From the NCBI GenBank assembly GCA_029262795.1, contig JAJCYT010000022.1, positions 1 to 40,460 on the forward strand: a DNA stretch of 40,460 nucleotides, read 5' to 3'. This document shows positions 1 to 40,460 of the stretch, in pieces. The notes below the pieces were generated by a model. The model was not told the origin of the DNA, made no database searches, and saw only the letters and a list, made by a program, of their open reading frames with translations. Numbering within the stretch: the stretch's first letter is position 1; every line of letters starts with the position of its first letter. The position numbers and the translations under genes are program-made. This DNA comes from Candidatus Fraserbacteria bacterium (lineage in GTDB: Bacteria; Bipolaricaulota; Bipolaricaulia; RBG-16-55-9; JAJCYT01).

Positions 1-3000
1 GATCCTTCTTCAGTCCCGTTGTTACGGATCGTTGCGTTAATCAAGAACACTTCGCCCACGTTGGCGGTGTCGCCCACGTTGAACTCAATGATCTGGAAGT
101 TCACATCGGTTGCCACTGCTGGTTCACCCAACCAAGGTTCATAGTCGACCTTGTCGCTCAAGCGATCGCCCAAGCCGTTCGGATTGCCATCAGCATCAGG
201 ACCAGAAGGTTCACCCCACCAGTTGTTGGTGGCGTCCAAGGTTTCCCCTGGCTTCAGACCCTGTGAATCGATGCCGAAGTTTTCGTTTCGTGCAATGTTG
301 TTGTTGTTAATCGTGCTGTCTTGTGAGCGGTCTGCATCTAATCCCACTTCGTTATCACGGATGGAATTATTGCTGACCACCACACCAATGGCTTGCAGGT
401 TGATGCCCACACCTTTGCCGTCATCGCCGCGAATGATATTGTTGTCAATCAACAAATTATCACCACGATCTACAGAACGAAGGGTGATGCCAGTGTTGTT
501 GCGTTCAAACGTACAACCAGTGACTTCTACATCGGAAAGATCGTCTGAACCATCCACCAAGGTGCCTTGTTCATCATTGTCGTTGGCAACGCAGTCTCTG
601 AGGTAGAGGTCTCGACCATTTTCACCTTTTACGTCGTAGCGGAAGCCAACATGATTTTCATTGGCAATTGTGTTGACCACCATCACGTTGTCCATGTCGT
701 CAGTGGAATCGAAGAAGAAGCCGGAACCCACGCTGTCGCGGTTGCGGTCATTGCGATTGGCAATCGAATCAGACACAGAAATGTTGCTCATGTCATCAAC
801 GCTGGACAGCAACTGGCCGTGGTCATCGTTGCGGCTGGCTTCCACGGTGTTGGTCTGCCAGTCACTGATCTTGTCGGCAAGGCCAAGGATGCCGTTACCG
901 GAACCGGTAGGTGCGCTGGAACCGTTTTGATGGAACTGTGCATTGCTGATTAAAATTTCGTCGATGTCGGCCAAATTGATGGCGGCCACTGCGCTGGTGT
1001 TAGGAAATGCTGCGATACCACCCACACCATAAGCAAGGCTGGAAATGGTGTTGTTGTTGGCGTCCAAATGAATGCCGTTACCGCCATTGTCATTGGCTTC
1101 TCCACCATCCCAGATAAAGTCGTTAATGTCGCCGAACGCGCTGATTTCTAAACCGTCAGCAGTTGGGATAGCAAGGCCTCGGCCTGAAACACCAATGCCG
1201 TTTTTGTTAAAAAGATTGTTTGTGAAGCGAGCGCCTGTGATGTCGTTGCCTGTGCTTGATAAAAAGACACCATTGTTACAGTTCTCTTTGGATTCATTGT
1301 TTTCAAACACCAAATCATTGATGTCGTTTTGTGAAAACAGTGCAAACCCATCCCCATGAGAGGTGTAAACTGTACCCAATCCCAACGCGCCAGGAGATGC
1401 ACCATTTGCATCTCGAATTTCTTGGCAGATGGTGCCATTATTCCAGAAAACATTGCCTTGAATGATGTTGGCATCGAAATCGCCCGGAATAGCAAAACCA
1501 GGATAGTCACCCGGTGCAGCAGCATCTGCGATACCGTCACCATCTTCATTTCCGGCTAGGCCAATAGAGACACCAGCGCCTACGTTGAGCCGAATGTTGT
1601 TGTATTTAAATTGGAAATCATTGATGTCGCCTGCATTGAGAATGGTCACACCATCAAACGTATAACGCCTGACCGCACCACCACCAGTGACCCTTGGACC
1701 TTCATTGCGGATGACATTGATTGTTACTGCAATGGCACCGTTTGCATTGATCACGTTGTTTTCAAACATCACGTTGTCAATGTCCTGAACGCCTGGTAAA
1801 CCACCAGTTACGCCAGGGAGGCCGCCAGTGATAAAAGCAATTGCTGATGCGAACAAAACACCTGAACTGCCATTGCCCGTGATGCCTTCTTCAAAGTCAT
1901 CATCGTGGTTGTCAACAAAATAGAGATCTTCAATTTGGCCTGAGTTGGAAAAAACAATGCCTGCGCCAAAGGTTCTTGGTTGAATGCCTGGCGCACCTGC
2001 ATTGCCATTTGTATCACCAAAACCATTTTGCATGACGATATTTTCTTTGATCAAAATGTTTTCAATTTGACCAACTTCATCGGACCAGTAAATGCCATTG
2101 TCTGCATTTCTTACAATGTAGTTGTGTTGAAGGACCAACTGTTCTTGGCTGCCGTTATTTCTGAGCAGTATCCCATTCATCGTGTTTGAGTCAATGTCAT
2201 TGTTGATGATAAAGATACCTTCATCTTCAGAACTGCCGCCCAAATTAGAAACTGAATTGTCAAAATGGATGCCGTTTCGTCCGGCAAAGGGGCTCACACT
2301 GGTCGGAGGCGTGGCCAGCACAGTTGTACTTTGACCGTTTAAGCGGATGATGTTGTTTTCAATACGAATGTTTTCTATGGCTCTGACACCAACAACAGCA
2401 GCGCCAAATCGATAAATGATCCCATCGCCTGCGTTGCTGTAAATGAAGTTGTTTTGAATGACAATATCTTCATCGCCCTGACCTCCGGCTGCCAGGTTGA
2501 CGGCGCCATAGTTTCCAATTGGAGGGGTTCCTACAAGAATACCATGACCATTGGCAGAGCCGCCGAAACCTCTTCCAGCATTCTGCACGGTGAGGCCCAT
2601 GTCTTCATCGTCGCCGCCAAAGCGGACGTTGTCAGCAGCAATAATGACATTGGGTTCAGCACCGACCATCAGCGTGCCATCGATCACAGTAACGTTGGCA
2701 CCATCACGCGAGCGAATTTCCAAGCCTGGCATGGCGTTGAATACAGTTGTTGCACCTGCGCCCAATGTAACCCCAGGGATTACCACTGCACCTGCTCCAT
2801 TGGATGGGTTGCCAGGAAAAGCTGGTGCGGCACCACCAATAACGAAATAGATACCAGGTGCCAATACCAATGTGTCGCCTGGCTGCGGTGTGACCCCGGC
2901 ATCAGGGCCGATGGTGGGTGGGAATCCGGCTGCGGCACGAACTAAATCACAAGCCGTGAATCCAGCCACAACAGCACAAGGTGCTGCCGGTGCCGGTACT

Positions 3001-3113
3001 GGGAAAATACGAATTTCGCGAGCATCAACAGTGCCTTGTCCGAAAAACAAAGACAATGATATTGTAAGTAAAAATAATAACAAAGTTAAAAATGACAGCC
3101 GAGAATGATTCAT
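1..3113 (-). CDS. Secreted parallel beta-helix repeat protein, 3' end cut by window edge (paralogue of the gene at 37392-40460)
   Basis: The frame is open from ATG at 3113 to the left edge, 1037 codons without a stop. Residues 1-31 form a signal peptide ending ...GTVDA before REIRI. The mature protein is built of many irregular Asn/Asp/Gly-rich units of the type 'NNVINANGA' and 'NNGVFLSSTGND', typical of right-handed parallel beta-helix (NosD/pectate-lyase-like) proteins. A terminal NNWWGEPSGP motif, common at the end of such helices, lies near nt 160-225. The last visible part (NVGDTANVGEVFLINATIRN) resembles a CARDB adhesion-type domain. No catalytic residues can be assigned. It is probably a cell-surface or extracellular protein that binds or degrades polysaccharide, but its substrate is unknown. 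The start lacks a clear Shine-Dalgarno; it is chosen because it gives a proper signal peptide, of nearly the same length as in the right-hand paralogue. Confidence 0.85.
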   Translation of the reverse strand, partial: MNHSRLSFLTLLLFLLTISLSLFFGQGTVDAREIRIFPVPAPAAPCAVVAGFTACDLVRAAAGFPPTIGPDAGVTPQPGDTLVLAPGIYFVIGGAAPAFPGNPSNGAGAVVIPGVTLGAGATTVFNAMPGLEIRSRDGANVTVIDGTLMVGAEPNVIIAADNVRFGGDDEDMGLTVQNAGRGFGGSANGHGILVGTPPIGNYGAVNLAAGGQGDEDIVIQNNFIYSNAGDGIIYRFGAAVVGVRAIENIRIENNIIRLNGQSTTVLATPPTSVSPFAGRNGIHFDNSVSNLGGSSEDEGIFIINNDIDSNTMNGILLRNNGSQEQLVLQHNYIVRNADNGIYWSDEVGQIENILIKENIVMQNGFGDTNGNAGAPGIQPRTFGAGIVFSNSGQIEDLYFVDNHDDDFEEGITGNGSSGVLFASAIAFITGGLPGVTGGLPGVQDIDNVMFENNVINANGAIAVTINVIRNEGPRVTGGGAVRRYTFDGVTILNAGDINDFQFKYNNIRLNVGAGVSIGLAGNEDGDGIADAAAPGDYPGFAIPGDFDANIIQGNVFWNNGTICQEIRDANGASPGALGLGTVYTSHGDGFALFSQNDINDLVFENNESKENCNNGVFLSSTGNDITGARFTNNLFNKNGIGVSGRGLAIPTADGLEISAFGDINDFIWDGGEANDNGGNGIHLDANNNTISSLAYGVGGIAAFPNTSAVAAINLADIDEILISNAQFHQNGSSAPTGSGNGILGLADKISDWQTNTVEASRNDDHGQLLSSVDDMSNISVSDSIANRNDRNRDSVGSGFFFDSTDDMDNVMVVNTIANENHVGFRYDVKGENGRDLYLRDCVANDNDEQGTLVDGSDDLSDVEVTGCTFERNNTGITLRSVDRGDNLLIDNNIIRGDDGKGVGINLQAIGVVVSNNSIRDNEVGLDADRSQDSTINNNNIARNENFGIDSQGLKPGETLDATNNWWGEPSGPDADGNPNGLGDRLSDKVDYEPWLGEPAVATDVNFQIIEFNVGDTANVGEVFLINATIRNNGTEEG
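148..323 (-). repeat. Left copy of near-identical inverted repeat shared by the two beta-helix genes
   Basis: Reverse-complemented, this segment matches 40278-40453 at 174 of 176 positions by eye. Positions 184-323 against 40278-40417 are identical over 140 nt. Flanking parts of the two genes are recognisably homologous but differ at roughly one base in five. The segment encodes the end of the beta-helix including the NNWWGEPSGP motif. Confidence 0.85.
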
Positions 3114-3156
3114 GGTTATACAGGGCAGTTTAAGGATAATTGCCCCTTTGCCTCCC

Positions 3157-3179
3157 TCATTGATCACAATAATCAATGA
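3157..3179. promoter_or_regulatory. Small inverted repeat upstream of the left beta-helix gene
   Basis: TCATTGAT at 3157-3164 is the exact inverse of ATCAATGA at 3172-3179, with a 7-nt spacer, centred about 55 nt upstream of the beta-helix start codon. A second short inverted pair, GGGCA/TGCCC at 3123-3127 and 3141-3145, lies in the presumed leader. The first could be an operator and the second an mRNA hairpin. Both are short, and no regulator is implied by the sequence. Confidence 0.25.
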
Positions 3180-3313
3180 TTATAATCATGGCATCACTCG
3201 AAGCAAGTCAAAAAACTCACCTTTTTGACCAATTGAAATTCAGAATATGGACTGTGATTTTCAGCGACTTTCAATAGAAGGTTTATTTGAAATGGAAATA
3301 TTAGCTGAATTTA

Positions 3314-3368
3314 TGAAGCCCTATATTTTGGATCACTCATAAATTTTTATCCAAAATATAGGGCTTCA
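3314..3368. terminator. Perfect 20-bp inverted repeat (hairpin) downstream of the molybdoenzyme gene
   Basis: Positions 3314-3333 and 3349-3368 are exact inverse complements over 20 bp with a 15-nt AT-rich spacer. The hairpin lies 32 nt past the stop codon of the gene ending at 3401 and about 200 nt before the start of the beta-helix gene on the same strand, so it most likely ends or processes the upstream transcript. There is no U-run after the stem in the minus direction, so it is not a textbook intrinsic terminator. A miniature repeat element is an alternative. Confidence 0.5.
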
Positions 3369-3400
3369 AACTGTTTCGTTTTAAAGTTCACTAAAACGGT

Positions 3401-5470
3401 TTAATCTGCCGCAACAGCTACCTTAACAGCTTCAACTTTGGCAGCACAGGCTTTGAGTTCCGTGATGCCGCAGTCTGGATCGTAAGCGTCATTGGTGAGG
3501 ATGTTGGTTGAAGATTCTGCATAGTGCATGGGCATCCAGATCACGCCATCGGCGATGCCAAACACTTTGGCCTTGACGGTGAGCTCACCACGTCGGGTAC
3601 TCACTTTGCAAGGCTGATTGTTTTCGATGCCCAATCTTTGTGCGTCTGCTTCGCTGATCTGCACATAATTTTCCGGCTCAGCAATACCAGATTTCGTGCG
3701 ACGCGTCATTGTGCCTGCGTTGTACTGCATGAAGGATCGGCCTGAAGTCAGTACAAACGGATAGTCTGTATCAGGCTCTTCAGCAGGCGGCGTGTGTTCG
3801 ATGGCGCTTAAAATGCCTTTGCCTCTGGTGAACTCACCTTCGTGTAAACGTGGTGTGCCTGGATGATCTTCGGTGGGGCAAGGCCATTGCAGACCTTCAT
3901 TTTCTTCCATGCGTTTGTAGGTGATGCCGCCGTAAATGGGGATGAGTTGTCGCATTTCTTCCCACACCGCTTCTGCATTGTCGTAGTTCATGGCATGGCC
4001 CATACGGGTGGCAAGTTCGCACAAAATGCTGACTTCTTCTTTGGCCTGACCCGGTGGATCAATGGCTTTGCGTACCAACTGCACACGTCGTTCTGTGTTG
4101 ACGAATGTGCCTTCTTTTTCCGCAAAGCTGGCGGCGGGTAGGATGACATCAGCATATTCAGCGGTCTTGTTCATGAAAATATCCTGTATCACCAGGAAGT
4201 CGAGCTTGGACAACGCTTTGTCAATTTTCTCCGAGTTGCCTTCACTAAGCGCAAAATCCTGGCCCATCACGTACATGCCGTGGAGTTTGTCGTCTAAAAT
4301 TTGATCCCACATCTGTGAGGCGAAGAAGCCGTTAGGCTTTGGAATGGAAATGCCCCACGCATCTTCAAATCGTTTCAGTGCAGCGGTGTCTTCAAATTTT
4401 TGATAACCAGGGAGTGTTTCTGGGCGCACCAAATCGGTGGCTCCTTGGACATTGTTCTGACCTCGAAGCGCATTCATGCCGCCGCCTGGTTTGCCCATAT
4501 TGCCAGTGATCATAGGCAGGTTGGCCAAAGCTTTGATGCTCTGGGTGCCGTTGCTGTGTTCGGTCACGCCAATACCGTAAGTGATGCTGCCAGGGCTGGC
4601 TTTGGCATAAAGTTCCGCCGCTTTGCGAATGTCATCGGCGGGCACGCCACTGATGGTTTGGGCATATTCCGGCGTGTACTTTTCCAATGATGCAGCAAAG
4701 GCATCAAAGTTTTCACAGCGTTTTTCAATGTAGTCTTTGTCGTGCAAATCCATCTTGATAATGTGATGGGAAATGGCGTTGAACAACACAATGTCCGAAC
4801 CTGGTTTCATGGGGAGATGCAGCACTTGAGCGCCTGCGCGTTCGCCTTCGGTCACCACTTTGGTGCGGCGGGGGTCAATCACAATCAAAGGAATGCCTTT
4901 GCGCAAACTTGGCAGAATCCATTGGCTCCAAATGATGGGGTGACTGTCCGCAGCGTTGCTGCCCACAACCATCAAGGCTTCAGGGCCAGGGTCAGAGAAA
5001 TCTTTGACGGGGTTACTCATCGCACCTGTGCCAAACACTTCGCTCAGCCCTGTTACTGTGGCAGAGTGGCAAATGCGCTGACACTGATCCAGATTGTTGG
5101 TGCCCAGCACCACACGAGCGAATTTTTGTGCCACATAGTTTTCTTCTTGTGTGCCGCGTGTGGTGCTGATCATGGCGACAGAATCGCGGCCATGTTCGTT
5201 TTGAACACGCTTTAAATTTTCAGCAATAAAGTCATAAGCCTCGTCCCAGGACACTTTGACGAACTCGCCATCTTTTTTAATCATGGGGTCAGTAAGTCGA
5301 TCAGGGTTACCGATAAATCCATGAGCCGTTGCCCCTTTAGGGCATAACGTGCCTTTGCTGATGGGGTGATCAGGCTGTGGCTTTACACCCGTGACTTTGC
5401 CCTCTTCGACCACTAAAAACATCCCGCAGCCAACGCCGCAATAGGGACAGATTGTTTTAACTTCACTCAT
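3401..5470 (-). CDS. Cys-type formate dehydrogenase-like molybdopterin oxidoreductase, catalytic subunit
   Basis: A 689-aa member of the DMSO-reductase superfamily closest in plan to FdhF-type formate dehydrogenases (about 715 aa). Cys8, Cys11, Cys15 and Cys43 form the N-terminal 4Fe-4S site. CQRICHSATVTG places Cys134-His135 where E. coli FdhH has Sec140-His141, and NALRGQNNVQGA carries the Arg equivalent to FdhH Arg333. The C-terminal molybdopterin-dinucleotide-binding domain runs from about residue 570. The expected reaction is reversible oxidation of formate to CO2. There is no extended ferredoxin-like N-terminus, no Tat signal and no electron-transfer partner gene nearby, so a cytoplasmic enzyme with partners encoded elsewhere is likely. 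ATG at 5470 is preferred because AAAGGTG lies upstream of it; an in-frame GTG at 5476 overlaps that site. The Cys-His and Arg residues favour formate over nitrate as substrate, but assimilatory nitrate reductase-like function cannot be fully excluded. Confidence 0.88.
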   Translation of the reverse strand: MSEVKTICPYCGVGCGMFLVVEEGKVTGVKPQPDHPISKGTLCPKGATAHGFIGNPDRLTDPMIKKDGEFVKVSWDEAYDFIAENLKRVQNEHGRDSVAMISTTRGTQEENYVAQKFARVVLGTNNLDQCQRICHSATVTGLSEVFGTGAMSNPVKDFSDPGPEALMVVGSNAADSHPIIWSQWILPSLRKGIPLIVIDPRRTKVVTEGERAGAQVLHLPMKPGSDIVLFNAISHHIIKMDLHDKDYIEKRCENFDAFAASLEKYTPEYAQTISGVPADDIRKAAELYAKASPGSITYGIGVTEHSNGTQSIKALANLPMITGNMGKPGGGMNALRGQNNVQGATDLVRPETLPGYQKFEDTAALKRFEDAWGISIPKPNGFFASQMWDQILDDKLHGMYVMGQDFALSEGNSEKIDKALSKLDFLVIQDIFMNKTAEYADVILPAASFAEKEGTFVNTERRVQLVRKAIDPPGQAKEEVSILCELATRMGHAMNYDNAEAVWEEMRQLIPIYGGITYKRMEENEGLQWPCPTEDHPGTPRLHEGEFTRGKGILSAIEHTPPAEEPDTDYPFVLTSGRSFMQYNAGTMTRRTKSGIAEPENYVQISEADAQRLGIENNQPCKVSTRRGELTVKAKVFGIADGVIWMPMHYAESSTNILTNDAYDPDCGITELKACAAKVEAVKVAVAAD

Positions 5471-5798
5471 GAACACACCTTTCTATGAATAAAACCATGA
5501 AACTCTATTGGTCATTTTAAATGTAAAAAAGCATCCAAATAACAAAAACGTTTTCATGTCTTAATGACGATCTTAACATACTAACAAAACACTCAGCAAC
5601 CACCACATAAGTCACAGGTGACGAACAGCTTGGACAAACGTCACCCAAGTGGCTGACCAATCCCAAAACCAGAATCTACCCTCGTCCTTCGAACTGGGGA
5701 AATACAGTGATACAACGGAAAGGTAGTTTCATCCAATGTGATCCATGTTGGATGGTGTGTGAGAGACAATCATTGTAACGGGAGAGGGTGAGCAATGG
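5471..5798. other. Divergent intergenic region between the molybdoenzyme gene and ftsW, with inverted repeats
   Basis: This 328-nt stretch holds no convincing gene. It must contain promoters for both flanking genes. GGTGACG (5617-5623) and CGTCACC (5639-5645) are exact inverse complements 15 nt apart, and GTCAC-AG-GTGAC (5611-5622) is a palindrome overlapping the first arm. These are plausible operator sites, but no regulator can be named. SD-like GGAGAGGG at 5781-5788 belongs to ftsW. Confidence 0.5.
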
Positions 5799-6959
5799 AT
5801 GGGTTCCGTTGGGATGGGCAGGTCTGCCTTGCGGCAGTCGGCCCGACATACACGCACGTTGCCTTCAAGCAACTCTTCAACAACCTTTATTCTATCTACG
5901 CTAATCGCCTTGCTCGTTTTGCTGGGGCTGTTAATGGTTTACAGCGCCAGTTACAGCTTTGCTTACGAGCGCTTGGGCGATCCCAACTTCTATCTCAAGC
6001 GACAAACCTTGCATGCCGTGATTGGCTTGGTGCTCATGCTCATCTTCGCCAGAATCGACCATCGGCTTTGGATGCGCATGGACGTTCTGTTTCTGGGATT
6101 TGCTTTTCTGATGGTGCTGGCAACGTTTGTGCCTGGCGTGGCTTCGGGCACACGTTGGATTCGCCTGGGACCCTTGAATCTACAACCCACAGAAGTTCTC
6201 AAAATCGCACTCATCGTTTACCTTTCAGCCTCATTGTATCGCAGGCGGGAACATCTCAAGACATTTTCACAGGGCGTCTGGCCACATTTGTTGGTGGTTG
6301 GGGTGATCGCGTTGATCACAATCAAACAACCGGATTTTGGCATGGCCTTAATGTTTTTATCGATCACTTATTTTCTCATGTTTATCAGCGGCGTTCGCTT
6401 CAAACATCTGTTATACACCGTGATGGCAGCACTGCCACCCCTGGTGTTGCTGATGATTGCCGCGCCGTATCGACGCGCTCGACTGATGTCGTTTCTCGAC
6501 CCTTTTGGCGATGCCAACAACACGGGCTATCAAATCATTCAATCCTTGGTGTCTTTGGGGTCGGGTGGGTTGTGGGGCCGTGGTTTGGGCAGTGGGGTCG
6601 AAAAACTGGGTTATCTGCCAGCGGCGCATACGGACTTCATTTTTTCAGTGCTGGGCGAAGAACTGGGGTTGTGGGGCGCATTTTTAGTGATGATGGGATT
6701 TTTCGCGCTGGGTTGTCTGGGTATCAAAATTTCGTTCAACGCGCCCGATCGCTTTGGTTCATTGATGGCGGCGGGATTGACATTCGCGCTTTGTTGGCAG
6801 GCATTGCTCAATTTGGGCGTGGCTGTTGGTGTATTGCCTGTGACGGGACTCACACTGCCGTTCGTCAGTTATGGCGGATCATCGCTGCTGACCTCAATGG
6901 CCATGGTGGGCATGTTGATCAGCATTGCGCGCGCCCAGCCTGGAGGATTGCATGAATAA
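5799..6959 (+). CDS. ftsW: Lipid II polymerase / division protein FtsW (SEDS family)
   Basis: A 386-aa polytopic membrane protein of the SEDS family, which polymerises lipid II glycan strands at the septum with its cognate class B PBP. Diagnostic stretches are the first helix followed by VYSASYSFAY, SGTRWIRLGPLNLQPTEVLK, KQPDFGMALMF, LGSGGLWGRGLGSG, YLPAAHTDFIFSVLGEELG and, near the C-terminus, PFVSYGGSSLL. About ten membrane segments can be counted. The gene overlaps murG by 8 nt in the normal dcw-cluster order, which favours FtsW over RodA. The N-terminus before the first helix (about 30 residues, Arg/Ser-rich) is slightly long; an in-frame ATG at 5814 is the alternative start. A 386-aa ORF four bases upstream in another frame (5795-6955) is a shadow. 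Confidence 0.95.
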   Translation: MGSVGMGRSALRQSARHTRTLPSSNSSTTFILSTLIALLVLLGLLMVYSASYSFAYERLGDPNFYLKRQTLHAVIGLVLMLIFARIDHRLWMRMDVLFLGFAFLMVLATFVPGVASGTRWIRLGPLNLQPTEVLKIALIVYLSASLYRRREHLKTFSQGVWPHLLVVGVIALITIKQPDFGMALMFLSITYFLMFISGVRFKHLLYTVMAALPPLVLLMIAAPYRRARLMSFLDPFGDANNTGYQIIQSLVSLGSGGLWGRGLGSGVEKLGYLPAAHTDFIFSVLGEELGLWGAFLVMMGFFALGCLGIKISFNAPDRFGSLMAAGLTFALCWQALLNLGVAVGVLPVTGLTLPFVSYGGSSLLTSMAMVGMLISIARAQPGGLHE

Positions 6960-8127
6960 TATCCTGGTGTGCGGCGGTGGCAGCGGGGGCCACGTTTATC
7001 CAGCTTTAGCTTTGCTCGACAAATTCAAACAACACTCACAAGTTGCCAACATTGGCTTTGTTGGGACTAAAAGAAACTTAGAATCAAAAATATTTCGCAA
7101 TCGTCAGGACATCGAATTTTTCCCAGTTTCCTCACAACATTTACGTGGCGGATTGAGGCAAAAGCTCGGTGGTATGCGTGAATTGGCCACAGGTGTTTAT
7201 CAAGCTTTTGGCATTTTGAAAAAATTCCAACCCAGTTTGGTGATTGGCACGGGCGGTTATTCTTCTATCCCCATGATGTTTGGGGCGTTGTATCGCAATA
7301 TTCCAACCGCCATTGTGGAACCCAATGTCAAACCAGGGTTGGCCAATCGACTGTTGGGGTTGCAGGTTGATCATATTTTCTGCCACCCGCGAAGCTATTT
7401 TGATTCCAACGAGCGCGTGTCAAAAACAGGCGTGCCGTTGCGTTGTAATTTATTTGACACTGAATGCAACAAAGACCTTTATAAAAAATGGGGCCTGGAC
7501 CCCAACAAGAAAACACTGCTGGTGCTGGGGGGCTCGCTTGGTGCAAAGTCGCTGAATCAATTGGCGCTGGGCATTGCAAAGCATTTGCCACTGCAGGTGA
7601 TTCTTTCACTGGGCACGCAACAATCCGACACCATCAATCATTTCCAGCAAGAAGCCAAAGGCCTCGACAACGTCAATCTTTTCCCTTACATCAAAAATAT
7701 GAATGAAGCACTGGCACTGGCCGATGTGGCTGTTTGTCGTGCAGGCGCATTGACGCTGGCAGAAATGAGCGCCAGAGGCATTCCCGCGATTACCGTCCCT
7801 TGGGAAGGATCAGCGGATTCTCACCAACTGCACAATGCCCGAACCCATGAAGCTCAAGATGCAGGCATTGTGATTCGTGAAGCAGACATGAATTTATACA
7901 TCGTGTTAAAGACCCTCAAGCGCATGCTGAAGCCCAAGACTTTTGAGGAGATGCATCGGGCCAGTTTGGCCATTGGCACGCATCACCGCTACGCCAGCAC
8001 GCGCATTTTGAAGGAGGTCGAACCTTATCTTTATGGACAAGTACCATTTTATCGGGATCGGCGGCGACGGCATGAGCGCGCTGGCCAGGGTTTTCTGGCA
8101 GCAGCGTCGCCCGCTACAAGGGTCTAA
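6952..8127 (+). CDS. murG: UDP-GlcNAc:undecaprenyl-PP-MurNAc-pentapeptide GlcNAc transferase MurG
   Basis: MurG adds GlcNAc to lipid I to give lipid II at the inner face of the cytoplasmic membrane. The N-terminal GGGSGGHVYPALAL glycine-rich loop, GTGGYSSIPMM, the EPNVKPGLANRLL segment and the UDP-GlcNAc-binding region CRAGALTLAEMSARGIPAITVP are all present. ATG at 6952 is preceded by TGGAGG inside the ftsW end; an upstream in-frame start at 6925 would lie fully within ftsW and is not used. The protein is 391 aa, about 35 residues longer than E. coli MurG. The extra C-terminal 30 residues (Arg-rich, ...RDRRRRHERAG...) are encoded in the 95 nt that overlap the start of murC. That tail looks like out-of-frame murC sequence, so a frameshift, a sequencing error or a recent loss of the original stop should be considered. 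Confidence 0.93.
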   Translation: MNNILVCGGGSGGHVYPALALLDKFKQHSQVANIGFVGTKRNLESKIFRNRQDIEFFPVSSQHLRGGLRQKLGGMRELATGVYQAFGILKKFQPSLVIGTGGYSSIPMMFGALYRNIPTAIVEPNVKPGLANRLLGLQVDHIFCHPRSYFDSNERVSKTGVPLRCNLFDTECNKDLYKKWGLDPNKKTLLVLGGSLGAKSLNQLALGIAKHLPLQVILSLGTQQSDTINHFQQEAKGLDNVNLFPYIKNMNEALALADVAVCRAGALTLAEMSARGIPAITVPWEGSADSHQLHNARTHEAQDAGIVIREADMNLYIVLKTLKRMLKPKTFEEMHRASLAIGTHHRYASTRILKEVEPYLYGQVPFYRDRRRRHERAGQGFLAAASPATRV

Positions 8128-9382
8128 CATTGTACCCAATGCCCGTACACAAGAATTAAGCCAGCTTGGCGTGCCTGTGTCATTAGGTCACGATGCCAAT
8201 CATTTGGGTGATGCCAGTGCCGTGGTGTATTCCTCTGCCATCAAGCAGGATAACATCGAGATGAAGGCCGCAAAAATTCAAGGCTTGGATATTTTGCATC
8301 GCCAAGAAGTGTTGGCCCAACTCACACATTCATATCCCACCATCGGGATTGCAGGCACACACGGTAAAACGACCACAGCGGCTCTTACAGCAACCTTGCT
8401 CAAAGCAGCCGGCTATGATCCTTCCTATTTATTGGGAGCAGGTTGTCCAAGATTAAATGGCCATTCCCATTGGGGCAGTGACCAAGCCCTGGTGCTTGAA
8501 GTCTGTGAAAGTGACGGCCATTTTTTAAAGTTCAGCCCTGCCCTGGCTGTGATTACCAATATTGGTATGGATCATTTGAATCATTACAAAGATGAAAAAA
8601 ATATTCTCTCAAGCTTTCGCCAGTATGTGGCGCAAAGCAATCAGGCCATCCTCTGTGCCGATGACAAAAACTGTCAACGTTTGCTCAACGATTTCCCTCA
8701 GGCACTGAGCTATGGTCTGCATTCAGATGCTGATCTGGTGGCAAGTTGTATTGTCCAGGATCAATTTACAACACAGTTTCAATTGAGTTTTCAAGGAAAG
8801 AATCTGGGGGCGGTTCAGGTGCCGTTGCCTGGGGTTCACAATGTGTACAACACATTGGCGGCATTGCTCAGTGGGTGGCATTGGGGCTTGTCTTTCCAGG
8901 AAATGCTGCCTTTGTTGAATCAGTTCCAATTGCCCGAACATCGCTTTGAGGTGTTGAACCAAAATGGTGTGATGATTGTTGATGATTATGCCCATCTCCC
9001 CGAGCAAATCGACATCAATCTCAAAACCATACGTGCCAATTGGAAAAAGGGGCGAGTGATTGCCCTGTTTCAACCGCATCGTTTCAGTCGGATGCAATAC
9101 ATGGGCGAACGCTTTGGTCCAGCCTTTGTCGATGCCGACATCGTTGGCGTGACCGACATTTACGCTGCGTTTGAAAAGCCCGTGCCTGGTGTGGATGTGA
9201 ACAAGATTGTGGATGAAGTTGCACTTCATGCGCCGGAAGTTCACTACCTGCCATCGAGTAGTGTGGTTGATTTTATGAAGCGGGTGGTGCGTCCAGGGGA
9301 TGCCGTCATCGGTTTTGGCGCGGGCGACTTGTGCGAATCACTTTATCAATATGTCTCTCCTGCAGTTGTTGCCTCACACTGA
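8033..9382 (+). CDS. murC: UDP-N-acetylmuramate--L-alanine ligase MurC
   Basis: A 449-aa Mur ligase that joins L-Ala to UDP-MurNAc using ATP. The N-terminal dinucleotide-like motif GIGGDGMSALARV confirms that translation must start at or very near ATG 8033. AGTHGKTTTAAL is the P-loop, LEVCESDGHFLKFSP and NIGMDHLNHY line the active site, and HRFEVL...DDYAHLPEQI starts the C-terminal domain. The last motif is normally DDY(A/G)HHPTE, so His-to-Leu and other changes make this a divergent but probably active copy. AAGGAGG at 8011-8017 is 15 nt from the ATG, longer than usual. The gene overlaps the murG frame by 95 nt and is followed 13 nt later by murB. Confidence 0.93.
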   Translation: MDKYHFIGIGGDGMSALARVFWQQRRPLQGSNIVPNARTQELSQLGVPVSLGHDANHLGDASAVVYSSAIKQDNIEMKAAKIQGLDILHRQEVLAQLTHSYPTIGIAGTHGKTTTAALTATLLKAAGYDPSYLLGAGCPRLNGHSHWGSDQALVLEVCESDGHFLKFSPALAVITNIGMDHLNHYKDEKNILSSFRQYVAQSNQAILCADDKNCQRLLNDFPQALSYGLHSDADLVASCIVQDQFTTQFQLSFQGKNLGAVQVPLPGVHNVYNTLAALLSGWHWGLSFQEMLPLLNQFQLPEHRFEVLNQNGVMIVDDYAHLPEQIDINLKTIRANWKKGRVIALFQPHRFSRMQYMGERFGPAFVDADIVGVTDIYAAFEKPVPGVDVNKIVDEVALHAPEVHYLPSSSVVDFMKRVVRPGDAVIGFGAGDLCESLYQYVSPAVVASH

Positions 9383-9395
9383 ATAAAGGTTTTTT

Positions 9396-10292
9396 ATGAA
9401 AACAAGCTTGCGCCATACGAACTTTGAGCTTCAAGGCACATTGCTTCAGGATGAGCCTTTGTCCAAACACACCTCATTTCGTATTGGCGGTGCGGCTCGT
9501 TATTTTGTCAAACCCAAATCAGTTGAAGATGTTTCTAATGCAATTGCGTTTGCTCAATCCCAGGAATTGTCTTGGCACGTGCTTGGAAACGGCACGAACA
9601 TTTTGTTTCCAGATCATGGCTTTGATGGCGTGATCATCCATCTTGGTCCCAGTACCGATCTGAACCAGGTGACGATTGAAGACGATCGGTTGTATGCGGA
9701 AGCAGGCGCGAGTCTTGCCACTGCTCGCCATTTGTCTGAGAAAAGTGGATTTGGTGCAATGGATTTTCTGGTGGGTATTCCAGCCACGCTGGGGGGCGCT
9801 TTGGCCATGAATGCGGGTATACCAGAAGGAGCGATTGGCGATTTGGTCACTTCAGTGATTGCGCTGGATCACAATGGCAAGCTGCAGCAACTCAGTCAGG
9901 CAGAATGCGAGTTTGGATATCGTTCTAGTCGGATTCGACGTGAGCAAATGGTGGTTTTGGCAGCACAGCTGGATTTGACTCAAGGGGTTGATTGGGACAA
10001 ATTCGCCTTGATGCTGCGAAGAAAGCAACAGCCTAATGGTTATTCGCCCGGATGTGTGTTCAAAAACCCTTCTCTTTCGCCGCAAAGTGCCGGTTGGTTG
10101 ATTGACAAAAGTGGGCTAAAAGGCTATAACGTGGGAGATGCACAAGTGTCGTGTTCCCATGCCAACTTTATTCTTAACCGGGGGCAGGCGCGTAGTGCTG
10201 ATGTACTCGCACTTATTGACATTGTGCGCGAGAAGGTGTATAAAGAATTCAATCTTGAGTTAAACCTGGAACTTGAGGTTGTGTTAAATTGA
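9396..10292 (+). CDS. murB: UDP-N-acetylenolpyruvoylglucosamine reductase MurB (short, type II-like)
   Basis: A 298-aa flavoprotein that reduces UDP-GlcNAc-enolpyruvate to UDP-MurNAc with NADPH. FAD-binding stretches HTSFRIGGAARYFVKP, LGNGTNILFPDHGFDG and GIPATLGGALAMNAG are intact. YSPGCVFKNP sits at the proton-donor site, with Cys where the E. coli enzyme has Ser229; I believe this substitution is tolerated in shorter MurBs. SAGWLIDKSGLKG and HANFI follow. Length and the lack of the extra E. coli Tyr-loop domain fit type II MurB. AAAGG precedes the ATG. The stop codon overlaps the ftsQ start (TTGA). Confidence 0.94.
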   Translation: MKTSLRHTNFELQGTLLQDEPLSKHTSFRIGGAARYFVKPKSVEDVSNAIAFAQSQELSWHVLGNGTNILFPDHGFDGVIIHLGPSTDLNQVTIEDDRLYAEAGASLATARHLSEKSGFGAMDFLVGIPATLGGALAMNAGIPEGAIGDLVTSVIALDHNGKLQQLSQAECEFGYRSSRIRREQMVVLAAQLDLTQGVDWDKFALMLRRKQQPNGYSPGCVFKNPSLSPQSAGWLIDKSGLKGYNVGDAQVSCSHANFILNRGQARSADVLALIDIVREKVYKEFNLELNLELEVVLN

Positions 10293-10987
10293 GCAAACGT
10301 GGCGTCCTAACACTTACCCTAGGACTAAGCACAATTGGGCTAATAGTGCTTGGCGTTTTTTTAGGTGACTTTCTAAAAATTCGCAACATCATTATCGAAG
10401 GTGGTGAGAGAATCACAGCCGATGATGTGTTACGCATGATCGACATTCAGATAGGGGACTCACTGTTGGATGCAGATTTAAAAGACGCGTCTAATCGTCT
10501 GCAACAACATTCTTGGATACGCTCAGCCAATCTCTCTATCCGTTTTCCGAATGTGCACATCAAACTAGAGGAACGACTTCCTTTTGTTGTGGTTCAACTC
10601 CCCGACCAAGGCCCAATGTGGTGTGACGAAGAGGGATATGTGCTAACACCTTTTGTAGAGGCTGAATCGACAGAAAACATTTTAATGATCGAAGGACTGG
10701 GACCCAGTAACTCGACAAACAATGGCGTCCAAGCTGGCAACGACCGTGCTTGGTCTATTGTTCGTTTATTGCTGCGTTCAGATTTGGGGATTTTTTCATC
10801 ATTGAAATCGGTTCGCTTCCATGCAGGTGGTGCAGATCTTCTGAATGAAGTTGGCCAAAAGCTACGTTTGCCCTGGGAAAGGACCAGCCGTGCCTTAAGA
10901 CGCTTTCAGGCCGTTTGGCCTTTTTTATCAGAAACCGCTATAAGAAATTTAGATGTACGTTTCCCAGGAGAAATCATTTATCAATGA
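10289..10987 (+). CDS. ftsQ: Cell division protein FtsQ / DivIB-like
   Basis: A 232-aa bitopic protein with a short cytoplasmic N-terminus, one membrane segment at about residues 7-27 and a periplasmic POTRA domain (FLKIRNIIIEGGERIT to IKLEERLPFVVVQ). WCDEEGYVLTP is the usual FtsQ strand after the POTRA domain. Its role is to link early and late divisome proteins with FtsL/FtsB. TTG at 10289 overlaps the murB stop by 4 nt, with GAGG about 11 nt upstream, so translational coupling is likely. Sequence conservation is low, as usual for FtsQ; the call rests on architecture plus position between murB and ftsA. Confidence 0.88.
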   Translation: MSKRGVLTLTLGLSTIGLIVLGVFLGDFLKIRNIIIEGGERITADDVLRMIDIQIGDSLLDADLKDASNRLQQHSWIRSANLSIRFPNVHIKLEERLPFVVVQLPDQGPMWCDEEGYVLTPFVEAESTENILMIEGLGPSNSTNNGVQAGNDRAWSIVRLLLRSDLGIFSSLKSVRFHAGGADLLNEVGQKLRLPWERTSRALRRFQAVWPFLSETAIRNLDVRFPGEIIYQ

Positions 10988-11017
10988 CCTAACGCGGAGG
11001 CGGTGAGAGGGATCAAG

Positions 11018-12265
11018 ATGGGGGAGATCATCGTAGGACTGGACATCGGCACAACCAAAGTGGTTTCGCTGGTGGGCAGCGTTGAAAACGGACTTATAGA
11101 AATTGTCGGGATGGGCAAAGTGCCATCTCACGGCCTGGAAAAGGGCGTGGTGGTTGACATTGGCGAAACCACCAACTCGATTCGTCGTTCAATCGAGGAC
11201 GCCGAAACGATGGCCGATATTAAAATCAAAAAAGTGTACGCCAGTATTTCGGGCAAGCATATCAACTCCATCAACAACTCCGGCACCGTTTCGATTAATA
11301 AACCCAATCGTGAAATCACTTTAGACGATGTACGTCGTGTGATTGAAACTGCACAGGCTGTGCAAATTCCGCCTGACGTGGAAATGCTTCACGTGATCCC
11401 ACGCCAATACATCGTGGATGGCCAAGAAGGCATTACCGATCCAGTGGGCATGACGGGCACACGCCTGGAAGTGGATGTGCACATTGTGACAGGTTCAGTC
11501 ACAGCCATTCACAACATTCGTCGTTGTGTGGAAAATTTGGGCATTGAAATCGAACAAATTATTTTGCAGCCCTTGGCGTCAAGCTACGCTGTGCTCAACA
11601 CTGCCGAGCGCGAACTGGGCGTGGCTTTGATTGACATCGGCGGCGGCACCTCGGACATTGCCATCTTCCGCGGTGGCGATATCTGGTTCTCTAAGGTGTT
11701 GCCTATTGCGGGTGAACATTTAACCAATGATGTGACGGTGGGACTCAAAGTTCCTTACGAGGAAGCAGAACGTATTAAGAAAGAAGAAGGCACACCGATC
11801 GTCGATGAGATCACCGGTGAGGAACAGATGGAAATTACCCTCATCAGTGAAGAACACAAAACGATCTCGCGCCGGATGTTGGCTAAAATTCTGGAACCGC
11901 GCCTGGAAGAACTTTTTGATATGGCCGTTGAGGAAATTGAAGATGCGGGCTATAAAGATCTCATTCCAGCAGGCATTGTGCTGACAGGTGGCACAGCCAT
12001 GCTCAACAGTTTGCCGGAATATGTGCAAGGACGTTACAACATCCCTGTGCGGCGAAGCAAAACGCCTCAAGGCATTCACGGGTTACGCGACATTGTGGAA
12101 AGCCCCATTTACGCCACAGCCATTGGGCTGCTCAAATATGCAATTGAATCAAAAGAATACAGAGAGGGACGCATTGGTCGCCGCTCCTTCAACGAACACA
12201 AGCACTCGTTGTTTTCAAAAGTGCTGAATTGGTTGGAGCGCATCAACCGTTTCTTTAGGGGGTGA
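11018..12265 (+). CDS. ftsA: Cell division protein FtsA
   Basis: A 415-aa actin-family ATPase that tethers FtsZ to the membrane and recruits later division proteins. [18 protein letters not shown] is the phosphate-1 loop, [17 protein letters not shown] phosphate-2, and [16 protein letters not shown] the adenosine motif. The 1C domain lies at about residues 85-165. The C-terminus ends in an amphipathic, basic/aromatic helix ([18 protein letters not shown]), the membrane-targeting sequence. ATG at 11018 is preferred (GAGAGG 7 nt upstream) over an in-frame GTG at 11003. The stop overlaps the SD of ftsZ. Confidence 0.96.
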
Positions 12266-12270
12266 CGTGC

Positions 12271-13434
12271 TTGGACTCATTAAACCAGACCAACCCAGCA
12301 AGCGGTCACCAAAGCGGACTGGCCCGAATTAAGGTCATCGGCGTTGGTGGCGGAGGCGGAAACGCCGTGGAACGCATGATGCGTTCCAAAATAAAAGATG
12401 TTGAACTGATCGCAATGAACACCGATGCCCAGGTTTTACAGACCATTCAGGCGCATCGCACCATTCAGATTGGGGATGCGCTCACCCGTGGTTTGGGTGC
12501 AGGTGGTAAACCGGAAGTGGGTCGCAAAGCGGCTGAAGAAAGCCAATCAGATATTGCTGACGTATTAGAGAATGTGGACATGTTGTTTATCACTGCAGGT
12601 ATGGGTGGTGGCACAGGCACAGGTGCAGCACCGGCCGTTGCAAAACTGGCGCGCGAAGCTGAAATTCTTACCGTTGGCATTGTCACCCGACCGTTTACTT
12701 TCGAAGGTAAAACCCGTGCACAACGGGCCAAAGAAGGCATTGAAGAACTCAAAAAGCACGTTGATACCCTCATTGAAATTCCCAACGATCGCCTGCTTAA
12801 AATTGCGCCTCCAGGGATTCCATTGCGCGAAGCGTTTGAGTTGGCCGATGATGTGTTGCGCCAAGGCGTTCAAGGCATTGCCGATTTGATCACGACACCA
12901 GGTTTGATCAATCTCGACTTTGCCGATATCGAAGCCACCATGCGCACCGCAGGTACCGCCATCATGGGGATTGGCGAAGGTGTTGGCGAAGGCCGCACCA
13001 AAGAGGCGGCACGTAACGCCATTGGCAGCCCATTACTGGAATATTCCATTACCGGCGCACAACGCGTTATTATGAACATTGCAGGCGGAAACGATCTTTC
13101 ACTCGAAGAAGTCACCGAAGCGGCCAGCCTCATTCGTGAAGCTGTGTCCGACCAGGCGGACATCTACTTCGGTACCACCCTCTATGACGACTTCGATGAC
13201 AAAGTCCGCCTCACTGTTATTGCCACTGGCTTCCGTGAACACAAACCGGAAATGCAGGATGAAGAAGAATTGCCAACGGCAGCAGAAACAGCCCAGATTG
13301 AAATTCTGAAACAGGAAAAACAAGATCTGGATATTCCCACCTTCCTGCGACGCCGACACGAAAAAGCCAATCGGCCTTCAGGCGGCGGTAGCAATGGGTC
13401 ATTGTCTTCCTTTGGCGGAAAACGCAGACCTTAG
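12271..13434 (+). CDS. ftsZ: Cell division GTPase FtsZ
   Basis: A 387-aa tubulin-like GTPase that forms the Z-ring. [14 protein letters not shown], the tubulin signature [19 protein letters not shown] and the T7-loop region are intact. The conserved C-terminal peptide (DIPTFLRRR) that binds FtsA follows a short linker but is not terminal: about 25 Gly/Ser/basic residues follow it. TTG at 12271 is favoured because AGGGGGTGA (8 of 9 to AGGAGGTGA) ends 6 nt upstream. GTG at 12262, which overlaps the ftsA stop, would sit on top of that site and would add three residues. Confidence 0.96.
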
Positions 13435-13467
13435 TGTAGAACGAATCAACTTAAAATAATTTTTTGG

Positions 13468-13509
13468 ATAAAAAGAAAAGGACAGCAATTGCTGCCCTTT
13501 TCTTTTTAT
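13468..13509. terminator. Bidirectional intrinsic terminator between ftsZ and glyA
   Basis: Arms at 13468-13486 and 13491-13509 pair over 19 bp with one mismatch around an AATT loop. The outer parts are A-rich on the left and T-rich on the right, giving a U-run in both directions. It lies between the convergent ends of ftsZ and glyA. Confidence 0.9.
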
Positions 13510-13536
13510 GTTTCAGTTGGGTTTTAATTATTCAGT

Positions 13537-14781
13537 TTATTCGTAAGACAACTGTGGATACAGCGGAAAATCTTCACACAGATGGAACACACGTTTGATC
13601 GCCTCTTGTTTGGCGGCAGCTTCGGTTTTCTTGCCCAGGTTTTCAATGACCAGGGCCATCATCTCTGCAATTTCTTCCATTTGAGCTTCCTTCATGCCAC
13701 GGGTGGTCAGGGCGGGTGTGCCGAGGCGAATGCCGCTGGTCACCATGGGGGGCAAGGGATCAAATGGAATGGCGTTACGATTGGCGGTGATGCCAACTTC
13801 TTCCAGTTTTTCCTGAGCATCTTTACCGTTCACACCCTTGGGCGTGAGGTCTACCAACATCAAGTGAGTGTCCGTGCCACCTGAAACGAGGCGAAAGCCG
13901 CGTTCCTGTAAAGCAGAAGCCAATGCTTTGGCGTTGTTGACGACTTGCTGTTGGTATTCTTTGAACTCAGGTTGAGCTGCCTCATAAAATGCCTGCGCCT
14001 TTGCCGCCATCGCGTGAGCGAGCGGGCCGCCTTGCGAGCCAGGAAACACAATTTTATCAATGGCTTTGGCGTGTTCCTCTTTGCACATGATCGCACCACC
14101 GCGAGGGCCACGCAAGGTTTTATGCGTGGTGGTGGTCACCACATCGGCATGTGGCACCGGCGATGGATGTACTTTCGCTGCGATCAAGCCAGCAATGTGA
14201 GCCATGTCACAGAGATGGATTGCGCCGACCTCTTTGGCAATGTCCTCAAATTTTTGGAAATCGAAAAATCGTGGGTATGCGCTCGCACCTGACACAATGA
14301 TCTTTGGTTTGTGTTCCAGGGCTTGCTGTCGTAGCGCCTCATAGTCGACCAATTCGGTTTCCTTATCCAAACTGTAATGGACCACGTTAAACAGTTTGCC
14401 GGAGAAATTAACAGGGTGTCCGTGCGTTAAATGGCCGCCGTGATCCAGCTTGAGGCCCATCATCGTGTCGCCAGGATTCATGAAGGCCAGATAGGCTTCC
14501 ATGTTGGCGGGCGATCCGGCATTGGGCTGTACATTGGCGTGGTCTGCGCCGAACAAGGCTTTCATGCGTTCGCGGGCCAAATCCTCGGCCTGATCCACAA
14601 ACTCACAACCGCCGTAGTAACGTCGCCCGGGATACCCCTCCGCGTACTTATTGGTTAACACCGACCCTTGCAGAGCCATGACGGCTTCTGAAGTAAAGTT
14701 CTCGGAGGCGATCAACTCTAATGATTGCTTTTGGCGGTTCAGCTCGCATTGAATGATAGTTCGAATTTGTGGATCCATCAT
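13537..14781 (-). CDS. glyA: Serine hydroxymethyltransferase GlyA
   Basis: A 414-aa PLP enzyme that converts serine and tetrahydrofolate to glycine and 5,10-methylene-THF in the cytoplasm. [37 protein letters not shown] and [12 protein letters not shown] are present, and [14 protein letters not shown] gives the PLP lysine, Lys221. The usual PHSGSQAN stretch reads PNAGSPAN here. ATG at 14781 with AGGAGGG 9 nt upstream is chosen over an in-frame TTG at 14790 that abuts the SD. It is followed downstream by the ftsZ/glyA terminator, and fxsA lies 17 nt upstream on the same strand. Confidence 0.96.
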
Positions 14782-14798
14782 GGGGTTCAACCCTCCTG

Positions 14799-15281
14799 TT
14801 ATAAGTCTGATGTGACATCAATCACATTGTCTGGCTTTGCTTGATGCTGGACGTTTACGCCTTGAGAACGCACATTGACGTTGACCGTCCCTTTTGAAAT
14901 TCCTTGCTTAAATCGCTTGATGAGCCACATACGATACCATTTACGGGCGAACGGAATCAAGCCCGACAACCCAAGCACATCGGTGACCACCCCAGGCGTC
15001 ACCAGCAATGCGCCACAGACCAGTACAATCGCGCCGTCTGCTAGGTTTTGACCGGGCATTTCGTTCTTGGCCATCTGCATTTGAATTTTTCTAAGGATTG
15101 AAGTTCCTTCGCGCTTGGCTAACGCCCACCCCACGATGCCCGTTAGCATTGCCGCACCGAGTGTGGTTAACAGTGCCAAATCGTCCCCCATTGACACTGC
15201 GAGCCAGTCTTTGATTTTAAATAAAAGAATTCCGTCAATCAGCGGGAACAAAATAAAGATTAATAGTAGCTTGTTTAACAT
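14799..15281 (-). CDS. fxsA: FxsA-family cytoplasmic membrane protein
   Basis: A 160-aa protein with hydrophobic segments at about residues 2-22, 35-55 and 85-108. The FxsA pattern is visible in [22 protein letters not shown] near the start and [22 protein letters not shown] in the middle. E. coli FxsA is known for relieving phage T7 exclusion by F-plasmid PifA when overproduced; its normal role is unclear. ATG at 15281 has AAGGAG upstream, so the longer in-frame start at 15299 is not used. It is probably cotranscribed with glyA. Confidence 0.85.
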
Positions 15282-15352
15282 AAAAACTCCTTCAGTCAAT
15301 CAGCCTACTGCATTGGCTTAGTGAGTTCAAATTTTGAGATGTATAGGAATGA

Positions 15353-15384
15353 ATGGCGAGGCAGACCAGGGGGCGCCTCGCCAT
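15353..15384 (-). terminator. GC-rich hairpin downstream of the binding-protein gene
   Basis: ATGGCGAGGC (15353-15362) and GCCTCGCCAT (15375-15384) form a perfect 10-bp stem with a 12-nt loop, starting 17 nt after the stop codon of the gene at 15402. There is no clear U-run, so it is a probable but not textbook terminator or 3' stabiliser. Confidence 0.5.
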
Positions 15385-15401
15385 GATTGATTGGAGGTTA
15401 G

Positions 15402-16613
15402 TTAGAAAATTTCTTCAGCATTGAGCAACTCAGTGATAGCAACCCATTCTCCATTAACAACCTGATAGAGTTGCACTGAGCGCGTGCCGCGATGATCCGT
15501 TGGGCTAAAAGAAAGTGACGGTGTGACATCGCCTGTGGTGATTGGCTCGGAGTTTTCCAAGGCAGCGCGGATGTTGGGGCCGGTCACATCATTACCAGCT
15601 TCGATAGCGCGACGGATGCCTTCGACCATGATGGACATGGTCCACCAAGCTTGTGGCGCGTGGAGTGATAACTCTTCGATGTCCTGGCCTTGTTCGGCAA
15701 AGTAAGTGCGAACTTCTTCCATGCCTGGAACGGTGGAGGAAGCTGGGGCAAATGGGAACACGCCCACCACGCCTTCGGCGGCGTCGCCTGCGCCTTCGAC
15801 AAATAATTCGTCCGAGCACCAGTTGAGGCAGATCAGTTGTGCATCAATGCCTAAACCTGAAGCGTTTTGTGCCAATGTGATGGCAGGGGTGGACACATTT
15901 TGAACCACGATGTAATCCGCGCCAGCGCCCTGAGCCACAGCCAGTTGAGGCGTGAAATCTGTTGCGCCACCAGGCATGGGGATCGTGGTCAAGTTGATGC
16001 CGCGTGCTTCGGCGAATTCGTTGCCATCTGGACCGAAAGCATCAAATGTGGATGTACCAAACGAACTGTCGTGATGGATGATGGCGATGTTGGGCACGCC
16101 TTCGTTGCCTTTTGCGGCCCAGTCATCAAGTGCCCACTGCATCACGATAATCATTTGATCGGAGTACGTGGCGCTGAGCAAAAAGTTGTAAGGCGCTTCA
16201 TCAATATCGGCGAGGTTGGCCGAGTATGAGGCGGACATAAACGGAATTTGATCCGCAGCGATTTCGGCTTTCAACGCTTCGGTGTCTGCCGTGCCCCAGC
16301 CGATGACGGCGACCACGTTGTTGTCGTGTACAAACTGTTCGTACAGCACACGGGCATCATCTACGCGATACACGGTGTCGCCGGAGAACAATTCGAGCGG
16401 TCGGCCACCCACGCCGCCTTGTGAATTAATCCAGTCCACATAAGCATTTAAGCCAGTGGACCAGGGATGACCCACGCTGGAAGTTGGTCCAGTCAAATCA
16501 AATAGCGCACCAATTCGAATCGATTCACCACTTTGTGCGCCGATACCAAACGTGGCGGAAAATAGTCCCAGTACAGCAACGAGAATGACAGCCAATAAAA
16601 TTTTCTTCAACAT
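15402..16613 (-). CDS. ABC transporter substrate-binding protein, LivJ/LivK (branched-chain amino acid) type
   Basis: A 403-aa periplasmic-binding fold protein with a Sec signal peptide (residues 1-26, cleaved near FGIGAQS). SIRIGALFDLTGPTSSVG and GGRPLELFSGDT start the first lobe; VVAVIGWGTADTEA and IPFMSASYSA are typical of the Peripla_BP_6 family, and GTRSVQLYQVVNGEW ends it. The family brings branched-chain amino acids, amides or urea to ABC permeases. No permease or ATPase gene is present, so it is an orphan here and its ligand is unknown. GGGAGG lies 5 nt before the ATG. It is transcribed away from the two VOC genes and may be read from them, but a 111-nt gap separates them. Confidence 0.88.
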   Translation of the reverse strand: MLKKILLAVILVAVLGLFSATFGIGAQSGESIRIGALFDLTGPTSSVGHPWSTGLNAYVDWINSQGGVGGRPLELFSGDTVYRVDDARVLYEQFVHDNNVVAVIGWGTADTEALKAEIAADQIPFMSASYSANLADIDEAPYNFLLSATYSDQMIIVMQWALDDWAAKGNEGVPNIAIIHHDSSFGTSTFDAFGPDGNEFAEARGINLTTIPMPGGATDFTPQLAVAQGAGADYIVVQNVSTPAITLAQNASGLGIDAQLICLNWCSDELFVEGAGDAAEGVVGVFPFAPASSTVPGMEEVRTYFAEQGQDIEELSLHAPQAWWTMSIMVEGIRRAIEAGNDVTGPNIRAALENSEPITTGDVTPSLSFSPTDHRGTRSVQLYQVVNGEWVAITELLNAEEIF

Positions 16614-16724
16614 CTAGCCTCCCAGACTTTTTAATGAGATTTAATAGCGATTCAATGCAATCACTTTGATAGTGCCTTTATAAACGCTGAGTTAGCAAAA
16701 GGCCATGAAGTTTGTCTTATTAAA

Positions 16725-17066
16725 TTATTCGGCCAGTTCAATCAGATGACCATCAGGATCGCGCAGGTAGGCGGATTTGCCCCAGTAGTATTCTTTGGGT
16801 TCTTCTTCCAGAGTGAGGGATTTTTGTTTGAGTGATTCGCAGGTTTCATCGAGATTGGCAACACCAAAGGCGAGGTGGTTTTCGGGAGGCAGTTCATTTT
16901 CGCTGGCATCGTAGTTTTTGTGGATGAACAATTTGATTTGTCCGACCATGAAAATGGCCATGTTTTCGTCGACGTGGGTGGCTTCCTGATCCAGGAGGTT
17001 TCGATAAAATTCCGTCATGGCTTGGACGTTGTCGGTGAAGTAGGCGAGTTCGGCGACGCGGTTCAT
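16725..17066 (-). CDS. Glyoxalase/bleomycin-resistance (VOC) family protein
   Basis: A 113-aa single VOC domain: AELAYFTDNVQAMTEFYRNL (beta-alpha start), ENHLAFGVANLDETCESL in the middle, and AYLRDPDGHLIELAE with the conserved C-terminal Glu. VOC proteins bind a divalent metal and act as lyases, isomerases, dioxygenases or sequestering proteins; the substrate cannot be read here. It starts 14 nt after the RHH-VOC gene and almost certainly shares its transcript and control. Confidence 0.85.
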   Translation of the reverse strand: MNRVAELAYFTDNVQAMTEFYRNLLDQEATHVDENMAIFMVGQIKLFIHKNYDASENELPPENHLAFGVANLDETCESLKQKSLTLEEEPKEYYWGKSAYLRDPDGHLIELAE

Positions 17067-17080
17067 TTGGAAAATCCTTT

Positions 17081-17581
17081 CTACTTGTAGAGTGTGGGAT
17101 CGTGTTCGTTGATTTGGATGGGCAGGCCATCAGGATCATGAATGAGCATGGAACGTCCAAATGCCTCGTCCACGATGTCGCCTTCCACTTTGATTCGTTT
17201 GGACTTCAGCGCTTTGATGATGTTCTCCAACGGTTGATGCGCCGTCAGTGCCAGCCCCATCTGATTGGATCGTTTGTTGATTTTTTCAATACCGTGCAGT
17301 GCGAATGAACTGTCGCCCATTGTCAGTTGGGACCACATTTGCCCTGTGTGGATTGGTTGTGCGCCCAAGGCTTTGTAAAACGTCAGCGATTTTTTCATCT
17401 GGGTCACATACACAATCGGCATCAAACTGACCATTTCAGTAGAACCTTCCGACTGCTTCAATCGCTGCGCCAACGACGTTTCCACAAACTGAGACAGCGA
17501 TTCCTCCACATCAATCGCCGCATGTTTGATCTCACGAATCAACCCGTCCGGCAGATAAACATTAAACTGTTGCTTGTTCAT
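17081..17581 (-). CDS. Ribbon-helix-helix DNA-binding domain fused to a VOC domain; probable ligand-responsive autorepressor
   Basis: A 166-aa protein of two parts. Residues 1-44 (FNVYLPDGLIREIKHAAI then EESLSQFVETSLAQRL) match the strand-helix-helix plan of CopG/Arc/ParD ribbon-helix-helix domains. Residues about 50-160 form a VOC domain: LMPIVYVTQMKKSLTFYKAL, SSFALHGIE, and MLIHDPDGLPIQINE. RHH domains bind DNA as dimers, and VOC domains dimerise and bind small molecules, so a sensor-repressor is the natural reading. A 9-bp-armed palindrome (17581-17604) overlaps the start codon, which supports autoregulation. There is no Shine-Dalgarno before the ATG, so the mRNA may be leaderless or have a very short leader. 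The downstream VOC gene is the likely co-regulated enzyme. Confidence 0.8.
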   Translation of the reverse strand: MNKQQFNVYLPDGLIREIKHAAIDVEESLSQFVETSLAQRLKQSEGSTEMVSLMPIVYVTQMKKSLTFYKALGAQPIHTGQMWSQLTMGDSSFALHGIEKINKRSNQMGLALTAHQPLENIIKALKSKRIKVEGDIVDEAFGRSMLIHDPDGLPIQINEHDPTLYK

Positions 17582-17604
17582 ATTAGTATGCTAGTATACT
17601 AATA
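17581..17604. promoter_or_regulatory. Palindromic operator overlapping the start of the RHH-VOC gene
   Basis: TATTAGTAT (17581-17589) is the exact inverse complement of ATACTAATA (17596-17604), with a 6-nt centre that repeats the TAGTAT theme. Read on the minus strand, a TATATT -10-like hexamer adjoins it upstream and the ATG lies at its end. This is the expected site for a repressor that blocks RNA polymerase at its own promoter. Confidence 0.7.
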
Positions 17605-17655
17605 TAGTAATTTCAAACGAAATAACCGGAAAATAAGATGGAGGATTTGTTTTGT

Positions 17656-18189
17656 TTAGGGTTTAAGTTTTTCTTGATATTTTTTTCTAATGTATTCTGG
17701 ACAAACAAATATGATTTTAAGACCAATCTCTTCAATAGCATCCTTAAAGCCCCACCACTTACTATCAGTAGCTTCTAGTATAGGTGGTTTTTCTGGATGA
17801 GCATTGGAAACTGCTAAGAATTTATGATCTGACTTATCAAAGCTTTTTAAATTTTTATGAGTGGGGAATTCATTATAAGAGTTACCTTTCTTAGTAATTT
17901 CTACTTGGTTGGATTCTAATAGTCCAAAACGATTATCGTGAACCCATTTCATGAATTTGTCGCCAGGCCCAGGTTGTCCACTCATTGATAATTGATCTCT
18001 ATATTCATCAAAAATTTCATTTTCAGTATCCAACACTAAAGCATTTTTGTTTATTACATGTTCAATAACATCTATGCAATCAAGAACACATTCTTCTAAC
18101 TCAAGGGGAACTTGGCTTGGGTTTACAGAAAGGTTTGCAGTTTTTGGAACATTAGTATCAATAACGTATTTTTCAGGGAATTGTTTCAT
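17656..18189 (-). CDS. PIN-domain-like nuclease, partner of the ATPase upstream
   Basis: A 177-aa protein of very AT-rich coding sequence. YVIDTNV places Asp11 and Asn13 as the first PIN motif; NEIFDEY supplies the central acid (Glu58 or Glu62), KSDHKFLAVS the third (Asp121) and ATDSKWW the fourth (Asp142). This is the Mg-dependent RNase-type active site of PIN proteins. There is no antitoxin gene of the VapB kind next to it. Instead it starts 3 nt after the stop codon of a DUF3696-type ATPase and lacks a good SD of its own, so it should be translated by coupling. The pair is best read as ATPase sensor plus nuclease effector. The target (RNA or DNA) is unknown. Confidence 0.72.
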   Translation of the reverse strand: MKQFPEKYVIDTNVPKTANLSVNPSQVPLELEECVLDCIDVIEHVINKNALVLDTENEIFDEYRDQLSMSGQPGPGDKFMKWVHDNRFGLLESNQVEITKKGNSYNEFPTHKNLKSFDKSDHKFLAVSNAHPEKPPILEATDSKWWGFKDAIEEIGLKIIFVCPEYIRKKYQEKLKP

Positions 18190-18192
18190 GAG

Positions 18193-19602
18193 TTATTCAG
18201 GTTGATTTCTCATAGATATTTTCTTTTTCATGGCTTCTTTACCTTGGGCTGTAATATCACCAATTTCATCTCCAAAAAAGTTTTTTGGCCAATTTCTCAC
18301 CATTCCAAACATGTCAATTTCAAGAGGGGCTAGCCGAGCAGAAGTTGTAGTGAATTCTGCGTTATAAGCTGAGATTTTTTCATGAGAAATAGAGTTTTCC
18401 CCTTTTGTTTGTGCTATTCTTCTTTGAAGCCTTCGTAAAAAATGCTCCGAATGTGTTTCAACAATAAGTTGAATATTTCGATTTTGGTTATTTTCTTTAG
18501 AATTGATTGCGTCGATAAAAACATCGGCAAGAGCAGCTTGAGCCCTTGGATGCAAATGTATTTCTGGTTGTTCCATAATGATAATGGAATTAGCTGGCGC
18601 ATAAAATATTTGTACTAATACAGGCAAAACTTGAGAGACTCCAAACCCTACATCTGGCAAATCAACGAAATCTTGAGAACCTTTAGTTCTAACTTTAACT
18701 TCATATTCTTGTCGTTGATCAGAAATAGGGTTAACTTTAAATTCTTCAATCAATTCCATCTCTTTCAATTTCTGTGCAATAATTTTCTCGAAAGGTTGAG
18801 TATGACGTTTATAACCAAGCCCAATTTTCCGATTACGAGCTGAAAGAATAGCTGCAATAGTATTTTCACCAGAATATCCAACACTTTCTGGCTCAAATCC
18901 GGGCCAGTGATAAAGTCTTTCTGTTTTGGTTCTCAAAGGACCTAAATAAAAAACTGAGCGAAAGAATTTTTCATGGGCAAGATTTAGCTCTTGGACAAAA
19001 TCAGCATTCTGGTGATAAGCAACTACCTCGTCAGGAAATCCATAAAATCTTACTGGAGGGCCTGGATACCAAACACGCCCTTGCTGTCTTTTTAGAGGAT
19101 AATGATCAACATTAACTTTATAGTTTGACTTTGATTGTGAATCACGTTCCATTCCTATGGCTAAAGACTCTTTGCCATCTTCTTTGTAAACCTTGTAATC
19201 TAATTTATCTACTACAGGTACATTTTGATCAGATGTGTTGGTGCTAACTAAGCCAGCAAAGGAGATACTTTTACCAGAAAAATCCTTATTTGTAATTGGG
19301 TCTTGAAATTTGAATGTTTTTGATAAATCCCAAATATATTCAAATTCAATCTTATTATTAATATCCCTATGAAAAACCATTTCTTGATATGATCCTAGTT
19401 GAACAACAGAGTTTTTACCTCCTGGATAAAAAACAGCTTTTCTATCAGGCCATTCTATTGTTTGACGAAGCATCATTAAAAATTGCCCGATACTAGATTT
19501 ACCAGAACTATTCACTCCAAAAAAAAGGGTAATTGGAGACATCTTGATAGATTTAGTGTCTTGCCATCCTTTAAAGTTTTTCAATCTAAATCTATTTAGC
19601 AT
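18193..19602 (-). CDS. AAA/ABC-type ATPase with C-terminal DUF3696-like region
   Basis: A 469-aa SMC/OLD-like ATPase. NFKGWQDT and FFGVNSSGKSS (Walker A, Gly29-Ser36) are at the N-terminus. GFGVSQVLPVLVQ resembles an ABC signature at about residues 315-330, IIIMEQPEIHLHPRAQ is Walker B (340-347), and LIVETHSEHFLRRL is the switch segment. The end, IDMFGMVRNWPKNFFGDE, matches the DUF3696 pattern. Such ATPases are frequent in phage-defence modules where they control a nuclease. Here the next gene, 3 nt on, is a PIN-like nuclease. AGAGGAG lies 8 nt before the ATG. The coding sequence is much richer in A and T than the neighbouring ALDH and VOC genes, which suggests horizontal acquisition. Confidence 0.85.
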   Translation of the reverse strand: MLNRFRLKNFKGWQDTKSIKMSPITLFFGVNSSGKSSIGQFLMMLRQTIEWPDRKAVFYPGGKNSVVQLGSYQEMVFHRDINNKIEFEYIWDLSKTFKFQDPITNKDFSGKSISFAGLVSTNTSDQNVPVVDKLDYKVYKEDGKESLAIGMERDSQSKSNYKVNVDHYPLKRQQGRVWYPGPPVRFYGFPDEVVAYHQNADFVQELNLAHEKFFRSVFYLGPLRTKTERLYHWPGFEPESVGYSGENTIAAILSARNRKIGLGYKRHTQPFEKIIAQKLKEMELIEEFKVNPISDQRQEYEVKVRTKGSQDFVDLPDVGFGVSQVLPVLVQIFYAPANSIIIMEQPEIHLHPRAQAALADVFIDAINSKENNQNRNIQLIVETHSEHFLRRLQRRIAQTKGENSISHEKISAYNAEFTTTSARLAPLEIDMFGMVRNWPKNFFGDEIGDITAQGKEAMKKKISMRNQPE

Positions 19603-19656
19603 ATTTTAGCTCCTCTAGAAAGTGGTACAATTATTTTAACTTAAGAAAATACAGCA

Positions 19657-21177
19657 TCAATTTCCAAACTTAATGCCTTGAGCCAGTGGCAATTCCTTCG
19701 ACCAATTGATCGTATTCGTTTGTCTTCGCATGTAGGCTTTCCAGGAGTCGGAGCCGGATTCTCTGCCGCCGCCGGTGTCTTTTTCGCCGCCGAATGCACC
19801 GCCGATTTCTGCGCCGGAGGTGCCGATGTTGACGTTGGCAATGCCGCAGTCCGAACCCGTAGCGGACAGGAAGCGTTCGGCCTTTTTCAGGCTGTCGGTG
19901 AAGATCGCGCTAGAAAGTCCTTGGGTCACGGCGTTGTGCATGTTAATGGCTTCATCCAGATTGTCATAGCTCATAATGTAGAGAATGGGCGCAAAGGTTT
20001 CTTCGCACACAATGTCCAGTTGGGATGACATGCGGATGATGGTGGGCGTGACGAACTGTGGTCCCAAATCCTCCCGCCGCTCACCGCCACACAGCACTTC
20101 GCCGCCTGCGGCTTTGGCGGTTTCGATGGCAGCAAAATAACTCTCGACCGATTTCTCCGTGATGAGTGGTCCCATCAACGTGCCCTCGGCCAACGGATCA
20201 CCCATTGGCACTTGCTTGTAAGCTTTCACCAAACTGTCCGTCAAAATGTCCACCACATCTTTGTGAACAAGCAATCGTCGCGTGCTGGTACAGCGTTGAC
20301 CTGTGGTGCCGACTGCGCCGAACACGACAGCACGGGTGGTCATGTCTAAATCAGCATCGTTCTCGACGATGATGGCGTTGTTGCCGCCCAACTCAAGAAT
20401 CAATTTGCCCAGGCGACCTGCGACGGTCTGTGCCACATGGCGACCCACAGGAATGGAGCCGGTGAACGAAATTAGAGGCAAGCGTCGATCATTGATCATC
20501 TGCTCGCCGATGTCCACACCGCCCAGAGTCAAATTAAAAATACCTTCCAAATTGTTATCGGCCATCACTTTGTTGCAGATGTGCTGCACGGCCACAGAGG
20601 TCAATGGCGCGAGGGGAGATGGTTTCCAGATGCAAGTGTCACCACACACTGCGGCAATCGCCGCGTTCCAGGCCCACACCGCCACAGGAAAGTTAAAGGC
20701 CGAAATCACACCGGCCACGCCAATGGGATGCCACTGCTCATACATGCGGTGATGCGGACGCTCGGACCCCATTGTCATCCCGTAAAGCTGACGGGAGAGG
20801 CCGACGGCGAAGTCACATACATCAATCATTTCCTGAACTTCGCCATGCCCTTCGGCGCGGATTTTGCCGACTTCCAGGCTGACCAAATCACCCAAAGGTT
20901 CTTTGTATTCACGCAACGCATCGCCAAGCTGGCGCACCACTTCACCACGCGCGGGTGCAGGCATGTCGCGCCATTTCATAAACGCTTTGGTCGCCGTTTC
21001 CACCACACCGTTGAACTGAGCAGATGTGGCTTCGACCACCTGCGCAATCGGTTCACCTGTGGTCGGGTTGTATGAGGTGACGACATTGGCAGCATCGTCA
21101 CGCATCCAGTTGTTTGTTCCGGTGCAGACGCCCGCGTTGATGGATTCAAGATGTAATTTTTTAAGTAAAGCTTCCAT
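19657..21177 (-). CDS. Aldehyde dehydrogenase, ALDH7 (antiquitin / aminoadipate-semialdehyde dehydrogenase) type
   Basis: A 506-aa NAD(P)-dependent aldehyde dehydrogenase. LILELGGNNAIIV carries the general base Glu262, and GTTGQRCTSTRRL the nucleophile Cys296. GGAFGGEKDTGGGRESGSDS with the following WKAYMRRQTNTINW is diagnostic of family 7, whose members oxidise alpha-aminoadipate semialdehyde, betaine aldehyde or related semialdehydes; lysine catabolism is the usual role. No lysine-pathway gene is adjacent, so the substrate remains open. ATG at 21177 follows AAGGGGGA; in-frame codons upstream to 21243 are not supported. Transcribed divergently from the DUF1330 gene. Confidence 0.92.
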   Translation of the reverse strand: MEALLKKLHLESINAGVCTGTNNWMRDDAANVVTSYNPTTGEPIAQVVEATSAQFNGVVETATKAFMKWRDMPAPARGEVVRQLGDALREYKEPLGDLVSLEVGKIRAEGHGEVQEMIDVCDFAVGLSRQLYGMTMGSERPHHRMYEQWHPIGVAGVISAFNFPVAVWAWNAAIAAVCGDTCIWKPSPLAPLTSVAVQHICNKVMADNNLEGIFNLTLGGVDIGEQMINDRRLPLISFTGSIPVGRHVAQTVAGRLGKLILELGGNNAIIVENDADLDMTTRAVVFGAVGTTGQRCTSTRRLLVHKDVVDILTDSLVKAYKQVPMGDPLAEGTLMGPLITEKSVESYFAAIETAKAAGGEVLCGGERREDLGPQFVTPTIIRMSSQLDIVCEETFAPILYIMSYDNLDEAINMHNAVTQGLSSAIFTDSLKKAERFLSATGSDCGIANVNIGTSGAEIGGAFGGEKDTGGGRESGSDSWKAYMRRQTNTINWSKELPLAQGIKFGN

Positions 21178-21352
21178 GAAGAATTCCCCCTTGGGTGGCA
21201 AATCAAGTGGCTTAGTATATGCAACGGGTTGGGTGGGATTCAAAGGGAAACAAAAGAAGCGTGACTGTTTGAATGTTGAGCCTGACTTTCACGATAATGT
21301 TTGTTGTCTAAGTGTGTTTGAAAAACAAGAAGCAATACACCAAGGAGGCCCC

Positions 21353-21649
21353 ATGACTGCATATTTAATTGCGCTTGGTCAGGTCCACGACTTTAAACGG
21401 TTTGAACAATATATTGAAGGCGTGATGCCCACACTAGAACCCTACTCTGCTGAAATCATCAGCGTTGCAGACCCTGCCGACGTGCTGGAAGGAGACGCGC
21501 CTTTCCCAAGGGTTGCTTTGGTGAAATTTCCCTCCAAGCAGGATGCCATCAACTGGAAGAATGATCCTGTCTATGAAGCCGCAGCCGAACACCGAAGGGC
21601 TTCATCAGATTTCGTGTTTTACTTGGTGGATGACTCTCCATCTGAATAG
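21353..21649 (+). CDS. DUF1330 family protein
   Basis: A 98-aa protein with the ferredoxin-like DUF1330 pattern: MTAYLIALGQVHDFKRFEQY, a central VALVKFPSKQDAINWKND and a terminal FVFYLVDD. The family is small, cytoplasmic and of unknown function. ATG at 21353 follows a perfect AAGGAGG; the reading frame is open far upstream but that part overlaps the ALDH gene. Followed by a strong terminator. Confidence 0.85.
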   Translation: MTAYLIALGQVHDFKRFEQYIEGVMPTLEPYSAEIISVADPADVLEGDAPFPRVALVKFPSKQDAINWKNDPVYEAAAEHRRASSDFVFYLVDDSPSE

Positions 21650-21715
21650 AGATCAATGTTGAAGTGGCATTGCTGATTCAGTCCAGTTGTTTGTTAGAGA
21701 AAAATGTTTAAAAGA

Positions 21716-21748
21716 AAAAGGGCGTACCAATATTTGGTACGCCCTTTT
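21716..21748. terminator. Bidirectional intrinsic terminator
   Basis: AAAAGGGCGTACCAA (21716-21730) and TTGGTACGCCCTTTT (21734-21748) form a perfect 15-bp stem with a 3-nt loop, with A and T runs at the ends. It serves the convergent DUF1330 gene and the DUF11 surface-protein gene. Confidence 0.92.
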
Positions 21749-21781
21749 CGTTCGTAACTTGTTTGATTTTAATGTTGACAG

Positions 21782-24481
21782 CTACTCAGCAAATTGTGCC
21801 TGAGAAAGCTCTTTTCCACTGATCCAGTGATCGATGAGGACCTTGATCATTTTGTCGGTGATCACTTTGCCATTGGTGTTTGGCACGGGCTTGCCCATGA
21901 TCCAATAGTCAATGGCAGTCATAATCTCATCGTCATCAATGATGTCGTTGATGTTGGTGTCCAGCACTTCAGTAATCGGTGGATCGCCGAAGGTGAAGGC
22001 ACATTTGCTCACATCAATGTTGCCGAAGTTGTCCGTCACTTTTAGATCAATCACCCAGCGGCCCAACCCTTTAAACACATGAACCGGATTACGCACGGTG
22101 CCGCGAATGACTTCGGAACCAATGTGTGCAGAACAGCCAGAAAGATTGTTCTGGTTACAGGTGCCGCCGTCGCCAAAGTCCCACATCCAGTCAACAATAT
22201 CAGAGTTGTTGCTGGTTGATCCATCGCTCAAACGAACCACCAGTGTGGTGCTGGACAAGCGCGAAATGACTTCGGCTTCACAGCGTGCCAGTGGTGCAGG
22301 CGGTACTTCAACGATGGTTGGATCTGTCGGCGTTGGTGTGGTTGGATCGTCTGTTGGAATAGGATCAGTCACAGGGGTGTTCACAATCGCCTGGTTGGAG
22401 ATCCTGCTGGCACCTGCGTTAATAAACGCTTCGAACGTAACGGTGACAATCTCACCAGGGTTAATGGTGCCAACGTTCACCTGAACTGAGGTGTCGCCAT
22501 TGCTATTGCCACTGGTTACGGTTCCTGTGGTTGTGACCACCGTGCCGTTGATCAGTGAGGTGGCTGTGTCCAGAATGTCTGAGAAGACCACCCCTGCTAC
22601 AGAAACCGAACTCACGTTAGGAATACGAATCGTGTATTTAATGGTGTCGCCAGGGCTGAAGTTACCACTGCGATCAGCGTCCGAGCGCAGGCTCACTGTC
22701 TTGGTTGGTATGACCGGCGGGCCCTGTGGTGAAACTGGGGTAACGGTTGGATCGCCCGTTTCAGGTGTGTCTGGGTTATCCGTTGGTGTTGGCCCCGTCG
22801 GCGTGTTGACCGTTCCCTGGTTGGAAATCTGGCCTGTTGCACCAGTGATGACCACATCAAACATGATGGTGGCTGTTTCACCAGCAGCCAGCGCGCCGAT
22901 ATCCACATTCACAGTGAGATCACCTGCACTATTGCCAGTGGTGACACTGCCATGCGTGGTGGTCACGCTGCCGGAAATCAACGTGGTGCCAGGATCAAGG
23001 CCGTCCACAAAGCTGACGTCGTTGATGAGGGCATTGCCGATATTTGGAATTTCAATTGTATAAGTCAGGGTGTCGCCTGTGCTGACCACACCGTTGCCGT
23101 CGTTGTCACGGTTCAAGGTTGCGCGTTTGGCGGGCGAACCTAACTCTGGCGTTTCCTGAGGTGTCACCGGTGTATCGGTTGGATCATCCGGTGGGTCAGT
23201 GTCTGGATCATCTGTTGGGTCGGGTGGGTTACCTGGTGTGGTCACAATCCCTTGGTTAGATACTGTGCCCGTTGCCCCTGCGTTGACCGTCACATTAAAG
23301 GTAATGGTGACGGTTACGCCTGGATTCACGATCCCCACATTCACTTCCACCATGTTGTCCACAGGGCTGTTGCCTTCAACAATGACGCCTTGTGGGGTGG
23401 TGGTCACCGTGCCAGTGACCAACGTGGTTTTTGGATCAGGTACGTCGGTAAACACAACGCCAGTTTGAGGCGCGCCGCCGTTGTTGCTGATAGTAATCAC
23501 ATACTGCAACGTGTCACCAGGGCTGACTGCGCCACCGCCATCGGCATCAATGAGCAGGTTAGAGCTTTTAAGCGAAACAATATTTGGTGTCACTGGTGGT
23601 ATCACCTGACAGACCGTGGGGTCGTCGGGTGTGCTGGTACTGGGATCGTCCGTCGGCACGATGGTGCCTTGTAAATCAACAAATCCCTGGTTGGAGATGG
23701 AGTTCACATTGTTGTCCACCACCACATCAAAGGTAACCCTGACTGTGATGTTAGGGTCGACAGTTCCCAAGGAAACCACGACATTACTGTCGCCGGAATT
23801 GTTACCGGAAATGATCGTGCCTTGGCTGGTACGCACACTGCCAACCACCAAAGAGGTGTTTGAATCTGGGGTGTCCGTAAATACCGCATCAATCACAGAC
23901 ACCACACCGGTGTTTGGAATATCAATGACATAACGAACGGTATCGCCCTGGCTGATTTGGCCGCCGCCATCCAGATCGTTATGTAAGGTGCAGGATTTGG
24001 TGGCGTCCACGGACGGATTGTCCTGTGGATCAACCGGCGTTTCTTCTTCATTGGTGGGTTGGCCATTGACTGAGCCTTGGTTGTGGACCATGACGGGATA
24101 GGTGATGCTATCAAACACAACCACATCAAATTCAATCATGACGGTGTCACCAGGGTTCATGTCGCCAACTTCAACAATAATGCTGCTGTCGCCACCGCTG
24201 TTACCACGAGTGACCGTCCCCTGAGTGGTGGTCACGCTGCCATTAACCAAAGAAGTCAATGGGTCTGGGAAATCGGTAAATACAACATCTTCAATAACAT
24301 CAGGTCCGGTTGCAGGAATGGTCACTTTATAATGAATGGTTTCTCCTGCCACCACTTCAACGCCACCATCACTTTTACTCAGCGTGCCCAACTGTGCTTG
24401 CGCCTCAATACCATACCCCAATGTGAATATCGAAAAAATCAATAATGGGATGAGGTAACGGAAAACGTTCGATCTTAACAT
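21782..24481 (-). CDS. Secreted surface protein: five DUF11 repeats, PKD domain, dockerin-like calcium motif pair
   Basis: 899 aa with a signal peptide (cleavage near EAQAQ, residue 29). Five DUF11/TIGR01451 repeats occupy about 31-160, 163-300, 305-447, 450-590 and 594-728; each has D.DG.G..SPGDT(I/L).Y.I.IPN, DP.TSLV.GSV.TT.G.V..GNS.GD and a VSNQG(I/T)V end. Acidic Pro/Thr linkers (PTDDPDTDPPDDPT style) separate them. A PKD fold follows at about 730-832 (DWMWDFGDGG...LKVTDNFG). The C-terminus has two EF-hand-like units, DTNINDIIDDDE and NTNGKVITDKM, each followed by a DYWI/DHWI helix, resembling a dockerin. AGGGGA precedes the ATG. It is likely a stalk-like cell-surface or adhesive protein. 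No enzymatic domain is seen. Confidence 0.87.
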   Translation of the reverse strand: MLRSNVFRYLIPLLIFSIFTLGYGIEAQAQLGTLSKSDGGVEVVAGETIHYKVTIPATGPDVIEDVVFTDFPDPLTSLVNGSVTTTQGTVTRGNSGGDSSIIVEVGDMNPGDTVMIEFDVVVFDSITYPVMVHNQGSVNGQPTNEEETPVDPQDNPSVDATKSCTLHNDLDGGGQISQGDTVRYVIDIPNTGVVSVIDAVFTDTPDSNTSLVVGSVRTSQGTIISGNNSGDSNVVVSLGTVDPNITVRVTFDVVVDNNVNSISNQGFVDLQGTIVPTDDPSTSTPDDPTVCQVIPPVTPNIVSLKSSNLLIDADGGGAVSPGDTLQYVITISNNGGAPQTGVVFTDVPDPKTTLVTGTVTTTPQGVIVEGNSPVDNMVEVNVGIVNPGVTVTITFNVTVNAGATGTVSNQGIVTTPGNPPDPTDDPDTDPPDDPTDTPVTPQETPELGSPAKRATLNRDNDGNGVVSTGDTLTYTIEIPNIGNALINDVSFVDGLDPGTTLISGSVTTTHGSVTTGNSAGDLTVNVDIGALAAGETATIMFDVVITGATGQISNQGTVNTPTGPTPTDNPDTPETGDPTVTPVSPQGPPVIPTKTVSLRSDADRSGNFSPGDTIKYTIRIPNVSSVSVAGVVFSDILDTATSLINGTVVTTTGTVTSGNSNGDTSVQVNVGTINPGEIVTVTFEAFINAGASRISNQAIVNTPVTDPIPTDDPTTPTPTDPTIVEVPPAPLARCEAEVISRLSSTTLVVRLSDGSTSNNSDIVDWMWDFGDGGTCNQNNLSGCSAHIGSEVIRGTVRNPVHVFKGLGRWVIDLKVTDNFGNIDVSKCAFTFGDPPITEVLDTNINDIIDDDEIMTAIDYWIMGKPVPNTNGKVITDKMIKVLIDHWISGKELSQAQFAE

Positions 24482-24772
24482 GATCCCCTCTCTAACCTCT
24501 TCAAAAATATTTTAGTCTCTCTTTAAAAAAATAAGGATTAAGGCTGAGGATGCCTCCATCCTTTGCCCACAACTTTTTTAGACAACACAACAGTTTTACC
24601 CACCCTAAATTTTAAATGCAAGTGTTGTCCATTGTGGCAGGAAAATGTCCAAAAACAATGGAAATCAAATGAAATTTGTGAAGGATATTTTCTAATTGTT
24701 CGCACGACAATGATGATGTCCATAAAATCATGAATGATTTGAACGCACGCAACACATTTTTGGGAGTGTGAC
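24482..24772. other. Divergent intergenic region
   Basis: 291 nt between the DUF11 gene and the GNAT gene. It is AT-rich, has no coding signature and must hold both promoters. A small hairpin around GGATGCCTCCATCC (24548-24561) is the only structure noted. Nothing else is recognised. Confidence 0.4.
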
Positions 24773-25375
24773 ATGGCCCCATCCATTCAATTGAAGACAC
24801 TGACAGGCAAAAGCATTGAACCATTTATCCCTGATTTAGCGCGATTGCGAATAGAGGTTTTTCGGGAATTTCCTTATCTGTACGAGGGCGATATGGACTA
24901 TGAAAAAAATTATTTGAGCACTTACAGTCAATCTTTCGAAAGTTTTTTTGTGGTGGCCTTCGATGACCACGATGTGGTGGGCATGTCTACAGGGTTGCCA
25001 ATGTCGCATGAAACGGATGCGTTCAAAACGCCCTTTATTGATCGTGGTTATGATCCTGAATCCATTTTTTATTTTGGCGAATCTGTACTTCAAAAAAGCT
25101 ATCGAGGTCTGGGTGTCGGTGTTCAGTTTTTTGTGAAGCGAGAAGTTTATGCGCAATCACTGAAGCGATTTACTCACACCGCTTTTTGTGCCGTGGAGCG
25201 ATCTGAAAATCACGCATCAAGGCCGTCAGACTATCAGTCACTCGATACGTTTTGGCATAAACGCGGCTATCGAAAGCATCCTGAACTTCAAACAGAATAC
25301 AGTTGGAAAGACGTGGGCGAGGCTGAAGAAACCAATAAACCCATGATCTTTTGGCTCAAGAAACTCTCAGATTAA
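24773..25375 (+). CDS. GNAT family N-acetyltransferase
   Basis: A 200-aa acetyl-CoA-dependent acyltransferase. LARLRIEVFREFPYLYEGDM is the helix pair that opens this GNAT subgroup; FFVVAFDDHDVVGMSTGLPM forms strands 2-3; YRGLGVGVQFF is the acetyl-CoA pyrophosphate loop (QxxGxG/A variant). The acceptor is unknown. GGGAGTG precedes the ATG. It converges with the subtilase gene, with only 5 nt between stop codons. Confidence 0.85.
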   Translation: MAPSIQLKTLTGKSIEPFIPDLARLRIEVFREFPYLYEGDMDYEKNYLSTYSQSFESFFVVAFDDHDVVGMSTGLPMSHETDAFKTPFIDRGYDPESIFYFGESVLQKSYRGLGVGVQFFVKREVYAQSLKRFTHTAFCAVERSENHASRPSDYQSLDTFWHKRGYRKHPELQTEYSWKDVGEAEETNKPMIFWLKKLSD

Positions 25376-25380
25376 GATGA

Positions 25381-26913
25381 CTATTGGATGATCGCCAGTT
25401 TTTGTATCTTGGAGATGTGTTCACCACTGCCACCATAAGCATGGATGACCACCAGATAAACGCCATTGGCAATACGCCGGCCTTGTTGATCCAACATATC
25501 CCAGCGCAGAGAGGGATGAATGTTAACACCGCTGTCAAACAAGCGTTCGCCGGACAAGCTGTAAACGCTTAGTCGGGTGAAATCGATTCCAGTACCCTGC
25601 ACATTAAACTCAATCCAGTTCAAGTAAAAGCTGGTTTGTATTGCTTGAACAAGCAACGGTTCACTGGCTCGGTCTAGCGAATTGTCTGCGCTTTGGCATT
25701 GTGGCTCAACGTTGCCAGTGACCATCAGGCGAAGGTGGTGCAAATCTTCGGGGGTGGGCAATTGATTACAGGGTTGTGCCACATCGGCGGCAAAGTTTTG
25801 TACTTCATCAAAAGTGTTGAGGTTTTCCAAATTGCCCATCAAATCAGAAATGTCTGACCAATCCACACTGCCATCAAGGTTTACGTCGCCTTTGCGAACA
25901 TGGTCGTAGTCATTTAGCGGTGCATTGGGCAAGATGGCATTGAGGGTTTGAATTGCATCCACCCTTGGAAAGGAAAGACCGGTACGATCATCTTTGACAG
26001 TTTTGCCGCCACTGACAAGATACTCGCGTACCAGTTCTGGGGTTAAGCCAGGTTTGGCTTGCAACATCAAGGCCACGATACCACTGACATAAGCAGTGGA
26101 GGCTGAAGTCCCAAGGCCGCTCAAATTTTCGTTGACGCTGGCTCGACTGCCTGGGGCCAGCACATCCAAAAATGGGGCTGTGTTGCTGTAACAGGTCACA
26201 TCATCAACGATGGGTTGCTTAACACAACTGGCAGAACGCTCTAATCCATCACTCGTATAGTCAAAGGTAGCCCCTACAGAAATCACTTCCGGCATACAGG
26301 CCGGCCAAATCAAGGCGTCGGCATAACCTTCGTTGCCTGAGGCAGAAATCACGATTAAACCAGCTTCAACCAAGCCACGGATTAAGTGGCTGGTCTGGCT
26401 GCGCTCATTGCCGCAAGGGCGAAAATGCTTGCCGCCACCCCAACTTAGATTGACCACCTGAATGCCCAAGGTTTCGTGTCGAGCCAGGATGTCTTCCAAT
26501 GATTTATTGATGTCTCGGTAATCCATGATGTAACATGTTTTGGTGGTGTTGCTGGGGACTGTGCCGATATTAAAACGTTTGATGTTGGCATCGGGTGCAA
26601 CACCGCGCACCAAGCCTTCGATCCACAAGCCGTGGACGGATTTACATGGATCATTGGTATTGGGTTCAAAAATATCCACCACCGCAACACCGACCCCTTT
26701 CCCAGTGAAACCAATACGATGAGCAGCATCTGCGTGAATCAGAGGCAGACCTTCACTAAGTTCCGGGAGGGTAACTGGGAAAGAGGTCTGAGCAAATGGA
26801 GAATCGGAAATAATTGCAATCAACAACAAAACACACGCGGCATATTTCAGCCATCCTTGACATCCTTTTTTTAGCAAACGCCCAAACATAATATTGGTTC
26901 TCACTTTCTCCAT
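25381..26913 (-). CDS. Secreted subtilisin-like serine protease (S8) with dockerin-like and CTD/FlgD-like C-terminal domains
   Basis: 510 aa. A long N-terminal region and hydrophobic stretch (about 22-41, ending PFAQ) form a signal peptide. The S8 domain has Asp80 (VAVVDIFEPN), His94 (KSVHGLW), the oxyanion Asn194 (ASGNEG) and Ser270 in GLGTSASTAYVSG; the last motif departs from the usual GTSMAAPHVAG. A calcium-type dockerin repeat GDVNLDGSVDWSDISDLMG follows at about 343-361. Residues 430-510 (LSVYSLSGERLFDSG, LRWDMLDQQGRRIANGVYLV, SKIQKLAIIQ) resemble FlgD-Ig/type-9-secretion C-terminal domains, as in the protein at 33111. The protease probably acts outside the cell and may be surface-anchored through its tail. 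The start is uncertain; an in-frame ATG at 26889 would shorten the signal peptide, and neither has a good SD. Confidence 0.87.
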   Translation of the reverse strand: MEKVRTNIMFGRLLKKGCQGWLKYAACVLLLIAIISDSPFAQTSFPVTLPELSEGLPLIHADAAHRIGFTGKGVGVAVVDIFEPNTNDPCKSVHGLWIEGLVRGVAPDANIKRFNIGTVPSNTTKTCYIMDYRDINKSLEDILARHETLGIQVVNLSWGGGKHFRPCGNERSQTSHLIRGLVEAGLIVISASGNEGYADALIWPACMPEVISVGATFDYTSDGLERSASCVKQPIVDDVTCYSNTAPFLDVLAPGSRASVNENLSGLGTSASTAYVSGIVALMLQAKPGLTPELVREYLVSGGKTVKDDRTGLSFPRVDAIQTLNAILPNAPLNDYDHVRKGDVNLDGSVDWSDISDLMGNLENLNTFDEVQNFAADVAQPCNQLPTPEDLHHLRLMVTGNVEPQCQSADNSLDRASEPLLVQAIQTSFYLNWIEFNVQGTGIDFTRLSVYSLSGERLFDSGVNIHPSLRWDMLDQQGRRIANGVYLVVIHAYGGSGEHISKIQKLAIIQ

Positions 26914-27062
26914 TTTTTTAAAGCACAGGTGAACAATTGCGTGTCTGCTCGGGGTAAGACAGAATGTACTTGGAGAGGTGACGCATGTCTGTGGTTTGTA
27001 ACACTTTAGACAGTTTTCAATTTGGAGACGGTTGAGGTCTAGGGAGAAGAAAGGATGGTGTT

Positions 27063-28337
27063 TTAAAGGCTTTTTACAGCTTGTTTGAATGCATCACCGC
27101 GGGCCTGATAGTTAGGAAATTGATCGAAACTTGATCCCGCAGGGGACAGCACACAGGTGCGAATCTGGGAGTTTAATCTGAAGAGGCTTTCATTGAGGTG
27201 GACAACTGATTCAATGTGTTCAAAACCTGTTTGATGTAGCGCATTATTCCAGTACCCAGCAAAGGGACCAAAGGTAATGACCTGGGCAACGTGCTTGTGA
27301 GAGGCAATGTAACGAGCGAGGTTGGTTGGATCAGTGTTTTTTGATTCGCCTCCAAGCAACACACAGAGTGGACCTTGACCTTTAAATGATTCTAAAGCAG
27401 CAATTGTGGCTTCAGGATTGGTGGCTTTGGAATCATTGTAAAAAGCAATATTGTTGACGGTGTCCACATACTCAAGGCAATGAGGACGCTGAATAACCTT
27501 TTTCCAATCAATATCTTCTAAGCGGCAACGCGGGTCGGCCAGTTGAGCTGCTTTCAATGCGACAGATAAATTTTGGCGTTGATGCTGGGCAATACCATCA
27601 AGTTTGATCTCATCAGGATTGATTCGATGAATTCGGCCTGAATAATCGATATCTAGGGTTACCTCACCCAACACGGCATGGTCTTGTGGCGTTTGATGGG
27701 CAAATAGGCGTTGTTTTAACTTTCGATACTGATCCATGTTTTGATGTCGATCCAGATGATCGGGCGTGAGGTTTAACCATACGCCTATATATGGATGGAA
27801 GTTTTGCACGCTTTCCAACTGAAAACTGCTGACTTCGAGGACCACCCAAGTTTCAGGTGTGATCTCTTCTAACAACTCACAAAAAGGTGTGCCTAGGTTG
27901 CCGCCAACGGCCACATGATGTCCTTGAGTTTGTAATAGTGCAGCAATAAGACGGGTGGTGGTGCTTTTTCCATTGGTGCCAGTGATGGCAATAATGTGTT
28001 GGCTGGGGCAGAGACGAAAGCCGAGTTCAAGCTCACCCCATATGGGTTTTTGAGAGTTTCGTGCTTGCTTTAAAAACGGATGTTGCCAATCCATTCCTGG
28101 TGAGATCACCAACAAGTCACTTTCCAATGCTCGTGCCGTATGACCGTTGATTTCAAAAGAGATTTCAAGCTCATTTAATACAGTTTTTGCCTGATCAGAA
28201 GGTTCTTTTTCGTCGCTCAAGAAAACACTTATACCGTGTTTTGCAAGCACTTTTGCAGCAGTGAGCCCACTGCGACCAGCACCGATCACTGTCACTGTAT
28301 TTATAGAACGGCCGCCCAAAACCAAACTCTGTTCCAT
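27063..28337 (-). CDS. murD: UDP-N-acetylmuramoylalanine--D-glutamate ligase MurD
   Basis: A 424-aa Mur ligase that adds D-Glu to UDP-MurNAc-L-Ala. VTVIGAGRSGLTAAKVL is the Rossmann-like start, ITGTNGKSTTTRLIAALL the P-loop, LNLTPDHLDRHQNM the MurD-type active-site stretch, FYNDSKATNPEATIAAL the C-terminal domain start and LSPAGSSFDQFPNYQARGDAFK the MurD-specific end. It is normally encoded between mraY and ftsW in the dcw cluster; here it is alone, on the opposite strand and about 20 kb from ftsW. No clear SD before ATG 28337. Confidence 0.95.
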   Translation of the reverse strand: MEQSLVLGGRSINTVTVIGAGRSGLTAAKVLAKHGISVFLSDEKEPSDQAKTVLNELEISFEINGHTARALESDLLVISPGMDWQHPFLKQARNSQKPIWGELELGFRLCPSQHIIAITGTNGKSTTTRLIAALLQTQGHHVAVGGNLGTPFCELLEEITPETWVVLEVSSFQLESVQNFHPYIGVWLNLTPDHLDRHQNMDQYRKLKQRLFAHQTPQDHAVLGEVTLDIDYSGRIHRINPDEIKLDGIAQHQRQNLSVALKAAQLADPRCRLEDIDWKKVIQRPHCLEYVDTVNNIAFYNDSKATNPEATIAALESFKGQGPLCVLLGGESKNTDPTNLARYIASHKHVAQVITFGPFAGYWNNALHQTGFEHIESVVHLNESLFRLNSQIRTCVLSPAGSSFDQFPNYQARGDAFKQAVKSL

Positions 28338-28469
28338 AGATAGATTAAGCCAGCTTTTGTCAGATTTTTAAAGGACTGGTGTCCAGCGATCAGAATTGGC
28401 GGTAATAGTCATCTGTTCTTTATATGTAGAGTTTTGCAAGGCGTGAAAACAAGCCATGTCTCTCGATTT

Positions 28470-28485
28470 GGTGACAGAGATCACC
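28470..28485. promoter_or_regulatory. CRP/FNR-type palindrome (distal)
   Basis: GGTGA-CAGAGA-TCACC is a perfect 5-bp inverted repeat with the N6 spacing of CRP/FNR-family sites (TGTGA-N6-TCACA). It is centred 43 nt, about four helical turns, upstream of a second such site. Confidence 0.45.
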
Positions 28486-28512
28486 CTCGCCTGAGAACCA
28501 AGTTCATTTACG

Positions 28513-28528
28513 TGTGATGTGCGTCACT
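28513..28528. promoter_or_regulatory. CRP/FNR-type palindrome (proximal)
   Basis: TGTGA-TGTGCG-TCACT fits the CRP/FNR consensus with one mismatch. It lies 48 nt before the start codon of the HTH/coiled-coil gene at 28576 and shares the core TGTGAnnTGCGTCAC with a site at 32348-32363. Confidence 0.5.
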
Positions 28529-28575
28529 TTAGACTGTGTTTAATAAAAAACAGCTAAGGAGGTGCCAGAAACACA

Positions 28576-29079
28576 ATGTGGACCATCGAAAAACTCACAA
28601 AACGGTTTAGCATGAGCGACCAGCAGATTTATCGTCGCATCAATGCAGCGCAAAAGCCGTTGGACAGTCACATTAGTCGGGGTGAAAAGAATGCGATTGC
28701 GCTCACAGAAAGTGGTTTTTTAATTCTGGAAAACGTGATTGAACTCGAAAAACAGGGTAAAACTCTCGCAAACGCCGTTCAGGAGGTCGCAGGCTCCCTA
28801 AATGATCACGATCATACTGAAACAGCTTATGAGGCGTTCCAAAACATCGAAACCATACCGTTGAAAAACGGCAATAATCACTATGGAACACAGAGCGGTT
28901 CATTGATTGAGGAAGTTGGATTTTTAAAAGGCAAACTTGAAAGTAAAGATGAATTGCTGGATGAACTGAAAGCAGAACTGCAACGGGTGCGTCAAGAAAA
29001 TGATGATTTAAAGCGTTCTGTGGCCTTGGTTGAATACAAAGCAACTGAACGAAAAGTTTGGTGGCCTTGGACAAAGTAG
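28576..29079 (+). CDS. HTH (MerR/KfrA-like) protein with C-terminal coiled coil
   Basis: 167 aa, basic N-terminus. MWTIEKLTKRFSMSDQQIYR is a helix-turn-helix in which the recognition helix would be DQQIYRRINAA; the segment ALTESGFLILENVIELEKQG fits a MerR-like second helix pair. Residues about 105-152 form a heptad-rich coiled coil (FLKGKLESKDELLDELKAEL). The domain plan suggests a dimeric DNA-binding protein of the KfrA/MerR-like type; its target is unknown. AAGGAGGTG precedes the ATG by 9-10 nt. Two CRP/FNR-type palindromes lie upstream. The DUF2283 gene follows after 22 nt and is probably in the same operon. Confidence 0.75.
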   Translation: MWTIEKLTKRFSMSDQQIYRRINAAQKPLDSHISRGEKNAIALTESGFLILENVIELEKQGKTLANAVQEVAGSLNDHDHTETAYEAFQNIETIPLKNGNNHYGTQSGSLIEEVGFLKGKLESKDELLDELKAELQRVRQENDDLKRSVALVEYKATERKVWWPWTK

Positions 29080-29101
29080 CACTTACTGGAAAGGAATTAT
29101 C

Positions 29102-29332
29102 GTGAAAACGGTGACGCTTAAGGAAGACCCGCACATCCACTACAGTCGGGTGAGTGATGTGTTGTATCTCTTGTTCGGTGAAGAAAACAAAGAAGAGTTA
29201 AGCCAATTTATTCCAGGCATCAACTTGGATTACAACGATGAAGGCAAGCTCGTTGGCGTGGAAGTGCTCAACGCATCCAAGTTGCTAAAAGAATTCATCA
29301 AAAAGAGCAATGCATCCATCAGCATCCGTTAA
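29102..29332 (+). CDS. DUF2283 family small protein
   Basis: A 76-aa protein starting with GTG behind AAAGGAATT. HIHYSRVSDVLYLLFG and LDYNDEGKLVGVEVLNASKLL match DUF2283, a family of small proteins of unknown function often found near toxin-antitoxin genes and mobile regions. It follows the HTH/coiled-coil gene by 22 nt and converges with gltX. Confidence 0.8.
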   Translation: MKTVTLKEDPHIHYSRVSDVLYLLFGEENKEELSQFIPGINLDYNDEGKLVGVEVLNASKLLKEFIKKSNASISIR

Positions 29333-29377
29333 CTTGAATATGAGTCTATTTATGTCTGAGTCAATGTTTGTCGCAGT

Positions 29378-30955
29378 TTATTGCCATGCCTCAATCGCGC
29401 GCTGTAGCCGTTTGACCACATTCTGTTGTTCGAAGAATGTCAGTGTTTCAAACAGACCTGCGCCTTTGGTCTGCCCCGTCAATGCCAAACGCGCAGGCTG
29501 AGCCAAATGTTTGAATTTTTTCTCTTTGCGATCTAAAAAACCTTGTGTGAATGTTTCCATCCCTGACACGGAATAATCGCCTGCCTGTTCAATGTTTTGT
29601 GCGTATTCGCCGAGTAGCGTGAGCGCATCAGCATCAATAAATTTTTCCACACCTTTTTCATCGTAGGCAAAATCTTCACGGAATAAGAATCGTCCGGTTT
29701 CAGCCATCTCACTGAGGGTGCTGGCACGTTCAGCGTATAGGGTCACAGTTTCTTGTAGTTTCTCACTTGGCAAGGCGGCGGCATCGGATTCAGACAAGAT
29801 ATCGTCTGTCACAAGTTGTTGACGCAACAATTCTGCCAAACGGATTGGATCGCCTGTTTTGATGTAGTGGGCGTTGAGCCAGACCAATTTTTCATCGTCA
29901 AACACCGCAGGAGAAAGCCCTACCGTGTCGAGTGAGAATGCTTGAATCAACTCATCCACTGAGAAAACCTCCTGATCGCCATGGGACCAGCCTAATCGAG
30001 CCAGAAAATTAACAATGGCTTCGGGTAAAAACCCTTTTATTTGATAGTTGCTGATGTAAACGTCCATTTCGCTACGACGCTTGGACAATTTTTTCTTCGT
30101 TTTATCCAGAATCATTGGAAGGTGGGCAAATTGAGGCATGGGCATATCCAGTGCCGCGTAAATCAGCATTTGTTTAGGGGTGTTATTCAAATGCTCGTCA
30201 CCGCGAATGATATGGGAAATTTTCATGTCCATATCATCGACCACCACGGCAAAGTTGTAAGTGGGCGTGCCGTCTGCACGTAAAATTACCAAATCACTGA
30301 CCACAGCGCCTTGTTTGCCCAATGCAGGGTTTTCAAACTCGTAGGCAGTGTCACCCTTAATCAAATCTGGGACGACAACGGCGTTGTTTTGTTCTAGTTT
30401 TTCGCGATAAGTGGGCTTTGGTAGCGAGATCCACTGGTTTTGATCTTCGTCCCAGGCATAGTCCTGGATTTTGAAGCGGATCATGGGCTGGCGGCCTTCA
30501 GTTTTCCAGACATCAATCTGTGTTTGCGCTTTTTGTGCTTTTTCGCCACCCTCAGCCAACCATTCGGCCATTAGGCGGCTTTTGCCTTCGTAGACGTAAT
30601 TGCGTTTTTCCTGTTGAGCGCGGGTTTGCTGTGCCTGAATTTCATCAGGTGTTTCATACGATTCGTAGGCTGCGCCACTTTGGAGCAATTGCTGTGCGAT
30701 TTCACGATGACGGTCTGAGCGTTCACTTTGACGATAAAATTCATCCCAGGTGAGGCCAAGCCATTCTAGATCGCGTTTGATCGCTTCTTCGTATTCGGGC
30801 TTGGAGCGTTCGGCATCGGTATCTTCACTTCTGAGCACAAACGTGCCTTGATGGTGTTTGGCAAACAGCCAATTGAACAATGTGGTGCGAGCAAAACCGA
30901 TGTGTGCGCCGTCCCCTGTGGGGCTTGGTGCAATACGAACACGAACGTCTCCCAT
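29378..30955 (-). CDS. gltX: Glutamate--tRNA ligase GltX
   Basis: A 525-aa class I aminoacyl-tRNA synthetase. RIAPSPTGDGAHIGFARTTL holds the HIGH motif at 18-21, with Phe in place of the usual final Gly/His. EDTDAERS, NFAVVVDDMDMKISHIIRGD and KKKLSKR (KMSKS equivalent, 289-293) follow. It is about 50 residues longer than the E. coli enzyme because of an insertion at roughly 105-190. The Cys residues that bind zinc in E. coli GltX are absent. Whether it charges only tRNA-Glu, or also tRNA-Gln, cannot be told. ATG at 30955. Confidence 0.95.
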   Translation of the reverse strand: MGDVRVRIAPSPTGDGAHIGFARTTLFNWLFAKHHQGTFVLRSEDTDAERSKPEYEEAIKRDLEWLGLTWDEFYRQSERSDRHREIAQQLLQSGAAYESYETPDEIQAQQTRAQQEKRNYVYEGKSRLMAEWLAEGGEKAQKAQTQIDVWKTEGRQPMIRFKIQDYAWDEDQNQWISLPKPTYREKLEQNNAVVVPDLIKGDTAYEFENPALGKQGAVVSDLVILRADGTPTYNFAVVVDDMDMKISHIIRGDEHLNNTPKQMLIYAALDMPMPQFAHLPMILDKTKKKLSKRRSEMDVYISNYQIKGFLPEAIVNFLARLGWSHGDQEVFSVDELIQAFSLDTVGLSPAVFDDEKLVWLNAHYIKTGDPIRLAELLRQQLVTDDILSESDAAALPSEKLQETVTLYAERASTLSEMAETGRFLFREDFAYDEKGVEKFIDADALTLLGEYAQNIEQAGDYSVSGMETFTQGFLDRKEKKFKHLAQPARLALTGQTKGAGLFETLTFFEQQNVVKRLQRAIEAWQ

Positions 30956-31055
30956 ATTTGACTCCTTGAATCTTTTTAATATTTTTTTATTGCCTCATCC
31001 CCTTTGCCAAGAAAACGATATGTAAACTAGGGCACATATTCGCAGTCTTATCGTG

Positions 31056-31075
31056 CCCCCTTTAGATAAAGGGGG
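31056..31075. repeat. REP-like palindrome
   Basis: CCCCCTTTA (31056-31064) and TAAAGGGGG (31067-31075) form a near-perfect 20-bp palindrome, followed by TTGGGGGATT. Short elements with the same C5-T3...A3-G5-TTGGGGGATT form occur as dispersed repeats in many bacterial genomes. It lies between the gltX start and the acyl-CoA dehydrogenase end, so it may also act as a transcript 3' end. Confidence 0.5.
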
Positions 31076-31126
31076 TTGGGGGATTGAAGTCTTTTACATT
31101 TTTAATAATTTCTTGTTGTTAAGCCT

Positions 31127-32269
31127 TTATATCTTCAACTGTTTCGCAATGATTTCGTACATCGTTTCCGTACTGCCTGCACCGATTTTCCACAATCGTA
31201 CGTCGCGGTAGAAGCGGGCGATGTCGTATTCTTCCATATATCCATTGCCGCCGTGAATTTGTAAACAGGCATCGGCGATTTCGCAACCTACATCAGCCAC
31301 AAATGCTTTACACATGGCCACTTCTTTAGTAGGTTCCTGACCTTGATCGTAGAGCCAGCCGGTGTAATAGACCAATTGACGAGCTGCTTCGAGCTTGGTG
31401 TGCAGTTGTGCGAGGCGATGACGGGTTACTTGAAGCTGTGACAGTGTTGAATTGAAGATTTCTCGTTCTTGCGCATATTGGGTTGCATCTTCCAGCGCCT
31501 GTTCAGATGCAGTGATTAATGAGGCCATTGCAACATAACGTTCGACGGCCAGGCGGCTCATCACATAATAAAACCCTTGATTTTCTTCGCCCAGCAGGTT
31601 TTCGACAGGAACTCGGCAATTGTCAAAGGTTAAATGACCCGTATCGGAGCCATGCATGCCCAGTTTTTTGCCCATGGACTCAACGATAAAGCCAGGCGTG
31701 TCGCGTTCAACCATAATCACGCTGATGCCACGATGGCCGGCTTCGGGGTTGGTTTTGGCTGCTACGAAGTATAAATCAGCGTTGAGAGCGTTGGTGATAT
31801 AGACTTTGCTACCATTAAGTACGTAATGGTCGCCATCTTTGATTGCTGTGGTGTTCATGTTGGCCAAGTCAGTGCCGCGGTCTGGTTCGGTTAATACGAC
31901 AGAGCAAACTGTCTCTCCATTAATGATACCAGGCAAATACTTCTGTTTTTGCTCATCGCTGCCAAAATGGACCAAATAAGGTGAAGACATATCTGTTTGT
32001 ACCAGCACGCCCATGGTTAAGCCTCGGGAGCGGCAGCGGCCCAATTCTTCACAAAACACGACAGTGGTGGCCATGTCGGCTGCAGTACCGCCATATTCTT
32101 CTGGAAAACGAATACCTAAAAAACCAAGTTCACCCATTTTTTTGAAGATTTCTTTAGGAAAGCCACCATTTTTCTCCCATTCGTTCACATGGGGGTTCAA
32201 TTCTTCATCAACAAAGCGTCGGACCGTTTTTCGAAAAATGCGGTGTTCTTCAGTAAATAACCAGCTCAT
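31127..32269 (-). CDS. Acyl-CoA dehydrogenase (isovaleryl/long-chain catalytic-base type)
   Basis: A 380-aa FAD-dependent acyl-CoA dehydrogenase that introduces a 2,3 double bond and passes electrons to ETF. CSVVLTEPDRGTDLANM, YVLNGSKVYITNA, GISVIMVERDTPGF, QIHGGNGYMEEYDIAR and RDVRLWKIGAGSTETMYEII are present. The usual Glu of the YEGT motif is replaced (IGAGST), while the helix-G segment RLAVERYVA supplies Glu243, the arrangement of isovaleryl-CoA and long-chain enzymes. No ETF or other beta-oxidation gene is near. GGAGG precedes ATG 32269, and a CRP/FNR-type site lies 79 nt upstream. Confidence 0.93.
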   Translation of the reverse strand: MSWLFTEEHRIFRKTVRRFVDEELNPHVNEWEKNGGFPKEIFKKMGELGFLGIRFPEEYGGTAADMATTVVFCEELGRCRSRGLTMGVLVQTDMSSPYLVHFGSDEQKQKYLPGIINGETVCSVVLTEPDRGTDLANMNTTAIKDGDHYVLNGSKVYITNALNADLYFVAAKTNPEAGHRGISVIMVERDTPGFIVESMGKKLGMHGSDTGHLTFDNCRVPVENLLGEENQGFYYVMSRLAVERYVAMASLITASEQALEDATQYAQEREIFNSTLSQLQVTRHRLAQLHTKLEAARQLVYYTGWLYDQGQEPTKEVAMCKAFVADVGCEIADACLQIHGGNGYMEEYDIARFYRDVRLWKIGAGSTETMYEIIAKQLKI

Positions 32270-32347
32270 ACAAACCTCCAGGATAATACATGTCTAAGGA
32301 CGGAAGTCGTCACCTTTTAGGGGCAGTCAAACATGCGTCCAGTTTGT

Positions 32348-32363
32348 TGTGACCTGCGTCACG
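32348..32363. promoter_or_regulatory. CRP/FNR-type palindrome
   Basis: TGTGA-CCTGCG-TCACG matches TGTGA-N6-TCACA with one mismatch. It is placed to act on the acyl-CoA dehydrogenase gene to the left, or on the candidate RNA to the right. Confidence 0.5.
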
Positions 32364-32400
32364 TCCATGATACGGAAAGGGTGATGGTAACAGCAAGAAC

Positions 32401-32617
32401 GCTCAAAAGAGCAATAGGTGTGGTCAAAGTTACTGGGGGGGACAGCGAGCACCTTGGGTCTTCCCCCACATCCGACAATGGCTTGACGAGGGCCCTTGGG
32501 TTGGCTGGCGCAATCCAACTAAACTGGGCCCGTTGTGTACGTTCTATTGGAGTTTTTGGAAAGAACCACAGTTGCCCGCAAGGGGCCGGAGCAGGAGGCG
32601 GGAAATGCCTCCCTTTT
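32401..32617 (+). ncRNA. Candidate structured RNA ending in a terminator-like hairpin
   Basis: No protein signal is seen in 32270-32650. Four hairpins follow each other: GCTC-AAAA-GAGC (32401-32412); a G7/C5-based stem (32435-32467); a two-part stem in which GGGCCC (32490-32495) pairs with GGGCCC (32526-32531) around an inner GTTGG/CCAAC; and GGAGGC/GCCTCC (32594-32612) followed by CTTTT. The last would terminate plus-strand transcription. It resembles no RNA family I can name. The 5' end is unknown. Confidence 0.3.
32594..32617 (+). terminator. Intrinsic-terminator-like hairpin
   Basis: GGAGGC (32594-32599) and GCCTCC (32607-32612) form a GC-only 6-bp stem with a 7-nt loop, directly followed by CTTTT. 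It sits just before the promoters of the export cluster, so it would insulate them from upstream transcription. Confidence 0.5.
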
Positions 32618-32653
32618 GCATTATTTCGGCCAATTGGCAAGGGATAAATTCGC

Positions 32654-32682
32654 TTGACAAAGGAGCGCAAATATGCTAGCAT
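32654..32682 (+). promoter_or_regulatory. Sigma70-type promoter P1
   Basis: TTGACA (32654-32659), a 17-nt spacer and TAGCAT (32677-32682). The -35 is perfect and the -10 matches 4 of 6. It would produce a leader of about 420 nt before the gene at 33111. Confidence 0.5.
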
Positions 32683-32828
32683 ACGCGCAACTTTTGGTGA
32701 CCAGAAGTAGAGAACGAGTGGGACCGTATTTGCCTGCCAGCAATCTTCTTCTGATCTCGTTTTTACAACGATTTATTGCTATAGTAGGGATGTTTGTTTT
32801 GGGCAACTTGATGAACAGAGGTATTTGC

Positions 32829-32857
32829 TTGACAGTGGTGAGAGGGCAGGATAAAAT
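32829..32857 (+). promoter_or_regulatory. Sigma70-type promoter P2 for the surface/export cluster
   Basis: TTGACA (32829-32834), exactly 17 nt, then TAAAAT (32852-32857): a near-consensus strong promoter. Transcription would start near 32864 and give a leader of about 245 nt before the start at 33111. Confidence 0.7.
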
Positions 32858-33110
32858 GACGTCCATATATAAATTCGGTTATGGTGACCCTTCCAGAATA
32901 AACCAATCAATTAAAAACATTAATCAAAGCAACACACATGGTAGAGGTTTTACTGGAGGACGATTTTCAAAAGGAGGACCAAAATTCTTTTTGAGTACAA
33001 AAAAGCAGGAGGTGGTACAGCTGCTGAAGCAAGATGTGGTGATGTTATTAAACTTTAAATTAAATGTTCAAGAGCAAGTTGGAAACTTAATTTAATAAGG
33101 AGGTCTGCAA
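32858..33110 (+). other. Long untranslated leader of the surface/export cluster
   Basis: About 250 nt, A-rich, between promoter P2 and the GTG at 33111. It contains several AGGAGG-like stretches (near 32954, 32977 and 33010) besides the real SD AAGGAGGT at 33097-33104, and an 18-codon ORF at 32938-32994 without a good SD. Long A-rich leaders are common on very highly expressed surface-layer mRNAs. No known riboswitch was recognised. Confidence 0.4.
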
Positions 33111-36100
33111 GTGGAGAATCGAAAGTTAATCAATTCGCTCGTCGTAACCCTGACGATACTGATCGCAGGGCTTGCGGCATTTTCTCCCCCTGCCCTGGCC
33201 AGTCGTGCACAAGTGCTGTTTACCGACGTTTCCGGGACGCCGGTCGATAGCATTAGGGTAGGAGACACCATTTTCGTTACGGTTATTGATCCTGACGAAA
33301 ACCGAGACAGCGACGAGGTGGAACTCATCGGCGCTGGTGATGCTTGGTATGTAGAAGATGAAGTAGGAAATCGTAACCCTGTAATTGCCGTTCAGGATTA
33401 CACTACGATGGATATGGAAACCAGCGATCCTGGGATGGGGAGTATTCCTTTAATCCTTCAGGAAACGGGTGCGAACACAGGTGTGTTCCGCAGTCAGTTT
33501 GGTATTCGTGTAACTCAGGCTGTTGCTGCTAAAGACGTTCATCGTCTTTCCAGCAAAGCGGGTCCTTTTGTGAAGAATAATGGTTTGATCCAGGTCCATG
33601 ACCAGGACGAACTGTTTGTTCGTTACATTGATCCTTCCGATCCAACTGACGTTGTGATCGATCTGGCAAACATCCAGGATACTCGCGCTGAAATCGCTAT
33701 CACGGACCGCAATCAGTCCCCAGTGGAATTGTGGAATGTGGGCGACGATATTTTCGTCACGTTGAACGACGCTGATGAAAACATCGATCCAGTCAGCATC
33801 GATTCCGTTCCTGGTATTACGTTGGAAAACCCACGTACCGGCGAATGTGAAATCATTACGTTGGTTGAAACTGGTCCGGACACAGGTGTGTTTATGAACC
33901 CTGACGGGGTTACCCTGACGGATCGCTTCGGCACCGCTTTGCAGTCTGATCTGCAATTGAACGTGTTGGACAAAGACACCATTGCCGTGTTCTATCGCAT
34001 GTCCAAAACATGTGGTGGTGGCGGCGCGCCGATTGAGCCTCCAGCAGGCGGCGGCGACAACACTGATATGGTCATGAACGATGCCATCACCTTCGAACGC
34101 ACCTTCCCAGAAAACGTTGCTCCAGGCGCCACGTTCACCGTGAACGTGACCTTGACAGCCAAACGTGCTGTGGACTTGGGTGCTTTCACCGATGAATTGG
34201 GTGACGGTTTGACCTTGGTGAGCGGTAACCTCACTGCATTTGCACAGAACTTGGGTGCTGGCACCAAATTGGAAGCCAGTTACACGGTTCGCGCAGGTGC
34301 TAACGTGGGCACAGCCACCATTAGTGGTAGCGCTCGCGCAACAGGTGAAGAAATTCTGACTCTGAACTCCAACGTGAACATTGCCGATGGTGCGCCATCT
34401 GCTGCAATGGCTCGTGTTGCTAGCTTCGATCAGTTCTCCTTCGATCCTGAGCGTGTCGATTCCAAAGAAAACAACTTCGCTTCCGCAACCCGCAACATTC
34501 CGGATTGTGTGAACGAAGGTGAAACCTTTACCATTTCTGTTGAGATCACTGCTAAAGTGGACTTGCAGTTGGCTGCGATCACCACGAACCTTCCTGGTGA
34601 CTTCCAGTTGGCCAGCGGCAACTTGACCGCTTTTGCACAGAACGTGGCAGCAGGCGAAAGCTTCACCAACACCTACTCGGTGACGGCTGGTGCTTCTGCT
34701 GAAAACGGTGCCCTGATTATTGATGGTCAGGTACGCGCACGCCCAGCAACGGGTGACGCTTCCCAGACTTTCTCCTTGGAATCCGCCATTAACTTCTGTG
34801 CCGGTGGTGGCAACAACTTGCCTGGCGATATGAGCCCTGGTGATCCTAATGATCCACACGATTTCACCATGGACTGGGCCAAAGTGGCTGAAGCCAACCC
34901 TGCAACCGTCACCTTGACGGATGTGGATGGTACGGAAAAAACCACTTTCCGCTTTAACCAGGACTTGCACGTCACCGTACGTGACGCAGATGAAGATTTC
35001 TCCAGCGACAAAGTAGACATCGTGATGGTCGACGTGGTCGATCCTAATGGTGGTATGGAACGCTTGACGCTGTTGGAAACGGGTGTGAGCACCGGTGTGT
35101 TCCGCAACCCAGACTTCATCAGAATCCGCCCAATGAACGCTCCAGAATGTGCTGAAGAAGCTGCTGGTGGCGACGTTGAGGGGATTATTTGTGCTTACAA
35201 CAAAGATGCTTTCTATGTCCGCTATGCTGACGATTTGTTCAGCACGCAGGACTTGTTTGACATCACTTACGACTTAGGTCTGATCGAATCTTGCGAAACC
35301 TTCACTCCAGATGGTGGTAACAAGCTCTCCTTCGTTAACGATCAGGGCAACCCAATCGACCGTATCATCAAAGGTCGCCAGGTGTTCGTCCGACTCGAAG
35401 ACTGTGATGCCAACGAATTCACCGATTCTATCGATAAACTTGGTGCAGCCTTCAACAATACGGAAGTTTCTTTCCCTAAAGGTTCTCCAGTTATTCGTGT
35501 GATGGACAAACACACCGGTGACTACGAAGACATCATCTTGGAAGAAACGGGTCCAAACACGGGCATCTTCATGTCTCGCCTCGGCTTGACATTGGAACGC
35601 CCAACCGATGGTACGCACCCCAATGACGGCATCCTCCAGATGGAAGACCGTGACACCATTGAAGTGCACTATCAGGATCCAAACAGTCCAACCGACTTCA
35701 CCGCAGCAATGTTGCGCATTAGTCCTCAGCCTGGTGGCACAACCACCACTTCCAGCTCCACCCGCTTCACGGATTCCCGTGGTCGTAGCGTGAGTGAGTT
35801 TGAACTGGGCGACAGCGTATTTGTAACGGTGACCGATGGTGACAAGAACCGCTCCTCTGGTACGGCTGACAGTGTCCGCGGCGCAGTCACGGTGACGAAT
35901 GTTCGCACCGGCGAAAGCGTTGAAATGGACCTGACTGAAACCGAACCAGATAGTGGTGCTTTCATCAGTGATGCAGTGGTTGTTGGTGAACCTGGCTCTG
36001 GTGCCGACCTGGAAGTTGAAGCAGGCGACATCTTGCAGGCCAGTTACACTGACCCATCTGATCTCGCAGACACCTCTGAAGCAACCGCCAATGTGGCTGC

Positions 36101-36386
36101 TGGTGTGCTGACTGTGGGCGGCTACTTTAATAGTCCAAACCCATTCAGCGGCCAAACGGCATTCACAGTAGATGGTTCGGGCGTTCAGAGCACGAGCGTA
36201 CAGGTGTGGGATCTCAGTGGTCAATTGGTGTTCGAAAGCGAAGCTTCCGGCAGCAAAGTGACCTGGGACGGCACGGACAGCAACGGTGATCAATTGTCTA
36301 ACGGCGTGTACCTCTATGTGGTAACCGCAGTGGGCAAAGACCGTAGCGAAACCAGCAGCGTGCGCAAACTTGTTGTCTTGCGATAA
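33111..36386 (+). CDS. Large secreted multi-repeat surface protein with CTD/FlgD-like C-terminal domain
   Basis: 1091 aa starting with GTG behind AAGGAGGT. A signal peptide ends at about residue 30 (PPALA-SRAQ). Five related Ig-like units, at about 31-180, 187-302, 597-720, 737-870 and 879-995, share (D/G)DTIFVTV.D.DEN, a conserved ETG.NTGVF block and a DTI.V.Y.DP.DPTD end. Between them lie two DUF11-like units (about 322-430 and 432-560), both with SGNLTAFAQN. The last 90 residues (FNSPNPFSGQ, VQVWDLSGQLVF, WDGTDSNGDQLSNGVYLYVV, SSVRKLVVLR) are a FlgD-Ig/CTD-type domain like the sorting signals of type-9 secretion substrates. Acidic composition, repeats and a strong promoter suggest a major surface-layer or sheath protein, but this is inference. 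The PorV-like gene follows after 18 nt. Confidence 0.87.
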   Translation: MENRKLINSLVVTLTILIAGLAAFSPPALASRAQVLFTDVSGTPVDSIRVGDTIFVTVIDPDENRDSDEVELIGAGDAWYVEDEVGNRNPVIAVQDYTTMDMETSDPGMGSIPLILQETGANTGVFRSQFGIRVTQAVAAKDVHRLSSKAGPFVKNNGLIQVHDQDELFVRYIDPSDPTDVVIDLANIQDTRAEIAITDRNQSPVELWNVGDDIFVTLNDADENIDPVSIDSVPGITLENPRTGECEIITLVETGPDTGVFMNPDGVTLTDRFGTALQSDLQLNVLDKDTIAVFYRMSKTCGGGGAPIEPPAGGGDNTDMVMNDAITFERTFPENVAPGATFTVNVTLTAKRAVDLGAFTDELGDGLTLVSGNLTAFAQNLGAGTKLEASYTVRAGANVGTATISGSARATGEEILTLNSNVNIADGAPSAAMARVASFDQFSFDPERVDSKENNFASATRNIPDCVNEGETFTISVEITAKVDLQLAAITTNLPGDFQLASGNLTAFAQNVAAGESFTNTYSVTAGASAENGALIIDGQVRARPATGDASQTFSLESAINFCAGGGNNLPGDMSPGDPNDPHDFTMDWAKVAEANPATVTLTDVDGTEKTTFRFNQDLHVTVRDADEDFSSDKVDIVMVDVVDPNGGMERLTLLETGVSTGVFRNPDFIRIRPMNAPECAEEAAGGDVEGIICAYNKDAFYVRYADDLFSTQDLFDITYDLGLIESCETFTPDGGNKLSFVNDQGNPIDRIIKGRQVFVRLEDCDANEFTDSIDKLGAAFNNTEVSFPKGSPVIRVMDKHTGDYEDIILEETGPNTGIFMSRLGLTLERPTDGTHPNDGILQMEDRDTIEVHYQDPNSPTDFTAAMLRISPQPGGTTTTSSSTRFTDSRGRSVSEFELGDSVFVTVTDGDKNRSSGTADSVRGAVTVTNVRTGESVEMDLTETEPDSGAFISDAVVVGEPGSGADLEVEAGDILQASYTDPSDLADTSEATANVAAGVLTVGGYFNSPNPFSGQTAFTVDGSGVQSTSVQVWDLSGQLVFESEASGSKVTWDGTDSNGDQLSNGVYLYVVTAVGKDRSETSSVRKLVVLR

Positions 36387-36404
36387 CAAAGGAGGATATA
36401 CCTA

Positions 36405-37331
36405 ATGAAAAAGGGACTTCTTTTTAGTTTAGCGCTGACCTTGTTGCTGGGGCTTGCTGTTACCAGTTTTGCCCAGAATGAAGGCGTGGGTGCAGGTGCA
36501 GTTTTCCGCGATGGTGTGGATGCACGTGCGTTGGCAATGGGTGGCGCTTATGTCGCTATTGCCGATAATTACTCCGCTTCTTACTGGAATCCAGCTGGTG
36601 CGGCCCAAGTTGCAGGTACAGCGACCATTGGTTTAATGAACACGAACAAGTTCGGTCAGGGCATCAACTACAACTATGTGGCTGGTGTTTTGAAATTGGG
36701 TGGCTTCGCCGTTGGTGGCGCCTTCCAGGGCTCGAGCATTTCGGGCATCGAACAGTTTGATGCAAGTGGCAACCAGGTGGGCACCGTTGACGATAACGAA
36801 ATGGTGTTCGTTGGTACAGCTGCTTTAGATGTAGCCGGTATTGGTTACGCAGGTGCTAACGTAAAGGCTTACAATCACACTTTGGCTGGCGGCAGTGCTT
36901 CCGGCTTCGGCTTTGATGTCGGTGTGTTGTTGACCTTGGATGCGTTGAGTGTGGGTATTGTGGCTCAGGATCTGGGTGGCACTAGCCTCCAGTGGAGCAA
37001 CACCCCATCCAACCCAACCGACGTTGTACCAGCGGTGTTCCGCGCTGGTGGTGCGTTTACTATCGTCAATGACGATGGTGACAAACTCGTCACTGCTGCC
37101 GCTCAGTTTGATTTTGGTGGTGCAGAGAACGTGTTGCGCCTTGGTGCTGAACTGACCTTGCCTGGCACCCCAATTGCGGTGCGAGCTGGTGCAGTGAAGC
37201 CCGATAGCGCAGACTTTGCGTTCACTGCTGGCGCTGGTTTGGCACTCGGCAACTTGAAAGTGGACTTTGCTTTCTTGCAAAACCAAGTGTTAGGTAACAG
37301 CTTGGTGTTGAGCGCCGAATTCGCGCTGTAA
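36405..37331 (+). CDS. PorV/PorQ-like outer-membrane beta-barrel protein
   Basis: 308 aa with a signal peptide ending TSFAQ (residue 24). The motif DARALAMGGAYVAIADNYSA with SYWNPAGAAQ is the hallmark of the PorV/PorQ (FadL-related, also labelled TraF-like) family. The rest alternates in short amphipathic strands with Gly turns, as in a 12-14-stranded barrel, and ends LVLSAEFAL. In Bacteroidetes PorV shuttles CTD proteins from the type-9 translocon to the attachment complex. The gene lies 18 nt after a CTD-bearing protein and 60 nt before a beta-helix protein, with AAAGGAGG before ATG. Role as a partner of the neighbouring exported proteins is inferred; no translocon genes are in the window. 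Confidence 0.8.
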   Translation: MKKGLLFSLALTLLLGLAVTSFAQNEGVGAGAVFRDGVDARALAMGGAYVAIADNYSASYWNPAGAAQVAGTATIGLMNTNKFGQGINYNYVAGVLKLGGFAVGGAFQGSSISGIEQFDASGNQVGTVDDNEMVFVGTAALDVAGIGYAGANVKAYNHTLAGGSASGFGFDVGVLLTLDALSVGIVAQDLGGTSLQWSNTPSNPTDVVPAVFRAGGAFTIVNDDGDKLVTAAAQFDFGGAENVLRLGAELTLPGTPIAVRAGAVKPDSADFAFTAGAGLALGNLKVDFAFLQNQVLGNSLVLSAEFAL

Positions 37332-37391
37332 GGAGTTAGGTGAGTAACTATGAGTAACTCTAAAGTGAAGACGCAAAGAAGGAGGTTTGCA

Positions 37392-40300
37392 TTGACGTTT
37401 AATAGTGGAATTGTCCGCACGTTGGTCGCTTCCCTGATCCTGCTGATGACTTTGGCAGTGTTCACTGGAACCGCTGACGCGCGTGAAATCCGAATTGTGC
37501 CAAACACCCTTGCGGCGGCTACGCCGGGTTGTTTAATTGGTAACAGCGGTTGTGACTTGGTACGTGCTTCGGCTGGCTTTGCGCCATTGCAGGGCCCAGA
37601 TGCAGGTGTGACGCCGCAGCCTGGCGACACCTTGGTGTTGTCCCCTGGCACCTATTTCTTGACCGCTAGTGCAGCGAACTATCCATGTAATGGTACAGGT
37701 CCTGTATTGGTTCCTGGTGTTGCAATTGCTATCGTAGCAGTTGCAGGTTGTGCAGCCGCTGATGCTGCAGCCCCTGCAACGCCTGTTACGAAAGTCATGG
37801 AAAACCTGGAAATCCGCTCCAGAGATGGTGCGAATGTCACCGTCATTGACGGTACAGGCGGCGCTTTCGCCGCTTTGGCTGCTTCTGATCCATGTGTGAT
37901 CATCGCAGCTGACAATGTACGTTTTGGTGGCGACGATGAAGACATGGGCTTGACCGTACAAAACTGCCCAGGTGCTGGTATCAACGTTGGTAACGTGTCT
38001 GCTGGTGCTGCCAGTTATGGTACCGGTATTGCTGCGCCTTACGCCACGACGTTTGGTTCTGGCCAGGGCGATGAAGACATCACCATTCAGAACAACTTCA
38101 TCCAGGACAATGCCCGTGATGGTGTGGTTGTAGACTTTGGACCTGCAGCAGGTCTTGTTACCCTTGGTGCACAGTCCTTTGAAAACTTCCGCTTTGATAA
38201 CAACAACGTTCGTCAGAACGGCCCTCCAGTGGGTGTAAACCCGAAAATTGCCGCAGCTCCAAGTAACGTTGCTGACGGTAACGGTTTGTACTTTGCACCA
38301 ACTGTATCTTCTATGGGTGGCAGTTCTGAAGATGAAGGTATCTTCATCACCAGAAACACTTTTGATACGAATGCACACAGTGGTGTAGCTTTCTCCAACG
38401 CTGGCGACCAGGAACAGGTTTTGTTCCAGGAAAACTACATTGTGCGTAACGGTGACAATGGTGTTCTTTGGACGCATGTTGTGACACAACTCGAAGACGT
38501 TTTGTTTGATGGCAACATCATTCAACAAAATGGTTTCGGCGACTTGGCAGCAGGTGCGCTTGGTGTACAGCCTGCAACCTTTGGCGCTGGTGTTGTGTTC
38601 AGTAACAACGGACAAATTGAAAACACATACTTCGTCAACAACCATGACGAAGACTTTGAAGAAGGCATCAGCGGTAATGCTGGTACAGGCGTGTTGTTTG
38701 TCAATCAGGTAGCAATGCCTGGTGCTGCAAACGCCGGTGGTGTTTATCTTCTCACAGTAAACGTTGGCCTTGGTGCTGTGCCTGTCCCACCGGTAGTGCC
38801 TGGTGGCGTTGGTGTGCAGGACATTGACACACTAACGTTCGAAAACAACGTCATCAATGCAAACGGTGCCGGTGTTGCCGGTATCGGTCCAATTCCTGCG
38901 GCAGGTCTTACCGCTGGTGTGGCTGTACCTGCATTGCCATTCAACGGTGTGGCTTTCTTGAACGCAGGCGATCTGGATCCAGTGACCTTCCGCAGCAACA
39001 ACGTTCGCTTGAACGCTGGTGCAGGTGTGACCATTGGTTTGCCTGGTAACGATGACACCAGTGGTGTTGCTGACGTGGGCGACTACGTTGGTTTTGCACA
39101 TCCTGGCGATTACGATGCCAACATTGTGGAAAACAACGTTTTCTGGAACAACGGCACCATTTGTGGCGATACTCGAAACGGCACCGTCTTCGGCGCTCCT
39201 GGTCCTTTGACCTTGGGTGCTTCCATGGTGGCACACGGTGACGGTTTTGCCGTGTTCTCCGGTAACGACATCAACGATGCCATCTTCACCGACAACGAAG
39301 CGAAAGAAAACTGCAACAACGGTGTGCTGTTGGCCAGTACTGGCAACGACATCACCGGTGCGACCTTCACCAACAACTTGTTCAACAAGAATGGTGTGGG
39401 CGTGTCCATCATTGCTGCAGGTATCCCAACCGCTGATGGTTTGGAAGTATCTTCCTTCGGTGACATCTCCGAATTCACCTATGATGGTGGCGAAGCCAAC
39501 GACAACGGCGGCAACGGTGCACACTTGGATGCCAACAACAACACGTTGACCAGCACCTTTTACGGTGTGGGTGGTTTGTTAATTGCTGTGCCTTTGAACA
39601 ATCCATCTGCTTTGGCTGTACCAACCCTGGGCGACATTGATGAAGTGATCTTCAGCAATGCTCAGTTCCATCAGAACGGCTCCAGCGCACCTACCGGTTC
39701 CGGTAACGGCATCTTGGGTGTTGGAGATAAGATGACGGAATGGACAACCAACACCGTGGAAGCCAGCCGCAACGATGACCACGGCCAGTTGCTGACCACC
39801 ACCGATGACATGACCAACATTTCTGTGACTGACTCTGTGGCAGATCGAAACGACCGCAACCGCGACAGCGTGGGTTCCGGCTTCTTCTTCGATTCCACTG
39901 ACGACATGGATGATGTGATGGTCACCAATTCTTCCGCAAACGAAAACCACGTTGGTTTCCGTTTTGACGTGAAGGGTGAAAACGGTCGCAGCCTGTACGT
40001 ACGTGACAGCGTTGCCAATGACAACGATGAACAGGGTGTTTTGGTTGATGGTTCCGACGATCTGTCTAGCGTCGAAATCACCGGCAGCACCTTCGCTCGC
40101 AACAACACGGGTGTGACTTTGCGCTCCGTGGATCGCGGCGACGACTTGTTGATCGACAGCAACAGCATCACGGGCGACGATGGTCGCGGTATTGGTATCA
40201 ACTTGCAGGCGATTGGTGTTGTGATTACGAACAACTCCATCCGCGACAATGAAGTTGGTATTGATGCTGATCGTGCTCAAGACAGCACGATTAACAACAA

Positions 40301-40460
40301 CAACATTGCACGAAACGAAAACTTCGGCATCGATTCACAGGGTCTGAAGCCAGGGGAAACCTTGGACGCCACCAACAACTGGTGGGGTGAACCTTCTGGT
40401 CCTGATGCTGATGGCAACCCTAACGGCTTGGGCGATCGCTTGAGCGACAAGGTTGACTTT
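37392..40460 (+). CDS. Secreted parallel beta-helix repeat protein, 3' end cut by window edge (paralogue of 1-3113)
   Basis: Open for 1023 codons to the right edge. TTG at 37392 is chosen because AAGGAGGT (37379-37386) lies 5 nt upstream and because it gives a 30-residue signal peptide (ending GTADA-REIRI), matching the paralogue; ATG at 37350 is in frame and has a weaker SD. The mature part carries Asn/Asp/Gly-rich beta-helix units throughout (ENNVINANGA, NNGVLLASTGND, NNSIRDNEVGID) and reaches the NNWWGEPSGP end motif at the edge. It aligns over its whole length with the left-edge protein. It is the third gene of the surface/export cluster and probably a cell-surface or secreted product. 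No active site is recognised, and it may be a structural or carbohydrate-binding helix. Confidence 0.87.
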   Translation, partial: MTFNSGIVRTLVASLILLMTLAVFTGTADAREIRIVPNTLAAATPGCLIGNSGCDLVRASAGFAPLQGPDAGVTPQPGDTLVLSPGTYFLTASAANYPCNGTGPVLVPGVAIAIVAVAGCAAADAAAPATPVTKVMENLEIRSRDGANVTVIDGTGGAFAALAASDPCVIIAADNVRFGGDDEDMGLTVQNCPGAGINVGNVSAGAASYGTGIAAPYATTFGSGQGDEDITIQNNFIQDNARDGVVVDFGPAAGLVTLGAQSFENFRFDNNNVRQNGPPVGVNPKIAAAPSNVADGNGLYFAPTVSSMGGSSEDEGIFITRNTFDTNAHSGVAFSNAGDQEQVLFQENYIVRNGDNGVLWTHVVTQLEDVLFDGNIIQQNGFGDLAAGALGVQPATFGAGVVFSNNGQIENTYFVNNHDEDFEEGISGNAGTGVLFVNQVAMPGAANAGGVYLLTVNVGLGAVPVPPVVPGGVGVQDIDTLTFENNVINANGAGVAGIGPIPAAGLTAGVAVPALPFNGVAFLNAGDLDPVTFRSNNVRLNAGAGVTIGLPGNDDTSGVADVGDYVGFAHPGDYDANIVENNVFWNNGTICGDTRNGTVFGAPGPLTLGASMVAHGDGFAVFSGNDINDAIFTDNEAKENCNNGVLLASTGNDITGATFTNNLFNKNGVGVSIIAAGIPTADGLEVSSFGDISEFTYDGGEANDNGGNGAHLDANNNTLTSTFYGVGGLLIAVPLNNPSALAVPTLGDIDEVIFSNAQFHQNGSSAPTGSGNGILGVGDKMTEWTTNTVEASRNDDHGQLLTTTDDMTNISVTDSVADRNDRNRDSVGSGFFFDSTDDMDDVMVTNSSANENHVGFRFDVKGENGRSLYVRDSVANDNDEQGVLVDGSDDLSSVEITGSTFARNNTGVTLRSVDRGDDLLIDSNSITGDDGRGIGINLQAIGVVITNNSIRDNEVGIDADRAQDSTINNNNIARNENFGIDSQGLKPGETLDATNNWWGEPSGPDADGNPNGLGDRLSDKVDF
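40278..40453 (+). repeat. Right copy of near-identical inverted repeat
   Basis: Matches the reverse complement of 148-323 at 174 of 176 positions, with 140 nt unbroken (40278-40417). The boundary is sharp: immediately upstream the two genes differ at many third positions and several amino acids. Confidence 0.85.

Follow-up and report, generated by a model that had tools for sequence, protein, structure and literature searches.

An ATPase–PIN nuclease pair of the HEC-03 type without the RNA ligase gene that most such cassettes carry

The 40,460-nucleotide stretch of DNA studied here, which we call the window, carries the two genes of HEC-03, a candidate anti-phage system catalogued in PADLOC: an ABC-type ATPase and a predicted PIN RNase. 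The pair itself is already known, and the window holds the ligase-less form of a cassette that mostly has a third gene, encoding an RNA ligase. We put at about 0.6 the probability that this two-gene HEC-03, likely acquired horizontally, uses the ATPase to sense infection and set the PIN RNase free against the host's RNA, probably its tRNA, stopping translation, and that it likely lost the ligase of its clade.

The ATPase gene (18193..19602, minus strand) encodes a 469-aa HEC-03B-like protein with an OLD/Rad50/PtuA-like fold and a DUF3696-like end. The gene for the 177-aa HEC-03A-like predicted RNase (17656..18189, minus strand) follows it after 3 nt, and the two-gene module reported in an earlier note on this DNA is thus present. 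That note had called the system undescribed; the novelty of the pair fails because the pair is HEC-03 and OLD-ABC ATPases paired with PIN nucleases have been published. The two PADLOC models of HEC-03 match both proteins almost from end to end, and the genes are adjacent and co-oriented. For the PIN protein the HEC-03A score is 98.3 bits (E 1.1e-28), with residues 8-168 aligned to model positions 3-156 of 159, and no other PADLOC model matches it at E<=1; for the ATPase the HEC-03B score is 398.4 bits (E 1.1e-119), with residues 1-466 aligned to model positions 1-457 of 458. HEC stands for Hma-embedded candidate, a name that PMC12988326 traces to a 2024 preprint. The accessible part of a 2026 survey (PMC12839542) places pairs of OLD-ABC ATPase and PIN endoRNase around BREX and interprets them as backup suicidal effectors; the domain pairing described there is the same as ours. 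HEC-03 is named in passing in the phage-defence literature accessible to us, in which we found no experiment on its protection against phage.

Sequence features of both proteins are shared with relatives, as seen in an alignment of 31 rows. The ATPase has a Walker A motif, GVNSSGKS (residues 29-36; 19495..19518, minus strand), whose K35 is present in 30 of the 31 rows, with a gap in the other. Its signature-like GFGVSQ (residues 319-324; 18631..18648, minus strand) has G319, G321, S323 and Q324 in 31/31, as does the Walker B/D-loop stretch IIIMEQPEIHLH (residues 340-351; 18550..18585, minus strand) with E344, P346, E347, H349 and H351. The DUF3696-like C-terminal part (residues 405-449; 18256..18390, minus strand) scores 21.2 bits, just below the cut-off of 22, and Pfam also gives AAA_15 and AAA_21 matches. 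In the PIN protein, Asp11 (18157..18159), Glu62 (18004..18006) and both aspartates of the stretch Asp118 to Asp121 (17827..17838) are invariant across the 31, and Asp142 (17764..17766) is D in 29 and E in 2, all on the minus strand. The predicted structure of this protein is a PIN fold, as the earlier note had supposed from its acidic motifs, and the folds closest to it belong to PIN enzymes of the VapC and RNase P types. A Foldseek search with the PIN model alone gave weak matches, and a PDB sequence search with the protein gave nothing meaningful; the predicted ATPase model is middling (pLDDT 71).

The next-best PADLOC models on the window ATPase are NsnB, which we take to be the Menshen ATPase, and PDC-M55A, with 196.5 and 177.1 bits; these scores compare ATPases alone and are far below the 398 of HEC-03B. 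The PARIS AriA model reaches 95.6 bits, and PARIS likewise has an ATPase adjacent to a small RNase, but the nuclease in the window has a PIN fold and no TOPRIM, whereas AriB is a TOPRIM protein. The GajA models of Gabija/OLD match the ATPase at its ATPase motifs only (34-38 bits), and Pfam lists no TOPRIM domain. Septu (PtuA with the HNH protein PtuB) and the retrons Eco7, Ec78 and Ec83 have HNH nucleases, unlike the PIN protein of the window, for which Pfam and PADLOC gave no HNH or PtuB match at E<=1. The Septu- and PARIS-like coupling of ATPase and nuclease is still the best analogy, as first proposed.

The linkage implied by calling the two genes a module is conserved in other genomes. We gathered 31 distinct loci, identified through their PIN protein. 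Besides the window they comprise two on named genome contigs, three from genomes of its phylum, five on plasmids, one on a viral contig, and a further 8 from genomes of one phylum and 11 of another. The plasmid loci were drawn from six of 12 matching plasmid records, one near-copy being left out. Scanning genome contigs with a single PIN protein gave 2 loci only, and profile searches of whole genomes did better. In all 31 loci the gene immediately 5' of PIN is that of the ATPase, a partner of 460-470 aa, and the ATPase frame is in pieces in three (L018, L033, L035). Of 100 genomes of the window's phylum, four have HEC-03A, and it is in these four that full-length HEC-03B occurs; three partial matches resembling HEC-03B (94-98 bits) are located elsewhere. 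Across the full set of 31 loci, the correlation between PIN and ATPase distances is 0.81. Over 19 loci the correlations are 0.89 for PIN and ATPase, 0.63 for PIN and ligase and 0.60 for ATPase and ligase, with 0 of 5000 permutations as high, and judged by these distances the three genes share a history.

The ligase gene, encoding about 225-245 aa, lies directly 3' of the PIN gene in 19 of the 30 assessable loci (the 31st ends at a contig edge), with a PIN/ligase stop overlap in L002, L003 and L006. The earlier note missed this usual third gene because it is outside the window's content. PF09414 matches six cassette ligases (L002, L003, L006, L014, L033, L101) at 107-121 bits, and plasmid records from Azotobacter, Tistrella, Rhodococcus and two Aeromonas annotate an 'RNA ligase family protein'. 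The three-gene cassette of Azotobacter chroococcum pAcX50e lies at L017:7602-10220. Four residues, numbered on the trimmed L003 reference, are identical in 19/19: K44, which we take to be the lysine of the KxDG motif, and E104, E180 and K197, presumably the other active-site residues. The idea that every HEC-03 has a ligase was rejected, and the ligase is not an obligate core gene, because 11 of the 30 loci are without it. The relatives' ligases set them apart from HEC-03 as PADLOC models it, since three that we scanned matched 0 families at E<=0.001; in annotation terms, HEC-03 would acquire an optional third component, one without a model in the library used. The main text of the BREX survey (PMC12839542) has 0 instances of either 'RNA ligase' or 'ligase'. 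Our literature search found no mention of a dedicated RNA ligase with the pair, though the 2024 HEC preprint, a 2020 survey of ABC ATPases and a 2016 survey of RNA repair might hold one.

A ligase profile built from 7 of the 19 ligase loci was run on 395 and 398 genomes from two phyla. It gave 5 and 10 matches above 270 bits, 15/15 inside a cassette, including two (G556, G525) whose divergent PIN had escaped the first search; the match in G670 has one in-frame TAG and was counted as present. Below 270 bits there are five matches of 133-167 bits and weaker ones outside the cassette, among them one with no recognised cassette gene adjoining (G690:C22) and a fragment with neither PIN nor ATPase nearby (G498). 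A ligase family confined to the cassette thus holds for the 15 matches above 270 bits and fails for the weaker matches elsewhere. The four weaker matches that we checked (G577, G716, G828, G502; 133-143 bits, one 63) all lie beside a kinase-HD gene. Such pairs of RNA end-healing and sealing, with no cassette nearby, lie at L104 6858-9024, L105 6343-8417, L106 6870-8947 and L107 5667-7682, where an RNA ligase that is kin to the cassette ligase adjoins a kinase (AAA_33) and an HD protein. The ligases of such bacterial pairs (for example L104, L105 and L106) are also PF09414 proteins (122.5 bits for L105), but the HEC-03 cassettes are without the kinase/HD gene: 0 were found in 21 ligase cassettes (320 kb), and 3/3 positive controls were detected.

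In the window, 74 bp follow the PIN stop (17582..17655), and the next gene, in the position that holds the ligase in 19 of 30 loci, is for an RHH-glyoxalase; the three-gene arrangement, with a PF09414 ligase directly after PIN, is not found here. A ligase elsewhere in the genome was rejected within its 92% completeness, as neither the ligase profile (E<=10) nor PF09414 (E<=0.01; matched in 8 of 14 genomes as a control) gave a match. The window belongs to a clade of ten, with support of 99/100 in the ATPase tree and 97/93 in the PIN tree, and each of the nine other members has the ligase. Over all loci, ligase presence requires 5 changes on the ATPase tree, whereas shuffling gives 9.8, with 0 of 500 shuffles reaching so low a number; 7 of the other ten ligase-less loci group together in this tree. 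Because all nine clade-mates carry a ligase and the genome itself has no PF09414 match, the simplest reading of these sequences is probably that the ligase was lost, or left behind in a transfer that happened without it.

Two observations concern other genes in the ligase's place. In L018, an Acinetobacter soli plasmid, an HNH endonuclease gene (HNH_2 at 45.8 bits) occupies that place at 9526-10284, and the split ATPase frame is annotated as two genes. In two genomes of the window's class (L039 10775-14146, L040 5297-8707), a protein of about 1120-1140 aa comes directly after PIN and there is no ligase; judged by eye from the start of its sequence, it resembles a Swt1-type HEPN protein with a DUF499 ATPase.

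It seems probable that the OLD/Rad50-like ABC ATPase restrains the predicted PIN RNase until a phage signal arrives, and that the released RNase would then attack the host's RNA, probably its tRNA, and halt translation. The proposal draws on three precedents, as far as the accessible parts of the papers describe them. A Septu ATPase-nuclease pair cuts tRNA-Tyr on infection (PMC13096335); in PARIS, AriA holds AriB, which cuts tRNA-Lys and leaves 3'-OH (PMC12409363); and a VapC PIN enzyme cuts both host and phage tRNAs (PMC13273310). The pair might instead hit DNA or phage RNA directly, in the manner of restriction, with the relatives' ligase protecting or processing host RNA incidentally. We think this unlikely, as the nuclease's nearest folds are PIN enzymes of the VapC and RNase P types, and the third gene encodes an RNA ligase.

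Metal-dependent PIN enzymes leave 5'-phosphate and 3'-hydroxyl ends when they cut. A cut by the HEC-03 nuclease would probably leave the same ends, and in the three-gene versions the ligase may seal them directly, so that the response could be undone. The missing kinase-HD partner fits a ligase that needs no end-healing, because the nuclease would leave ligatable ends. We tentatively suggest, at somewhat less than even odds, that complete HEC-03 is a reversible defence, with a sensor ATPase, a PIN cutter and its own ligase in one operon, in which translation would be shut off during infection and brought back by direct resealing without end-healing enzymes, and that the window holds a one-way version without the sealer. 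The ligase-less copy might act one way or rely on other repair; its genome has one RtcB.

PrrC, opposed by T4 Pnk and Rnl1, also combines ATPase-linked tRNA cutting with an RNA ligase as antidote, but in the account accessible to us (PMC3506569) that ligase is phage-encoded, whereas in the HEC-03 relatives it lies inside the cassette and without a kinase. If the suggestion is true, the host turns the phage trick of mending cut tRNA (T4 Rnl1 against PrrC) to its own use. RNA-cutting defences are usually taken as suicide; if the operon carries its own RNA ligase, recovery would be part of the design. Because ligase-plus and ligase-minus versions occur naturally, reversibility is directly testable by comparison. 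The ligase could also work in the opposite direction, circularising or misjoining the cut RNA beyond repair by either host or phage and making the damage permanent. Its presence with the nuclease, never alone, in 15/15 strong matches and its identical K, E, E and K in 19/19 are compatible with this. However, its weaker kin have kinase-HD proteins as neighbours, the arrangement of RNA repair pairs with end-healing, which favours repair and makes a damaging ligase quite improbable.

The earlier note had described the pair as far more AT-rich than its surroundings, and at 34% against 49% GC it is (34.1% against 49.3% in the rest of the window). This is 6.1 s.d. under the mean of 693 overlapping same-size stretches of the window, and the GC3 of the pair is 22%, compared with 55-62% in five nearby genes. 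Cassette GC was also below flank GC in 19 of 20 relatives checked. The low GC of the cassette fits a likely horizontal acquisition of the pair. No convincing direct repeats flank the cassette as an insertion mark, and the question of an empty site met no second genome of the window's genus among 100 genomes of its phylum.

Among 73 close homologues, the window's PIN protein deviates most at conserved columns (5 against a median of 1), and its ATPase ranks second of 44 (19 against 4). This could possibly reflect changed constraint, a change of role or decay. A decaying or domesticated remnant, no longer working in this genome, would account for the missing ligase, for the isolation of the pair among metabolic genes and for a PIN protein that is the most deviant of 73, but both frames are open and the catalytic residues are all retained, and we give such a remnant little credence.

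The location in defence islands that the earlier note looked to was borne out for several relatives: PglZ, BrxA, BrxHI and PglX of BREX lie around L002/L003, and PglZ and BrxL at L031. Hma-type genes adjoin the L056 and L058 cassettes, matching the name Hma-embedded candidate. On the eight contigs long enough for a control, 67 neighbouring ORFs matched 60 PADLOC families and 88 control ORFs 50-110 kb off matched 1 (E<=1e-30); these are counts of families, not of genes, because families are redundant and one helicase or methylase matches many. Ten long neighbours chosen by hand were scanned singly: 8 gave PADLOC matches at E<=1e-20, and the 2 that did not both came from L055. The window copy itself sits among genes that look metabolic, as the earlier note had it, and is not visibly in a defence island; two of its neighbours were scanned against PADLOC, with 0 matches.

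The cassette also occurs on plasmids (12 matching records). A tblastn search of phage records found no match to it, and the viral contigs searched gave one locus, L014. In this 10-kb contig (IMG/VR UViG_2917855067_000003), positions 1-3813 run from an integrase-like ORF to the ATPase, PIN and RNA ligase genes, and an AlpA-like ORF comes later; by eye it looks like a P4-type satellite with the full cassette. Complete E. coli genomes held no near match to the L014 cassette.

The RHH-glyoxalase gene after the pair (17081..17581, minus strand) encodes 166 aa, in which an N-terminal ribbon-helix-helix-like domain seems to be joined to a glyoxalase domain. Its RHH matches are below the Pfam cut-off, its GC is host-like (48.5%), and among 19 genomes of the order it is found in 1, the window's own. 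A near-perfect palindrome just 5' of it (17577-17616; 13-nt arms ATATTAGTATGCT / AGTATACTAATAT, 92% complementary) is, by its sequence and position, probably the gene's own candidate operator. As candidates for a small antitoxin, the PIN gene has the ATPase upstream and, 74 bp downstream, this gene with its sub-threshold RHH matches. The window nuclease has a PIN fold and acidic active site like those of VapBC, but its partner is an ATPase, whereas that of VapC is the small VapB. A toxin-antitoxin module that mainly stabilises mobile DNA or itself, in which phage defence would be a side role or none at all and the RHH-glyoxalase or the ATPase the antitoxin, would suit the VapC-like fold, the plasmid records and the integrase-like ORF on the viral contig, but is very doubtful given a 460-470-aa ATPase partner in 31/31 loci, relatives among Hma and BREX genes, and an RHH-glyoxalase gene with host composition and its own palindromic site, though found in this genome only among 19 of its order.

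Further along the window, at 21782-24481, a gene adjoining an aldehyde-dehydrogenase-like gene encodes an 899-aa protein that by eye has repeated surface-type segments and an EF-hand/dockerin-like end.
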